Assembly (NCBI GenBank): GCA_005893225.1
Contig: VBOT01000052.1
Location: 1 to 56,883, forward strand
Direction of reading: 5' to 3'
Source of the DNA: Candidatus Eiseniibacteriota bacterium
GTDB lineage: Bacteria; Eisenbacteria; RBG-16-71-46
DNA length: 56,883 bases
Shown: positions 1 to 56,883 of the stretch, in pieces
Numbering within the stretch: position 1 is the stretch's first letter
Layout: each line of letters opens with the position of its first letter
Program-made: the position numbers and the translations under genes
Notes under the pieces: generated by a model
The model's input: the letters and a program-made list of their open reading frames with translations, nothing else
Database searches by the model: none
What the model was told of the DNA's origin: nothing

Positions 1-1
1 C

Positions 2-124
2 CTGCTGGCCGCGCGCGGGCGCCAGCGCGCCCTCGAGTTCGCATGGCCCCGTGTCACGCAGCGGATCGAGGCGCTGTACCGGGAGGTCGTGGCGCGACGG
101 GGCGCCATCCACAGCGCGGCCTAG
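2..124 (+). CDS. Glycosyltransferase family 4, C-terminal end (partial)
   Basis: Only the last 40 codons are inside the window, read in frame 2 and ending in TAG at 122-124. The peptide contains ALEFAWPRVTQRIEALYREV, which resembles the C-terminal helix of family 4 (GT-B) glycosyltransferases, where a W..V..RIE.LY pattern closes the protein. The catalytic part lies upstream of the window, so donor and acceptor cannot be guessed. The MFS gene starts 20 bases downstream on the same strand, so the two may be co-transcribed. The family call rests on this short tail only. Confidence 0.5.
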   Translation: MLAARGRQRALEFAWPRVTQRIEALYREVVARRGAIHSAA

Positions 125-144
125 CCCGCCCAGCGGATCCAGGG

Positions 145-1395
145 ATGGGAGGCCGGGAGATCCCGCTGCTCCGCCAGCGCGACTTCCGGGCCCTGTTCAC
201 TGGCCAGCTCATCTCGATCCTGGGCGAGCGCTTCACCTACCTGGCGCTGGTCGGCCTGCTGGCCGAGCACACCTCGCACTTCCGCGATCCCAGGTCGTCG
301 CTCCTGCTCACGCTGCTCGCCAACGTCATGCTGGCCCCGGTGCTGCTGTTCGCGCCCTTCACCGGCCCCTGGCTCGACCGCACCAACCTCAAGCGCGTGA
401 TGGTCGCCTCCGACGCCCTGCGGTCCGTGATCGTGGTGCTGATCCCGATCCTCTACCTCGGCACCGGCAACACCGCCCCGGTGTTCGCGCTGGTCTTCGC
501 CCTCTTCACCTGCAACGTGCTCTTCCTGCCGGCCAAGAGCGCGCTCACCCCGGAGATCGTCCCGCCGGCGCAGCTACTGATGGCCAACGGCCTGCTCTCG
601 ATCGCGGGCGTGGTGGCGACCGCCGCCGGAGCGCTCTCGGGGGGCTGGCTCATCGACCACTGGGGATGGCGGACCGCCCTCTACCTGAACGGGGCGACCT
701 ACGGCGTCTCGGTGATCGCGCTGCTCCTGATCTCCTATCGCCCGCATCACGCCCTGGCACCGCCTCCCGGGATCTCGTGGCGGCGCTACTTCACCGAGGT
801 CGCGGAAGGCTGGGAGGTGGTGCGCCGCAACCGAGCGGTCGGGATCGCGCTCCTCTCGCTGGGCGCGGTGTGGGTCGGGGGAGGATTCCTCCACGTCGCC
901 GGCAACCAGCACATCCAGCGCTCGGCGAGCGCGCCCGGCATGGAGCGGCTCGGGCTCCTGATGTGCGCGCTGGGAGTCGGGAGCCTGATCGGCACCTGGT
1001 GGATCAACCACCGCGGCAAGAACGCGCCGCGAGCGGTCCTGCTCGGCGGGGGGCTGGTGCTCGCGGGTCTGGGGATCGTCGTGTTCGCGGTCTCGGCGCG
1101 ATTCGCGGTGTTCGCCGCGGCGGCGTTCGTGATCGGACTGGCCGCCGCCCCGGCGTTCATGCTGTCGGAGACGCTCCTGCAAGAGGGCACCGAGCCGCGC
1201 CAGCGGGGCCGGGTGTTCAGCGCGCGGGACTTCCTGATGCGGCTGGTGTTCTTCCTCGGCGTGACGACCGCCGGCTGGGCCAGCCGGTCCCTGGGCCTGC
1301 GCGCCACGCTCCTCATCTGCGCGGGGATCGTGACCGCGGCCGGAGCGCTGGCGCTCTGGTGGGGGCGGCGCGGGGCGGAGCCGCGGGTCGCGTGA
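145..1395 (+). CDS. MFS transporter (MFS_3 / EntS-like)
   Basis: A 416-residue polytopic inner-membrane protein with about twelve hydrophobic segments. The N-terminus (PLLRQRDFRALFTGQLIS) is typical of the major facilitator branch that includes the enterobactin exporter EntS and macrolide-efflux-like proteins. A motif-A-like loop, GPWLDRTNLKRVMVASD, follows the second or third helix. The ATG at 145 was chosen because homology begins there; an in-frame ATG at 43 would add 34 low-complexity residues that overlap the preceding glycosyltransferase tail. The substrate is unknown. It faces the minus-strand zinc-ribbon gene tail to tail, with only 24 bases between stops and no clear terminator. Confidence 0.85.
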   Translation: MGGREIPLLRQRDFRALFTGQLISILGERFTYLALVGLLAEHTSHFRDPRSSLLLTLLANVMLAPVLLFAPFTGPWLDRTNLKRVMVASDALRSVIVVLIPILYLGTGNTAPVFALVFALFTCNVLFLPAKSALTPEIVPPAQLLMANGLLSIAGVVATAAGALSGGWLIDHWGWRTALYLNGATYGVSVIALLLISYRPHHALAPPPGISWRRYFTEVAEGWEVVRRNRAVGIALLSLGAVWVGGGFLHVAGNQHIQRSASAPGMERLGLLMCALGVGSLIGTWWINHRGKNAPRAVLLGGGLVLAGLGIVVFAVSARFAVFAAAAFVIGLAAAPAFMLSETLLQEGTEPRQRGRVFSARDFLMRLVFFLGVTTAGWASRSLGLRATLLICAGIVTAAGALALWWGRRGAEPRVA

Positions 1396-1419
1396 GGGGC
1401 CCGCCCGGATTCTCGTTCT

Positions 1420-1836
1420 TCAGGCTCCCGTCTCGAGCTCGATGCCCCAGCGCCTTCTCAGCGCGCGGCGGAACACGCGCGCCTCCCCGCCCGGCCCCGC
1501 GCCGCGCTGGAACGCGTCGAACGCCTCGAGCAGCTCGGGGCCGCACTGCGAGAACAGCCTTCCTTGGGCGTTCGCCTGCCGGATCCGCGCGCCCCAGCGC
1601 TCCTCGAGCCGGTCCAGGATTCTCTCGGCCAGCTCGGCCGCGCTCCCTTCCAGCCGGACCTCGAAGCGCTGGCCGCAGCCGGGACAGCGCACCTTGGCCC
1701 CCCAGGGCCCAAGCAGCCCTCCGGGAAGGAGATAGCGGGCCCCGCAGGCCGGGCAGGAGACCTCCATTCCCGGGCCGGCCCACCCGGGCCTCGCCCTGGC
1801 CCCGCCACCTCCGCCCTCGTGGCCCCATTCCTCCAT
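1420..1836 (-). CDS. Zinc-ribbon (MJ0042-like) protein coupled to recG
   Basis: A small protein whose family-like part begins MEVSCPACGARYLLPGG and continues with a second CPGCGQRF pair. This two-CxxC arrangement is the MJ0042-type zinc finger. A charged, probably helical C-terminal half of about 80 residues with no recognised domain follows. The start is uncertain. ATG at 1848 overlaps the recG stop as ATGA. ATG at 1836 has GAGG six bases upstream and is used here (138 aa). ATG at 1767 begins exactly at the conserved zinc ribbon (115 aa). Tight linkage to recG suggests co-expression but gives no function. Confidence 0.7.
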   Translation of the reverse strand: MEEWGHEGGGGGARARPGWAGPGMEVSCPACGARYLLPGGLLGPWGAKVRCPGCGQRFEVRLEGSAAELAERILDRLEERWGARIRQANAQGRLFSQCGPELLEAFDAFQRGAGPGGEARVFRRALRRRWGIELETGA

Positions 1837-1844
1837 GCGGGTCC

Positions 1845-3962
1845 TCATCCGGCCAGCGCCAGCTCGAGGGCATCGCGATAGCTCGCGAGCAGCGCCGCCT
1901 TGAGCGCGGCGTGCTCCTCCTTCATCAGCCACGGGTCGGCGGCCACCACGCCCGCCGCCGCCCGCTGCGTCTCCTCCAGCAGCGCCTCGTCGCGGGCGAG
2001 GTCCGCGAGCTTGAGCCGCGGCAGCCCGCTCTGGCGGGTTCCCCACAGCTCGCCCGGACCGCGCATCCGGAGATCCGCCTCGGCGATCTCGAATCCGTTC
2101 TCGGTGCGGGAGAGTACCGACAGCCGCTCCAGCGCGCGTCCCCCGGTTCCGGGGCTCGGGACCAGCACGCACACCGAGCGATGCGCTCCGCGCCCCACCC
2201 GCCCGCGAAGCTGGTGAAGCTGGGTGAGCCCGAAGCGCTCGGCGCTCTCGACCACCATGAGCGTGGCGTTCGGGACGTCGACCCCGACCTCCACCACGGT
2301 GGTGGTGACGAGCGCCTGCACCCGGCCGGCGGCGAAGGCCTCCATCGCCGCCTGCTTGGAAGCCGCGTCCATCCGGCCGTGGAGCAGCCCCAAGGTGTGG
2401 GGCTCGAGCAGCGGGTGGCTCGCGAGCCGCCGGTGCTCCGCCTCGGCGGCGCGCTGGGTACCGCTCGCCGCTTCCTCGATCACCGGGAGGACCACGAAGG
2501 CTTGGCGTCCGGCGGCGAGCTCCTTCGCCATGAACTCCAGCACCTGCGGGAGCTTCTCCTCTCCCGCCACCCGGGTGACCAGCCGCCCGCGCCCGGCCGG
2601 GCGCGTGGTGATGCGGCTCACGTCGAGGTCCCCGTAGAAGGCGAGCGTGAGCGTACGCGGGATGGGCGTGGCGGTCAGCACCAGAACGTCCGGGATCACG
2701 GCCTTCTGGGCCAGGAGGGCGCGCTGGCGAACGCCGAAACGGTGCTGCTCGTCGACGATCGCGAGCCCGAGGCGCGGGAGCTTCACCTTCTCCCAGATCA
2801 GCGCGTGGGTGCCGACCACGAGCAGAGGCTCGCCGCCCTCGAGCCGCTCGCCCAGCCGCCGTCGCTCCTTGGCCGGCGTCCCGCCGGTGAGGGACGCGAT
2901 CTCGATCCCCACCGGCCCGGCCAGGCTCGCCAGGGTCGCGGCGTGCTGCCGCGCCAGGATCTCGGTCGGAGCCATGAACGCCACCTGATGGCCGGCCTCG
3001 ATCACGTGGAGCGCGGCGAGGAACGCCACCACCGTCTTGCCGCTCCCGACGTCGCCGAGCAGCAGCCGCTGCATCGGGCGCTCGCGCCCGAGGTCGGCGA
3101 CGATCTCCCCGAGCGCCCGCTCCTGGTCGGGCGTGAGCGAGAACGGCAGGGCGGAAAGGGCGCGGCGAGCGAGCTCTCCCGGTCCGGCGGTCGAGAGCCC
3201 GCGGCCTTGCTCGCTCAGGAGCCGGCGCCTCAGCGCCAGCACGCTCTGCAGCAGGAACAGCTCCTCGAACGCGAGCCGGCGCCGCGCCCGGGCCAGCGAC
3301 TCGTCGCTGTCGGGGAAGTGGATCTGCTCGAGGCTCGGGGCCAGGGGCAAGAGGGCGTGGGCCGCGACCACCTCGGCGGGGAGCGGATCGGGGATTCGAT
3401 CCGCGACGCGATCCAGCGCGCTCCGCACCGCGCGGCGCATCGATCGGGCGGTCAGCCCCTTGGTGAGCGAGTGGACGGGGACCAGCCGCCCGACGTGAAG
3501 CAGCTCCTCCACGTCGCCCTCCACGACCTCGAACATCGGGTTGAGCATGCGCCGCTCCGGCGGATCGAGCTCGCCGCTCACCACCACCCGGACCCCGCGC
3601 CGCAGCGTGCGCGCCAGGAACGGCTGGCCGAAGAAGTAGCACGGGAGCGTTCCGCTCGCGTCGGCGATCGAGACCACGAAGTCGGTGCGCCCTCCGCGGG
3701 TCCTGAGCGCCGCGGCGTGGCGCACCACGCCCGTCACCGTCATGAGCTCGCCGGGGGCGAGCTCGGAGACCTGCACGAAGCGCCGGGCGTCGAGATAGGC
3801 GCGCGGATAGTGGCGCACCAGGTGCTCGAGGGTGGAAAGCCCGAGCCGCTCGAACAGGCGCGCGCGCGCTGGGCCCACGCCGGGCAGGAACTGGAGGCGC
3901 GACGAAGGATCGACCCGCGGCGAGGGGACGTAGGACGCTCGGGATCGCTCGAGGGGCATCAT
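1845..3962 (-). CDS. recG: ATP-dependent DNA helicase RecG
   Basis: A superfamily 2 helicase that remodels stalled forks and branched DNA. With the start at 3962 the protein has 705 residues, close to the usual 680-700. The N-terminal wedge/OB domain begins with a helix-hairpin-like segment (LQFLPGVGPARARLFERLGL). Walker A is GDVGSGKT at about residues 303-310, the DEQH box at about 404-407, and ATPIPRTL follows. The C-terminal helicase domain has ESAERFGLTQLHQLRGRVGR, diagnostic for RecG. The ATG at 3962 is followed by a second ATG at 3959; an upstream start at 4028 would add Arg-rich, non-conserved residues. It overlaps the zinc-ribbon gene downstream. Confidence 0.95.
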   Translation of the reverse strand: MMPLERSRASYVPSPRVDPSSRLQFLPGVGPARARLFERLGLSTLEHLVRHYPRAYLDARRFVQVSELAPGELMTVTGVVRHAAALRTRGGRTDFVVSIADASGTLPCYFFGQPFLARTLRRGVRVVVSGELDPPERRMLNPMFEVVEGDVEELLHVGRLVPVHSLTKGLTARSMRRAVRSALDRVADRIPDPLPAEVVAAHALLPLAPSLEQIHFPDSDESLARARRRLAFEELFLLQSVLALRRRLLSEQGRGLSTAGPGELARRALSALPFSLTPDQERALGEIVADLGRERPMQRLLLGDVGSGKTVVAFLAALHVIEAGHQVAFMAPTEILARQHAATLASLAGPVGIEIASLTGGTPAKERRRLGERLEGGEPLLVVGTHALIWEKVKLPRLGLAIVDEQHRFGVRQRALLAQKAVIPDVLVLTATPIPRTLTLAFYGDLDVSRITTRPAGRGRLVTRVAGEEKLPQVLEFMAKELAAGRQAFVVLPVIEEAASGTQRAAEAEHRRLASHPLLEPHTLGLLHGRMDAASKQAAMEAFAAGRVQALVTTTVVEVGVDVPNATLMVVESAERFGLTQLHQLRGRVGRGAHRSVCVLVPSPGTGGRALERLSVLSRTENGFEIAEADLRMRGPGELWGTRQSGLPRLKLADLARDEALLEETQRAAAGVVAADPWLMKEEHAALKAALLASYRDALELALAG

Positions 3963-4172
3963 GGGCCGCCGGCCTCCCCGCGCCTCGGAGGATCTCCGGA
4001 GAGCCGGGCGAGGACGCGGAACAAGCACCTTCGGAAGCCGTTGCCGATCGGGTCGCCGCTCATGTCGGGTTTACAATCGCCGCCGCCGCTGGTAGTGTCC
4101 AACGTCTTTTTCCGGACCCTATACCGTGGCGCTCGCGGGCCGGAGCGCCTTTTCGAGACCAGGAGGTGGCGC
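3963..4172. promoter_or_regulatory. Divergent intergenic region, recG / rpmB
   Basis: About 210 bases separate the divergent starts of recG (minus) and rpmB (plus), so promoters for both should lie here. On plus a TACAAT hexamer at 4072-4077 looks like a -10 box, but no good -35 is found 16-18 bases upstream. CTATACC near 4119-4125 is a second weak candidate. An AGGAGG ribosome-binding site for rpmB is at 4161-4166. No convincing minus-strand promoter for recG was seen. Confidence 0.3.
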
Positions 4173-4391
4173 TTGGCTCAGCGATGCGAGATCTGCGGCA
4201 AGGGAACCATGTCGGGGCACAACGTGAGCCACGCTCACAACCTGAGCAAGCGGGTCTGGAACCCGAACCTCCAGCGGGTTCGCGCCCTGAGCGGCGGAGT
4301 GGTGCGCACCCTGTTCGCGTGCACGCGCTGCCTCAGGTCGGGCAGGGTGGCCAAGGCCGTGCGCGGCAGGCGAAGCCTCCCCGCCGCCTAG
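4173..4391 (+). CDS. rpmB: 50S ribosomal protein L28
   Basis: A 72-residue large-subunit ribosomal protein. The sequence begins (M)AQRCEICGKGTMSGHNVSH, the typical L28 N-terminus, and has a second cysteine pair, CTRC, at residues 50-53. The two CxxC pairs make this the zinc-binding (C+) form. No ATG is available; TTG at 4173 is chosen because AGGAGG ends six bases before it and homology begins there. It is an isolated plus-strand gene converging on ftsZ. The GTG at 4166, in another frame, gives no L28-like product. Confidence 0.93.
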   Translation: MAQRCEICGKGTMSGHNVSHAHNLSKRVWNPNLQRVRALSGGVVRTLFACTRCLRSGRVAKAVRGRRSLPAA

Positions 4392-4396
4392 CCCGG

Positions 4397-4445
4397 GACG
4401 AAGCGGGGCCCGCGGTCGAACCGCCGGGAGCCCCGCCTTCGCGTC
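4397..4445. terminator. Bidirectional terminator between rpmB and ftsZ
   Basis: The 55-base gap between the convergent stops of rpmB and ftsZ holds an imperfect inverted repeat. GACGAAGCGGGGC at 4397-4409 pairs with GCCCCGCCTTCGCGTC at 4430-4445, with small bulges. No run of T follows on either side, so it is at best a GC-rich terminator lacking a U-tract. Its position makes a role in ending both transcripts plausible. Confidence 0.45.
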
Positions 4446-4446
4446 C

Positions 4447-5607
4447 TCAGTCCACCTGCTTCCGCAGGAAGGTGGGCACCTCCAACGACTCGCTGCCCCG
4501 GCCCCAGTTCTTGCCGCGGCCGTCCTCGGCCCGCTTCCACGGGTGCAGGCGCCGGTAGTCTCCCTGCTGCTCCTCGGCCTGAGGCGGCTGGGGGGCATGG
4601 GGCGCCTGGGCGCGCGCCCTGTCGATCAGCCGCAGCCGGGGCTCCGCGGCCCCGAACCCGGTCGCGACCACGGTGATGATGATCTCGCCGTCCAGGTTGG
4701 GGTCGATCACCGCGCCGAAGATCACGTTCGCGTCCTCGCCGGCCGCCGCCACCACCACGCCCGAGGCCTCGTTCACCTCGTGCAGCGTGAGGTCGCGCCC
4801 GCCGGTGATGTTGACCAGCACACCCTCGGCGCCGGCGATCGAGACATCCTCGAGCAGCGGGCTCGACACCGCCGCCTGCGCGGCCTCGACGGCGCGGTTC
4901 GGGCCCGACGAGCGACCCGTCCCCATGAGCGCGTTGCCGCGATTGGACATCACCGCCTTGACGTCGGCGAAGTCGAGATTGACGAGCCCCGGCACGGTGA
5001 CCAGGTCGGAGATACCCTTCGTGGCCTTGAGCAGCACCTCGTCGCACACGCTGAACGCGTCGGTGAGGGGCGTCCCCTTGTCCACCACCGCCAGCAGCCG
5101 CTCGTTGGGGATCACGATCAGGGTGTCGACCTCGGCCCTCAGCTCGCTCAGGCCCTCCTCGGCCTGCCGCATCCGCCGCCGGCCCTCGAACAGGAACGGC
5201 TTGGTCACGACCGCGACCGTGAGCGCCCCCGACTGCTTGGCGAGCCGCGCCACCACCGGAGCGGCGCCGGTCCCGGTGCCGCCTCCCATCCCCGCGGTGA
5301 TGAACACCATGTCGCTCTCGGCCAGCGCGTCGGCGATCAGCTGCTCGTCTTCCTCCGCGGCGCGGCGGCCCTGGGTGGGATCCCCGCCCGAGCCCAGCCC
5401 GCGCGTCGCGGTCGGGCCTATCTGGATGCGGCAAGGCGCGAGCGACTGGTTCAGCGCCTGCATGTCGGTATTGGCGGAGATGAACTCCACCCCCCGCAGT
5501 CCGGCGCCGATCATGCGGTTCACCGCGTTCCCCCCGGCGCCTCCCACGCCGATTACCTTGAGACGCGCGGACACCGTGCTGTCGATCTCCAATTCGAAGC
5601 TCATCAT
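4447..5607 (-). CDS. ftsZ: Cell division protein FtsZ
   Basis: Tubulin-like GTPase that forms the cytokinetic Z ring. The 386-residue protein has the N-terminal nucleotide fold ([15 protein letters not shown]), the signature GGGTGTG at residues 108-114, the T7 synergy loop NLDFADV at 210-216, a variable Pro/Gln-rich linker, and a conserved C-terminal peptide ([10 protein letters not shown]) that in other bacteria binds FtsA and further partners. GGAG seven bases before the ATG at 5607 supports this start; a second ATG follows at 5604. It is the last gene of the dcw cluster, 72 bases after ftsA. Confidence 0.97.
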
Positions 5608-5679
5608 GGCACCACTCCTTGTGCCCGCCCCGGGGCTCCCGCGGCGGTCGATCCGCCGGGGTGACGCCGGGCTGAGGCG

Positions 5680-6915
5680 CTAGAACAGCTCACTGAACCA
5701 GCGGCGCAGGTCGAAGGCCCCCCACCGCTCTCCCTGGATGCGCCGCTCGCGGCCCGCGGCCTCGCCGCTCTCGCCGTGGGCGGCGTGCAGCACGAGGCCC
5801 ACGCCGGTGGAGAAGCGCGGGTCCGCGATGTTCGCGGCCAGCCCTCCGAGCCCCTGCGGGACCCCGAGGCGCACCGGCATCTCGAACACCCGCTCGGCCA
5901 GCTCGGTCAGGCCCGGCATGAGCGAGGTGCCTCCGGTCAGCACCACCCCGCCTCCCAGCAGCTCGGCGAAGTGGTTCTTCCTCACTTCCTTGTTGGCCAG
6001 CGAGAAGATCTCCTCCATCCGCGGCTCGATCATCGAGGCCAGCACGTGCCGCGAGATCTCGCGATCGGCGCGGCCCCCCACCCCCGAGACCGCGATGGTC
6101 TCGCCCGATCCGACCAGGGAGGCGACCGCGCAGCCGTGTTGGATCTTGATCGCCTCCGCCTTGTCGATCGGCGTGCGAAGCCCGATCGCGATGTCGTTGG
6201 TGACGTTCGAGCCGCCGAAGGGGACGATCGCGGTGTGGCGGATCGAGCCCTCGAAGAACACCGCCACGTCGGTGGTGCCCCCGCCGGCGTCGAGCAGCAC
6301 CACGCCCAGGTCGCGCTCGTCGCGACCCAGCACCGCGTGACTCGAGGCGAGCGGCTCGAGCACCAGGTCGTAGACCCTGAGGCCGGCGCGCTGGATGGAG
6401 CGGCAGATGTTCTTCGCCGAGGCCACCGCCCCGGTGATGATGTGGACCTCGGCCTCGAGGCGCACGCCGCTCATCCCGATCGGGTCCTTGATGCCGTCCT
6501 GGTCGTCGACAATGAACTCCTGCGGGATCACGTGGATGATCTCCCGGTCCATCGGGATCGCCACCGCCTTGGCCGCCTCCACCACCCGCTCCACGTCCGC
6601 GGCGCCGATCTCGTTGTCCTTGCGCGAGACAGCGATCACGCCGCGGCTGTTGATGCTGCGGATATGGTCGCCGGCGATCCCGGCGTGGACGCCGCGCACC
6701 GGGATCCCCGCCATGCGCTCGGCCTCGGCGACGGCGCGCTGGATGCTGTGCACCGTTTTCTCGAGGTCGACCACCACCCCGCGTCTCAATCCCTCGCTCG
6801 GCGCGTTGCCGATCCCGACCACCCGCAGCTCGCCGCCGTTCATGTCGGCGACCACGCACGAGATCTTGGTCGTGCCGATGTCCAGACCTACGAACGTCCT
6901 GCCTGCCTGTGCCAT
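5680..6915 (-). CDS. ftsA: Cell division protein FtsA
   Basis: Actin-like ATPase that tethers FtsZ to the inner membrane and recruits late division proteins. The 411-residue product begins TFVGLDIGTTKISCVVADMN (phosphate 1 motif), includes LLDAGGGTTDVAVF (phosphate 2) and GGVVLTGGTSLMPGL (adenosine motif). It ends in a short amphipathic segment, LRRWFSELF, typical of the FtsA membrane-targeting helix. GGGAG is about six bases before the ATG at 6915; a TTG immediately upstream (6918) is less likely. It lies between ftsQ (103-base gap) and ftsZ, the usual order. Confidence 0.96.
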   Translation of the reverse strand: MAQAGRTFVGLDIGTTKISCVVADMNGGELRVVGIGNAPSEGLRRGVVVDLEKTVHSIQRAVAEAERMAGIPVRGVHAGIAGDHIRSINSRGVIAVSRKDNEIGAADVERVVEAAKAVAIPMDREIIHVIPQEFIVDDQDGIKDPIGMSGVRLEAEVHIITGAVASAKNICRSIQRAGLRVYDLVLEPLASSHAVLGRDERDLGVVLLDAGGGTTDVAVFFEGSIRHTAIVPFGGSNVTNDIAIGLRTPIDKAEAIKIQHGCAVASLVGSGETIAVSGVGGRADREISRHVLASMIEPRMEEIFSLANKEVRKNHFAELLGGGVVLTGGTSLMPGLTELAERVFEMPVRLGVPQGLGGLAANIADPRFSTGVGLVLHAAHGESGEAAGRERRIQGERWGAFDLRRWFSELF

Positions 6916-7021
6916 CAACTTCTCCCGGGTGGGGGCCTCATGCTCGAATCAAGTCTCGTTTCGGGGCGGGGTACTCGCCGAAGGCGGGTCCGGCCGCCGG
7001 AAATCCGTTGCGCGGATCGCA

Positions 7022-7927
7022 TCATGGATCGTGCTGAGGCTCCGGGGCGGCCTGCGCGCCGGCCGCGACCGCTCCGCTCTCTCCGGCTCGAGGAACCGGG
7101 CCCGGCGGGGCCGCGGCCCGCTCGTCCGGCTCCACCGGCCGCACGATCACTTGGTCGGCGAACCTCAGATCGATCTCCCGCGCCGCGGTTCCGCGCAGGA
7201 CCAGGTCGGCCAGCACGGCCCGCAGGGCGGAGAGCCGGCGGCTCCCCGGCGGCCAAGCCGGAGCCAGCACGCGGGTGCCGCTCATCCACGTCAGCGCGGT
7301 GACCCGCGCGTCGGACACGTCGATCTCCGACACCTGCCCGCCGAGCTGGAGGTCGCTCGCGGAGAGCGCCTGCACCCAGCCGAGGCCGCGCCGCGCCTCG
7401 GCGGTGGACACCCGCGCGCCGTCCGGGACCCCCTCGAAGCTCACGCCCGAGAGCATGGGGACGTCCGCCACCACTCCCTCCGCGAGCGGCCGCAGCATGA
7501 CCCCGGCCGAGTCGAGCTCCCAGGGCGAACCGTGGCGCACCAGCAGGACCGGGGCGCGCTCGACCACGCGCACGCGGATCCCGCGCGGCCATTCTCGCCT
7601 CACCTCGGCTCGCTCGATCCGGGAATCGGCGAGCAGCCTCTGGCGGGCGCGCGCGCAGTCGACGGAGAACAGATCCTGACCGGGCTGGATGCCCGCGATG
7701 CCGCGCACCCGCACCGCGTCGAGGGTGCGGAGCCCTTCGACCCGCACGCCCTCGACCACCGCCACCTTGCGCCGGAGCCCCTCCCACGGCAGGTGGGCGA
7801 ACAGCGCGATCCCGAGCGCCACCAAGGCCACGCGCAGGGCCCGGCGCCCGCGCCGCGGGCGGGGAGCGGGAGCCTCGCGCCTCAGGGCGCGCCCCTGGTA
7901 GAAGGTCACGGGCGACGCCCCGAGCAC
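7022..7927 (-). CDS. ftsQ: Cell division protein FtsQ (DivIB)
   Basis: A bitopic membrane protein of 301 residues. A basic N-terminal cytoplasmic stretch is followed by one transmembrane helix near residues 30-48 and a periplasmic POTRA domain (KVAVVEGVRVEGLRTLDAVR through about residue 130). A beta domain and a Pro/Ala-rich tail follow. FtsQ links early and late divisome proteins through FtsB and FtsL. The GTG at 7927 is preceded by GAGGAG about 16 bases upstream, so the exact start is uncertain; GTG at the VTFYQ segment is an alternative. It directly follows murC, with no murB or ddl between. Confidence 0.88.
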   Translation of the reverse strand: MLGASPVTFYQGRALRREAPAPRPRRGRRALRVALVALGIALFAHLPWEGLRRKVAVVEGVRVEGLRTLDAVRVRGIAGIQPGQDLFSVDCARARQRLLADSRIERAEVRREWPRGIRVRVVERAPVLLVRHGSPWELDSAGVMLRPLAEGVVADVPMLSGVSFEGVPDGARVSTAEARRGLGWVQALSASDLQLGGQVSEIDVSDARVTALTWMSGTRVLAPAWPPGSRRLSALRAVLADLVLRGTAAREIDLRFADQVIVRPVEPDERAAAPPGPVPRAGESGAVAAGAQAAPEPQHDP

Positions 7928-7991
7928 CGCGCCGGCCGCGCTCCGCTCCTCGCCGCTCGCGATCGGGCCGGCGTTCCCGGGCGGGGGCGCA

Positions 7992-9383
7992 TCAGCGTCG
8001 CTCCTCCACCATCGCCTGGCGCCTCAGGTGCTCGAGCACCCGCTCGCCGAGCTTCCACACGTCGCCGGCGCCGAGGGTCAGCACCAGGTCTCCCGGCCGC
8101 GCCTCGGCCGCGGCCTCCTCGGCCGCCCGGGACGCGTCGGGGGCGTAGCCCACCTGCTCGAAGCCCTGCTCGCGCGCCATCTCCACCACGCTCGCGCCCG
8201 AGACCCCCGGGATCGGCGGCTCGCCGGCCCCGTAGACGTCGAGCACCCACACCCGCGCGGCGTCCCCGAAGGCGGCGCCGAACTCGCGCGTCAGGACCGC
8301 GGTGCGGGTGTAGCGGTGCGGCTGGAAGATCACCAGCACGCGCTCGCTCAATCCGCGCGCCGCCGAGAGCGTGGCCAGGATCTCGGTGGGATGATGGCCG
8401 TAGTCGTCCACCACCCGCACCCCGGCGCACTCGCCGCGAATCTCGAAACGCCTCGAGACCCCGGCGAAGCCGGCCAGCGCTTCGGCCACGTGCTCGAAGC
8501 CGACCTCCACCTCCAGCCCCACCGCCACGGCCGCCAGCGCGTTCAGGACGTTGTGGCGGCCCGGGATCCGGAGCTCGATCTCTCCCAGCTCGGCCCCGCT
8601 CGCCTCGACCCGGAAGCGCGAGCCCTGCGGCAGCAGGCGCACCTCGGAGGCCCGGATCTCGACTTCCGGGCGCGTCCCGTAGATCAGGTGACGCTTGCCG
8701 ACCCGCGGCAGGATGCGGCGCACCTCGGGGTCGTCCCCGCACAGCACCGTGACGCCGTAGAACGGCACCCGGTTCGCGAAGTAGACGAATGCCTGGCGCA
8801 GCTCCTCGAGGCTGCCGAAGTGGTCCAGATGCTCGCGGTCCACGTTGGTGATCACCGTGACTGCGGGCGAGAGGCGCAGGAACGACCCGTCGCTCTCGTC
8901 GGCCTCGGCGACCAGGAACTGGCCGTGGCCGAGGCGCGCGTTCGAGCCCAGGGCGTGCAGCCGCCCTCCCACCACGATGGTGGGATCGAGGCCCCCGCGC
9001 GCCAGCACCGCCGCGATCATCGAAGTGGTGGTGGTCTTGCCGTGGGAGCCGCCGACCGCCACGCCGTACTTCATGCGCATCAGCTCGCCCAGCATCTCGG
9101 CGCGCGAGATCACCGGCAGGCCCAGCCCGCGCGCCGCCACGAGCTCGGGGTTGTCCTTGGGCACCGCGGTCGAGAACACCACCACCTGCGCGCCCTCCAC
9201 GTTCGACGGGGCGTGCCCGATGAACACCCGCCCGCCGAGCCGCACCAGCCGCTCGGTGGACTCGCCGGCCCTTAGGTCGCTGCCCGAGACGGTATAGCCC
9301 ATGTTGAGCAGCACCTCGGCGATGCCCGACATGCCCACGCCGCCCACGCCGATGAAGTGGATGCGGTGGGTGCGCCCGTACAT
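7992..9383 (-). CDS. murC: UDP-N-acetylmuramate--L-alanine ligase
   Basis: Adds L-alanine to UDP-MurNAc in the cytoplasm using ATP, the first amino-acid step of peptidoglycan precursor synthesis. The 463-residue protein has the N-terminal Rossmann motif IHFIGVGGVGMSGIAEVL, the Mur ligase P-loop GSHGKTTT at residues 112-119, and the MurC-specific DDYGHHPTEI segment in the C-terminal half. The ATG at 9383 shares one base with the murG stop (TGATG), indicating translational coupling. Length is typical for MurC. Confidence 0.97.
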   Translation of the reverse strand: MYGRTHRIHFIGVGGVGMSGIAEVLLNMGYTVSGSDLRAGESTERLVRLGGRVFIGHAPSNVEGAQVVVFSTAVPKDNPELVAARGLGLPVISRAEMLGELMRMKYGVAVGGSHGKTTTTSMIAAVLARGGLDPTIVVGGRLHALGSNARLGHGQFLVAEADESDGSFLRLSPAVTVITNVDREHLDHFGSLEELRQAFVYFANRVPFYGVTVLCGDDPEVRRILPRVGKRHLIYGTRPEVEIRASEVRLLPQGSRFRVEASGAELGEIELRIPGRHNVLNALAAVAVGLEVEVGFEHVAEALAGFAGVSRRFEIRGECAGVRVVDDYGHHPTEILATLSAARGLSERVLVIFQPHRYTRTAVLTREFGAAFGDAARVWVLDVYGAGEPPIPGVSGASVVEMAREQGFEQVGYAPDASRAAEEAAAEARPGDLVLTLGAGDVWKLGERVLEHLRRQAMVEERR

Positions 9384-10534
9384 CAGCGCCTCCCCTCTTC
9401 CCCGCTCGGGGCGCCGGCGGCCCGCTCGCGCGCCGCCCGGCGGCCCTGCGACCAGCGCTCCAGGCTGCGCACGATCTTCTCCGCCGCGTCGGGGCGCGCG
9501 AAGCGGCGGGCATTCGCCGACATCTGGGAGAGCGCCTGCCGGTCGCTCAGCCAGTGGGCGATCTCGCGCGCCAGGCGATCGCCGCTGAGCTCGCGATCCA
9601 GGATCATCGCCGCCGCCCCGCGCTCCACCAGGTTGGCGGCGTTCACCGCCTGGTGATCGTGCGCCGCGTACGGGTAGGGCACGAGGATGGCCGGCGTGCC
9701 GCAGCTCGCGATCTCGGCCAGGGTCATGGCGCCGGAGCGGCACACCACCAGGTCGGCGGCCGCGTAGGCCATGTGGATGCGCCGCAGGAAGGGCAGCACG
9801 CGCGCGGGGAGGCCCTCCTGCTCCACCGCTCCCTTGGCCCACTCGAAGTCCTCGCGCCCGGTCTGCAGGATCCATTGCACTTCGACGCGGCCCTTGAGCA
9901 CCTTCATGGCCTCCAGCGCTGCGACGTTGATGCGGTGCGCGCCGCGGCTGCCGCCGAACACGAACACCGTCGGGCGTCCCGGGGTGAGGCCGAACTCGGT
10001 GAGGGCGGTGGCGCGGTCGCCGGAGAGGACGTAGGCCCGCACCGGGTTGCCGCTCACCTTGAGGTTGTCCTTGCGCTTGAAGTAGGAGCGCGCCTCGACG
10101 AACGACAGGTGCACCTCGTCGGCGATGCGGGCGAGCCAGCGGTTGGTGAGCCCGGGGATGCTGTTCTGCTCCTGAAGCAGCAGCGGGCGCGAGAGCAGCC
10201 ACGCCGCGAACGACACCGGGCCGCTCGCGTAGCCGCCAGTACCGAGCACCACGTCGGGGCGCTCGGATCCCACCACCCACCACGCCTGGAAGAAGCCGAT
10301 CAGGTTGGCGAGCACGGCTCCCGGCCAGCGCCACCAGACGCGGCGCGGGAAGCCGCGGGTCAGGATGAAGCGGATGCGGAAGCCGGCCTCGGGCACCGCC
10401 ACCGCCTCGAGGCCGCGACGCCCACCGACGAACACCACCTCGGCGTCGGGGCGGGAGCGCCGCAGCTCCTCCGCCACCGCGATGCCGGGGAACACGTGGC
10501 CGCCGGTGCCGCCGCCCGCGATCATCACCTTCAT
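9383..10534 (-). CDS. murG: Lipid II synthase MurG
   Basis: Family 28 glycosyltransferase that transfers GlcNAc from UDP-GlcNAc to lipid I on the cytoplasmic face of the inner membrane. The 383-residue protein opens with MKVMIAGGGTGGHVFPGIAV (the GGTGGH loop) and carries GSRGAHRIN and the nucleotide-binding segment CRSGAMTLAEIASCGTPAILVP. A basic C-terminal tail extends beyond the usual end. The ATG at 10534 overlaps the ftsW stop as ATGA, and its own stop overlaps the murC start. Confidence 0.97.
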   Translation of the reverse strand: MKVMIAGGGTGGHVFPGIAVAEELRRSRPDAEVVFVGGRRGLEAVAVPEAGFRIRFILTRGFPRRVWWRWPGAVLANLIGFFQAWWVVGSERPDVVLGTGGYASGPVSFAAWLLSRPLLLQEQNSIPGLTNRWLARIADEVHLSFVEARSYFKRKDNLKVSGNPVRAYVLSGDRATALTEFGLTPGRPTVFVFGGSRGAHRINVAALEAMKVLKGRVEVQWILQTGREDFEWAKGAVEQEGLPARVLPFLRRIHMAYAAADLVVCRSGAMTLAEIASCGTPAILVPYPYAAHDHQAVNAANLVERGAAAMILDRELSGDRLAREIAHWLSDRQALSQMSANARRFARPDAAEKIVRSLERWSQGRRAARERAAGAPSGEEGRR

Positions 10535-11664
10535 GTCTTCTCCTGCGACCAGCGGCGGCGCGCCAGCGCCTCCTCCGCCTCGTTCATCGCGCTCACCCGG
10601 TAGAGCAGCCCCGCGGCCGCCAGGTTGGCCACCAGCGCCGAGCCTCCGTAAGAGACGAACGGCAACGGCAGGCCGGTGGTCGGGGCCAGCCCGGTGGCGA
10701 CGGCCAGGTTGACCAGCGCGTAGAGCCCGATCTGGATGGTGAGCCCGCCGGCCAGCAGGAAGGCGAACGGATCGGCGGCGCGCGCCACCGCGCGCAGCCC
10801 GCGCCACAGCAGCAGCCCGATCGTTCCCAGCAGCACCGTGGTGCCGGCGAAGCCCAGCTCCTCCGCGAAGATCGAGTAGATGAAGTCGGTGTGGGCCTCC
10901 GGCAGGAACAGGTACTTCTGGAGCCCGCCGCCCAGGCCCCTGCCGAACCAGCCCCCCGAGCCGATCGCGATCAGCGACTGGTCGAGCTGCCAGCCGGAGC
11001 CGCGCGCGTCGAGGGTGCCGCCGGCGAAGCCGACGAAGCTCTGGAAGCGCTCCATCATGTAGGGGTGGGCGCGCAGCACCACCGCGCCTGCCGCGACGCC
11101 GCCGAGGAGAGGCACGGCGAGATGACGCACCGGGACCCCAGCGAGGAACATCACCCACACCCCGGTCAGCGCGAGCAGCACGGCGCTGCTCAGGTTGGGC
11201 TGCAGCAGGATCAGCCCCGAGAGCCCCGCCACCATGAGGAGCGGGGGAAGGAGGCCGCGGGCGAACCCGAGCTCGGCCGGCGGGCGGCGCTTGAGCCACC
11301 AGGCCAGGAACACCACCGCCGCGAGGCGGGCGAGGTCGGTGGGCTGGATCGAGAAGAGCCCCACGTCGAGCCAGCGCATGGCCCCCTTGGCCACCCGCCC
11401 GATCACCACCACCACCAGGAGCAGGGCCGCCCCGGCGCCCAGCAGCCAGGGCGAGAGCGGCTCGAGCCGGCGGAGCGGGAGGCGGGAGCAGGCGACCATC
11501 GCGATCACCCCCACCCCGGCGCGGATGAGCTGCTTGAACAGGAAGTGATTCGGGTCCTGAAAGCGGGTGATCCCGAGGATGGTGCTGGACGAGTAGACCA
11601 TCACCACGCCGAGCCCGGTGAGCACCAGCGGCAGCGTGAGGAGCCAGCGGTCGCCGCGGTTCAC
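10531..11664 (-). CDS. ftsW: Peptidoglycan glycosyltransferase FtsW (SEDS)
   Basis: SEDS-family glycosyltransferase that polymerises lipid II at the septum together with its partner transpeptidase. The 377-residue protein has about ten hydrophobic segments. SEDS signatures include GAMRWLDVGLFSIQPTDLAR, EAHTDFIYSIFAEELGFAG and PLPFVSYGGSALVANLAAAG. The start is GTG at 11664, overlapping the murD stop as GTGA, with GAGGAGG upstream. Its presence with the ftsI-type PBP in the same operon supports FtsW rather than RodA. Confidence 0.95.
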   Translation of the reverse strand: MNRGDRWLLTLPLVLTGLGVVMVYSSSTILGITRFQDPNHFLFKQLIRAGVGVIAMVACSRLPLRRLEPLSPWLLGAGAALLLVVVVIGRVAKGAMRWLDVGLFSIQPTDLARLAAVVFLAWWLKRRPPAELGFARGLLPPLLMVAGLSGLILLQPNLSSAVLLALTGVWVMFLAGVPVRHLAVPLLGGVAAGAVVLRAHPYMMERFQSFVGFAGGTLDARGSGWQLDQSLIAIGSGGWFGRGLGGGLQKYLFLPEAHTDFIYSIFAEELGFAGTTVLLGTIGLLLWRGLRAVARAADPFAFLLAGGLTIQIGLYALVNLAVATGLAPTTGLPLPFVSYGGSALVANLAAAGLLYRVSAMNEAEEALARRRWSQEKT

Positions 11665-13052
11665 GTGCGCGCCTCCTCGGGCTCGAGCCGCCGGACCTCG
11701 GCCTTGAACGCCCGGCCCCGGTCCTCGTAGTCGCGGAACATGTCGAACGACGCGCAACCGGGGGAGAGCAGCACGACCCCCGACCCCGCGGGAGCCCGGC
11801 GCGCCGCCTCGAAGCCCAGGCGCACCGCCTCGGCCAGCGAGGACGCACGGCTCACCGGCACCCCGCGCCAGTCCGCGGCGATCCGCTCCGCGCCCTCGCC
11901 GATCAGCACCGCGGCGCTCACCGAGCGCCGCGCGAGCTCGCGGAGCGGGGTGAAGTCCTGCCCCTTGTCGCGCCCGCCCGCGATCAGCACCACCGGGCTC
12001 GGGAAGCTCCGCAGCGCCACCTCGAGCGAGCCCACGTTGGTGGCCTTGGAGTCGTTCACGAACCGCACCCCGGCGATCGTGGCCACCGGCTCGAGCCGGT
12101 GCTCGAGCCCGCGATAGCGCCGCAGCCCCTCGCGCAGCGTGTCCGGGGCGATCTCGAGCGGCAGCGTGGCGGCCAGGGCGGCGAGCGCGTTCATGAGGTT
12201 GTGCGGGCCCGGGATGCCGAGCTCGCGCGCCGGCATCAGGCGCTCGACGCCGCCGCGCCGCCCGAGCGTGATCTCGCCGTCCTGCGCCCAGGCGCCCTCG
12301 TCCACCTTTCTCTGGGACGAGAACTCGAGCGGCTGCGCCACGCCCACCCGGCGGCGCGTCACCTCGGGATCGTCGGCGTTCCACACCGCGTAGTCGCCCT
12401 CGTCCTGGCGCGCGAACAGCCGCTGCTTGAGCGCGCCGTAGGTGTCGAGGTCGCCGTGCCGGTCGAGGTGATCGGGTCCGAGGTTGAGCCACACCGCCAC
12501 GAACGGCTTGAGACGCGAGACGGTCTCGAGCTGGAAGGACGATACCTCCACCACCAGGAGCCCGGCGGGACCCACGCTCTCGGCCACGTCGCAGATCGGC
12601 CGGCCGATGTTGCCGCACACCTCGACCTCGCGGCCGGCGCCGCGAAGCAGCGCTCCGACGAGGTCGGTGGTGGTGCTCTTGCCGTTGGTGCCGGTCACGC
12701 CGACGAGCGGCGCGTGCGCCGCCAGGAACCCGAGCTCGAGCTCGGAGAGCACCGGCACGGAGCGGGTGCGGGCCGCCGCGGCGAGGGGGTGGCGGTCCGG
12801 GATCCCCGGGCTCCACACCACGAAGTCGCGGCCGTCGAGCGACTCGGGCCGGTCCCCCTCCCACAGCGCCTCCGCCCCGATCTCCTCGAGCACCCTCGCC
12901 GCCTCGGCCAAGGCCGCCCGGGGGCGCGCGTCGCACACCCGCACCTCGAGGCCGTGGCGCCTCAGCAGCCGGGCGGCGGCGAGCCCCGAGCGCGCCGCGC
13001 CCACCACCAGCGGGCGGGTGCCGGGAAGCGGATGGCGGAGATCGATCGTCAT
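11661..13052 (-). CDS. murD: UDP-N-acetylmuramoyl-L-alanine--D-glutamate ligase
   Basis: Cytoplasmic Mur ligase that adds D-glutamate to UDP-MurNAc-L-Ala with ATP. The 463-residue product has an N-terminal Rossmann domain (PLVVGAARSGLAAARLLRRH), the P-loop GTNGKSTT at residues 121-128, the central-domain segment NLGPDHLDRHGDLDTYGALK, and the MurD-typical FVNDSKATNVGS and VVLLSPGCASFDMF. The ATG at 13052 overlaps the mraY stop as ATGA, and the stop overlaps the ftsW GTG. Length is normal. Confidence 0.97.
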   Translation of the reverse strand: MTIDLRHPLPGTRPLVVGAARSGLAAARLLRRHGLEVRVCDARPRAALAEAARVLEEIGAEALWEGDRPESLDGRDFVVWSPGIPDRHPLAAAARTRSVPVLSELELGFLAAHAPLVGVTGTNGKSTTTDLVGALLRGAGREVEVCGNIGRPICDVAESVGPAGLLVVEVSSFQLETVSRLKPFVAVWLNLGPDHLDRHGDLDTYGALKQRLFARQDEGDYAVWNADDPEVTRRRVGVAQPLEFSSQRKVDEGAWAQDGEITLGRRGGVERLMPARELGIPGPHNLMNALAALAATLPLEIAPDTLREGLRRYRGLEHRLEPVATIAGVRFVNDSKATNVGSLEVALRSFPSPVVLIAGGRDKGQDFTPLRELARRSVSAAVLIGEGAERIAADWRGVPVSRASSLAEAVRLGFEAARRAPAGSGVVLLSPGCASFDMFRDYEDRGRAFKAEVRRLEPEEART

Positions 13053-14146
13053 TGGAGCTTCAACGTCGAGAGCGAGAGCAGGGCGAGCAGCACCCCGACG
13101 ATGTAGAAGCGCAGCACCACTCGCGACTCGGGCCAGCCCATGAGCTCGAAGTGGTGATGCAGGGGCGACATCCGGAACACCCGCCTCCCCCACAGCTTGA
13201 ACGACGCGACCTGGACCATGACCGAGAGCGCCTCGGCGACGAACACCCCGCCGACCAGCACCAGCCAGAACTCCCGCTTGATCAGCACCGCGATCGTGCC
13301 CAGCGCGCCGCCGAGAGCGAGCGATCCGGTATCGCCCATGAACACGTCGGCGGGTGGACAGTTGTACCAGAGGAAGCCGAGCGAGGCACCCAGCACCGCG
13401 GCGCAGAACACGGTCAGCTCGCCCCCGTAGCTCAGGAAGTAGATGTTGAGGTACTCGCTGAACTTGTGATGGCCGCTGAGATAGCACAGCGCGGCGAAGG
13501 TGAGGGCCGCGATCGCCACCAGACCCGAGGCGAGCCCGTCGAGCCCGTCGGTCAGGTTGACGGCGTTCGAGGTCCCGGTGATGACCAGGATCACGAACGG
13601 GATGAACAGGATGCCGAAGTCCACGTAGTGGAACTTGAGGAAGGGCACGTGGGTCCAGGTGGGCGTCAGCCCGAGCCCCGGCTCCGGCCACCGGATGAGG
13701 ATGGCGCCGATCGTGAGCCCGAGCGCCACCTGTCCGGCCAGCTTGTAGCGGCCGAGCAGCCCTTTCGGATAGCCCTTGACGACCCGCAGGTAGTCGTCGA
13801 GGAAGCCGATGCCGCCGAGCCACACGGTGGCGAGGAGCGCGAGCCAGAGCGGGCGCGAGTGGAGGTTGCCCCACAGGATGGACGGCACCACGATCGAGGA
13901 GACGATCAGGATCCCTCCCATGGTCGGCGTGCCGGCCTTGCTCAGGTGGGTCTGGGGGCCCTCGGCGCGCACCTTCTGGCCGAGCTTGACCTGCCTCAGC
14001 CACTCGATCATCGGCGGGCCGACGACGAAGCACACGATCAGGGCGGTGATGGCCGCGTAGGCGGAGCGGAAGGTGATGTACCGGAAGACGTTCAGCGCCG
14101 AGAAGCCGGGTATCGTGTGGAGCGGGTAGACGAATTCGTAGAACAC
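13049..14146 (-). CDS. mraY: Phospho-MurNAc-pentapeptide transferase MraY
   Basis: Transfers phospho-MurNAc-pentapeptide from UDP to undecaprenyl phosphate, making lipid I at the inner membrane. The 365-residue protein has about ten transmembrane helices. Conserved blocks are EGPQTHLSKAGTPTMGG, the catalytic aspartate pair FLDDY near residues 117-118, NLTDGLDGLASG, and MSPLHHHFELMGWPES. GTG at 14146 is used as start: GGAGG lies seven bases upstream and it sits two bases after the murF stop. Its own stop overlaps the murD start. Confidence 0.97.
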   Translation of the reverse strand: MFYEFVYPLHTIPGFSALNVFRYITFRSAYAAITALIVCFVVGPPMIEWLRQVKLGQKVRAEGPQTHLSKAGTPTMGGILIVSSIVVPSILWGNLHSRPLWLALLATVWLGGIGFLDDYLRVVKGYPKGLLGRYKLAGQVALGLTIGAILIRWPEPGLGLTPTWTHVPFLKFHYVDFGILFIPFVILVITGTSNAVNLTDGLDGLASGLVAIAALTFAALCYLSGHHKFSEYLNIYFLSYGGELTVFCAAVLGASLGFLWYNCPPADVFMGDTGSLALGGALGTIAVLIKREFWLVLVGGVFVAEALSVMVQVASFKLWGRRVFRMSPLHHHFELMGWPESRVVLRFYIVGVLLALLSLSTLKLQ

Positions 14147-14148
14147 GC

Positions 14149-15530
<1,382 letters not shown>

Positions 15531-15534
<4 letters not shown>

Positions 15535-17069
15535 CTCAGCGCTCCCGACCCGCTATCGCGGGTACCCCGGCTCGCGCCGGTACCCCCGCCGGCGGGGGCA
15601 CGCCGGGCGCGCAGCAGCTCGCGCGCCACCGCCCGATCGTCGAAGGGGAGCACGCGGGCGCCGATCGTCTGGGTCGTCTCGTGCCCCTTGCCCGCGATCA
15701 GCACCGCGTCTCCGGGCGCGGCCCGCTCGATCGCTCGCTCGATCGCCGCGCGCCGGTCGAGCTCGACCCCGAGAGAGCCCGGAGGAGCTCCCGCCAGGAT
15801 CTCCGCGGCGATCGACTCCGGCGCCTCGCGGCGCGGGTTGTCGTTCGTCACCCAGGCGTGGTCGCTGGCCTCGGCCGCCACCTTCCCCATCAGCGGGCGC
15901 TTGGCCCGATCGCGATCGCCCCCGCAGCCGAAGACCAGCAGCAGGCGGCCGCGCGCGTGCTCTCGTACCGCCTGGAGAGCGCGCGCGAGCGCGTCGGGCG
16001 TGTGCGCGTAATCCACCAGCACCTCGAATGACTGGCCCTCGTCCACCGGCTCGAGGCGTCCCGGCACTCCGGTCGTCTCCTCGAGCCCTCGCGCGGCCAG
16101 GGCGGGAGCAACCCCGAGGGCGCGCGCCGCGCCGAAGGCGGCCGCCGCGTTCCAGGCATTGTAGCGCCCCAGCAAGGGCAGCGTGACCGGGACCGAATTC
16201 CCCTCGTGGCGGAGCTCGAAGCGCAGCCCGCGAGGGAGCGGCGTGATCGGGCCGATCGTGACGCCGGCGCCCGCGGTGGTCCCGTAGCCCAGCACCGCGA
16301 GGCCGCCCCGCTCCGCGGCGCGCCGCACGTCCGGGCCGCGCGGATCGTCGTCGTTCACCACCGCGGTGGCGCGCTTCAGAGCCCGCGGGTGGTTCCGGCC
16401 GTCGAACAGCCGGAGCTTGGCGTCCAGGTATCGCTCCAGCGTTCCGTGGTAATCGAGGTGATCGTGGCTCAGGTTGGTGAACACCGCGACGTCGCATTCG
16501 AGGCCGTAGCAGCGCTGCTGCTCCAGCGCGTGGCTGCTGAGCTCGATCGCCACGCCCTCGAGACTCCGATCCACGAACTCGCGGAGGAGGCTCTCCAGCT
16601 CGGGAGCCTCGGGGGTGGTGAGCGGCGCGGGCCGCCACTCGGCGCCGAGGCGATAGCCGGTGGTGCCGATCAAGCCGGCTGGAATCCCCGCCGCGCGGAA
16701 GATCGACTCCATGAGGTAGGTCGTGGTGGTCTTGCCGTTAGTGCCCGTGACGCCGACCACCTTGAGCCGTCGCGAGGGGAAGCCGAAGAAGCGGGCCGCG
16801 GCGAGCGCCAGGGTCCGGCGCGGAGCCTCCACCCGCACCAGCGCCCCCGCCTCCGGGGCCGCCTCGCGCGCCGCCACCACCGCGACCGCGCCGGCCGCGA
16901 GCGCCTGGGCGGCGAACGTCCGCCCGTCGCTCCGGAGACCTGGGAGGACGAAGAACAGGTCCCCCCGGCGCACGCGACGCGAGTCGTAGGCCAGGCCGCT
17001 CACCTCCGCCTCGGGGTCGGCCTCGAACCCGACCCCTTCCGTGTCCTCCAGGAGCTCGCGCAGCTTCAC
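15531..17069 (-). CDS. murE: UDP-MurNAc-L-Ala-D-Glu--meso-DAP ligase MurE
   Basis: Adds the third stem-peptide residue. The 512-residue protein has the N-terminal domain (LAYDSRRVRRGDLFFVLPGL), P-loop GTNGKTTT starting at residue 109, and LVDYAHTPDAL. The DNPR motif at residues 410-413 is the signature of meso-diaminopimelate specificity. GTG at 17069 overlaps the stop of the upstream PBP as GTGA. The last 20 or so residues (490-512, Gly/Ser/Arg-rich) lie beyond the usual family end and are encoded by a cluster of palindromes, so the tail looks like a repeat acquired at the 3' end. Confidence 0.96.
15549..15598. repeat. Palindromic repeat cluster inside the murE 3' end
   Basis: Three adjacent hairpin-forming units lie within 50 bases. 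CCCGC-TATC-GCGGG is at 15549-15562. GGTA plus CCGGC-TCGC-GCCGG plus TACC is at 15561-15584 with a two-base bulge. A perfect 16-base palindrome, CCCCCGCCGGCGGGGG, is at 15583-15598. The cluster is read as coding sequence for the non-conserved MurE tail. It resembles REP-type interspersed palindromes; whether it recurs in the genome cannot be judged from this window. Confidence 0.55.
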
Positions 17070-19216
17070 GGCTCCCTGCTCCGCGCCGCCGCGGCGTCCG
17101 GAAGCTCGGCGCCGGCCGGACCGGCGGGGAGCGCCGCCGCGAGGGACGGCTCGCACCACAGCCGGCAAGGGCTCTTGAGCGGGAGCGGCGCGCCCGCCGC
17201 GGGCGACTGGCGCACCACCACTCCGGAGCCCTGGATCCGGGCCGGGACCTCGAGCCGGGTCAGCCGCCGGAGCGCCTCGCGCAGCGGCACGCCGGCGAGG
17301 TCGGGCAGCCGCGCCGCCGAGGAGTCCGCCGGCGGGGAGAGCCACACCGTGACGCTCGCGCCGCGCTCGACCGCCTGGCCGGCGGCCGGTTCCTGGGCGA
17401 GGACGCGCGGCCCCTCCCCGGCCAGGCGCGCCCTCAGCCCGACGTCCGCGAGACGCTGCTCCACCGCCTCGCGCCACAGGAGCCTCAGGTCCGGCACCGT
17501 CACCGGTGCGGGCGCGGGCGGCCTCGCCGCCACCGTGACGGGACCCGAGAGGATCGGGCTTTCCGGCAGTCGAAGCACGTCCAGCACCACCTCCCGGAAG
17601 ACCGGCGCCGCCACCTCGCCGCCGTAGTAGCGGCCGCCGCTCGGTTCGTCGATCACCACCACGCCGACCAGGCAGGGGTCGTCCGCCGGCACGAAGCCGG
17701 CGAACGAGGACAGGTACTTGCCCTTGCCGTAGGTCCCCACGTCCGCGTCGTATTTTTGCGCGGTTCCGGTCTTACCCGCCACCCGGAGCCCGGGGACGCG
17801 GGCGGCCCGCGCGGTGCCGCTGTCGACCACCGCCGTCAGCATCTCGCGCATCAGGCTCATGGTGCTGGCGGTGAACACCCGGTGGGCGGCCTCCGGCGCG
17901 ACGCGTCGCAAGGTGCGCCCCTCGCCGTCGCGGATCTCGCGCACCAGCATCGGGCGCATGAGCACGCCGCCGTTCGCGACCGCGGCGTAGGCGAGCGCGA
18001 GCTGCAGCGGCGTGACCGCAACCTCCTGGCCGATCGCGATGGTGGGACACGAACGCTGCGACCAGCGGGCCGGGCTCCGCAGCTTGCCTCCGGCCTCGCC
18101 CGGGAAGCGCGATCCGGTGAGGCTCCCGAAGCCCAGCGCGGTCGAGTAGCGATACAGCCGATCGGCCCCGAGCCTCAGCCCCAGCTTGCCCATGACGATA
18201 TTGCTCGACCAGCGCACCGCGTCGCGGAAGGTGAAGGCCGGCTGCTTGTGCACGTCGTGGAACACCGCGCCGGGCGCGATCGTCGCCTTGCCGTCCGCGG
18301 CCGCCTCGAACCACTGGTCGGGACGCGCCACTCCTTCTTCCAGCGAGGCGCTCGCCACCACCACCTTGTAGGTGGAGCCGGGCTCGAACTGGTCGGTGAA
18401 GGTCCAGTTGCGGGCGCGCCCCGGAGGCGAGTGCGGGACGTTGGCGGCCGCCAGGATCTCGCCGCTGCGCGGGTCGAGGAACAGCGCGAAGCCGCGCGCC
18501 GCCCGGAGCGTGTCGACCGCCTCCGCCAGATGGTGCTCGACGATCGCCTGGAGGTCGGCATCGAGCGTGAGCACGACCTGGTGCCCGTCCTCGGGACGCC
18601 GCTCCTGCCCCCGCTGGAGCTGGTGGGATCGGCCCCGCCCGTCGCGGAAGAGCGTGGTCCAGCCGGGGCGGCCGCGCAGCTCCTCGTCGCACATGCGCTC
18701 CAGGCCCTCGACCCCGACGTGGTCGATGTTGGTGCAGCCCAGGATCTCCTCGGCGGCGTTCCCGAGCACGTATTCGCGCCGGGTCTCGAGCGCCACGTAG
18801 ACGCCGCGCTGGCCGGCCCGGGCGATGCGCTCGCCGCGATCGGGCGGCACGCGCCGCGCCACCCGCACGAACCACGGCCGCGCCGCGAAGGCGCGCGCGA
18901 GCCGCGCGGGATCGAGGCCGAGGGCGCGCGCCAGAACGCGGGCGGTGGCGCGCGGATCCTTCATCTCGCGCGGGGCCGCCGAGATCGAGTAGGTGAGCAG
19001 GTCGCGCGCCAGCGGCCGGCCCCGCCGGTCGAGCAGCGGGCCGCGCACCGGCTCGAGCAGCACGCGCAGCTCCTGGTTGCGCTCGGCGCGCTCCGCGTAG
19101 TGGGAGTGACGGAAGACCTGGAGCCATGCGGCGCGCGCCCACAGGCACGCGAGACCCAAGAAGAGACCGGCCGCAGCCACCAGCACCCGATTCCTGCGCA
19201 TTTCCCTGTGGGCCAA
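17066..19216 (-). CDS. ftsI: Peptidoglycan transpeptidase FtsI/PBP with two PASTA domains
   Basis: Class B penicillin-binding protein for septal cross-linking. The 716-residue product has one N-terminal transmembrane helix (about 10-30), a dimerisation/pedestal region, and a transpeptidase domain. Catalytic motifs are STYK (Ser281, Lys284), SSN at 337-339 and KTGTAQ from 482. Two PASTA repeats follow at roughly 573-627 and 636-690, then an Ala/Pro-rich tail. TTG at 19216 is taken as start because GGAGG lies seven bases upstream; ATG at 19201 is the alternative. Its stop overlaps the murE GTG. PASTA tails are best known from Spo-type and Gram-positive PBPs. Confidence 0.94.
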   Translation of the reverse strand: MAHREMRRNRVLVAAAGLFLGLACLWARAAWLQVFRHSHYAERAERNQELRVLLEPVRGPLLDRRGRPLARDLLTYSISAAPREMKDPRATARVLARALGLDPARLARAFAARPWFVRVARRVPPDRGERIARAGQRGVYVALETRREYVLGNAAEEILGCTNIDHVGVEGLERMCDEELRGRPGWTTLFRDGRGRSHQLQRGQERRPEDGHQVVLTLDADLQAIVEHHLAEAVDTLRAARGFALFLDPRSGEILAAANVPHSPPGRARNWTFTDQFEPGSTYKVVVASASLEEGVARPDQWFEAAADGKATIAPGAVFHDVHKQPAFTFRDAVRWSSNIVMGKLGLRLGADRLYRYSTALGFGSLTGSRFPGEAGGKLRSPARWSQRSCPTIAIGQEVAVTPLQLALAYAAVANGGVLMRPMLVREIRDGEGRTLRRVAPEAAHRVFTASTMSLMREMLTAVVDSGTARAARVPGLRVAGKTGTAQKYDADVGTYGKGKYLSSFAGFVPADDPCLVGVVVIDEPSGGRYYGGEVAAPVFREVVLDVLRLPESPILSGPVTVAARPPAPAPVTVPDLRLLWREAVEQRLADVGLRARLAGEGPRVLAQEPAAGQAVERGASVTVWLSPPADSSAARLPDLAGVPLREALRRLTRLEVPARIQGSGVVVRQSPAAGAPLPLKSPCRLWCEPSLAAALPAGPAGAELPDAAAARSREP

Positions 19217-19323
19217 ATCCTTTCCTCCCTGGAACGGCGGTTCACGCAGTCCGCCGGGCCGTCACAAGCGCGGTGCGGTGGTGCGGCCGGTCAGGACCGC
19301 ACGCCCGAAGACTCGATGGGGAT

Positions 19324-19761
19324 CTAGTTCACGGCGCGGCTGCGTGCCGTGGCTTCCGGCACCAGGGCGCGCGACGCCCTTTCCGCCCACGCCAGCAGCG
19401 AGACGGGCCGGCCGTCCGCCGCGGTGGGTCGATCGTCCGCCAGGTACTCGGACGGCAGGGCCACGATCTGTTCGGCATCCACGGGCCTGAGCCCGAGCTC
19501 GGCGGCGACCGGGGTGAGCTCGGCACGAGTGCTCTGGCGCTCCAAGGCGGCGCGCAGGAACTCGAGCCGGGCCTCGGCGCGCTGACTGGCGGCGCGCGCC
19601 TGCTCGAGACCCAGGCAGAGCTGGGTGACGCGCGAGGTCTGCCACACCTCGACCAGCAGCATCGCCACGACGGCCGCGGCGTAGAGCCACAATTCGGGTC
19701 TCGGCGTGCGGCCCTCGGGGAGCAACCAGAAGGGGCGGGAACGACGAACGGCGTGCATCAT
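19324..19761 (-). CDS. ftsL: Cell division protein FtsL-like
   Basis: A 145-residue bitopic protein: a short basic N-terminus, a hydrophobic helix near residues 24-40 (ELWLYAAAVVAMLLVEVW), then a helical, probably coiled-coil stretch with many Glu/Arg. The conserved-looking motif AAELGLRPVDAEQIVALP occurs about residues 86-103 and matches the end of FtsL/DivIC domains. Position between rsmH and the PBP gene is the classical place of ftsL. The ATG at 19761 overlaps the rsmH stop as ATGA and has GGAGGAG upstream. The sequence family evolves fast, so position is part of the argument. A 107-base gap follows before ftsI. Confidence 0.82.
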   Translation of the reverse strand: MMHAVRRSRPFWLLPEGRTPRPELWLYAAAVVAMLLVEVWQTSRVTQLCLGLEQARAASQRAEARLEFLRAALERQSTRAELTPVAAELGLRPVDAEQIVALPSEYLADDRPTAADGRPVSLLAWAERASRALVPEATARSRAVN

Positions 19762-20720
19762 GAGGTTCTCCTCCGGAAGGCCCTGAGCCGCGCGCTGCGG
19801 GATCGCGGGTTCGAGGCCCTCTCCACGGACGTCGGGGTTACGACGTGGCGAGTCAGCGTTTCCCACGGCCCCTCGGCGGGCCGCGATGTCGGCAAAGGGG
19901 GCAGGCGGCGCGGCGCGGCCTGGATCCCGCGCAGCGCCTGCTTGATGGTCCGGTCCTCGAGGGAGTGGAAGGCGATGGTCACCACGACGCCGCCCGGGCG
20001 CATCGCCGCGGGCAGCCAGGAGAGCGCCGCCTCGAGCTCCTCCGCCTCCTCGTTCACCCACCGGCGCAGGGCCTGGAACACCTGGGCGAGACGGCGCGGA
20101 TGCGCGCGCCCGCCGAGGCACCTCTCGACGGTCGCGACCAGCGCGCTCGTGGTCTCGAGGCGGCCGGCGCGGGCCGCGCCGGAGATCGCGCGCGCCAGGT
20201 GGGCGGCGCGGGGGACCTCGCCGTGGCGCCGCAGCACCTCCGCCAGCTCGCGCTCTTCCACGCGCTTGAGCGCCTCGGCGGCGGGGGTCCCGGATCCGGG
20301 ATCCATGCGCAGGTCGAGCGGACCCTCGGCCATGAAGCTCATGCCGCGCTCGGGGTCGTCGAGCTGCCGCGACGAGAGGCCGAGGTCGAACAGCGCCCCC
20401 GCGAAGGGCTCGCCCCCGTGACGGCGGTGGATCTCGGGGAGCTGGCGGAAAGAGGCCTGCTCGACGATCACGCGAGCCCCCAGGGTTGCCAGGAGCCCGC
20501 GCGCGTGGGCCACGGCCGCGGGGTCGCGGTCGCAGCCGAGTAGCCGGGCCTCCGGCTCCGCCTCGAGCAGGGCCCGGGCGTGCCCGGCCTCCCCGAGCGT
20601 GGCGTCGAGGTAGAGGCCGGGGCCGTTCCGGAGGAAGCCGAGGGTCTCCTGCAACAGCACCGGTCGATGGCGGCCGGGTGTTTCCACGGCGGTGCTCCCC
20701 GGCTCATGAGGCCCACTCAC
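19758..20720 (-). CDS. rsmH: 16S rRNA (cytosine-1402-N4)-methyltransferase RsmH
   Basis: SAM-dependent methyltransferase that modifies C1402 of 16S rRNA; the gene is the usual second member of dcw clusters (mraW). The 320-residue protein starts its conserved part at HRPVLLQETLGFL, has the SAM site YLDATLGEAGHARALLE, FDLGLSSRQLDDPERGMSF, LRMDP, and the C-terminal TIAFHSLEDRTIKQAL and NPRSRSARLRAFRR. The N-terminus overlaps the STAS gene by 17 bases and the stop overlaps ftsL, indicating a coupled unit. Confidence 0.96.
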   Translation of the reverse strand: MSGPHEPGSTAVETPGRHRPVLLQETLGFLRNGPGLYLDATLGEAGHARALLEAEPEARLLGCDRDPAAVAHARGLLATLGARVIVEQASFRQLPEIHRRHGGEPFAGALFDLGLSSRQLDDPERGMSFMAEGPLDLRMDPGSGTPAAEALKRVEERELAEVLRRHGEVPRAAHLARAISGAARAGRLETTSALVATVERCLGGRAHPRRLAQVFQALRRWVNEEAEELEAALSWLPAAMRPGGVVVTIAFHSLEDRTIKQALRGIQAAPRRLPPLPTSRPAEGPWETLTRHVVTPTSVERASNPRSRSARLRAFRRRTS

Positions 20721-21159
20721 GGGTCCGCCGCAACGGCTCGGGGGGGTCCTGCGACTCGGCCGGGGCCGGGGCGAGACGGCCCTCGCACCCGGCGAGGCGC
20801 AAGAGGTCGAGCAGGTGGTGCGAAAGCCCGTCCACGAGGATCCGTCCCGATTGCCGCTCGAAGCGGGCCAGCGCCTCGATCAGGGCCGGTACCTGACGGG
20901 ACTCGATGTCATGGAGGCGCGAGCAGTCCAGATGGAGGCGGCGCACCCCGCGCGCGGCGAGATCGTCGAGCGTTCGCGAGAGGCGCTCCACGGCGATGCG
21001 CTCGAGCCACCCCCGCACCTGGAGCAGCGCCGTCGTCTCGCCGCTCCGCTCGCGCAGCTCGACGCGCGCCGAGGCTCCGTGGCGGGCGTGGTTCAGCTCG
21101 AGATTGAGCGCCAGCGGCACCGCGCCACGTACCCCGTCGGCCTTCGACACCACGATCAC
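20704..21159 (-). CDS. STAS-domain protein (anti-sigma factor antagonist-like)
   Basis: A 151-residue protein between mraZ and rsmH. The middle part (about residues 42-125) follows the STAS fold pattern: a beta strand (TTALLQVRGWL), a helix (VERLSRTLDDLAARG), a strand (RRLHLDCSRL), then DIESRQVPALIEALARFERQ. There Ser87 sits where anti-anti-sigma proteins carry the phosphorylated serine. A further strand and helix and a Pro/Glu-rich tail follow. The ATG at 21159 overlaps the mraZ stop as ATGA and its 3' end overlaps rsmH, so it is a true operon member. Partner kinase or sigma factor is not in the window. The STAS call is by pattern only. Confidence 0.7.
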   Translation of the reverse strand: MIVVSKADGVRGAVPLALNLELNHARHGASARVELRERSGETTALLQVRGWLERIAVERLSRTLDDLAARGVRRLHLDCSRLHDIESRQVPALIEALARFERQSGRILVDGLSHHLLDLLRLAGCEGRLAPAPAESQDPPEPLRRTREWAS

Positions 21160-21602
21160 TCCCCTCCGAAGACTTCCTCGCCGAACTCCTCGAACTGGCT
21201 ATCCGCCTCGGCCATCGCCTTCTCGTGACGCTTCGGGTTCCAGATCTCCACCCGGTCAGGCAGACCGTGCAGGACGGCTTCCCTTTCCAATCCCGCACGG
21301 CTCATCAGTACCGATGGAATCGTGACGCGTCCCTGCGAATCCACCGGCACCTCCTTCACGTTGTTGAAGAATGCTCGCGAGAACTTCCGGCCCTTCCGGC
21401 CCCCCGAGCGCCGCTTGACGCGCTCGATCACTCCGTTCCACTGCTCCGGGGTGTAGAGCGCGAGGCAGCCCTCGAAGAACGCGACCAGATAGAAGCTCTT
21501 GATGGGCTGCTTGCGCCCGTCGGGGCGTCGCACCTCGGCCGGGATTGCAAGTCGGCCCTTGTGATCGATGGCGTAGGACTCGGTGCCATAGAAGGACGTC
21601 AT
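21156..21602 (-). CDS. mraZ: Transcriptional regulator MraZ
   Basis: AbrB-like DNA-binding protein that controls its own dcw operon in other bacteria. The 148-residue product has two swapped-hairpin repeats: FYGTESYAIDHKGRLAIPAE at residues 4-23 and NNVKEVPVDSQGRVTIPSVL about 80-99. Both carry the DxKGR/DxQGR core. It is the first gene of the dcw operon and is preceded by four tandem MraZ boxes and a promoter. The ATG at 21602 has only a weak GAGG upstream. Its stop overlaps the STAS gene. Confidence 0.96.
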   Translation of the reverse strand: MTSFYGTESYAIDHKGRLAIPAEVRRPDGRKQPIKSFYLVAFFEGCLALYTPEQWNGVIERVKRRSGGRKGRKFSRAFFNNVKEVPVDSQGRVTIPSVLMSRAGLEREAVLHGLPDRVEIWNPKRHEKAMAEADSQFEEFGEEVFGGE

Positions 21603-21624
21603 GCGCGTTCGAGAGGGTCCTCAA

Positions 21625-21664
21625 GGTTCACCACCGATCACCACTATTCCCCACTTTTCCCCAC
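21625..21664 (-). promoter_or_regulatory. Four tandem MraZ-binding boxes
   Basis: Read on the minus strand, four consecutive 10-base units occur: GTGGGGAAAA, GTGGGGAATA, GTGGTGATCG, GTGGTGAACC. The GTGG(G/T)GA core with exact 10-base spacing matches the known MraZ operator pattern of TGGGN-type direct repeats upstream of mraZ. The array begins at about the expected transcription start and ends 22 bases before the mraZ ATG, fitting repression by occluding early transcription. Confidence 0.88.
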
Positions 21665-21671
21665 GCGGCGC

Positions 21672-21700
21672 ACCATATTTCGGCCTGGAAGGGATGTCAA
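21672..21700 (-). promoter_or_regulatory. Promoter of the dcw operon (PmraZ)
   Basis: On the minus strand a perfect -35 TTGACA (21700-21695) is followed by a 17-base spacer and a -10-like TATGGT (21677-21672, four of six consensus bases). Transcription should start near 21665, directly at the first MraZ box. The stretch is AT-rich against a very GC-rich background, which also supports a sigma-70-type promoter. Confidence 0.8.
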
Positions 21701-21719
21701 AACAAATCGCGGCCATCTC

Positions 21720-21737
21720 CCTGCACGCACGTGCAGG
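21720..21737 (-). terminator. Hairpin after the upstream glycan gene
   Basis: CCTGCAC-GTGC-GTGCAGG forms a perfect 7-bp stem with a 4-base loop, nine bases after the stop of the membrane glycosyltransferase gene (minus strand) and just upstream of the dcw promoter. There is no immediate U-run; a T-rich ATTTGTTTT follows only some 13 bases later. It may be a weak terminator separating the glycan transcript from dcw. Confidence 0.35.
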
Positions 21738-21745
21738 AATCAGAA

Positions 21746-23257
21746 TCAGCGAGGCGACGACAAGCGATCGAAGATCGACCAGTCGATGCGATAGAAGGAG
21801 TAGGGACCCGCGGCGCCGAGCGGCGTGATGCATTCGCGATAGGGGCTGCGGCGCGCGAGGTCGTAAGGCGCGCCATTCCGCTCGACCACGAACATCGGGC
21901 GTCCCACCGACTCGAAGCGCAGCCCCGCCACCGCCTGCTCGAGTCCCTCGCGCTCGAGCAGCGGCGCCATCGCCGGCGTGATTCCTCCGCTGAGATCGAG
22001 CACCGGGTGCCCGCTGAAGAATCCGATCGCGCCGACCTCGGGCGAGGCGATGCTCGAGGCGGGCGGAGCGTGGCGGCCGAACCACCTTCCCCATTTCACC
22101 AGCGAGCCCTCGAGCGCCCGGCTCTCGGCGATCGCCTGCGGCACCGCCGCGGTGGCGTAGAGCGTGAGACTCTGGGCAATCATGAGGATCGCGAGGGCGG
22201 CTCCGAGCATCACCGCCTGGGCGCGGCGCCGCGGCCCCGGCTCGGGCCCCAGCCACCAGCGCTCGCTGGCGCGCCACGCCAGCCACTCCAGCACCGGGAT
22301 GACGAGCAGCAGATGGCGCGAGACCACCGGGAACCCGCGCGAGGCGAAAAGCGCGGGCAGCGCCGCGACCCACACCCAGGGCAGCCAGCGCTGGGTGTTC
22401 TCGCGCCGGGGCCACGAGCGCGGCCCGTCGAAGAGCAGCGCGAGCCCGAGCGCCACGAGGGCCACGCCGTCGCTCGCCCCGACGATGCCCGCCTGCCGCG
22501 CGAGATGGGCGAGACGCGCGGCCGGGCGATCGGCAAGCGGCACCGTGACCGAGAGGACCTGCGGCCAGAACGTGCCGAAGTAAAGGCGCGAGAAGCCGAG
22601 CCACGAGCCGTAGATCAGCGCCGGCGGCATCAGCCCGAACGCCAGGCGCCGCACGCCGGCGCGGTTCTGGGCATCGACGATCAGCAGCATCAGCCACAGC
22701 ACGAGCAGGAACACCGCCTCGGGCCGGACCAGACACGCGAGCCCCCACAGCGCCCCGGTTCGGATCGGGCGCGCGCCCCAGGTCTTGCCCTCGGTGATGG
22801 CCGCGAAGCCCGCGAGGACGAGCGCCACCGCGAGCGGCGTCTCGAGCCCGGCGGTCGACCAGCGCAGCATCCACGCGTTCGCGGACCACGCCACGGTGGC
22901 CAGCGCGCGCAGCGCCGGCAGCTCGAGCGTCCGCCGCATGAGCTGGAGGAAGATCCCGACCGAGGCCAGCGAGGCGATGGCGGCGAGGACGCGGGCCACC
23001 GTGAGCCCGTCCCCACCGAGGGCCATGCCGTCGGCGATCAGCCCCACCCACAGCGGGGTCGCGCATCCGTACACGCGCTCGCCCAGGTTGAACACCAGCC
23101 CCTGCCCGGCGGCGAGATGCCTGGCGTACTGGAGCTGGAAGAAGGTGTCGTCGGAGAGCATGCCGCGCAGCGGCCACATCAGAGCCGCCATGAGCAGGAG
23201 CCCGGCCACGAGGCCGAGCCGCTCGACCCGCGTGAGCGGGCTCGCAGGAACGCTCAC
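21746..23257 (-). CDS. Polytopic GT-C-like (ArnT/PMT-like) membrane glycosyltransferase
   Basis: A 503-residue membrane protein with about ten hydrophobic segments. The first periplasmic loop carries acidic residues in LSDDTFFQLQYARHLAAGQG, followed by LGERVYGCATPLWVGLIAD. This resembles GT-C enzymes that use polyprenyl-linked sugars, where a DD/DE motif in the first loop is catalytic. A soluble C-terminal part of about 90 residues (from ASPEVGAIGFFSGHPVLDLS) faces the periplasm. GTG at 23257 overlaps the preceding glycosyltransferase stop as GTGA. It is the last gene of the glycan locus before the dcw promoter. Substrate unknown. Confidence 0.72.
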   Translation of the reverse strand: MSVPASPLTRVERLGLVAGLLLMAALMWPLRGMLSDDTFFQLQYARHLAAGQGLVFNLGERVYGCATPLWVGLIADGMALGGDGLTVARVLAAIASLASVGIFLQLMRRTLELPALRALATVAWSANAWMLRWSTAGLETPLAVALVLAGFAAITEGKTWGARPIRTGALWGLACLVRPEAVFLLVLWLMLLIVDAQNRAGVRRLAFGLMPPALIYGSWLGFSRLYFGTFWPQVLSVTVPLADRPAARLAHLARQAGIVGASDGVALVALGLALLFDGPRSWPRRENTQRWLPWVWVAALPALFASRGFPVVSRHLLLVIPVLEWLAWRASERWWLGPEPGPRRRAQAVMLGAALAILMIAQSLTLYATAAVPQAIAESRALEGSLVKWGRWFGRHAPPASSIASPEVGAIGFFSGHPVLDLSGGITPAMAPLLEREGLEQAVAGLRFESVGRPMFVVERNGAPYDLARRSPYRECITPLGAAGPYSFYRIDWSIFDRLSSPR

Positions 23258-24552
23258 GCCCGCTCCCCCTTCAGGCGCTCGAGCAGCTCCGCGAGCCGCG
23301 CCGCGAGTCGCTCCCGCGTGTTCGAGGCCAGCCACGCGGGCGGGCTGGCGCCCTGACGCTCGCCTTCTTTCCACGCCAGATAGTGCCTCTCGATCAGGGC
23401 TGCGAGCGCTCCGCGGTCGCCGGGGTCGATCACCGTGCCCCCGCCCTGCCGCACCAACTCGGACGCCTCTTCGCCGGTACCAAGCAGCGCCCCGAGCGGC
23501 CGGCCGGCGTCCAGGTACTCGTAGAGCTTGCCGGGCACCATGCTGGGGCAGTCGCGAGGCTTCCACAGCAGCAGCAGGTCGGCGCGGCGCTGGAGTGCCC
23601 TCGCCTCGCGATGGGGCAGCGGGCCGCTGAACTCGACGATCCCGGTGAGCCCGAGCGCCACGGCGCGATCGGCGTAGCCCGAGTCGAAGGGGCCGGCGAG
23701 CCGCGCCCGCACGCGCCGCCGAGCCTCGGGTCGCCGCGCCAGCAACTCGTGCAGCGCCTCGAGGAACACCTCGGTGTCGGGCATCTGCGACAACATGCCC
23801 GTGTAGGCGATGAGGAACTTGTCGGGGTGGGCCGGGGCGGAGGCCGGATCGCCGGGCGTTTCGGTCTTGGGCTCGTAGCCGTTGGGCAGGTGCTCCACCT
23901 TTCCCGCGCACACCCGGTCGGGGCGCGCGGCGAGCGAAGCGGCGTGGGTGCGCGAGGCGGCGAGGATCAGGTCCGCGCCCTCGAGCACCCGGCGCTCGAG
24001 GCCCGCCTGGGCGGCGCGGTGCCAGGCGGTGACCGGGCGGCGGAGGTGAAGCCCCACCCACGGGTCGCGGAAGTCGGCGACCCACGGAATCCCGAAGCGG
24101 CGCCGGAGGTCGAGCGCGGCCATGTGGACGCTGTCGGGCGGAGAGCTCGACAGCAGGGCGTCGAAGCCGCCCGCCTGGAGCCGGCGCCGCGCCGCCGCGC
24201 GGGCGCGCCGCGCCCAGCCGGCGTAGGAATCGGGCAGCAGCCACCAGTCGCCGAGCGCCCGCCAGCGCGCGAACTCCCGGCCCGAGCGCCGCCCCGACTG
24301 GCGCCGCCAGCGCAGCCAGAGCGAGAGCGCGCTCCCGCCCTCGACCCTCACCACCTCGGTGGCCGGGGGCACGCGCTCGAGCAGGCTCGGGTCCGTGACC
24401 CAGTAGTCTTCCATGCCGGCGCACACCACGGTGCAGCTCCATCCATGAAGAGGCAGATAGCGCGTGAAGCCGAGCACGCGGTGCACCCCTCCACCCGCGA
24501 GCGGTGGATAGAAGTAGCACACGATGAGGAGCCGGCGCGCGGGCCCTCTCAC
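23254..24552 (-). CDS. Glycosyltransferase, GT4/GT-B type
   Basis: A 432-residue GT-B protein. It begins LLIVCYFYPPLAGGGVHRV, the N-terminal Rossmann start with a glycine loop found in family 4 enzymes. FDALLSSSPPDSVHMAALDL and IPWVADFRDPWVG follow, then a C-terminal Rossmann domain with LIAYTGMLSQMPDTEVFLEAL and PGKLYEYLDAGRPLGALLG as the donor-binding region. GTG at 24552 overlaps the upstream gene as GTGA and its stop overlaps the membrane protein gene. Cytoplasmic or membrane-associated; donor and acceptor are unknown. Confidence 0.85.
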   Translation of the reverse strand: MRGPARRLLIVCYFYPPLAGGGVHRVLGFTRYLPLHGWSCTVVCAGMEDYWVTDPSLLERVPPATEVVRVEGGSALSLWLRWRRQSGRRSGREFARWRALGDWWLLPDSYAGWARRARAAARRRLQAGGFDALLSSSPPDSVHMAALDLRRRFGIPWVADFRDPWVGLHLRRPVTAWHRAAQAGLERRVLEGADLILAASRTHAASLAARPDRVCAGKVEHLPNGYEPKTETPGDPASAPAHPDKFLIAYTGMLSQMPDTEVFLEALHELLARRPEARRRVRARLAGPFDSGYADRAVALGLTGIVEFSGPLPHREARALQRRADLLLLWKPRDCPSMVPGKLYEYLDAGRPLGALLGTGEEASELVRQGGGTVIDPGDRGALAALIERHYLAWKEGERQGASPPAWLASNTRERLAARLAELLERLKGERA

Positions 24553-25643
24553 CGGGTCGCCCCGGGCTCCGGGTCCGGCGCCCCGGCGGGGCCATGGCCG
24601 CGCACCAGGGATTCGAACATCGACTCGATGCGGCTCATGTTGGCCGACCAGTCGCCGCGGCTCTCGATCACGCGCCGGTTCTTCGCCCGGGCCCGCTCGG
24701 CCCATGCGGGATCGTCGAGCACGCTCTCGACCGCCCGCGTGACTCCGGCCGCGTTCCCGGGCCCGAACAGGCGAGCTCCTTCCCCCTCGCTCACCCACTC
24801 GCGGTTCCCCTCGATGTCGCTCACCACCGGCACCGCCCCGCTCGCCATCGCCTCGAGCAACGAGAGCGAGGTCGAGTCGGAGCGCGAGGCCGAGAGGTAG
24901 ATCGACGCGCGCGCGAGCCAACCCGCCAGGGCTTCGGGTTCGAGCAAGCCCACGAACCGGAAGCGACCCGGGGGCAGGAGACGCGCGGCGAGCCGCTCGA
25001 GGGAGGCGCGCCGGCTGCCGTCGCCGGCCACCACCAGCCGTGCCCCCGGCCGGCGGGCCAGGACCGGGGCTACGCCGGCGAGCAGCGTGGGAAGGTCGTA
25101 GACCGGCTCGTGCATCCTCGTGCTCAGCAGCAGCTCCGGCTCGCGGGCCTCGGGTCGAGCGAAGCGCGCGAGGTCGACGCCCCAGGGGATCGCGTGCACG
25201 CGCTCGGCCGGCGCGCCCAGCTCCACCGCCGCCCGGGCCAGGTCCCCGCCGTCGGCGATCACGAGATCGGCGCGGCGCAGCACGAACCGCGCCCGCAGGC
25301 GCTGGAGCGGGTCGCGCCGGGCCGCCACCAGCAGATCCGAGCCCCACGCCGCCACCGAGATCGGCCGGAATCCCGAGAGCGACGCGATCACGCCGTAGTT
25401 GGGGACGTAGTGCGCGTCGATCAGATCGGGGCGGAACTCGGCGAGCGCGCGGCGGAGCGGTCCCGCCGCCAGCGGGTAGCGCAGGAAGTTGGGCAGCGAC
25501 GCGCGCGGCAGGGCCCGCGCCTCGAGGCCCTCGGGCCCGCGCTCCAGCGACCACACGGCCACGCTATGGCCGCGGGCGCGAAAGTGCTCCACCCAGCGCC
25601 GGGTGTGGATCACGGCGGCGTTGGACAGGGTGGCGATCCTCAC
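24549..25643 (-). CDS. Glycosyltransferase family 4
   Basis: A 364-residue GT-B enzyme. The N-terminal domain starts VRIATLSNAAVIHTRRWVEH and includes DLIDAHYVPNYGVIASL. The C-terminal domain has LLSTRMHEPVYDLPTLLAGV, RLVVAGDGSRRASLE and the E-x7-E type donor motif in SDSTSLSLLEAMASGAVPVV. This pattern is typical of family 4 retaining transferases. GTG at 25643 overlaps the acyltransferase stop as GTGA, and the gene's stop overlaps the next glycosyltransferase. It therefore belongs to a run of coupled glycan genes. Substrate unknown. Confidence 0.9.
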   Translation of the reverse strand: MRIATLSNAAVIHTRRWVEHFRARGHSVAVWSLERGPEGLEARALPRASLPNFLRYPLAAGPLRRALAEFRPDLIDAHYVPNYGVIASLSGFRPISVAAWGSDLLVAARRDPLQRLRARFVLRRADLVIADGGDLARAAVELGAPAERVHAIPWGVDLARFARPEAREPELLLSTRMHEPVYDLPTLLAGVAPVLARRPGARLVVAGDGSRRASLERLAARLLPPGRFRFVGLLEPEALAGWLARASIYLSASRSDSTSLSLLEAMASGAVPVVSDIEGNREWVSEGEGARLFGPGNAAGVTRAVESVLDDPAWAERARAKNRRVIESRGDWSANMSRIESMFESLVRGHGPAGAPDPEPGATR

Positions 25644-26677
25644 CGACCCTCCCCCCGGAAGCGTTGCTTCCGCATCGCGCCCTGGAGCCCCGCCACCTTC
25701 CTCCCCAGCCACGAGCTCGCGCCAGCGCCGATCCAGCGCACCGGATAGCGATGGAGGCGGGCGCCGAAGGAGCGCTTGAACGCCTCGAGGCTGGCCTTCC
25801 CGCCGCTCCCTCCCAGGTTGAGGCGCGCGCGCCCGCGCGCCGCCGCCCACTCGGCGGCGGACCAGTACAGGAACGGCACCGCGTGGAGGGAGCGCGCCGC
25901 CTCGCGCGAGCCGCTCCACCAGGCGAACAGCTCGCGCCCGCCGTCCAGGAACAGCGTGGCGGTGAGCAGGCGTCCGCCGGCCCGGACCGAGAAGAGACGC
26001 CCGATCGGCTCGCCCCCGCCGGGGCTCTCCGGCGGCGCCTGGAGCAGGCGCCGCACGAGCTCGAGCGGCACCGGTCGATGCCCGGGCCAGCGGCGAGACT
26101 GGGCGAGATGGAGCGCGTACGATTCCTCGAGCGCCTCGGGGTCCTGGCCGAACCTGAGGCCCTCGAGCCGGGCGCGCCTGAGCCCGTAGCGGGTGTCGCG
26201 ATCGAGCCTCCGCCACGCCGCCTCGATCCCCCGATCGAGCTCGATCAGCGACGCCTCGAGGAACCGGGTCTCGCCGGCGAGTGCGGCGGCGTCCGGCTCC
26301 GGGCCGGAAGGCCGGTAGAGCACCCACTCGCCGCCGACCGCCCGGGTCTCGCGCACCACCGCCCCGAGTGCCTCGGCCACCAGGGCATCCACCTCGGCGC
26401 GCCGCGGTCCGGGACCGAGCGGGGCGCCCGGCAGCAGGAACGGCAGCGCGTGGACCCAGCAGAAGGAGGCCCGCCGCTCGATCACGAACGGCGTGCCTCC
26501 GATCAGGGCCCCGCCCTGCTCGACCACCATGAAGCGCGCGGTCATGCCGGGCAGGACCGCCGCCATCGACCAGGCGAGCTCGGGCCGGTGGCTCGGCGTG
26601 GCGCCGGGATCGGAGGCGATCAGGCTCTCCCAGCCTTGGGGCGGGGCTTCGAGACAGCGGACGATCGCCCCGCTCAC
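25640..26677 (-). CDS. GNAT/FemAB-like acyltransferase (CelD/BioF2-type)
   Basis: A 345-residue protein of the duplicated-GNAT class related to FemAB and CelD-like acetyltransferases. Visible signatures are RRLDRDTRYGLRRARLEGLR, LFSVRAGGRLLTATLFLDGG, and the C-terminal ARLNLGGSGGKASLEAFKRS with FGA, which parallels the DLGG...FK..FG segment of this family. Such proteins occur in polysaccharide loci, where they may acylate or aminoacylate sugars; the activity here is inference. The start is GTG at 26677, six bases after the propeller gene stop. Its stop overlaps the next glycosyltransferase. Confidence 0.75.
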   Translation of the reverse strand: MSGAIVRCLEAPPQGWESLIASDPGATPSHRPELAWSMAAVLPGMTARFMVVEQGGALIGGTPFVIERRASFCWVHALPFLLPGAPLGPGPRRAEVDALVAEALGAVVRETRAVGGEWVLYRPSGPEPDAAALAGETRFLEASLIELDRGIEAAWRRLDRDTRYGLRRARLEGLRFGQDPEALEESYALHLAQSRRWPGHRPVPLELVRRLLQAPPESPGGGEPIGRLFSVRAGGRLLTATLFLDGGRELFAWWSGSREAARSLHAVPFLYWSAAEWAAARGRARLNLGGSGGKASLEAFKRSFGARLHRYPVRWIGAGASSWLGRKVAGLQGAMRKQRFRGEGR

Positions 26678-26683
26678 GGCCGC

Positions 26684-28942
26684 TCAGCGAACCAGGACGA
26701 CGCGCGCCACCCCCGAGCGCCCGGCTGCCTCGGCCCGCACGAAGTACAGCCCGGGCTTGACCAGCTCGCCCCGGCTGTCGCGCCCGTCCCAGACCACGTG
26801 GCCGTTGGCGCCGATCGAGAACCGCCTGAGGACCCTGCCCGACAGGTCGAACACCTCGCCCCGGTAGCTCGTCGCGTTCCCCTGGAGCTTGAGCGCGATC
26901 CCGAGCTCGGTGACGCGAGCCGGGTTCGGATACACCTGGAACCGGAGCTTCGCGACTTGCGGCGCCGGCGGCACGTACCCGGGCTCGTAGCGGTTCAGGC
27001 CACCGGCGGTCGCGATCCAGACCGCGCCGGTGCGCGGGTCGATGCGGATGGTGCGCACCTCGTCGTCGGCCAGCGGCGAGTTGTCGGTGGTGAAGTTGAG
27101 GGTGGTGCCGTCGGGCCGGTAGACGCGCACCCCGTTCACGGTGCCGAGGTAGACCGTGCCGTCCCGGGCTACGTCGACGGGCCGCACCGAGTCCTCCGAG
27201 GGCTGCGCCGGGATGGTGTAGATGGCGCGCGATGTCCCCGAGAGGCTGAGGCGCCTGAGGTCGCTGGTGGTCGCCACCCACAGCGAGTCGCCGTGGGCGG
27301 CCAGGCCCCGCACGAAGAGCTGATCGGTCTGCGCGACGTGGCGGAATTCGGGCGTCCCGCCCGGGACCGACGGGGGATCCGCGTAATCGACACCCTGACC
27401 CGCGTAACCGACCCACAGGCGCCCGTGCTTGTCCACGGCGAGACCCAGCACCCGGTTCCCGCGCATGCCCGAGCTCGGCGAGGTCGTGGGATTGTACGTG
27501 GCCCGGAGCACGCCGGCGGAATCGTAGAAGTCGAGCCCGATCGGCTGGCGCGCCGGCTGGTCGCTGCACGGGCTGTCCATCCCGAACCAGTGCCCGCCCG
27601 CGGAGTCGAGCGACGAGGCGCGCGCGAAGGTGTGATTGGCCGAGTCGGGGGGATAGAGCAGATGGGTGAAGTGCGGCGGAACGACGTCGTCTTCGAGCAC
27701 CTCCATCTGTCCGGTGTCGGGCTGGCACAACCCCGTGTTGATCAAACCGGCCCACGTCCCGAACCATATCCTGCCCGCCTTGTCGGTCAGGATGGCGTAG
27801 GGGTATGCCGGGGTGCGGAACGTGGTGTCGCTGCGCAGGGTCCCCACCGGGATCCAGTACTTCCACTGCGCCCCGTCGAAGCGTCCGATCCCGTCGCTGG
27901 GCGTGGTCAAGTAGAGGCGCGTCCCCACGACCTCGAGGTTCAGGATGTTGTTTCCCGGTGGGCCGGGCGGCAACGACGGCTCCCACGGCGCCGTGTCCGT
28001 GGCGCGCTGGTAGACGCCGTTCCGATTGGCGGCGAAGGGGCGTCCGCTCTCGTCCACCGTGACCGCGAAGTTGGTTGCCGGAGAGCCTCCGGACCTCAGG
28101 GCGAAGGCCGTGGTCACGGTCTCCCAGCCCGAAGGCCCAAAGCGGTAGATGCCGGAACCCGTCGCCGCCAGGACGGCGCCGAGGTCGTCGGAGAGCCGAC
28201 GCACCGCGCCGATCCCCGCGACCGCGGTCCATTGGCCGGCGGCGCGGTCGTAGAGGTAGGCGGCGACCCCGACGTGCGCGAAAAGCGAGCTCCCATCCGA
28301 GGCGAGGGACTCGACGCTCGTCCCGCCGAGCCCGCCGTTGACGGCGGTCCAGCTCGTCAGGCCGGCCGAGATCGAGCTCCGGTAGATGCCGTTCCGGGTC
28401 GAGACCCACAGGGTGTCGCCGAGCGTCACGATGCCGGTGATGTTGTTGTTCGCGAACGGCGAGGGGTTGGTGGCGTCGGGAAGCGTGCCCGTGATCTCCA
28501 GACCGTTCCACAGCGCGAGCCCCTGCGCCGTTCCGATCCACATCGTGTCCCCGTCGGCCTCGATCGCGTTGACGCTGTCGGAGGGCAGCCCGTCGAAGGC
28601 GTTCAGCACCCCCCAGCTCGAGCGATCCGGCGAGAGCACGCTCACGCCCGACGCGAGGGTCGCGACCCAGAGGCGGCGCGAGCGGTCGAGGGCGAGCGCG
28701 GAGAGCCGGTTGCTCGCCAGGCCCCCCGGCTCGCGGGTGAAGCCGCCGAAGCGCCGCGTCGAGGGATGGAATTCCAGCAGGCCGGCGTCGAGGGTGGCGC
28801 ACCACACGGTGTCGCCGCGGGCGAGCAGGTCGCTGTAGCTCCCGGCGCGGAGCAGCGTGGTCCAGGCACCGCTCGCCCCGACCGCGCTCGGGAACGCGCA
28901 CGCCGCGACCACCACCGCCAGGGCCCGGCCCCATCCCCTCAT
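26684..28942 (-). CDS. Secreted beta-propeller protein with FlgD-like C-terminal domain
   Basis: A 752-residue exported protein. The signal peptide is MRGWGRALAVVVAACAFPSA. About thirteen repeats of the form GDTLWVSTRNGIYR (W-(V/I)-x-T..G(L/I/V)) follow, the pattern of two-component-regulator propellers, enough for about two propellers. From about residue 665 comes a FlgD/T9SS-sorting-like Ig domain: FQVYPNPA, GEVFDLSGRVLRRFSIGANG, HVVWDGRDSRGELVKPGLYF. No kinase or transmembrane output domain follows. ATG at 28942 has GGAG eight bases upstream; GTG at 28951 is possible. It probably sits in the periplasm or on the surface; role in the locus unknown. Confidence 0.82.
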   Translation of the reverse strand: MRGWGRALAVVVAACAFPSAVGASGAWTTLLRAGSYSDLLARGDTVWCATLDAGLLEFHPSTRRFGGFTREPGGLASNRLSALALDRSRRLWVATLASGVSVLSPDRSSWGVLNAFDGLPSDSVNAIEADGDTMWIGTAQGLALWNGLEITGTLPDATNPSPFANNNITGIVTLGDTLWVSTRNGIYRSSISAGLTSWTAVNGGLGGTSVESLASDGSSLFAHVGVAAYLYDRAAGQWTAVAGIGAVRRLSDDLGAVLAATGSGIYRFGPSGWETVTTAFALRSGGSPATNFAVTVDESGRPFAANRNGVYQRATDTAPWEPSLPPGPPGNNILNLEVVGTRLYLTTPSDGIGRFDGAQWKYWIPVGTLRSDTTFRTPAYPYAILTDKAGRIWFGTWAGLINTGLCQPDTGQMEVLEDDVVPPHFTHLLYPPDSANHTFARASSLDSAGGHWFGMDSPCSDQPARQPIGLDFYDSAGVLRATYNPTTSPSSGMRGNRVLGLAVDKHGRLWVGYAGQGVDYADPPSVPGGTPEFRHVAQTDQLFVRGLAAHGDSLWVATTSDLRRLSLSGTSRAIYTIPAQPSEDSVRPVDVARDGTVYLGTVNGVRVYRPDGTTLNFTTDNSPLADDEVRTIRIDPRTGAVWIATAGGLNRYEPGYVPPAPQVAKLRFQVYPNPARVTELGIALKLQGNATSYRGEVFDLSGRVLRRFSIGANGHVVWDGRDSRGELVKPGLYFVRAEAAGRSGVARVVLVR

Positions 28943-28947
28943 GCGAT

Positions 28948-29664
28948 TCACTCCAGACGGCCGAGCAGATCGAGCAGCCGCAGCCTCCACACCATCCACA
29001 CCGCCTCCCAGATGATGCGGCGGTTCATCTTCGAAAACCCGGCGCGGCGGTCGACGAACAGGATCGGGATCTCCCGGATGCGGAAGCCCTTCCTCCAGCA
29101 CTTGTACGACATCTCGATCTGGAACGCGTAGCCGTCCGATCTTACTCGGTCGAGCCGGATGCTTTCGAGCGCGCGCCGCCGGAAGCACTTGTAGCCTCCG
29201 GTCGCGTCCTTGACCGGCATGCCCGTCACGACGCGGGTGTAGAGGTTGGCGGCGTAGGAAAGGATCAGCCGCTGGAGCGGCCAGTTCACCACCGTCACGC
29301 CGTTCAGGTAGCGCGAGCCCAGCACCACGTCCACCTCGCTCGCGTTCCGGAGAAACTCGCCGATCGAGTCGGGGTCGTGAGAGAAGTCGGCGTCCATCTC
29401 GAAGACGTACTCGGCCCCGTTCTTGAGCGCGTAGCGGAAGCCGTCGCGGTAAGCAGAACCGAGCCCCAGCTTGCCGGGACGGCGCAGAACGTGGAGCCGC
29501 GGCTGGTTCCGCGCCCACGATTCGACGAACTCCCCGGTGCCGTCCGGCGAGGCGTCGTCCACCACCAGCACGTGAAGGTCGTGGGGCAGCGAGAGGAGCC
29601 GCTGGAGAAGGGGTTCGATGTTCTCGCGCTCGTTGTAGGTGGGAACGATCACGAGCTTCTCCAC
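28948..29664 (-). CDS. Polyprenol monophosphomannose/glucose synthase-like glycosyltransferase (GT2)
   Basis: A 238-residue soluble family 2 glycosyltransferase like bacterial dolichol-phosphate mannose synthase (DPM1-type). It has VIVPTYNERENIEPLLQRLL, VLVVDDASPDGTGEFVE, the DAD metal motif in EMDADFSHDPDSIGEFL, and GSRYLNGVTVVNWPLQRLIL. No C-terminal membrane helices are present. It would charge polyprenyl phosphate with a hexose from a nucleotide sugar, supplying donors for the GT-C-like proteins nearby (inference). GTG at 29664 shares one base with the YfhO-like gene stop (TAGTG). Confidence 0.88.
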   Translation of the reverse strand: MEKLVIVPTYNERENIEPLLQRLLSLPHDLHVLVVDDASPDGTGEFVESWARNQPRLHVLRRPGKLGLGSAYRDGFRYALKNGAEYVFEMDADFSHDPDSIGEFLRNASEVDVVLGSRYLNGVTVVNWPLQRLILSYAANLYTRVVTGMPVKDATGGYKCFRRRALESIRLDRVRSDGYAFQIEMSYKCWRKGFRIREIPILFVDRRAGFSKMNRRIIWEAVWMVWRLRLLDLLGRLE

Positions 29665-32075
29665 TAGGCGGCCTCCGGTGCGGACTGAGCCGGCCGTCTC
29701 CGCCACCAGAACGAGAGCCCCAGGAGCCCGAGCGTGACGACCAGGCACACGACGGAGATCGTGAGCCCGCGCGCGAGGGCCGGCGACCGGAAGCGGAACA
29801 TCACCCGGTGCCTGCCGGCCGGCACCGCCACTGCCCGCAGCAGGTAGTCCGCCCTGAGCACCGCGGTCGGCCGCCCGTCCACCGTGGCGGTCCAGTCCGG
29901 GTACCAGAGATCGGCGAGCCGCACCAGCGCCGGCCCGGGGGTCTCCACCTCGATCGTGACGTCGTTCAGCCGGTAAGACGTGATCTCCGCCCGCGCGCCC
30001 CGGACCGGTCCGAGCCCGAGCTTCGGGTCCTGCTCGAGGAACGTCACCTCGGAGCTCTCGCTGGAGCCGTTCTTCACCGAGTCGAGGATCGCCTTGGCGG
30101 GCGTCACCACCCGGTAGCGTCCCAGCACCGTCACGCGCGGCAGCGCCAGCAGGTTCTCGTAAACGTATCCCGAGCCGGCGAACACCTGTCGCAGCCATGC
30201 CGGCGCGGGCTGCATGGGCTGCGGGGTCACGACGTAGCGGACGTTGAGCAGGCTCAGCCAGCCGAGGTTGTACGGGAGCTGGGCTTCCAGAAAATCTTGG
30301 ACCAGGCGCGGCTTGGCGGCGTGATAACCGCCCAGCGATGCGATGCCGAAGCCCGCGTAGCGGTTGCTCTGGAACTCGAACTCGGGTGGAAGGATGCGGA
30401 AGCTCCCGGGCGGACCCGCCTTCTCGAGGAAGTCGATGACGTCGTCGCGCCCGATCTCGAGGTTGCGCTGCACGGGATCGCCGAGGGCCGACTCCATCAC
30501 GCGGCCGCTCACCGGCCAGAGCTCGACCAGGAGCAGGACCAGGAGCGCGATCGAGGCGGCGGCGGCCGAGAGCTTCGCGCGGCGCGCGAGCCACGCCACG
30601 CCCAGGGCGAGGAGCCCGAGCAGGCCGGCGCGCCCGAGGTCGCCGATGAAGCCGCCGTAGGCGAGGGCCGCGACCTCGGCCGAGAAGGGCTGCCCGGCGG
30701 CCTGGCGATGCGCCACGGCGGCCGCCACGTAGGGCTGCCGCCAGGCGTCCTGCCCCAGCACGCCCACCAGCGTCACCAGCCCGAGGGTCACCCCGAGGAC
30801 GAGGAGCAGCCGGTCCAGGAGGCGGGCGCGCGACGCCTCGCCCGGCCCCCGCTCGATCACCGCGCTCCAGCCCCACCCCAGGCCGAGCGCGGCCGCGAGC
30901 TGGAACAGCACGATCACCATGACCGGGACGCGGAACTTGTTGAACAGCGGCAGGTGGTCGTACAGGAAGCCGTAAAGCGGGAAGTTGCGGCCGAAGGCGA
31001 TCAGGAGTGACAGGATCGCGATCGCCAGCGCGAACAGGCGCGGCGCGCCGCCGGCGAGGAACGCGGCGAGACCGAGGACGAGCGCCACGATCCCGATGTA
31101 GCCGTTCGGGTAGTCGGTGAACGGCATCCCGCCCCAGTAGGTCGAGCCGCCGAAGCCCACCCAGCCCGGAATCACGAACGAGGGAAGCTCGTAGGGCGCG
31201 AGCGACCACTGGGTCGCGTAGTCGATGCCCACGCCTCCCCCGCTCCCGGTCCCACGAATGGAGTAACGCGAGTAGTCGCGCAGCGGCAGGTTGTAGAAGC
31301 CGGCGATCCCGAAGGCCAGCCCCGCGGCCGCGGCCAGGCCGGCCAGTCGCGCCGTATTGCGGAGAAGCTCCGCCGGACGGCGCAGCGCCGCGAGCCACTC
31401 GACCCCGGAGTAGATGCCGATCGCCACCCAGGTGTAGAAGCACACCTGCACGTGGCCGCGCAGCATCTGGAATCCTCCCGCCAGCGCGAGCCAGCCGAGC
31501 GAGGCCCAGCCCCCGCCGCGCATCCAGCGGCTCGCCAGCCACAGCATGAGGGGGATGTAGGCGGAGTCGACGAGCTGGCTCCCGTGGCCGTGCGAGCCGA
31601 TCGCGACCAGGTTCGGCTGGTAGACGAACGCCACCGCTGCGAGCAGCGCCGCCTCGGCGCGAGCGCCCCATTCGCGCGCCAGGAGGAACATGAAGAAGCC
31701 GGCGAGGAAATAGTAGAGCAGCATCCAGGTGAGCTCGGGCAGCGGCAGGATCTTCTGCACGATCGCCACCGGCCAGTCGGGCGGGTAGATGAACGGGTTG
31801 TAGGCGCCGCTCGCGAACGACGGCATGCCGAGGAACACGAACGGGTTCCAGAGCGGATAGACGTGATCGTGGTAGAGCGAGTGCTCGCCGATGCGCACGA
31901 AGCCGGCTGGCTGGGTGGTGTCCGGGGACACGAAGGTCTTGCCGCCCACGATCACGGCGTTGAAGAACAGCACGACCAGGAGCGCCAGGATCACCCCCGC
32001 CCAGCCGGTCGTGAGGCTGAACGGCGGCGAGGGAGCGCGCGTCTCCCGTTTAGCGGTTCGTTTGCGATCGGCCAT
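29664..32075 (-). CDS. YfhO-family membrane protein
   Basis: An 803-residue polytopic protein with about twelve to fourteen hydrophobic segments. An N-terminal periplasmic loop (TFVSPDTTQPAGFVRIGEHS and then YPLWNPFVFLGMPSFASG) is typical of the YfhO family, a GT-C-like group; in Firmicutes YfhO glycosylates lipoteichoic acid. The soluble C-terminal domain ends with LADLWYPDWTATVDGRPTAV and a final transmembrane helix. Position among polyprenyl-sugar and glycan genes supports a transferase or export role. It starts at 32075 after a 24-base gap from the upstream glycosyltransferase. Confidence 0.85.
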   Translation of the reverse strand: MADRKRTAKRETRAPSPPFSLTTGWAGVILALLVVLFFNAVIVGGKTFVSPDTTQPAGFVRIGEHSLYHDHVYPLWNPFVFLGMPSFASGAYNPFIYPPDWPVAIVQKILPLPELTWMLLYYFLAGFFMFLLAREWGARAEAALLAAVAFVYQPNLVAIGSHGHGSQLVDSAYIPLMLWLASRWMRGGGWASLGWLALAGGFQMLRGHVQVCFYTWVAIGIYSGVEWLAALRRPAELLRNTARLAGLAAAAGLAFGIAGFYNLPLRDYSRYSIRGTGSGGGVGIDYATQWSLAPYELPSFVIPGWVGFGGSTYWGGMPFTDYPNGYIGIVALVLGLAAFLAGGAPRLFALAIAILSLLIAFGRNFPLYGFLYDHLPLFNKFRVPVMVIVLFQLAAALGLGWGWSAVIERGPGEASRARLLDRLLLVLGVTLGLVTLVGVLGQDAWRQPYVAAAVAHRQAAGQPFSAEVAALAYGGFIGDLGRAGLLGLLALGVAWLARRAKLSAAAASIALLVLLLVELWPVSGRVMESALGDPVQRNLEIGRDDVIDFLEKAGPPGSFRILPPEFEFQSNRYAGFGIASLGGYHAAKPRLVQDFLEAQLPYNLGWLSLLNVRYVVTPQPMQPAPAWLRQVFAGSGYVYENLLALPRVTVLGRYRVVTPAKAILDSVKNGSSESSEVTFLEQDPKLGLGPVRGARAEITSYRLNDVTIEVETPGPALVRLADLWYPDWTATVDGRPTAVLRADYLLRAVAVPAGRHRVMFRFRSPALARGLTISVVCLVVTLGLLGLSFWWRRRPAQSAPEAA

Positions 32076-32099
32076 GCGATCCCAGGCCGGGGTGAGGGG

Positions 32100-33227
32100 T
32101 CAGGAAGCCACGGCGGCCCGCCGCTCGATCTCCCCGACCATGCGCTCCGCCAGGACGCTCCAGTCGTGCGGCCGCGCCAGGGTCCGGAGACGCTCGCTGT
32201 CGCGCGGCCCATCGAGCGCGCGGGCCACCGCCCCGGCCATCTCGGCGGGATCGCGCGCGAAGCTCAGGTGCGGGGGCGCGGGCCTCAAGTCCAGCACCGG
32301 AGTCGTCACCACCGGGACGCCGGCCGCCAGGTACTGGTAGACCTTGTTGGGATTGATACCCTGGACGTACCTGTCGTTCGCCCGGAAAGGGATCACTCCC
32401 ACGTCGAGGGCCTGCATGAAGGCGGGGATCTCCGCGTAGGGTCTGGGCCCCAGCACCGCCACCCCGTCGCGGGCGCCGAGCTCCCGCATCTCCCTCTCGG
32501 TGGCGGGATCGCCCGGGCCCACCAGCACCAGCGTCCCGCCGCGACGCGAGCGCCTGAGGGCCTCCAAGGCCTCGAAGTCGAGGAAGTGGGACATCAGGCC
32601 GACGTAGCCGATCAGCGGGCGCGGGAGTGCCATGAGCTCCGCCGGGACCGGCCGCGGGGCCTCGAAGTGGGACAGCTCGACGCCGTTCCCGATCATCACC
32701 AGGGGAAGGCTCGTCTCGCGGGCGAGCTCGCGGCGGTAGAATTCCGAGACCACGAAGAACACGTCCACCGAGGCAAGCATCCGGCGCCAGTACTCGGCGG
32801 CCCAGCGGGGCGTCCTGGCGAACTGAAACGGACTGTCATTGAAGTCGTAGAATAACAACTTCCTCGGGAGCCGCGAAACGGCTCCGGCGCAGTAGATGTT
32901 CGAGGTCATCACCACCGGGCGGGGCTCGACGCCGAGCCTTCGCAGCATGCGCCCGAGGTAGGCTTCCGCGGCGCGCTCGACCGCGGCGCGCGCGGGCGGG
33001 AGATCGATCAGGCGGTTGTAGAGCGCGCTCGTCGTGCCGGGCTTGAGGAACGGCACCGTGAAGGTGGTGACGTTGCCCTCGCGCCGCGGCCGCCAGGGGT
33101 CGCTCCCGCCCTGGGCCGGCGGCTGGGCAAAGAACACCCGCCATCGCTCCGGGAAGCGCGACAGCAGGAATTGCTTGCGGGTCCGGAAGTAGCCCCAGCG
33201 CACCTCGGAGAGGACGACCAAGTCCAC
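32100..33227 (-). CDS. Glycosyltransferase (TuaH-like, GT-B)
   Basis: A 375-residue GT-B protein similar in layout to TuaH-type transferases. The N-terminal part reads DLVVLSEVRWGYFRTRKQFL, then LLFYDFNDSPFQFARTPRWA. The C-terminal domain has LIGYVGLMSHFLDFEALEAL, GTLVLVGPGDP and NPNKVYQYLAAGVPVVTTPV. The start is GTG at 33227. No Shine-Dalgarno is visible before it, because a 145-bp inverted-repeat element ends three bases upstream of the start codon. That may have altered its translation. Substrate unknown. Confidence 0.87.
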   Translation of the reverse strand: MDLVVLSEVRWGYFRTRKQFLLSRFPERWRVFFAQPPAQGGSDPWRPRREGNVTTFTVPFLKPGTTSALYNRLIDLPPARAAVERAAEAYLGRMLRRLGVEPRPVVMTSNIYCAGAVSRLPRKLLFYDFNDSPFQFARTPRWAAEYWRRMLASVDVFFVVSEFYRRELARETSLPLVMIGNGVELSHFEAPRPVPAELMALPRPLIGYVGLMSHFLDFEALEALRRSRRGGTLVLVGPGDPATEREMRELGARDGVAVLGPRPYAEIPAFMQALDVGVIPFRANDRYVQGINPNKVYQYLAAGVPVVTTPVLDLRPAPPHLSFARDPAEMAGAVARALDGPRDSERLRTLARPHDWSVLAERMVGEIERRAAVAS

Positions 33228-33229
33228 TA

Positions 33230-33374
33230 GCAGGCTTCTGAAAGCCGGCGCCTGCCGGGCACCCGGCCGTCAGGCCGGGTCGGGCTTCGTCGCTCCTCGT
33301 TGCGACGTATCTTGCAGATACGACTCACTCGTCGCTCCTCGCCGCCTGGCAGGCGTCGGCCTTCAGAAGCCTGC
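33230..33374. repeat. 145-bp inverted-repeat element (MITE/REPIN-like)
   Basis: A 27-base left arm at 33230-33256 (GCAGGCTTCTGAAAGCCGGC...) and right arm at 33348-33374 are reverse complements with two mismatches. Inside are CCCGGCC-GTCA-GGCCGGG, CGTCGC-8 nt-GCGACG, GTATC-TTGCA-GATAC, and a direct repeat of TCGTCGCTCCTCG. The element exactly fills the gap between two genes: its right arm supplies the asnB stop codon, and its left arm ends three bases before the next start. No transposase and no clear target duplication are seen. It could also act as a transcription terminator or structured RNA. Confidence 0.7.
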
Positions 33375-35453
33375 AGCCCCAGCCGGCTGGCGGAGCGACG
33401 CGCCCGATCGCGGCTGGTGGTGCAGGGAGAGCACCCACGGGGAGGGGGCGGTGAGCCGCGGATCGCCGACGATGAAGCGTCGCGCCCAGGAGTCGAGGGA
33501 AAGCCAGCGCCAGACCTGGAGCCCGATCGGACGCCGGCCGGCGAGGTAATCGTCCAGCTCGCGGCCGAGCACCACCGGGTCGAGCCAATCGTGCAACGGC
33601 CCCACCGAGAGCAGCCGGCGCCTCAGCTCCCCGGCGAACCTCCCTCGCAGCCACAGGTCGGAGGGGGTCTCGAAGCCCATCTTGTCGCGGCGCTCGAGCA
33701 CCGGGCTGGGAATCCGGTCGCCCAGACTGCGCCTCAGGATCGCCTTCGTGGTGGTCCCCTCCAGGCGCTGCTCGTCGGGCAGCGAGAACACGAACTCCAC
33801 CAGGCGGTAGTCGAGGAACGGGAGCCGGGTCTCGATCGAGAACGCCATGCTGTTCCGATCCTCGTAACGCAGCAGCGAGGGAAGCAGTCGCTGGAGCGTG
33901 TCGAAGGCGAGCTGGCGCGAGAGCGCGCTCGGGAACTCGGCCGGGGGCCGGGGAGGGCCCGAGCCCGGCCGGCGAGCGGCGCGCAGCGCCGCGGAGAGCG
34001 CGCGATCCTTGCCCTGCCCGAAGCGCCGCCGCAGGGCGCCAACCAGGGTTCCCGGCAGCCACGGCTCGAGGGTCAGGGCGAGCGTCGTGGCCCATCCGAG
34101 CCGGTCGGCCACCGGCCCGACGAGCCTCCGGAACTCGGCCAGCCTCCCGCTCGCGAGCAGGTCGCGCAGCCGGATCGGGAGGTAGCGGAAGTAGCCGGCC
34201 AGGGTCTCGTCGCCGCCCTGGCCGTCGAGCAGCACCTTGAGCCCCGCCCGGTGTGCCAGCTCCATCACCTTCCACTGCGAGTAGAGCCCGGGCCCCGCCG
34301 TCGGCTCGTCCTGCGCGGCGGTGAGCCGGTCGAAGACCGACCAGAAGTCCCCGCCGTCGGGCACGGCGAGGTGCGAGACCGCGCCGGTCGCCTCGGTCAC
34401 CGCGCGCACGTAGCGGCGCTCGTCGTACGCAGGCCCCTCGTTGTAGGCGCAGGTGAACGCGTGCAGCGGCCGTCCGGCGAGGCGCGAGGCGGTGGTCACC
34501 ACCGCGCTCGAGTCGATGCCGCCGGACAGGCAGGATCCCACCTCGACGTCGGCGCGCAGCCGGAGCGAGACCGAGTCGGTGAACAGCTCGGCGAAGCGCC
34601 GCGACCAATCCTCCGGCCCACCCTCGGCGCGCGCGGCCGAGTCGATGCGCCACCAGCGCTCGATCCTCAGGCCGTTCTCGCCCACGGCGAGCCAGTGGCC
34701 GGCGGGAAGCTGCCAGAGCCCGTCGAAGAACGTGTGCGCCTCGTGGTCCACCCAGTCCAGGGCCAGGAGGTCGAACACCGCCTCGAGGCGCGCGGCGATC
34801 GGCCGCCCCTGGGTGAGCACCAGCGCCTTGGGCTCGGAGGCGAACGCGAAGCGCTCCCCGTCCCACTGGTAGTAGAAGGGCTTGACCCCCAGGCGATCGC
34901 GGGCGCAGAAGAGCTCGCGCAGGCGGCCGTCCCAAATCGCGAACGCGAACATCCCGTTGAGCAGCGAGAGGCACTCGCGCCCGTGACGCCGGTAGGCGGC
35001 GAGGATCGCCTCCGTATCGCTCGTGCTCTGGAAGCGCTCCCCCTCGCGCTCGAGCTCCGAGCGCAGCTCGACGTGGTTGTAGACCTCGCCGTTGTAGGTG
35101 ATCCAGCACTCGCCGAGCGAGTCGCACATCGGCCCGTGCCCGCCGGGGCTCAGGTCGACGATCGCGAGGCGCCGGTTGACCAGGCCCACCTCGAAGCGCG
35201 CCTCCCCCGGGCCGTTCGCGCGCACCGCTCCGGTGCCGGTCGAGACCCAGCGTCCCGGGGCGTAACGGTGCGCGCTCTCGAACACCGCGGACGGCGTGTC
35301 GGGTCCGCCCAGGGTCAGAGCCCCGATCCGCGGGTCGATCAGCGCGAGCCCCTCGTCGTCGGGTCCGCGATGCCGCAGCAGCCGGGACATGTGATGCAGC
35401 CGGCCGATGTCGACCCGGTGACGGGGCTGGTACTCGCCGGCAATGCCGCACAT
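33363..35453 (-). CDS. asnB: Asparagine synthase-like glutamine amidotransferase (AsnB family)
   Basis: A 696-residue two-domain enzyme. The N-terminal glutaminase domain begins MCGIAGEY, so Cys2 is the nucleophile after Met removal, with RHRGPDDEG and NGEVYN. The ATP-dependent synthetase domain has the PP-loop SGGIDSS at residues 310-316 and LLDGQGGDETLAGYFRY. In glycan loci such proteins often amidate uronic acids rather than making free asparagine; which applies here is not decidable. About 40 extra residues lie in the glutaminase domain (residues 43-86). The last residues and stop codon come from the 145-bp repeat element, so the original C-terminus may be altered. Confidence 0.88.
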   Translation of the reverse strand: MCGIAGEYQPRHRVDIGRLHHMSRLLRHRGPDDEGLALIDPRIGALTLGGPDTPSAVFESAHRYAPGRWVSTGTGAVRANGPGEARFEVGLVNRRLAIVDLSPGGHGPMCDSLGECWITYNGEVYNHVELRSELEREGERFQSTSDTEAILAAYRRHGRECLSLLNGMFAFAIWDGRLRELFCARDRLGVKPFYYQWDGERFAFASEPKALVLTQGRPIAARLEAVFDLLALDWVDHEAHTFFDGLWQLPAGHWLAVGENGLRIERWWRIDSAARAEGGPEDWSRRFAELFTDSVSLRLRADVEVGSCLSGGIDSSAVVTTASRLAGRPLHAFTCAYNEGPAYDERRYVRAVTEATGAVSHLAVPDGGDFWSVFDRLTAAQDEPTAGPGLYSQWKVMELAHRAGLKVLLDGQGGDETLAGYFRYLPIRLRDLLASGRLAEFRRLVGPVADRLGWATTLALTLEPWLPGTLVGALRRRFGQGKDRALSAALRAARRPGSGPPRPPAEFPSALSRQLAFDTLQRLLPSLLRYEDRNSMAFSIETRLPFLDYRLVEFVFSLPDEQRLEGTTTKAILRRSLGDRIPSPVLERRDKMGFETPSDLWLRGRFAGELRRRLLSVGPLHDWLDPVVLGRELDDYLAGRRPIGLQVWRWLSLDSWARRFIVGDPRLTAPSPWVLSLHHQPRSGASLRQPAGAAGF

Positions 35454-35473
35454 GATGAGACTTCCTCTCTGGG

Positions 35474-36946
35474 CTAGTGTCGCGTACCGGAGGCGGCGTG
35501 CCCCGCGTCGGTCCAGTCCGGGGCCACCGCGCCGCGCTCCTTCCAGACCTCGAGCCGCATGCACACCCAGCCAAACCCGGCAGCCACCGCCAGCTTGAGC
35601 ATCACTCCCGCGGCGCCAGGCGGGGCCCACCGGTGCAGAGCAAGCGCCAGGGCCAAGGCGAGCGCGAACAGCGACGCGAGCCGCGCGCCGCGATAGGGGA
35701 ACGGGTGCACGCGCTGGGCGATCGCGTACGTCAGCGCCGCCACGGTCGCGTAGCCGAGGAAGGTGGCCACCGCGGCGCCGGGAGCCCCGAAGCGAGGCGT
35801 CAGGACCATGTGGGCCGCGATCGCCGCCAGCGCCCCTCCCCCGGCGCACAGGCCGAGCAGCGGTGTCTTGAGCGCGAGACCGATCCCGATCGCCGCGACA
35901 GTGTAGGCGCCGAGCGCGACCGCCGCAAAGGCCAGCCAGAGCACCGGGAAGGCGGCGTCGCGATACATGGCGGGGACCGCCACGGCGAGCACGTCGGGCG
36001 CGAAGGTGGCCACCAGCAGGGCGCCCAGCGAAGCCACCGCCATGTAGGCCCCGAGCACGCGAGCGAACAGCCGCGGCGCCTCGGGAGTCCCGGCGCGCGC
36101 GTAGGCGAACGGGCCGTAGGCGAGCTGGAAGGCCGAGGCCGCCATGGTCACGACGGCGAAGAACTTCAGCGCCACGGCGTAGACCGCGAGCTCCTCGACG
36201 GTGCGGGTGCGCTGGAGCACGTAGCCGTCGACGCCGGAGATCAGGGCGAAACCGAACGCCGCCGGCACGGTGGGGATGCCGTAGGAGAGCATGCGGCGGA
36301 GCGCCGGGCGGCTGAAGCGCGGCCGCACGGCGTGGCGGATGAGCACCAGCCCGAGCACGGCGCAGGCCGCGTCGCCCGCGAGGCGGCCGTAGAGCACTCC
36401 CACGACGTCGAGGTGGCGCCGCAGCACCAGGAACAGCGAGACCGAGGCGATCAGCGTGGTCTGGGTGATGTTCAGGGCGATGAACTTCCACGGCTGAAAG
36501 GTGACGCGAAGGACGTCGTTCGCGAACATCACGAGCAGCGTGAAGGGCAGCGTCATGGCTCCGATCATCAGGTACTTGCGGTAGGCCTGGCCGCCCAGCA
36601 GGCGGTCGGCGAGCGGGGCGGCGAGCGTGGCGGCGAGGGCCGCCACGGCGGCCGAGGTGGCGAGGCGGAAGACCAGCGAGCTCGACACCATGCGGATGCG
36701 GGCCTCGCGGTCGGGCTCGTGGTAGAAGAAGCGGGCGAGCGCCCCGTCCATGCCGAGCACCAGGATCAGGATGGCGGTCTGGGAGTAGCGGATGACGAGC
36801 TCCGAGATCCCGAAGGCGCCGGGGGTGAGGGCGCGGGTGAGCATGGGCACGAGCAGGAGCTGGACGGCGCGGCCGCCGACCTGGCCGAGCCCGTAGACGG
36901 CGGACTCGGTGGTGAGGCGCTTCAGGGCTTCACGCATGGGTGCCAT
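35474..36946 (-). CDS. Polysaccharide flippase, Wzx/MATE-like
   Basis: A 490-residue inner-membrane protein with about fourteen hydrophobic segments. The start LTTESAVYGLGQVGGRAVQL and LVPMLTRALTPGAFGISELV match the N-terminus of the polysaccharide biosynthesis (Wzx, MVF/MOP superfamily) family, which flips polyprenyl-linked glycan units to the periplasm. Candidate starts are ATG at 36946 and 36937; neither has a strong ribosome-binding site. It lies 20 bases before asnB and 58 bases after a methyltransferase gene, inside the glycan locus. Confidence 0.88.
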   Translation of the reverse strand: MAPMREALKRLTTESAVYGLGQVGGRAVQLLLVPMLTRALTPGAFGISELVIRYSQTAILILVLGMDGALARFFYHEPDREARIRMVSSSLVFRLATSAAVAALAATLAAPLADRLLGGQAYRKYLMIGAMTLPFTLLVMFANDVLRVTFQPWKFIALNITQTTLIASVSLFLVLRRHLDVVGVLYGRLAGDAACAVLGLVLIRHAVRPRFSRPALRRMLSYGIPTVPAAFGFALISGVDGYVLQRTRTVEELAVYAVALKFFAVVTMAASAFQLAYGPFAYARAGTPEAPRLFARVLGAYMAVASLGALLVATFAPDVLAVAVPAMYRDAAFPVLWLAFAAVALGAYTVAAIGIGLALKTPLLGLCAGGGALAAIAAHMVLTPRFGAPGAAVATFLGYATVAALTYAIAQRVHPFPYRGARLASLFALALALALALHRWAPPGAAGVMLKLAVAAGFGWVCMRLEVWKERGAVAPDWTDAGHAASGTRH

Positions 36947-37004
36947 CTTTCGCGGGTCCGGGGCTGGGCCTCCGCGGTCTGGGCCACTCCGCCTTTCGCC
37001 TCCG

Positions 37005-37844
37005 TCACCGCGGTCTCCCGAGCGGGTTCTCGCGGCCGCACCAGGGGCAGGTCCAGCGCTGGGGCCATGGGTTCACCGCCTCGATCACGCTGTGCTCGCC
37101 GCACTCGCGGCACACGTGGGTGACGCGTCGCACCCCTTTCGCACCGATCTTGCGGAACGCCAGGACGTAGTTCGCGTCCTTCGCGAGATCGATGCCGAGA
37201 GTGCGGTGGAGCCACGCCACGAGGTCCGTGAACGGGCCCTGGAGCGGCTTGGTGCGCGGGTCGTTCATCCACGAGAAGCCCGCCGGCACGCGGGCCTGGG
37301 CCGACAGCTCGAAGCCGCGCGCGTAGAAGAGGTCGACGAGCTTCGAGAGATCGAAGCGCTGCTGGTGCTCGATCCTCTTTTGGAGCTTGAGCAGCGCGTA
37401 CTTGGCGAAGTAGCCGGCGAGGCGGTAGAGCCGGTCGTCGAACGACGCCGAGCGCGGCACCGAGAGGTAGAGCGTGCCGCCGCGCCGGGTGACGCGCGCG
37501 AGCTCGTCGCAGCAGGGCTCGAGCGCCGTCACGTGTTCGAGCACGTAGTGGCAGATCGTGAGGTCGAAGGTCTCGTCGCGAAACGGGAGCCGAGCGAGAT
37601 CGGCGCGCAGGATCGCCGCGTTCGGGGCGCGAGGCGGAGGTCCGGGCGGGAACTTGATGTCGAAGCCGGTGACGCAGAGGTCGTGCCGCCGCGCGTAGGG
37701 CCACGAGCCGGGACCGCAGCCAGCGTCCAGCACTCGAGCGCCGGGCGGGGCCGCTTCGATCAACTCGTGGAGGAAGAGCGGCGGCTCGCCGGGGGCGCGC
37801 GTCGGCTTCCGGGCGGTCAGGCCTGTCAACGGGGCCCGCTCCAT
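37005..37844 (-). CDS. SAM methyltransferase with C-terminal zinc ribbon
   Basis: A class I SAM-dependent methyltransferase of 279 residues. Motif I is VLDAGCGPG near residues 38-46; DLTICHYVLEHVTALEPCCD and GGTLYLSVPRS are motifs II-III. The last 35 residues carry two CxxC pairs, CREC and CPWC, forming a probable zinc ribbon. The function of that appendage is unknown. ATG at 37844 is preferred; GTG at 37865 would add seven residues. The start overlaps the HNH gene by 19 bases. Location suggests a sugar or lipid-linked glycan substrate (inference). Confidence 0.8.
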   Translation of the reverse strand: MERAPLTGLTARKPTRAPGEPPLFLHELIEAAPPGARVLDAGCGPGSWPYARRHDLCVTGFDIKFPPGPPPRAPNAAILRADLARLPFRDETFDLTICHYVLEHVTALEPCCDELARVTRRGGTLYLSVPRSASFDDRLYRLAGYFAKYALLKLQKRIEHQQRFDLSKLVDLFYARGFELSAQARVPAGFSWMNDPRTKPLQGPFTDLVAWLHRTLGIDLAKDANYVLAFRKIGAKGVRRVTHVCRECGEHSVIEAVNPWPQRWTCPWCGRENPLGRPR

Positions 37845-39016
37845 TCGATGACCGGGATCGAGCACACGGGTGAGCCGTCCCCGGTCCCTCCCTCGTCGGG
37901 CTGCCGAGCGGCTGCAGCGGCCCGCTCACGAGCCTCGCCCACCTTGCGCAACGCCTTTGCGCGAGCTTCGGCCCGCGCCCGCTGGGCCTCGTGTCGTTTG
38001 TGTCGCATGAAATCCACCCCGAACGTACACTCCGCCTCGAACTGGTTGTGGCCGCGGCACCGCAGCCGGATGTTCTCCACCGTCGCCTCGCCCCCGCGTG
38101 CGACCTCCTCACCGTGATCGAACTCCAAGAACTTGCGCGCCGCGCAACGGTGACCGGCCGGGCCGACGAACGTGCACTGCCCTCCGTCCCGCTCCCAGAC
38201 GGCGCGCTTGACAGCCGCCGGGATGTGCCGGTTGCTCACGCTCGAGCGCCTCCGGCTCGCGCGCGGCTTGTCGGTGGCCGCGAACTTGGTCTTCTCGAGC
38301 TTGGCGATGAGCGCATCGAGCGCGCGGTCCAGTACCTCGGCGACATCCCCGGAAGGGGCTTGGTGGCTCAGCAAGGCCTGCGCGTACCGAAGCTTGTCGT
38401 GCGTGCTTCGCCCGATGGTGAGTTGCAACAGGAAACGCTCGGGGGCAACCGGCGCCACCTTCGGTCGCGGGGCAAGTTGCTCGACCTGTGGAGCTGCAGG
38501 CGGGTCGGCCTGTGCCTCGACACGCTCCGCCACTTGCCCCGGGGCAAGTTGCTCGTCACCTGGTGGCCGTTCCGGCGGAATGGCCTGCGCCAGGGCAAGC
38601 GTTTCCGATCGCGGGAAGCGCGCCGCGAGCAGCGCCTCGATCTCGGCTTTGGTCTTGTAAGTCGCGGCTTTCAGGAGCCCGTCCGCGTTCTCAGGAGTCA
38701 GGTAGGGGGCCAGCATGCACGCTGCACTGAGATGCAGGCGTCCTTCCGCCACAGCGTCGAAGATGGCGGGGAACTTGCGTGCCGCGCGCGCCGCCTGGAT
38801 TCGCTTATAGGCGGCATCCTCTGACAGGTGCTGCTCCTGGACGCAGAAGGCGAACATCGAAGGGTACCCCGCCGGCAGGTACAGTCGCCGGGAGTCGACC
38901 TCGGCGATGTGTGCCAGGATTTCTGCAGTCCGGGTGCACTCTTGTGCGAGGAGTGCCGCGAAACCATGAAGCAAAGCTTGATCGGTGAGATGGACGAGCG
39001 AATAGGGACGAGCCAT
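37826..39016 (-). CDS. HNH endonuclease-like protein
   Basis: A 396-residue protein. The N-terminal half (ALLHGFAALLAQECTRTAEI, then LPAGYPSMFAFCVQEQHLSE) is helical. A variable Pro/Gln-rich middle contains two QLAP units. The C-terminal HNH domain has WERDGGQCTFVG, LEFDHGEEVARGGEATVENI and RLRCRGHNQFEAE, with candidate catalytic residues His301, Asn315 and His323. The layout resembles DUF222-type HNH proteins, which are often multicopy. ATG at 39016 is used with GAGG about six bases upstream. It interrupts the glycan locus, and its DNA looks less GC-rich than its neighbours. Function is unproven; it could be a mobile or selfish gene. Confidence 0.8.
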   Translation of the reverse strand: MARPYSLVHLTDQALLHGFAALLAQECTRTAEILAHIAEVDSRRLYLPAGYPSMFAFCVQEQHLSEDAAYKRIQAARAARKFPAIFDAVAEGRLHLSAACMLAPYLTPENADGLLKAATYKTKAEIEALLAARFPRSETLALAQAIPPERPPGDEQLAPGQVAERVEAQADPPAAPQVEQLAPRPKVAPVAPERFLLQLTIGRSTHDKLRYAQALLSHQAPSGDVAEVLDRALDALIAKLEKTKFAATDKPRASRRRSSVSNRHIPAAVKRAVWERDGGQCTFVGPAGHRCAARKFLEFDHGEEVARGGEATVENIRLRCRGHNQFEAECTFGVDFMRHKRHEAQRARAEARAKALRKVGEARERAAAAARQPDEGGTGDGSPVCSIPVIEWSGPR

Positions 39017-39387
39017 GGGAACCTCGTGCGGGGGCTCGTGGTCTCTCCATTGTCCCATGGCCTCCTTCGGCGTTCGTGGAGCCACAGAGAACGCGTGGAA
39101 CGTCGCACCACGAGATTTTTCCCACCGCCCAGGATCCACGTGGCGGGAGCCCGTCCTGAGCGCACGGGTGCGCTGCTGCTCGCGCTGCGGCGAGGCGCCG
39201 CGCACCGAGCTCGCCAGCGCGTCAAGCAAAATCTTCGCGTTCCGGTTTCGACCCGCGTCAACTCTTCGCACGTGGCTTGCGGGAGGAGTTTGAACGCCTC
39301 TGCTTTGCTCGAAGCCCCTCAAGGACCTCCGAGCTGCAGCGAGCACCCCTGGCCGTGCCTGGCGGATCAAACCCAAGCCACCTTCCC
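39017..39387 (-). other. 371-base non-coding gap upstream of the HNH gene
   Basis: The only gap above 300 bases in the window. It separates the family 2 glycosyltransferase stop from the HNH start. No gene with recognisable homology is seen in any frame. On minus it contains two TTGACG hexamers that could be -35 elements, but no matching -10 at good spacing. Base composition is somewhat less GC-rich than the flanking glycan genes. It probably carries the HNH gene's own promoter and may mark the edge of an inserted segment. Confidence 0.4.
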
Positions 39388-40296
39388 TCACAGCCGAACC
39401 ACCGCCGCCGGCTTTCCGACCATCGCATCCACCAGTGCCTTCGGCACCGCCGCCGCCGCGGCCCAGCGGCCCTGGGCCGCGAGCCACCCCGCCAGCACCG
39501 CCTGCTGCGCCGCGAACGCCGGCAGCCACGTGATCCTCGCCAGACCGCGCGCATGGCGCGAGAACAGAAGGAGATTCGCCCGCAGCCGCTGGTAGATCTT
39601 CCACGGGCTCGCCGCCCCGGTCTTGGCCGAGACCCGGTGCCACAGCCTTGCGGTCGGAACGAACAGCAGCCGGTATCCCGCCGCGCGCGCCCTGAGGCTC
39701 CAGTCGGCGTCCTCGGCGTAGATGTGGTAGCGCTCGTCGAGCGGTCCCACCTTCTCCCAGGCCTCGCGGCGCGCGAGCAGGCAGCAGCCGGTGAGGTATC
39801 CGGTCTCCTCCACCGCCCGGTACTGCCCGAGGTCGCGGGTCCTCAGCCCCCGATGCGCCGCGAGCCCGAGCGCCACGACGCAGTGGCCGCCCGCGTACCA
39901 GATGCGGTCGCTCGGCGGGGCAAAGTAGATGAGCGGCGCGGCCGCCCCGGCCCCGGGATCCTGCTCGAGCGCCAGCAGCAGCCGCTCGAGCAGCGCGGGA
40001 TCGGCCTCGGTGTCGTTGTTGAGCAGCATCACCGCGTCGGCGCCCTGCTCCAGGGCGCGCGCGAGCCCCGCGTTGTTGCCGCCCGCGAAGCGACGGTTCT
40101 CCCCCAGCGCCAGCACCTGGACCGCCGGAAAGCCGGCTCGGATCTTCTCCACCGAGCCATCGGTCGAGCCGTTGTCCACCACCAGGATGCTGAGCTGCCA
40201 TCCCTCGGGCAGCCGGCAACGCTCGAGCGTGGGGAGCAGGGCGAGTGTGTCGGCGAGGCCGTTCCAGTTGAGCACCACCACCGCCACGGTCCTCAT
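39388..40296 (-). CDS. Glycosyltransferase family 2 (rhamnosyltransferase-like)
   Basis: A 302-residue GT-A enzyme of the WcaA/RfbF-like family 2 branch. It has VAVVVLNWNGLADTLALLPT, ILVVDNGSTDGSVEKI, NRRFAGGNNAGLARALEQGA, the metal-binding NND in LLNNDTEADPALLERL, and DERYHIYAEDADWSLRARAA, in which EDADW is the acceptor-side ED motif. The C-terminus has amphipathic or weakly hydrophobic helices. The ATG at 40296 overlaps the upstream membrane gene stop as ATGA. Donor sugar unknown. Confidence 0.9.
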   Translation of the reverse strand: MRTVAVVVLNWNGLADTLALLPTLERCRLPEGWQLSILVVDNGSTDGSVEKIRAGFPAVQVLALGENRRFAGGNNAGLARALEQGADAVMLLNNDTEADPALLERLLLALEQDPGAGAAAPLIYFAPPSDRIWYAGGHCVVALGLAAHRGLRTRDLGQYRAVEETGYLTGCCLLARREAWEKVGPLDERYHIYAEDADWSLRARAAGYRLLFVPTARLWHRVSAKTGAASPWKIYQRLRANLLLFSRHARGLARITWLPAFAAQQAVLAGWLAAQGRWAAAAAVPKALVDAMVGKPAAVVRL

Positions 40297-41882
40297 GGGG
40301 CCCGCGCCTCGGACCGGAACGCCGCGCAGATTCTCGCCGCGGCCCAGAGCGTGAGAGCGACGAGCGCCGCGAGCGCTCCCCACACCGGGGCCGCCGGCAG
40401 CCCCGCGTAGATGAGGTAGAGCCACCAGAAGTCGAGGCCGTGGAGCAGGGCGCGCTGGTCCTCCTCGCTCAACCCGAGGCGAGGATCGCGCGGGCCCGCG
40501 GCACCGAGCCGCGGGATCCGGCCCGCGAGGTGCTCGCGGCCGTTCCGCCACAGCATCCTCCAGTGACCCGCGATCGGGCTGAACGCCGGGTTGAAGTGGC
40601 TGTCGCTCATGAAGCGGGGATGCCCGAGCGGGAGCTGGTAGGGATAGTCGCCGGCTTCGCGCATCTGGGCGCCAAAGTAGATCCCGACTCCTCCGACCTG
40701 GACCACGAACCCGAGCGTTGCGAGCACGGCCGCGAGCCTCCAGCGCCGGCGCGCCACCGGCTCGCCTTGGCCCGGGCGCCGGTCGAGAGCGAACGCCACG
40801 GGGAGGAAGGCGAGCGGCAGCACCGGCACCAGGTAGCGAGGTCCGAACGAGCCGTCGCCCGCCCAGTGCTGGAAGCGCGAGTAGAGCGCCAGGGCGGCCG
40901 CGCACGCCACGGCCGCTCCGATGCCGGCGTTTCCCGCCGCGGTCCCCAGGCCGAGACGGGCGAGCAGCCGCCCCGACCCGGCCCGCGCGCCCTCGAGCAT
41001 CGCGCGCCAGCCCGCGGGTGCCAGCCAGAGCCCGGGGCCGAACCACAGCACCCCCTTTCCCGTGGAGAGCAGGAGCCCGTAGAGGCCGACCAGGATCGGC
41101 GTGGTGTAGGCGGCGGGGGTGGCCTGGACCCCGTAGCCCGTCTCGAACGGATTGCCGAAGCGCGCGAGGTCGTAGAGGCCGTGCCCCGCGAGCGCGAGCC
41201 CGAGCCCGAGGGCGGGGGCGAGCCAGGTCCGCGGTGGCGCGACGAGGAGCGGAACGAGACAGCCGATGACGAGCGGCAGCATGCTCAGCTTGACCGATAC
41301 CGCCAGGAACGTCCCGAGCGCGGCGAGCGCCGGGGCACGGCTCGACGCTCGATCGCGCGCGGCGGCGAGGCTCGCGCCCAGGAGTGTGAGCAGGAGCCCG
41401 AGCGCTTGCAGGGGCTCGGCCATGAAGCTCTTGGCGTAGACCCAGACCGGGGTCGCGAAGCCGAGCATCAGCGCCGCGGCCAGAGAGGCGCCTGCCCCGA
41501 CCCCGAGCGCCCGGGCGCCGGCGTAGAAAGCGGCCAGGAGGAGCGCCGTGACCGCGGCGTTGAAGAACGAGGCGCCGAAGCGTACCGCCAGCGCGCGGCG
41601 CTCGGGTGGAAGTCCCGACAGTCGGGCTCCTGCCTCCGCCGCCGCCACCAGCGGAAGCGCCAGCACCGCCTGGCCGGCCGCGTTCTTGGTGTAGTGGCGG
41701 CCGTCCGGACCCTGGACCGTGGCCCCCTCGGGCACCGCGATCGTGCCGGAGAGGAGCGCGCGCGAGAGCTCGAGCATCGTCACCTCGTCGCTCCCCACCA
41801 CGCGCCCTCCCCCGGTCGCGGCATAGGCCAGGAACGCGGCCAGCCCGAGCCAGCCCGCGGTGCGGCCGATCTGCGAGATCAA
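40293..41882 (-). CDS. Polytopic GT-C-like membrane protein
   Basis: A 529-residue membrane protein with about ten to twelve hydrophobic helices. The first external loop, GGRVVGSDEVTMLELSRALL, carries an Asp-Glu pair as in GT-C (ArnT/PMT-like) transferases. DGRHYTKNAAGQAVLALPLV and TPVWVYAKSFMAEPLQALGL follow, features of undecaprenyl-phosphate-sugar-dependent families. The start is a TTG at 41882 overlapping the upstream stop as TTGA; no ATG or GTG lies before the first helix, and a GGGG run is upstream. Probably uses polyprenyl-linked sugars in the periplasm; the substrate is unknown. Confidence 0.72.
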   Translation of the reverse strand: MISQIGRTAGWLGLAAFLAYAATGGGRVVGSDEVTMLELSRALLSGTIAVPEGATVQGPDGRHYTKNAAGQAVLALPLVAAAEAGARLSGLPPERRALAVRFGASFFNAAVTALLLAAFYAGARALGVGAGASLAAALMLGFATPVWVYAKSFMAEPLQALGLLLTLLGASLAAARDRASSRAPALAALGTFLAVSVKLSMLPLVIGCLVPLLVAPPRTWLAPALGLGLALAGHGLYDLARFGNPFETGYGVQATPAAYTTPILVGLYGLLLSTGKGVLWFGPGLWLAPAGWRAMLEGARAGSGRLLARLGLGTAAGNAGIGAAVACAAALALYSRFQHWAGDGSFGPRYLVPVLPLAFLPVAFALDRRPGQGEPVARRRWRLAAVLATLGFVVQVGGVGIYFGAQMREAGDYPYQLPLGHPRFMSDSHFNPAFSPIAGHWRMLWRNGREHLAGRIPRLGAAGPRDPRLGLSEEDQRALLHGLDFWWLYLIYAGLPAAPVWGALAALVALTLWAAARICAAFRSEARAP

Positions 41883-43012
41883 CGCCAGCCCCGGCCGGGG
41901 GCCAGCTCGTCGACCAGCTCCACGGTCCGCGCGGCCAGGACTTCCCAGGAATGCTCGCGCTTCAGGGACTCGATGCCGGCGCTGAACTTCTTTGACAGCC
42001 CCTCCGCGAAGAAGCGGACGATGGCGCGCGCCAGCGACTCGGGATCCTCCGGCGGCACGACCAACCCCGTCTCCCCTTCGCGCACCGTCTCGGCCAGCCC
42101 TCCCACGCGAGTGGTGATCACCGGCGTATCGAGCGCGTAGGCGACGTGGGTAACCCCGCTCTGGGTCGCCGAGCGATAGGGCAGCACCGCGACATCCGCG
42201 GCCCTGAACACCGCCTCGACCTCCTCGTCGGGAAGGTAGCGCTCGAGCAGCTGCACGCCGCCCGCGGCCTCCGCCAGGCGCCGGCTGGGGGCGGGGTCCT
42301 CGTAGAACTCCCCGGCCACGACCAGCGTGGCCGGGCGCAGGGCCCGCACCCGGCGCCATGCCTCGAGCAGGATGTCGAGACCTTTGTACCGGCGCACGTA
42401 GCCGAAGAACAGCGCCACGTCGCCCTCGAGGCCGAGGTGGCGCCGGGCGCTCTCGCGGGTCCAGCGCCCGCGGTCGAACTGCGCGTAGAGCGGATGTGCC
42501 ACGCGCCGGCGCGGAGCGCGGGGCTTGAGCCGGTCGAGGTCGCGCTCCACGCTCTCCGACATCACCAGGTAGCCGTCCGACTGTCGCAGCATCCACCGCG
42601 TGAACGCGGAGTCGAACGGGCGCCGCTCGTGCGGGACCAGGTTGTCGCACACCAGCACCACGCGCGTGCCGCGTCTCCGCAGCGGCCCGACCGAGGAGGC
42701 GAACGCGGGAGCGAAGAACGGCATCCACCACTTGAGCACCACCGCGCCGGGCGCGAAGCGCTCCAGGTGCCGCGCCGTGCGGCTCCAGCTCCAGGGTCCG
42801 ATCGAATCGAGCAGCGGCTCGACCGGGAAGCGCGGCCGCTCGGCGGCCGGATCGACCTGGCTCGCCCCGGGGAACAGGAACCCCGGGTACTGGCGCGTGA
42901 ACGTCACGCCGCGCACCTCCGCCTGCGCCATCAAGGCCTCCCCGAGCAGCCCCAGGTACTGGCTCAGGCCGCCGCGCCAGGGAGCCAGCGGTCCGAGCAG
43001 GGCGATCCGCAT
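41879..43012 (-). CDS. Glycosyltransferase family 4
   Basis: A 377-residue GT-B enzyme. The N-terminus reads MRIALLGPLAPWRGGLSQYL with the glycine-rich acceptor loop. LVMSESVERDLDRLKP follows, then the donor domain with FFGYVRRYKGLDILLEAWRR, LVVAGEFYEDPAPSRRLAE, and VAVLPYRSATQSGVTHVAYA. The ATG at 43012 shares one base with the GHMP kinase stop (TGATG); a GTG three bases earlier is an alternative. Adjacent heptose-activation genes make heptose or another nucleotide sugar a possible donor, but this is only contextual. Confidence 0.88.
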   Translation of the reverse strand: MRIALLGPLAPWRGGLSQYLGLLGEALMAQAEVRGVTFTRQYPGFLFPGASQVDPAAERPRFPVEPLLDSIGPWSWSRTARHLERFAPGAVVLKWWMPFFAPAFASSVGPLRRRGTRVVLVCDNLVPHERRPFDSAFTRWMLRQSDGYLVMSESVERDLDRLKPRAPRRRVAHPLYAQFDRGRWTRESARRHLGLEGDVALFFGYVRRYKGLDILLEAWRRVRALRPATLVVAGEFYEDPAPSRRLAEAAGGVQLLERYLPDEEVEAVFRAADVAVLPYRSATQSGVTHVAYALDTPVITTRVGGLAETVREGETGLVVPPEDPESLARAIVRFFAEGLSKKFSAGIESLKREHSWEVLAARTVELVDELAPGRGWR

Positions 43013-44058
43013 CACGCGCGGAGGCGCGCGCGGACTCCGGGGCTCGCCGACGACCAGGTCGTGAGGCCGCGGCGCTCGAACTGGAACGGCACCACCTGCC
43101 CGCCGTGCTTCTCGAGCACCGCCGCCACCCGATGCTTGCGGTCGAACCGGGTGAGGAACAGGAAGTAGCCGCCCCCTCCCGCGCCCGGCATCTTGCCCCC
43201 GATCGCTCCCTCGCGGCGCGCGAGCTGATAGAGCCGATCCACGTGGCTGTTCGTGATGCTCTTGTCGAGCTGCTTCTTCTGCTCCCAGGCCTCGTGCAGC
43301 AGCTCTCCGATGGCGTCCACCTGCCCGAGCAGCAGCGCCTTCTTCATCTCCAGGGTCTGCTCCTTGAGGTGGTGGAGGGCCTGGACCGTCGCCTCGTGCC
43401 CCTGCCGGTAGGACTCCACCTGCCGCTCGATGATGTGCGCCGACTGCCGCGTCTGCCCCATGTAGCAGAGCAGCAGGCGGTACTCGAGCTCGCTCAGCAC
43501 GTCGTTGCGGATGCGCAGCGGGTTCACCAGCGTCGAGTCCCGATGGAACTCGATCAGGTTGAAGCCCCCGAAGGCGGCGGCGTACTGGTCCTGCCGCCCG
43601 CCCGCGAGCCCCAGGTCGATGCGCTCGATCCGGAACGCCAGCTCGGCCGCCTCGTAGCTGGAGAGCGGACGCCGGAGCCACTCGTCGATGAGGCCGATCA
43701 GCGCCACCACCAGCGTCGACGAGGAGCCCAGCCCCGAGCCCGGAGGGGCGTCCACGTGCACCCACACGTCGGCGCCGCGCCGCACCCGGAGCGCCCTCAC
43801 CACCGCCTTGATGAGGTCCAGGTTGCCGTCGAAGCGCATGCGCCGCGGATGGTCGTACTTCGCCACCACGTCGTAGTCGAGGCTCGCCAGGGTCAGCCGC
43901 GAGTCGCGGCGCGGCCTGAGCGAGGCGAACGCGTACTGGTTGATGGTGGCCGACAGCACCACCCCTCCGTGCTCCTCGGGATAGGGCGAGACATCCGTGC
44001 CGCCGCCGCAGAACGAGAGCCTGAGCGGGGCGCGGGCGCGGAAGTAGAGCCGGCTCAT
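43012..44058 (-). CDS. hddA: GHMP kinase, D-glycero-D-manno-heptose 7-phosphate kinase-like
   Basis: A 348-residue sugar kinase of the GHMP superfamily. It starts MSRLYFRARAPLRLSFCGGG followed by TDVSPYPEEHGG, typical of HddA. The ATP-binding motif PPGSGLGSSS is at residues 105-114, and a C-terminal GAIGGKMPGAGGGGYFLFL segment is present. HddA phosphorylates heptose 7-phosphate at C1 in GDP-D,D-heptose synthesis. The downstream partner, a nucleotidyltransferase, is the adjacent upstream gene with a 4-base overlap. gmhA and gmhB are not in the window. Related sugar 1-kinases (for example fucokinase-like) cannot be fully excluded. Confidence 0.78.
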   Translation of the reverse strand: MSRLYFRARAPLRLSFCGGGTDVSPYPEEHGGVVLSATINQYAFASLRPRRDSRLTLASLDYDVVAKYDHPRRMRFDGNLDLIKAVVRALRVRRGADVWVHVDAPPGSGLGSSSTLVVALIGLIDEWLRRPLSSYEAAELAFRIERIDLGLAGGRQDQYAAAFGGFNLIEFHRDSTLVNPLRIRNDVLSELEYRLLLCYMGQTRQSAHIIERQVESYRQGHEATVQALHHLKEQTLEMKKALLLGQVDAIGELLHEAWEQKKQLDKSITNSHVDRLYQLARREGAIGGKMPGAGGGGYFLFLTRFDRKHRVAAVLEKHGGQVVPFQFERRGLTTWSSASPGVRARLRA

Positions 44059-44750
44059 CCGCCGAAATGCCGCTGCGCCCGCTCCCACTCCTCGGGCGTC
44101 CCAATGTCGAAGAACGGGCCCGGGAAGCGCAACCCCCGGAGACTCCCCGAGCCGGCGAGCCCGGGAAGCACGTCGAGCTCGAGCGACGAGGAGCCGGCGG
44201 GAAGCAGGCGCCACAGGGCCGGCGAGAAGGCGTAGAGGCCGCCGTTCACCCACGCCGGCCCGCGGTGCAGGGCGTCCTTCTCGACGAACTTCACGATCCG
44301 ATCCTCCGCGTCGCACTCGACGCGCCCGCGGCTCCGTGCCTCGGCGGTCTCGAACAGCGCCAGCGCCCCGATCGAGCTGGTCTCCCAGCGGCGGCGCTCC
44401 AGCGCCCACGGATCGCAGGGCGCCAGGGTGTCGCCGTTCAGGACCAGCGCCGGACCGTCCACGTGCGCCGCCGCCTGGCGCAGCGCGCCGCCGGTCCCGA
44501 GCGGGCTCTCCTCGACCGAGTAGCGGAGCCTGATCCCCAGGGCCGTCCCGTCGCCGAGCTCGCGTTCGAGCCGATCGGCCCCGTAGCCGACGCACAGCAC
44601 CACCTCGCGCACGCCCTGGGCCAAGAGCCACTCGAGCTGCCGCACCAGGAACGGGCGGCCGCCGAGCGGGGCGAGCGGCTTCGGCAGGTCGCCGAAGCGC
44701 GGCTTGAGCCGGGTGCCGAGGCCCCCCGCGAGGACGAACGCCTTCATCAT
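44055..44750 (-). CDS. hddC: Sugar-1-phosphate nucleotidyltransferase (HddC-like)
   Basis: A 231-residue nucleotidyltransferase. The pyrophosphorylase signature is FVLAGGLGTRLKPRFGDLPK, followed by PLAPLGGRPFLVRQLEWLL, the catalytic-site motif LVLNGDTL and WVNGGLYAFSP. Short length and pairing with the GHMP kinase fit HddC, which makes GDP-D-glycero-alpha-D-manno-heptose. It could instead be another nucleotidyltransferase of the RfbA/GalU-like superfamily. The ATG at 44750 overlaps the preceding GT2 stop as ATGA, and its own stop overlaps hddA. Confidence 0.75.
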   Translation of the reverse strand: MMKAFVLAGGLGTRLKPRFGDLPKPLAPLGGRPFLVRQLEWLLAQGVREVVLCVGYGADRLERELGDGTALGIRLRYSVEESPLGTGGALRQAAAHVDGPALVLNGDTLAPCDPWALERRRWETSSIGALALFETAEARSRGRVECDAEDRIVKFVEKDALHRGPAWVNGGLYAFSPALWRLLPAGSSSLELDVLPGLAGSGSLRGLRFPGPFFDIGTPEEWERAQRHFGG

Positions 44751-45685
44751 CGCTCCGCGAGGTTGTACCAGCGCCGCACCGGGTAATCGACGCGCGCCTG
44801 GAGGTGGGCGATCATCTCGCCCAGCAGGCCCATCAGGATGAGCTGGATGCCGAGCAGCACGAGGCCCGCGCCGAACAGCATCAGCGGGCGAACGTGCATC
44901 GGCTCGCCGGTGAGCCAGAGCCCGACGAACCACACGCCGATCCCCGTGCCGACGGCGAAGAACGCCAGCCCGACTCTCCCGAACACGTGCAGCGGCTTGA
45001 GCCCGCTCTGGGAGATGAAGGCGGCGCTCATCAGGTCGAGCATGCCGTTGACGAAGCGCGCGGGTCCGAACTTGCTCTTGCCGTAGCGGCGCGCGCGATG
45101 GCGAACCGGCACCTCGCCCACGCGGAACCCCCTCCAGTGAGCGAGCGCCGGCAGGAAGCGGTGCAGCTCCCCGTAGACCTCGAGACTCTCGACCACCTCC
45201 CGGCGGTAGAGCTTGAAGCCGCAGTTGAAGTCGTGCAGGCGGACTCCGGCCACCGCCGAGGTGACGGCGTTGAAGAGGCGCGAGGGCACGGTCTTCGTGA
45301 TCGGGTCCTTGCGCTGCTGCTTCCAGCCCGACACCAGGTCGAGCCCCCCCTGGAGCGCGCACACCAGAGCGGGAAGCTCGGCCGGGTCGTCCTGCAGGTC
45401 GGCATCGAGGGTGGCCACCCACTCGCCGCGCGCCAGCTTGAAGCCGACCGCGAGCGCCGCCGACTTTCCGAACCGGCGGCGCAGCGAGGCGCCCCGCACT
45501 CGCGGATCGGCGGCCAGGCGCTCGATCACCTCGGCGGTGCCGTCACGCGATCCGTCGTCCACGTAGATCACTTCCCAGGGCCGTCCCAGCCGATCCAGCG
45601 CCGCGCCGAGCTCGCGCTGCAGCTCCGGCAGGCTCTCGGCTTCGTCCAGGGCGGGGACGACCACCGAGATCCCCACCTCACTCAC
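44747..45685 (-). CDS. Undecaprenyl-phosphate glycosyltransferase, ArnC/GtrB-like (GT2)
   Basis: A 312-residue family 2 transferase with two C-terminal membrane helices. It has SVVVPALDEAESLPELQREL, VIYVDDGSRDGTAEVIE, LDADLQDDPAELPALV, HDFNCGFKLYRREVVES, and hydrophobic segments near residues 233-257 and 266-291. This matches GtrB/ArnC enzymes that transfer a sugar to undecaprenyl phosphate. The product could feed the GT-C-like proteins in the locus (inference). GTG at 45685 overlaps the epimerase stop as GTGA. Confidence 0.9.
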   Translation of the reverse strand: MSEVGISVVVPALDEAESLPELQRELGAALDRLGRPWEVIYVDDGSRDGTAEVIERLAADPRVRGASLRRRFGKSAALAVGFKLARGEWVATLDADLQDDPAELPALVCALQGGLDLVSGWKQQRKDPITKTVPSRLFNAVTSAVAGVRLHDFNCGFKLYRREVVESLEVYGELHRFLPALAHWRGFRVGEVPVRHRARRYGKSKFGPARFVNGMLDLMSAAFISQSGLKPLHVFGRVGLAFFAVGTGIGVWFVGLWLTGEPMHVRPLMLFGAGLVLLGIQLILMGLLGEMIAHLQARVDYPVRRWYNLAER

Positions 45686-46641
45686 GTAGGGCTCCCCGCG
45701 TAGAGCCGCCGCGCCCAGTCCGCCTCGGCCAGGAGCCCGCTCTCGATCGGGGTCTTCGGGACCAGCCCCAGGTCGTCCCGGAGCCGCGAGGCGTCGGCGC
45801 GGGTGCGGAGCGGATCGCCGGGCGGGCGCGCCTCGAAGCGCACCTCGGCCTTGCGGCCGAGTGAGCGCTCCAGGATCGCGATCGCCTCCAGCACCTCGAC
45901 CTGGGCGCCTCCGCCCACGTTGTAGACGCCCTGGGGGGCGCTGCGCTTCCAGGCGCCCAGGTTCGCCTCGACCGCGTCGTCGATGTAGGTGAAGTCGCGC
46001 GACTGGTGGCCGTCGCCGTAGACCGTGATCGGGCCGCCGCGCAGCAGCGCGCGGCAGAAGCGATGGAAGGCCATGTCGGGACGCTGGCGCGGACCGTAGA
46101 CGGTGAAGTAGCGCAGCGAGACCACCGGCAGGCCGAAGTTGCGCCCGTAGAGCAGCGTCAGGTGCTCGCCGGCGAGCTTGGTCACGCCGTAAGGAGAGAA
46201 CGGCCGGGGCAGGAGGTCCTCCCCGGTGGGATACCGCTCCGCGTCGCCGTACACCGACGAGGACGAGGCGTACACGAAGCGCTCGAGCGGGGAGCGGGCG
46301 TAGCGCTCCAGCAGGCGCTGGGTGGCGAGCACGTTGTGGTGCGCGTAAGTCGCGAAGTCAGCTCCCCACGAGGCTCGCACGCCGGCCTGGGCGGCCTGGT
46401 GGAACACCACGTTCACCTCGGGCAGGGTGCCCAGGTCGGCTTCCCCCAGGTCGAGCTCGATGAGGCGGAAATGCGGGTGGGCCAGCGCCGACTCCAGGTT
46501 GGCGCGCTTGAGCGCGGGGTCGTAGTAGTCGGTGAAGCAGTCCAGGCCCGTCACCGTCGCGCCCGTGGAGAGCAGGCGCTCGACGAGATGGGAGCCGATG
46601 AAGCCGGCGGCGCCGGTCACCAGCGCGTGCGGGCCCGCCAT
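45682..46641 (-). CDS. NAD-dependent sugar epimerase (UDP-glucuronate/UDP-glucose 4-epimerase type)
   Basis: A 319-residue extended short-chain dehydrogenase. It has the NAD-binding TGAAGFIGSHLVERLL near residues 10-25, FTDYYDPALKRANLESAL (as in UDP-glucuronate 4-epimerases), a Ser cluster in YASSSSVYGDAERYPTGED, and the catalytic Tyr151/Lys155 in SPYGVTKLAGEH. RYFTVYGPRQRPDMAFHRF follows. It likely interconverts UDP-glucuronate and UDP-galacturonate, or UDP-glucose and UDP-galactose. The ATG at 46641 is eight bases after the broken DUF2723 gene, and the stop overlaps the next GT2. Confidence 0.88.
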   Translation of the reverse strand: MAGPHALVTGAAGFIGSHLVERLLSTGATVTGLDCFTDYYDPALKRANLESALAHPHFRLIELDLGEADLGTLPEVNVVFHQAAQAGVRASWGADFATYAHHNVLATQRLLERYARSPLERFVYASSSSVYGDAERYPTGEDLLPRPFSPYGVTKLAGEHLTLLYGRNFGLPVVSLRYFTVYGPRQRPDMAFHRFCRALLRGGPITVYGDGHQSRDFTYIDDAVEANLGAWKRSAPQGVYNVGGGAQVEVLEAIAILERSLGRKAEVRFEARPPGDPLRTRADASRLRDDLGLVPKTPIESGLLAEADWARRLYAGSPT

Positions 46642-46649
46642 CGCCTGGC

Positions 46650-47280
46650 CTACTGCAGTTCCGGAAGCGGCGGGCGGACCGGGGGCGCCGGGGTGTTGCC
46701 GCGCTGCCCCTCCAGAACTTGCCGCGCCTGATCGTCGTCGGGATGCGAGCTCACGTAACGCTCGAGGTAGGCGAGCGCCCGCTCGCGCTGGCCGCCCTCC
46801 ATCAGCGCGTAGTATGGATCGCCGCGTCGAACTCCTTGAGCGCCTCGGCGAGGTGCCCCTGGTAGACCTGGGTCACGCCGAAGTAGTAGCGCGCCTCGGG
46901 GTCGCGGGGGTTGCGCTGGGCCAGCTTCCGGTACAGCTCCACCGCCTTGCCGGTGTCGCCGTGCTCCATGTAGAAGTTGCCGAGCGGGATCTGGACCTCG
47001 GTGAAGTCGGGGAACATCCGGGCCACGCGCTCCATCTCGCCGATCCCGCGCTCCAGTGACCCGTGGTGCCGGTACCAGAATGCCAGCTGGAGGTGTGCCG
47101 CGGCGTAGTTGCGCGACAGCGTCGAGGCGTTCTCGTCCTTGTACACCGAAGTGTCCCACGAGCCGTCATCGCGGAACAGACCGCGGTACCTGAACACCTG
47201 GTAGAGCGCCCGGGCGGTGGCCGGCTCGTCCACCGGGTCCTGGAGGGTGTCCCGGTTCACCCGGTAGACGAGGCCCTCGC
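46650..47280 (-). pseudogene. Displaced TPR C-terminus of the DUF2723 gene
   Basis: After the frame-A stop at 47257, coding resemblance continues in a second frame (LAREGLVYRVNRDTLQDPVD to EALKEFDAAI, stop at 46802) and then in a third frame (YYALMEGGQRERALAYLERY to the stop at 46650). Joined, these give the expected end of a DUF2723 protein plus three or four TPR repeats such as VQIPLGNFYMEHGDTGKAVE. Each junction needs one extra base, and 2554 + 2 bases is an exact multiple of three. This points to two single-base deletions, real or technical. A 16-bp palindrome (47284-47299) covers the first. Confidence 0.75.
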
Positions 47281-49203
47281 GAGCGAGAAGTACTTCTCGA
47301 GCCCCATGTGTTCGGGAACCGTCACCGCGAAATACGGCTGCTTCTTCCACCCGCGATCGCCGTGGTCCACGTCGATCATGTGCGCCACCATGTACTGGTT
47401 GGTGTATTCGAAGGCGCCGGTCGAGTCGCGAAAGTACCCCTGCCCGAGCTGCTTGATCTGCTCGTCGTTCAGGGTGATCGGCACCCGCGGCTCGTCGTCG
47501 CGGAGCTGGCGGATGTACCAGTCGGTGTTGAGAAGGCTCAGGTTCACGACCCGCACGTCCTTGCGCAGCCCCTCGACCTGCTGCATGTACCAGAGCGGGA
47601 AGGTGTCGTTGTCGCCGTTCGTGAACATGAACGAGTTGGGAGCCAGCGGCTCGAGCATGTTGTAGGCGTAGTCGTGGGCGACGTAGTTGCCGCGCCGGTC
47701 GTGCGTGAACCAGAGGTTCTTCATCAGCAGGAACGGCTGGGAGGCCAGCAGGACCGCAGCCGCCGCCGCCGCGTAGGACCGCATCGGCCCCTCGGCGAAC
47801 GAATCCCGGACCCAGCCGATCATCCACGCCACCCCGAGCCCGATCCACAGGGCGTAGGCGTGGTAGCCGCTCTGGAAGAAGTAATCGCGCTCGCGCACCT
47901 CGCTGGGGCTGAAGTTGAGGAACACGATCATCCCCGCGGTGGTGAGGCCCAGGAAGCAACCGGTGTAGAGGAACGTCGTGAGATTCCGGCGCGCCTGCCA
48001 GGCCCCGCCCAGCAGCCCGAGCAGGAGCGGGAGCAGCGCCCCGATCAGGCGGTCGGTGGGGAACAGCGGCCACTGGCGCCTGAAGTAGCGCCAGAACTCC
48101 TTGTCGAGCTGCACCGACAGCGGGGCGCGGCGCACGAACATGTTCATCTGGCCGTACTGCTTGCGCTCCAGCAGGTCGCGCAAGTTGTCCCAGTTGGAGG
48201 GGTCGCCCTCGTTGATGGCCGGATGCTGGGCGGCGCGGATCGGCAGGTAAGCGTGGGTCGAGTAGCCCACCACCATGAGGAACAGGGCGAGGGCGAGGAT
48301 CTTGCCCTCGCGCGTGCGCCGCGCGAGCAGCGCCAGCGGCACCCCGATCGACCCCAGCGCGAGCAGGGCGGTCCAGCGGTTGAAGGGCGCGTCGCCGAAC
48401 GCCGGCCCCAGGCAGATCACCGCCGCCACCGCCCCTCCGGCGACCACCCAGCCGTTCAGCTTCTTCTGCCAGGCGTAGCCGACGAACACCAGCGTCGAGA
48501 GCACCAGGACCCAGCCGGCCATCTTCTCGAGGCCCGTGACCACGAACAGGACGGCTAGGAACGGCATGGCGAACACCAGCGCCGCGCGGCGGTCCACGAG
48601 CCACACCTCCACCGTGAGCGGGAGCCCCATCATCCCGACCCCGAGATGAAAGCCGACGGACAGCCACATCACGTACACGCACAGGAGCAGCGGGCCCGCG
48701 GTCGGCCGGCGCTCGTGCTCCTCCCACCACTTGAGCCCGAGCCACAGCACCAGGATCTGGGCGAGGCTCATGAGGGAATAGACCTCGGCCTCGATCGCGC
48801 TCTCCCAGAAGTCGTCGCAGAACGCGAACAGGAGCGCCCCCGTCATGGCGCCGACGTGGGCGATCCACTCCCGGGTCACGGTGCGCTCGGGTCCTTGGGC
48901 GATCCGGATGAGCCTCAGGGTGGTGAGGTAGGTCAGCATCACCGCGAGCGCGCACGGGATCGCCGAGAGCGCGTTGATGCGCTGGGCCACCGTGGCCCAG
49001 GGCACGAGCGTGGCCACGCGTCCCAGCAGCACGTAAAGAGGCGTTCCCGGCGGATGCGGAATGCCGAGAATGTAGGAGCAGGCGATGAACTCGCCCGCGT
49101 CCCAGAACGGGACGGTCGGCGCCAGTGTCCTCATGTACACGGCGGCGGGGATCAGGAATGCCAGGAGGGCGAGCCAGGGGGTGGCGCGCTTGCTCCAGTC
49201 CAT
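47257..49203 (-). CDS. DUF2723 membrane protein (frame-broken)
   Basis: The intact first frame encodes 648 residues with about eleven hydrophobic segments. It shows the DUF2723 hallmarks RTLAPTVPFWDAGEFIACSY and ILGIPHPPGTPLYVLLGRVA near the N-terminus, and NGDNDTFPLWYMQQVEGLRK in the soluble part. DUF2723 is thought to be GT-C-like and is common in Bacteroidota and relatives. The frame ends early with the aberrant tail ARASSTG; the rest of the gene is in other frames downstream. The restored protein would be about 851 residues. The ATG at 49203 overlaps the flippase-like gene stop (TGATG). Confidence 0.8.
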   Translation of the reverse strand: MDWSKRATPWLALLAFLIPAAVYMRTLAPTVPFWDAGEFIACSYILGIPHPPGTPLYVLLGRVATLVPWATVAQRINALSAIPCALAVMLTYLTTLRLIRIAQGPERTVTREWIAHVGAMTGALLFAFCDDFWESAIEAEVYSLMSLAQILVLWLGLKWWEEHERRPTAGPLLLCVYVMWLSVGFHLGVGMMGLPLTVEVWLVDRRAALVFAMPFLAVLFVVTGLEKMAGWVLVLSTLVFVGYAWQKKLNGWVVAGGAVAAVICLGPAFGDAPFNRWTALLALGSIGVPLALLARRTREGKILALALFLMVVGYSTHAYLPIRAAQHPAINEGDPSNWDNLRDLLERKQYGQMNMFVRRAPLSVQLDKEFWRYFRRQWPLFPTDRLIGALLPLLLGLLGGAWQARRNLTTFLYTGCFLGLTTAGMIVFLNFSPSEVRERDYFFQSGYHAYALWIGLGVAWMIGWVRDSFAEGPMRSYAAAAAAVLLASQPFLLMKNLWFTHDRRGNYVAHDYAYNMLEPLAPNSFMFTNGDNDTFPLWYMQQVEGLRKDVRVVNLSLLNTDWYIRQLRDDEPRVPITLNDEQIKQLGQGYFRDSTGAFEYTNQYMVAHMIDVDHGDRGWKKQPYFAVTVPEHMGLEKYFSLARASSTG

Positions 49204-50201
49204 CAGGAAGTCCTCCGCTCCTGGCGCGCTTCCGCGGCCCGGCCGGGCAAGCGCGCGAGGAATACCAGCCCCCCGATGAGGCTCACCGCCACCGCCACCA
49301 GGTAGGTCGTGAATTGCAGCGAGAACGCTCGCGTCCGGTCGACGCCGGCCAGTCCGAACAGCAGGATGCCCGCACCCTCCCGCACTCCAATGCCGTTGAA
49401 CGAGATGGGCAACGTCACGATGACCGCCAGCAGAGGCACGAACAGAAAGAAGTAATGGATCGGCGTCCGGATGTCGAGCGCCCGCGCCACCAGGACGTGA
49501 ACCCCGATGCGGGAGAGCTGGACGATCGCCGCCACCCCGAGGAGCGCGAAGAACAGGCCCGGCCGCTCCCGGAAGCTCTTGAAGCGCGACGCCATCTCCT
49601 CGAGGTGAGGCTTGAGAGCGCCCAGGCCGACGCGCTGGAGGACCCCTTCCATGCCCGGCAGGAGCCGCGGGTGGAAGACCGCCCACACCAGGATGACGCT
49701 GAAGCCGAAGAACGCCACCAGCAGGAGGTAGATCACGGTGAGGTGGAAGCGGTCGATCGCCGGCAGCGTGGTCAGGAGCGCCAGGCCCGCCAGCGCCACG
49801 GTCCCGATCACGCGATCCATCACCACGGTCGAGAACGCCGCCGCACGGTTGGGCCCGTGGCGCGACGCGTCGAAGACCCGCGCGATGTCGCCGCCGATGT
49901 TGGCGGGGAGGAAGTTGTTGAAGAACAGCCCGACGTGGAAATAGGCGCACACCTTCCAGAACGGGATCCGGATGCCGACCGCGGCGAGCAGCCGTGCCCA
50001 CTGGTAGGAGCCGAGCACGTTGCTCCCGAGCATCAGGAGGCACGCGGCGGCGAGACCCATGCGGTCCGCGTGCCGCAGGGTGGCGGACAGGCTGCCGAAC
50101 GGGATGCGCGCGAACAGGAACGTCATGAGCCCGGCGCTGAGCCCGAGCTTGACGAGCACCATCGCGATGGTCCTGGGCCTGGCGGTCGCCCTGAGGTTCA
50201 T
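49203..50201 (-). CDS. Lysylphosphatidylglycerol-synthase TM-region (AglD/YbhN-like) protein
   Basis: A 332-residue integral membrane protein with about eight hydrophobic helices, matching the UPF0104/AglD-like family. Diagnostic segments are YFHVGLFFNNFLPANIGGDI and ARVFDASRH, plus VTLPISFNGIGVREGAGILL near the C-terminus. Members are often found next to glycosyltransferases and DUF2723 genes; a lipid or polyprenyl-glycan transport role has been proposed, but it is not established. The ATG at 50201 overlaps the GT4 stop as ATGA and the stop overlaps the DUF2723 start. Confidence 0.85.
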   Translation of the reverse strand: MNLRATARPRTIAMVLVKLGLSAGLMTFLFARIPFGSLSATLRHADRMGLAAACLLMLGSNVLGSYQWARLLAAVGIRIPFWKVCAYFHVGLFFNNFLPANIGGDIARVFDASRHGPNRAAAFSTVVMDRVIGTVALAGLALLTTLPAIDRFHLTVIYLLLVAFFGFSVILVWAVFHPRLLPGMEGVLQRVGLGALKPHLEEMASRFKSFRERPGLFFALLGVAAIVQLSRIGVHVLVARALDIRTPIHYFFLFVPLLAVIVTLPISFNGIGVREGAGILLFGLAGVDRTRAFSLQFTTYLVAVAVSLIGGLVFLARLPGRAAEARQERRTS

Positions 50202-51325
50202 GGAGCGCGACCCGCGCCGGCGAGCAGCGCGTCGAGCGAGGCCCGGGCGCAGTCGACCCAGCGGAACCTGGCCGCCCACTCGATGCCCCCGGCGGCGAGC
50301 CGCTCCCGCAGCGGGCGATCGGTGAGCACCCGGATCAGTGCGTCGGCAAGCGCCCCATCGTCCCCGAACGGCACCAGGAGCCCGGTCACGTCCCGGCGCA
50401 CCGAGTCGCGCAGCCCAGGGCTGTCGGCCGCCACCACCGCCGTCCCGCACGCGCCGGCCTCGACCACCGTCAGCCCCCAGCCTTCCTTGGGCGAGGGCTG
50501 GACCAGAGCCCAGGCCCCTCGCAGCCGGCAGGCCTTCTCCGCCCGCGGCAGGAAGCCCCGGAACTCGACCGACCTCGAGACTCCGAGCCTCGCCGCCATC
50601 GACTCGAGGGAGCTCCGGTAGGGGCCGTCGCCGATCACCTCGAGCCGCGCCTCGGGCACCTGCCGGAGCACGCGAGGCATCGCGCGGATCACCCAGTCGA
50701 GGCCCTTGTAGCGGCGCAGCCGGCCGATGAACAGCACGGTGGGAGCGGGCTGCTTCGCGTCGCCGCCGGCCGGTCGATAGGTCTCGTGGTCGAGCCCGCA
50801 GTGCACCACCGAGACGCGCTCTGGGGCGATGCCGCGCCGCACCAGGTCGTCCCGGGTGCTCTCGGAGATGGCGAGGAAGCGGGCGCGCCGGTAGACCCGC
50901 GGGATCCACGACTCGAGGGCCACCACGTAGAGCGCCACCGGCCAGGAGGCCTCGCGGAACGCGGTCCAGCCGAACAGGTGCGGGACGATTACCGACACCG
51001 CGCTCCGGGTCCACCCGGGCGTGAAGCACGGCACCTTGTTGATGTCCTCGACCACCAGGTCCGGCGGGGGACTCGAGAGCTCGCGGGCGAGGGTCCTGGC
51101 CGCCACCCAGTTGAAGTTCCACCAGGCGCCCCGGCGCATCACCCGCATGCCGCGGTGCGTGGCTTCGGGTGCTCCGCCCGGGAAGCCGGAGGCGAGCCAG
51201 GTGACCCGCATGCCGCGCCGCACGGCCTCGAGAAGGATCTCCTCGAGATGGAGCTCGGCGCCTCCCGCTTCGGGGTGGCCGGGGTCGCGGAAGTTGACGG
51301 CCACGAGGTGAAACGAGCCCGTCAC
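50198..51325 (-). CDS. Glycosyltransferase family 4
   Basis: A 375-residue GT-B enzyme. It starts FHLVAVNFRDPGHPEAGGAE (a Gly/Ala-Gly-Gly acceptor loop) and has FLAISESTRDDLVRRGIAPE. In the donor domain come VLFIGRLRRYKGLDWVIRAM, RLEVIGDGPYRSSLE, and the E-x7-E-like SPKEGWGLTVVEAGACGTAV. The start is GTG at 51325, overlapping the methyltransferase stop as GTGA; the stop overlaps the AglD-like gene. It belongs to the coupled gene run linking the riboflavin operon with the glycan locus. Substrate unknown. Confidence 0.9.
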   Translation of the reverse strand: MTGSFHLVAVNFRDPGHPEAGGAELHLEEILLEAVRRGMRVTWLASGFPGGAPEATHRGMRVMRRGAWWNFNWVAARTLARELSSPPPDLVVEDINKVPCFTPGWTRSAVSVIVPHLFGWTAFREASWPVALYVVALESWIPRVYRRARFLAISESTRDDLVRRGIAPERVSVVHCGLDHETYRPAGGDAKQPAPTVLFIGRLRRYKGLDWVIRAMPRVLRQVPEARLEVIGDGPYRSSLESMAARLGVSRSVEFRGFLPRAEKACRLRGAWALVQPSPKEGWGLTVVEAGACGTAVVAADSPGLRDSVRRDVTGLLVPFGDDGALADALIRVLTDRPLRERLAAGGIEWAARFRWVDCARASLDALLAGAGRAP

Positions 51326-52098
51326 GGCTTCTCCGCCACGGTGCCGATCACGTGGCAGGTGTAGAGGGCGAGGCGGGTGCGCCCGAAGCGCTCCCGGAAG
51401 CGGCTCCACATGCCGTCCCACCATCGCGGGCCGCGCGGCTCGAGCGGGAGCACCACGCCGGCGCGCTTCAGGAGCTCGCGCGTCACCCGGTAGCCGAGGC
51501 CCGGCACCATCCAGGCGCCGTAGGTCCGCCGCACCCTGAGGCCCGTCTCGTCGAGCAGCCGCTCGAGAGCGCGCGGTGTGAACTGGGTCTCCCACCCGGC
51601 GAACCACTTGTTGGCGGCGATCAGGGCCTTCTTCATCACCGTGTAGGGATGGAAGGTCTGGGGCACGTCCACCACCACCCGCCCGCCGCGCCGGACGACC
51701 CGGGCGTTCTCCGCGAGCAGCGGGCGCGGGTCGCGGAAGTGCTCGAGCAGACCCTGGTGGAAGACCACGTCGAAGGTGCCGTCGCGGAACGGCAGGGCGA
51801 GGGCGTTGGCGCGCACCAGATGCACCGTGGCCCCGGGTCCGCGCGCCTGGCGTCTCACCAGCTCCAGCGACGCCGGCGAGTAGTCGACCACCACCGCCGT
51901 GGCGCCCGCACGGGCGAGGCCGAGGCTGTCGCGCCCCGAGCCCGCGCCGACCTCGAGCACGCGCCGGCCCTCGACCGGGCCCTCGCTCAGGATCTCCCGC
52001 TCCAGCCTCCCGCCGGTCGAGTAGGTGCGGTCCAGGTCCTGGTGCCCGCGCCAGTACGACTCCCAGTGCTCGAGCGTGGAGCTGCGAGCCGCCTTCAC
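51322..52098 (-). CDS. Class I SAM-dependent methyltransferase
   Basis: A 258-residue methyltransferase. Motif I is VLEVGAGSG at about residues 47-55, followed by VVVDYSPASLELVRRQ and TFDVVFHQGLLEHFRDPRPL, with GGRVVVDVPQTFHP after them. The C-terminal third is basic and aromatic-rich. The N-terminal part (LEHWESYWRGHQDLDRTYS) is typical of UbiE/Methyltransf_11-like sugar or lipid methyltransferases. GTG at 52098 has a GGGGGGAG run seven or eight bases upstream; GTG at 52107 overlaps the preceding stop as GTGA and is a real alternative. Substrate unknown. Confidence 0.82.
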   Translation of the reverse strand: MKAARSSTLEHWESYWRGHQDLDRTYSTGGRLEREILSEGPVEGRRVLEVGAGSGRDSLGLARAGATAVVVDYSPASLELVRRQARGPGATVHLVRANALALPFRDGTFDVVFHQGLLEHFRDPRPLLAENARVVRRGGRVVVDVPQTFHPYTVMKKALIAANKWFAGWETQFTPRALERLLDETGLRVRRTYGAWMVPGLGYRVTRELLKRAGVVLPLEPRGPRWWDGMWSRFRERFGRTRLALYTCHVIGTVAEKP

Positions 52099-52103
52099 GG
52101 CGC

Positions 52104-52829
52104 TCACTCCCCCCACTGGAGCCGCTCGGCCAGAAACCGCGGGAGGCCGGCCGCGGCGATGCGCTTCATCGCCCCCTCGACCGGGTAGTCGAGGCGCACG
52201 TGGGACATGAGGCGCGCCTCGGGAGCGTAGAGCAGGTAGCCGGCCCGCGGGTCGCCGTCGCGCGGCTGCCCCACGCTCGCCACGTTCACGAGATAGCGGT
52301 GACCGGGCCGGAGCGGGATATCGGCCTCGCGCGAGTAGCTCAGGCGGCGCCCGTTCCACTCGAAGGCGCCCGGGTAGTGGGAATGTCCGATCAGGCAGAC
52401 GCTCTCGGTGAAGGCCTTCATCTCCTCCTCGGCCTCCTCGGCCGAGAGCACGTAGCGCCAGTCCTCGGGATCCGAGGGCGACGAGTGCACCAGCCTGAGC
52501 CCGCGCCAGGGCACCGAGAGCGGCAGGCCCTCGAGGTAGGCGCGGTTCTCGGGCGTGAGCCGCTGGTCGGTCCAGCGCGCCGCCTCGGCGGCGTCCGAGT
52601 TGAAGTAGCCGAGCTTGATCCGCCCGCACGCGGCGAGATCGTGGTTTCCCGCCACCGCCACCTCGATGCGCGGCCGCAGCGTCTCGATGCACTCGTTCGG
52701 GGACGCGCCGTATCCCACGAAGTCGCCGAGGCAGGCGATCGAGGCCGCCCCGCGGCGGTCGATGTCCGCGAGCACCGTCTCGAGCGCTTCGAGGTTCCCG
52801 TGGATGTCCGACACCACCGCATGCAGCAT
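52104..52829 (-). CDS. Metallophosphoesterase (calcineurin-like)
   Basis: A 241-residue calcineurin-like phosphoesterase. Metal-binding motifs are in order: VVSDIHGNLEALETVL (DxH), CLGDFVGYGASPNECIE (GDxxxYG), VAVAGNHDLAACG (GNHD), VHSSPSDPEDW and LIGHSHYP (GHxH). These define the YfcE/MJ0936-like group of small phosphodiesterases. The ATG at 52829 shares one base with the nusB stop (TGATG). The substrate cannot be inferred; position between nusB and glycan genes is not informative. Confidence 0.9.
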   Translation of the reverse strand: MLHAVVSDIHGNLEALETVLADIDRRGAASIACLGDFVGYGASPNECIETLRPRIEVAVAGNHDLAACGRIKLGYFNSDAAEAARWTDQRLTPENRAYLEGLPLSVPWRGLRLVHSSPSDPEDWRYVLSAEEAEEEMKAFTESVCLIGHSHYPGAFEWNGRRLSYSREADIPLRPGHRYLVNVASVGQPRDGDPRAGYLLYAPEARLMSHVRLDYPVEGAMKRIAAAGLPRFLAERLQWGE

Positions 52830-53260
52830 CAGAGCTCCCCCGGCCTCAGGGCCCGCGCCACTCGGTCGAGGACGCCGTTGACGAAGCGCCCCGACTCCTC
52901 GGAGCCGTAGCGCTTGGCGATCTCGATTGCCTCGTCGAGAACCACGCGCGCCGGGGTCTCCGGCCGCGACATCAGCTCGGCCACGGCGGCGCGCATCACC
53001 GAGCGGTCGGTGGCGCTCAGGCGGGCGAGCGGCCAGTTCTCGGCGGCGCCCTCCAGCGCGGCGTCCACCTCGCGGCCGCGGCAGGCGAGCACCCCGAGCA
53101 CGTCCTCGATGAGCTGGATCTGGCCGGTCCCGAGCCGCTCCTCCGCCCGCCGGGCGCTCCACGCGTCGGCATAGGAATCCCCGGTGACATCGGCCTGGTA
53201 GGCGACCCGGAACAGCACCTCGCGGGCCCGCCGCCGCTCGCCCTCGACCGCCCGCGTCAT
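52829..53260 (-). CDS. nusB: Transcription antitermination factor NusB
   Basis: A 143-residue all-helical RNA-binding protein that with NusE (S10) binds boxA of rRNA operons. The N-terminus RRRAREVLFRVAYQADVTGD and the C-terminal PARVVLDEAIEIAKRYGSEE with SGRFVNGVLD are typical. The gene commonly follows ribH in bacteria, as here; the ATG at 53260 overlaps the ribH stop as ATGA. The C-terminus ends shortly after the conserved NGVLD motif, so length is normal. Confidence 0.96.
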   Translation of the reverse strand: MTRAVEGERRRAREVLFRVAYQADVTGDSYADAWSARRAEERLGTGQIQLIEDVLGVLACRGREVDAALEGAAENWPLARLSATDRSVMRAAVAELMSRPETPARVVLDEAIEIAKRYGSEESGRFVNGVLDRVARALRPGEL

Positions 53261-53730
53261 GCCGTCCCCGCGCGGCGCCTGAGATCGGCCATCTGGACCG
53301 CAGCGAGCGCCACCTCGGCGCCGCGGTTGCCGAGTGTTCCTCCGGTGCGCTCCGCCGCCTGGTCCGAGTGCTGCGCCGCCAGGACGCCGTTCAGCACCGG
53401 CACGCCGGTCTCGAGCGCAACCTGCGAGAGCCCCTGCGACGAAGCCTCCGCCACCAGCCGGAAGTGCTCGGTCTCGCCGCGGATCAGCACGCCGAAGGCC
53501 AGCACGGCGTCGAAGCGGCCGGTGGCCGCGGCCCAGCGGCAGCCGAGCGGCAGCTCGAAGGAGCCCGGCACCCACCACACCTCGAGGTCCTCCTCGCCCG
53601 CGCCGCGGCTCCTCAGCACCTCGAGCGCCGCCGCCACCAGGCGCTGGACGTAGGCCTCGTTGAAGCGCGCGGCCACCAGGCAGTAGCGGTGGCCGCGGGC
53701 GTCGTGGCCGGGACGGATCTCGCGCGCCAT
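53257..53730 (-). CDS. ribH: 6,7-dimethyl-8-ribityllumazine synthase
   Basis: Condenses 5-amino-6-ribitylaminouracil with 3,4-dihydroxy-2-butanone 4-phosphate to lumazine, the penultimate step to riboflavin. The 157-residue protein has LVAARFNEAYVQRLVAAALE, VWWVPGSFELPLGCRWAA, GVLIRGETEHFRLVAEASSQ, PVLNGVLAAQ, and GNRGAEVALAAVQMADL. These are the conserved active-site loops, including the catalytic His of GETEHF. The ATG at 53730 overlaps the ribBA stop (TGATG). Confidence 0.97.
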   Translation of the reverse strand: MAREIRPGHDARGHRYCLVAARFNEAYVQRLVAAALEVLRSRGAGEEDLEVWWVPGSFELPLGCRWAAATGRFDAVLAFGVLIRGETEHFRLVAEASSQGLSQVALETGVPVLNGVLAAQHSDQAAERTGGTLGNRGAEVALAAVQMADLRRRAGTA

Positions 53731-55025
53731 CAGGTCTCGCCGAGCTTCAGGTCGAGCAGATGGCCGAGCTTGTCGCGCTTGGTGGCCAGGTAGCGGCGGT
53801 TGTAGCGGGTGGGCGGCACGCGGATCGGCACGCGCTTGACGATCGAGAGCCCGTAGGCCTCGAGCCCGACGATCTTGCGCGGGTTGTTGGTGAGGAGCTC
53901 GATCTGGCGCACTCCCAGGTCGCACAGGATCTGGGCGCCGATGCCGTAGTCGCGCAGGTCGGGCGGGAAGCCCAGCCGCACGTTGGCCTCCACGGTGTCG
54001 AGCCCGCGGTCCTGGAGCGCGTAGGCCTTGAGCTTGTTCGCGAGCCCGATCCCGCGCCCCTCCTGCCGCAGATAGAGGAACACGCCGCGGCCGCGCTTCT
54101 GGATGGCGCGCAGCGCGGCGTGCATCTGCTGGCCGCAGTCGCAGCGCTGGGAGCCGAACACGTCCCCGGTCAGGCACTGGGAGTGGACCCGCACCAGCAC
54201 CGGGCCCCCGACCTCCACCCGCCCCTTGACCAGCGCCACATGATGGTCGCCCTCGAGGATGCTCTGGTAGAGATGGAGCTGGAACTTGCCGAACCGGGTG
54301 GGCAGCGGCACCGAGACGACCCGCTCCACCAGCACCTCCCGCCGCCTCCGGTACTCGATGAGGTCCCTGATGGTGAGGATCCCGAGACGGTGAGTGCGGG
54401 CGAAGCGCTCGAGCTCGGGAAGCCGCGCCATCCGGCCCCGGTCGTCGAGGATCTCGCACACCGCGGCGACCGGCCTCAAGCCGGCGAGGCGGCACAGATC
54501 GGGGGCGGCCTCGGTGTGGCCGGCGCGGCGGAGCACACCGCCCGGCACCGCGCGCAGCGGGAAGACATGGCCGGGGCGCACCAGGTCGTCGGCCCCGGTG
54601 CTGCGCCGCGCCAGAGCCACCAGCGTGCGGGCGCGATCGAACGCCGAGGTCCCGGTGCTGGTCCCGCGGCGGACGTCCACCGACTCGGTGAACGGCGTCC
54701 CGAACTTGGCCGTGTTGTGGGGCACCATGAGCTTCAGGCCCAGCCGGTCGGCCTCCTCGGGCGCCATCGGGGCGCACAGGATCCCGCGCCCGTGCTTGAG
54801 AGCGAAGTTCACCTTGGAAGGCGTGGCCTTCTCGGCCGCGAACACCAGGTCTCCCTCGTTCTCACGCTGGGCGTCGTCCACGACGACGATCATCTCGCCG
54901 GCCCGGATGCGGTCGACCGCCTGGGGGACGGTGAGGAATACGCCGGCTCCGGCAGGCGCACGCGGCGCGCGAACCCTGGAGGGGGGCCTTGGCGCTCCCG
55001 TCCGGACCTGGCTCACTCGGTTCAT
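53730..55025 (-). CDS. ribBA: Bifunctional DHBP synthase / GTP cyclohydrolase II
   Basis: A 431-residue fusion. The RibB half (3,4-dihydroxy-2-butanone 4-phosphate synthase) has [40 protein letters not shown] and AGHTEAA. The RibA half (GTP cyclohydrolase II) has the zinc-binding cysteines in [39 protein letters not shown], and [20 protein letters not shown]. Both active sites look complete. The N-terminus has a 25-residue Pro/Arg-rich extension before the RibB domain. The ATG at 55025 overlaps the ribE stop as ATGA. Confidence 0.97.
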
Positions 55026-55633
55026 TCAGGTCTCCTCGTCACGGCCGCCTCGTCGAAAAGGCGCGCGATGTGGCGGGCCACCAGGTCCACCTCGAGATTC
55101 ACGCCCCGCCCCGGCGTGTAGCCTCCGGCGAGCGTGACACGCAGCGTGTGGGGCACGAACGCCACCTCGAACCGCGCCCCCTTGGCACTCGCCACCGTGA
55201 GGCTCGCTCCATCCACGGCCAGGGACCCCTTCTCCGCCACGAAGCGCGCGAGCCAATCCGGAAGCTCGAACGCGATGCGCCGCCCCTCGCCCTCGGGGAC
55301 CACGCTCCGGACCACGCCGACGCCGTCGACGTGGCCCTGGACGAGGTGGCCGCCGAGACGATCACCGAGGCGCAGCGGCCGCTCCAGGTTCACCGGGTCG
55401 CCGGCCTGCAAGACGCCGAGCGTGGTGCGCTCGAAGGTCTCGGGAACCACGTCCGCCGCGAAACGGCCCGGCTCGACCGCCACGGCCGTGAGGCAGCAGC
55501 CGTTGACCGCCAGGCTCTGGCCGGGTCGCGTGTCATCGAGCACGCCGGCCGCGGCGATCCACAGACGGCATCCGCTCGGGCGCCGTTCGACCTCGGCCAC
55601 CTTGCCCATCTCCTCGATCAAGCCCGTGAACAT
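55022..55633 (-). CDS. ribE: Riboflavin synthase, alpha subunit
   Basis: Dismutates two lumazines to riboflavin and the ribitylaminopyrimidine. The 203-residue protein has two homologous lumazine-binding barrels: [16 protein letters not shown] with [17 protein letters not shown] in the first, and [14 protein letters not shown] with [17 protein letters not shown] in the second. GGAGG lies seven bases before the ATG at 55633, which directly abuts the ribD stop without a gap. The stop overlaps the ribBA start. Length is typical. Confidence 0.97.
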
Positions 55634-56740
55634 CTAACCTCCGAAATCCACCAGCAGGTACGCGTCGCGGCCCCGCCCGGCCTGGGTGACCAGCCTCCCG
55701 GTGCGCGCCCGCGAGAGAGAGGCCCCGAGCGGCCCGCACCAGGCGAGCCCGTCCGCTCCGAGCAGCTTCGGAGCCACGAACAGCGCGATGCGGTCCACCA
55801 GCCCGGCGCTGAGCCACGCCGTGCCCAGCATGGCGCCCCCTTCCAGCAGCACCTCGTGACACCCCTCACGCGCGAGCCGCGCCGCGAGCGCGGGGGGCGA
55901 CACGCCGCCGCGACCGACCGGCAGCGGCCAGACCCGGACGCCGCGCTCCTCGAGAGCCTCGCGCCGCCGCCGGGGCGCCCCCCGGCCGCAGGCCACGACC
56001 GTGCCGCGCGCGAGCCCGCCCTCGAACATCCGGAGCGTGAGTGGCAGCCTGAGACCCGTGTCACACACCACGCGCAGCGGCTGGCGCACCGCGCCCATCC
56101 CTCGCGCCGTGAGGCGCGGGTCGTCCCTCAAGGCAGTGCGCGAGCCCACCATCACGGCGTCCGCGAGCGCCCGCAGGCGATGCCCCTCCTCGCGCGCCTC
56201 GCTCCCTGTGATCCATCGCGATGCCCCGCGGCGGTCCGCGATCCTGCCGTCGAGCGTCGCCGCCACCTTCCAGGTCACCTGGGGCCGCGCGCGGGTGTGG
56301 GCGAGCCAGTAGCCGCGGATCATCTGGCGCGCCCGCTCCGCGCAGAGCCCGGTCCGGACCTCGATGCCCGCGCGCCGCAGCGCCCGGAGGCCCCTCCCGT
56401 TCACGATCCGGTGCGGATCGCGCAGCGCCACCACGCACCGGCGCACGCCGGCCCGGATCAGGGCGTCCACGCACGGCGGCGTCCGTCCCTCGTGAGCGCA
56501 AGGCTCGAGCGTCACATACAGGGTGGCCCCGCGGGCCCTCGAGCCCGCCCGGGCCAAAGCCTCGTGCTCGGCGTGCGGCGCTCCGAGACGGCGATGCCAT
56601 CCCTCCCCGACCACGCGGCCCCGTCTCACCAGCACCGCTCCCACGATCGGATTGGGGCTCGTCCGCCCCCGCCCGCGCTCGGCGAGCCGCAAGGCGCGGA
56701 GCATGTAGGAACGCTCGACCTCGTCTGTCGCGGGGGACAT
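55634..56740 (-). CDS. ribD: Bifunctional riboflavin deaminase/reductase RibD
   Basis: A 368-residue two-domain enzyme. The N-terminal cytidine-deaminase-like domain has TSPNPIVGAVLVRRGRVVGE, the zinc ligands HAEHEAL and EPCAHEGRTPPC. The C-terminal reductase domain has VTWKVAATLDGRIADRRGAS and LLEGGAMLGTAWLSAGLVDR. ATG at 56740 is chosen because family homology starts there (ERSYMLRALRLAERGRGRT). A longer frame from 56848 would run through the FMN riboswitch and is rejected. It is the first gene of the riboflavin operon and abuts ribE. Confidence 0.95.
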   Translation of the reverse strand: MSPATDEVERSYMLRALRLAERGRGRTSPNPIVGAVLVRRGRVVGEGWHRRLGAPHAEHEALARAGSRARGATLYVTLEPCAHEGRTPPCVDALIRAGVRRCVVALRDPHRIVNGRGLRALRRAGIEVRTGLCAERARQMIRGYWLAHTRARPQVTWKVAATLDGRIADRRGASRWITGSEAREEGHRLRALADAVMVGSRTALRDDPRLTARGMGAVRQPLRVVCDTGLRLPLTLRMFEGGLARGTVVACGRGAPRRRREALEERGVRVWPLPVGRGGVSPPALAARLAREGCHEVLLEGGAMLGTAWLSAGLVDRIALFVAPKLLGADGLAWCGPLGASLSRARTGRLVTQAGRGRDAYLLVDFGG

Positions 56741-56755
56741 GCCCTCAACGTGAAA

Positions 56756-56779
56756 CCCCGTGGCGAGGACACCACGGGG
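56756..56779 (-). terminator. Putative riboswitch terminator hairpin
   Basis: Minus-strand CCCCGTGG-8 nt-CCACGGGG forms a perfect 8-bp stem, followed by TTTCACGTT. It lies between the FMN aptamer and the ribD ATG, where an intrinsic terminator of the expression platform is expected. The U-tract is short and interrupted. It could instead mask translation, but it stops 15 bases before the start. Confidence 0.55.
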
Positions 56780-56797
56780 CGGATTTGTGCTCGACGG

Positions 56798-56819
56798 ACC
56801 GGGCGGACCATGGCCCGGT
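56798..56819 (-). promoter_or_regulatory. Second hairpin in the ribD leader
   Basis: ACCGGGC-8 nt-GCCCGGT makes a perfect 7-bp stem between the aptamer and the terminator-like hairpin. It may be part of the expression platform, for example the alternative fold that competes with the terminator. Pairing with aptamer segments outside the window could not be tested. Confidence 0.4.
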
Positions 56820-56825
56820 ACCCCT

Positions 56826-56883
56826 CCTTCTTCCATCCCGACTGTCACGGTCGGCCCCGGAGTCTCACCGGGTCAGCGGCCGC
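56826..56883 (-). promoter_or_regulatory. FMN riboswitch (RFN element), 3' part
   Basis: On minus the right end of the window reads GACCCGGTGAGACTCCGGGG, CCGACCGTGACAGTC, GGGATGGAAGAAGG. This matches the conserved 3' half of the RFN element (CCGGTGA-AUUCCGG-GCCGAC-GU-A-AGUC-GGAUG-AGA). The CCCGG/CCGGG stem and GAC/GTC pair are visible. The 5' half is beyond the window. FMN binding would repress the riboflavin operon starting with ribD. The family is well known, and location and sequence agree. Confidence 0.9.

Follow-up and report, generated by a model that had tools for sequence, protein, structure and literature searches.

A probable MITE-like palindromic element with a structured core at the asnB-glycosyltransferase junction of a Candidatus Eiseniibacteriota bacterium

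Between asnB and a glycosyltransferase gene in the window, a stretch of 56,883 nucleotides from a Candidatus Eiseniibacteriota bacterium, lies a palindrome of 145 bases. It appears to represent a single copy of a small mobile element that inserted at the junction of the two genes. It is probably a non-autonomous, MITE-like element with ends of the IS1182 type, which would have been moved in trans into a CTAG and which carries a portable, folded core.

In mechanistic terms, the outer arms would be terminal inverted repeats like those of IS1182-family insertion sequences in sister genomes, and an IS1182-type transposase may have moved the element into the CTAG, a YTAR site, at the asnB-glycosyltransferase junction of the operon. 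The core would be portable: one of its strands is predicted to fold back into a hairpin in which tandem G.A modules flank a covarying pair, and the core may have been joined repeatedly to the ends of different insertion sequences. The one-stranded fold would serve the element itself, as single-stranded DNA during mobilisation or replication or as an RNA of its own, and not the host mRNA.

Anatomy of the element and its insertion site

The palindrome that had been described in an initial annotation is real, with arms slightly longer than the 27 bases then given, and its inner hairpins are a side cassette and an apical hairpin (Table 1). The 13-nt direct repeat TCGTCGCTCCTCG, also pointed out there, is exact, at 33287 and 33329, and corresponds to the tandem-G.A module read twice on one strand. 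The element is 145 bp long, within the MITE size limit of 500 bp, and has no transposase gene. RNA folding gives -103 kcal/mol as compared to -61.7 +/- 4.0 in shuffles, and it goes far beyond the shuffles on both strands of the palindrome (z = -10.4 and -8.8). As originally described, the element lies flush between two genes. That it has no coding content is nearly correct, except that the right arm contains the last asnB codons and the stop codon now in use, TGA (33363-33365).

Table 1. Features of the element and the adjoining genes (positions in the window)
Feature	Position	Strand	Remarks
Left arm, terminal inverted repeat	33230..33260		31 nt; 90% of it pairs with the right arm
Right arm, terminal inverted repeat	33344..33374		31 nt, pairs with the left arm at 90%
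MITE-like element proper, CAGGCTTCTGAAAG...CTTCAGAAGCCTG	33231..33373	minus	Folded purine strand is the minus strand
CTAG, left edge, putative YTAR target site	33227..33230		Based on the sequence and the uninterrupted junctions of G009 and G004
CAG, right edge, putative decayed second target copy	33374..33376		CTAG minus one base; compared with the perfect target duplications of G012
Side hairpin cassette, ACCCGGCC...GGCCGGGT	33261..33280		Not in all copies; lies to one side of the core or the other
Tandem-G.A module, 3' half, ACGAGGAGC	33292..33300	minus	Sequence on the minus strand
Tandem-G.A module, 5' half, GCGACGAGT	33327..33335	minus	Sequence on the minus strand
Apical hairpin, CGTATCT...AGATACG	33306..33322	minus	
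asnB, asparagine synthase with GATase domain, PF00733	33363..35453	minus	
Glycosyltransferase group 1, PF13692	32100..33227	minus	GTG start (33225-33227) touches the CTAG

In eight sister genera (genomes G001-G005 and G008-G010), the asnB and glycosyltransferase orthologues either overlap (gap of -1) or are 6-14 nt apart, while in the window they are separated by 135 nt with the element in between. Therefore, the element is an insertion. The uninterrupted junction in G009 and G004 reads TAGTG, in which the stop and the start codon share a G, and the glycosyltransferase side of the window still reads CTAGTG on the minus strand, matching this ancestral overlap. On the asnB side the element is bordered by CAG, one base less than CTAG, which we infer to be the second target copy in a decayed form.

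A multi-copy family with variable ends

A search of the element's own genome yielded many partial matches to its central part, and a consensus derived from these led to full copies with ends CAGGCTGCTGAAAAA...TTTTTCAGCAGCCTG. With a covariance model of the core (R1), at least 13 copies are found dispersed in this genome and 16 of the 20 host-family genomes have a match; 27 other genomes of the phylum gave no match with R1. The named matches are MAGs of Candidatus Eisenbacteria. The earlier suggestion of a mobile element that is non-autonomous and may belong to an undescribed family is supported by these multiple copies, by the site being empty in eight sister genera, and by the target duplications and the insertion sequence with the same ends that are described below.

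Some copies have a side hairpin GGACCC...GGGTNCCCC, on one side of the core or on the other. Shorter palindromes of 48-78 bp, with CAGGCTGCTGAAAAA-type ends and reduced or different interiors, occur in genome G000 (C18:610-682, C10:9959-10031, C45:29685-29762 and C101:91-138), and some of them have only the side hairpin ACCCACAC..GTGTGGGT. At 1573-1704 and 4497-4576 of L110 (G000:C212), such ends border, or stand at the start of, A-rich stretches that have no relation to the core, and one of these end-bearing sequences starts right at the stop codon, TAG, of a gene resembling nadB. Two copies of the sister genome G012 (C142:32750-32940 and C124:11131-11320; L097 and L099) share an additional core segment of about 70 bp, which suggests an amplified derivative.

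When a broader covariance model (R2, E<=1e-4) is applied to 385 genomes, the core is detected in 46 of them: 16 belong to the host family, 4 to other parts of the phylum and 26 lie outside it. Several of these genomes carry at least 10 copies. In many unrelated bacteria the core is thus present with other arms. The arms vary widely from genome to genome, and in many cases between copies of one genome (G302, G178), yet they stay complementary. Some copies in G007, G014 and G002 have TAGTGTNNCGT-type arms and flanks that fit a TA duplication; the core is therefore joined to two or more kinds of ends in one host family. Copies in G017, G040 and G045 (L285-L289, L291, L292) have long arms starting with CTAGCCGGGATTATTCATGAA or similar, as a third type of ends around a related core. 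Furthermore, copies in G217 (L223-L226) have a further copy of the terminal motif, TATACACAGCG-TCATAA, beyond the left arm, which looks like a duplication of the left end. Three IMG/VR contigs (L218, L219 and L220) contain the core according to a pattern search. Plasmid and phage collections gave no meaningful match to the element, four distant variants or a consensus, Rfam gave no relevant match for the window copy or ten distant loci, and a sequence-string search of the accessible literature returned nothing relevant to the element.

It could tentatively be imagined, although we hold this to be somewhat doubtful, that all these elements make up a pan-bacterial non-autonomous family, in which a tandem-G.A core folding on one strand is needed for spread and is combined with different transposon ends, of the YTAR/IS1182 type or the TA type. 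The usual pattern of MITEs, with fixed ends and a free interior, is the reverse of this.

A fold on one strand, close to stop codons

The structure of the core is supported by covariation, with 117 double changes in the R2 alignment versus 38 in shuffles. For 95 aligned elements, most of them outside the R2 model, the counts lean towards structure because the alignment was fitted to the model: 88.9% of the cells pair (61.2% in shuffles) and there are 682 double changes (201 in shuffles), with none of 500 shuffles reaching the observed values, and the covariation score is 0.678 (0.183 in shuffles and 0.06-0.11 in slid controls). Tandem G.A mismatches often flank a covarying pair in the core, always on one strand. 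Between the modules, the covarying pair is GC in 43, CG in 38, AT in 4 and TA in 3 of the 95 elements; an exact GA/GA is found in 64 of them for the inner module and in 43 for the outer one. In the 24-sequence seed, the corresponding numbers are 23 (inner) and 21 (outer).

Strand-symmetric mutation predicts equal numbers of G.T and A.C mismatches and of G.A and T.C mismatches. On the purine strand of the arms, however, G.T outnumbers A.C (138 versus 67, p = 8e-7) and G.A outnumbers T.C (186 versus 28), in arm alignments scored without pairing bias and with counts that are inflated by shared descent. Since both excesses are on the same strand in copies that are sense and in copies that are antisense to the adjoining gene, the purine strand is the selected form, independent of host transcription. 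We infer that the folded core acts as single-stranded DNA or as an element-specific RNA. In 71 copies with contexts of up to 20 kb (L309-L368), the GC skew of the folded strand is negative in 48 (p = 0.004), with the copies being non-independent and G138 (10 of 11) driving part of the effect; this may point to a replication-strand bias.

Gene 3' ends (78) are far commoner than gene 5' ends (16) within 20 nt of the elements, and many copies begin at, or within a few bases of, TAA, TAG or TGA. Gene calls are error-prone in GC-rich genomes, for which the training set was poor, and the window's own genes were miscalled; in the low-GC genomes alone, where the calls are most reliable, the numbers are 35 and 8. 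YTAR targets of the host family frequently include a stop codon, TAG or TAA, and an insertion there can therefore leave the upstream gene intact. YTAR targeting explains the TAA and TAG cases; the TGA cases, many of them in G138, must have a different cause, for example selection acting against other sites.

The strong covariation, the G-U wobble and the tight placement after stop codons would also suit an RNA or 3'-UTR element, a signal for processing, stability or termination that acts in the mRNA of the gene ending next to it. Such a role appears unlikely. The 3'-end genes have no preferred orientation with respect to the element (34 sense and 44 antisense, with gene calls error-prone in GC-rich genomes), and G.T exceeds A.C, and G.A exceeds T.C, on the same strand even where this strand is antisense to the gene. 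A folded strand that does not follow gene direction argues against a function in host mRNA. Furthermore, a scan of the element found no terminator or promoter pattern and no T-run after either arm, and there is no Rfam match. As to the structured RNA or terminator considered in the initial annotation, covariation in several phyla lends strong support to the structure; the terminator is not supported.

Ends, candidate transposase and relation to known systems

The copies in the sister genome G012 are fresher, and six of them lie between perfect 4-bp YTAR duplications (TTAG, TTAG, CTAA and three times CTAG), the first three of which are non-palindromic. The duplication of the window copy appears to have decayed, and the flanks of the G000 copies are decayed and without target duplications. 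YTAR is a documented target of IS5 (PMC10359306). An insertion sequence with 15-nt ends identical to those of the element, CAGGCTGCTGAAAAA, is present in G012 (1421 bp, G012:C110:17531-18951) and in G001 (1414 bp), the only two with matching ends among the family genomes searched. Its transposase has DUF772 and DDE_Tnp_1 domains and matches the IS1182 model NF033551 with 288 bits (cut-off 270), and also passes the cut-off of one IS5 model, NF033581 (NCBIfam). The two copies of this insertion sequence are bordered by CTAA/CTAG and CTAA/TTAG and lack matching direct repeats. It resembles the element in its ends and YTAR-like flanks, but it is longer (1.4 kb), encodes a transposase and is without the core.

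The matching ends suggest that the IS1182 transposase may move the element. In the element's own genome, an 88% complete draft, no IS1182 transposase was detected, which may be due to its fragmentation into 219 contigs. Most of the distant genomes searched gave no IS1182 matches, so that no common transposase is known. The distant carriers G381, G138 and G132 have IS1182 transposases, and the ends of the corresponding insertion sequences do not match the element arms.

All MITE characteristics that can be tested are found: small size and terminal inverted repeats, multiple copies, target duplications (G012), ends in common with an insertion sequence (G012, G001) and an empty orthologous site. 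Classical MITEs have ends in common with their insertion sequence. On the other hand, the arms differ even within one genome (G302, G178), whereas the terminal repeats of a DDE transposase should not differ between copies of one genome, and a conserved structure is not needed in the core of a classical MITE. To our knowledge, there is no MITE with a core conserved across phyla. The element is best described as MITE-like with an unusual pattern, in which the core is conserved and structured and the ends are variable. Chunjie, a MITE of Geobacter uraniireducens that sits in an operon (PMC10969869), and other MITEs resemble it in being short, non-coding, multi-copy and trans-mobilised by an insertion sequence, with terminal inverted repeats and, in young copies, target duplications; compared by description only, Chunjie differs from the present element with its cross-phylum structured core and its varying ends.

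A one-stranded hairpin with mismatches near stop codons is also reminiscent of REPINs; a Y1 (RAYT-type) tyrosine transposase would then mobilise it in single-stranded form, as DNA. Y1_Tnp genes occur in 9 of 12 carrier genomes, and one copy (L384, G014:C97) lies 0.14 kb from such a gene. This is nevertheless quite improbable: no Y1_Tnp is found in G217 (100% complete), G332 (95% complete) and G007, which have at least 10 copies each, 14 of the 15 Y1 loci examined have no adjoining element, and what is seen in G012, YTAR duplications together with IS1182-type ends, is in keeping with a DDE transposase. REP and REPIN sequences with their RAYT have in common with the element that they are hairpin repeats, often near stop codons and presumably with one strand folded, but several rich carriers here have no Y1 gene, and the 4-bp YTAR duplications and long duplex arms are further differences. 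The REPIN assignment proposed earlier is thus not supported. A palindrome generated by chance or locally by template switching, without any mobile history, deserves practically no credence: quasi-palindrome correction can produce concerted change of arms, but the dispersed copies already refute it, together with the core homologues in 46 genomes and the empty site in eight genera.

Other covarying mobile hairpins are already known. In one study, 250 'mobile/repeat sequence candidates' are reported, among them MRSC-65-2 with a repeated UYCCGG motif (PMC11109978). By their description, MRSC-65-2 and other candidates resemble the present element in having a single long covarying stem, many copies per genome, a distribution over diverse phyla, an inconsistent gene orientation and, sometimes, a transposase gene nearby. 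UYCCGG is absent from 166 of 173 aligned copies of the present element, and judged by the motif as described, the element is not MRSC-65-2; it may be identical to another of the 250 candidates.

If these views are correct, a structured module absent from Rfam would occur in about 8% of the bacterial genomes that were sampled beyond the host phylum (26 of about 338), frequently in at least 10 copies. A testable question that follows would be by what a tandem-G.A hairpin on one DNA strand is recognised while transposition or replication takes place. The occurrence of such palindromes directly after stop codons, where they add spacers to operons without breaking genes, would be explained as well.
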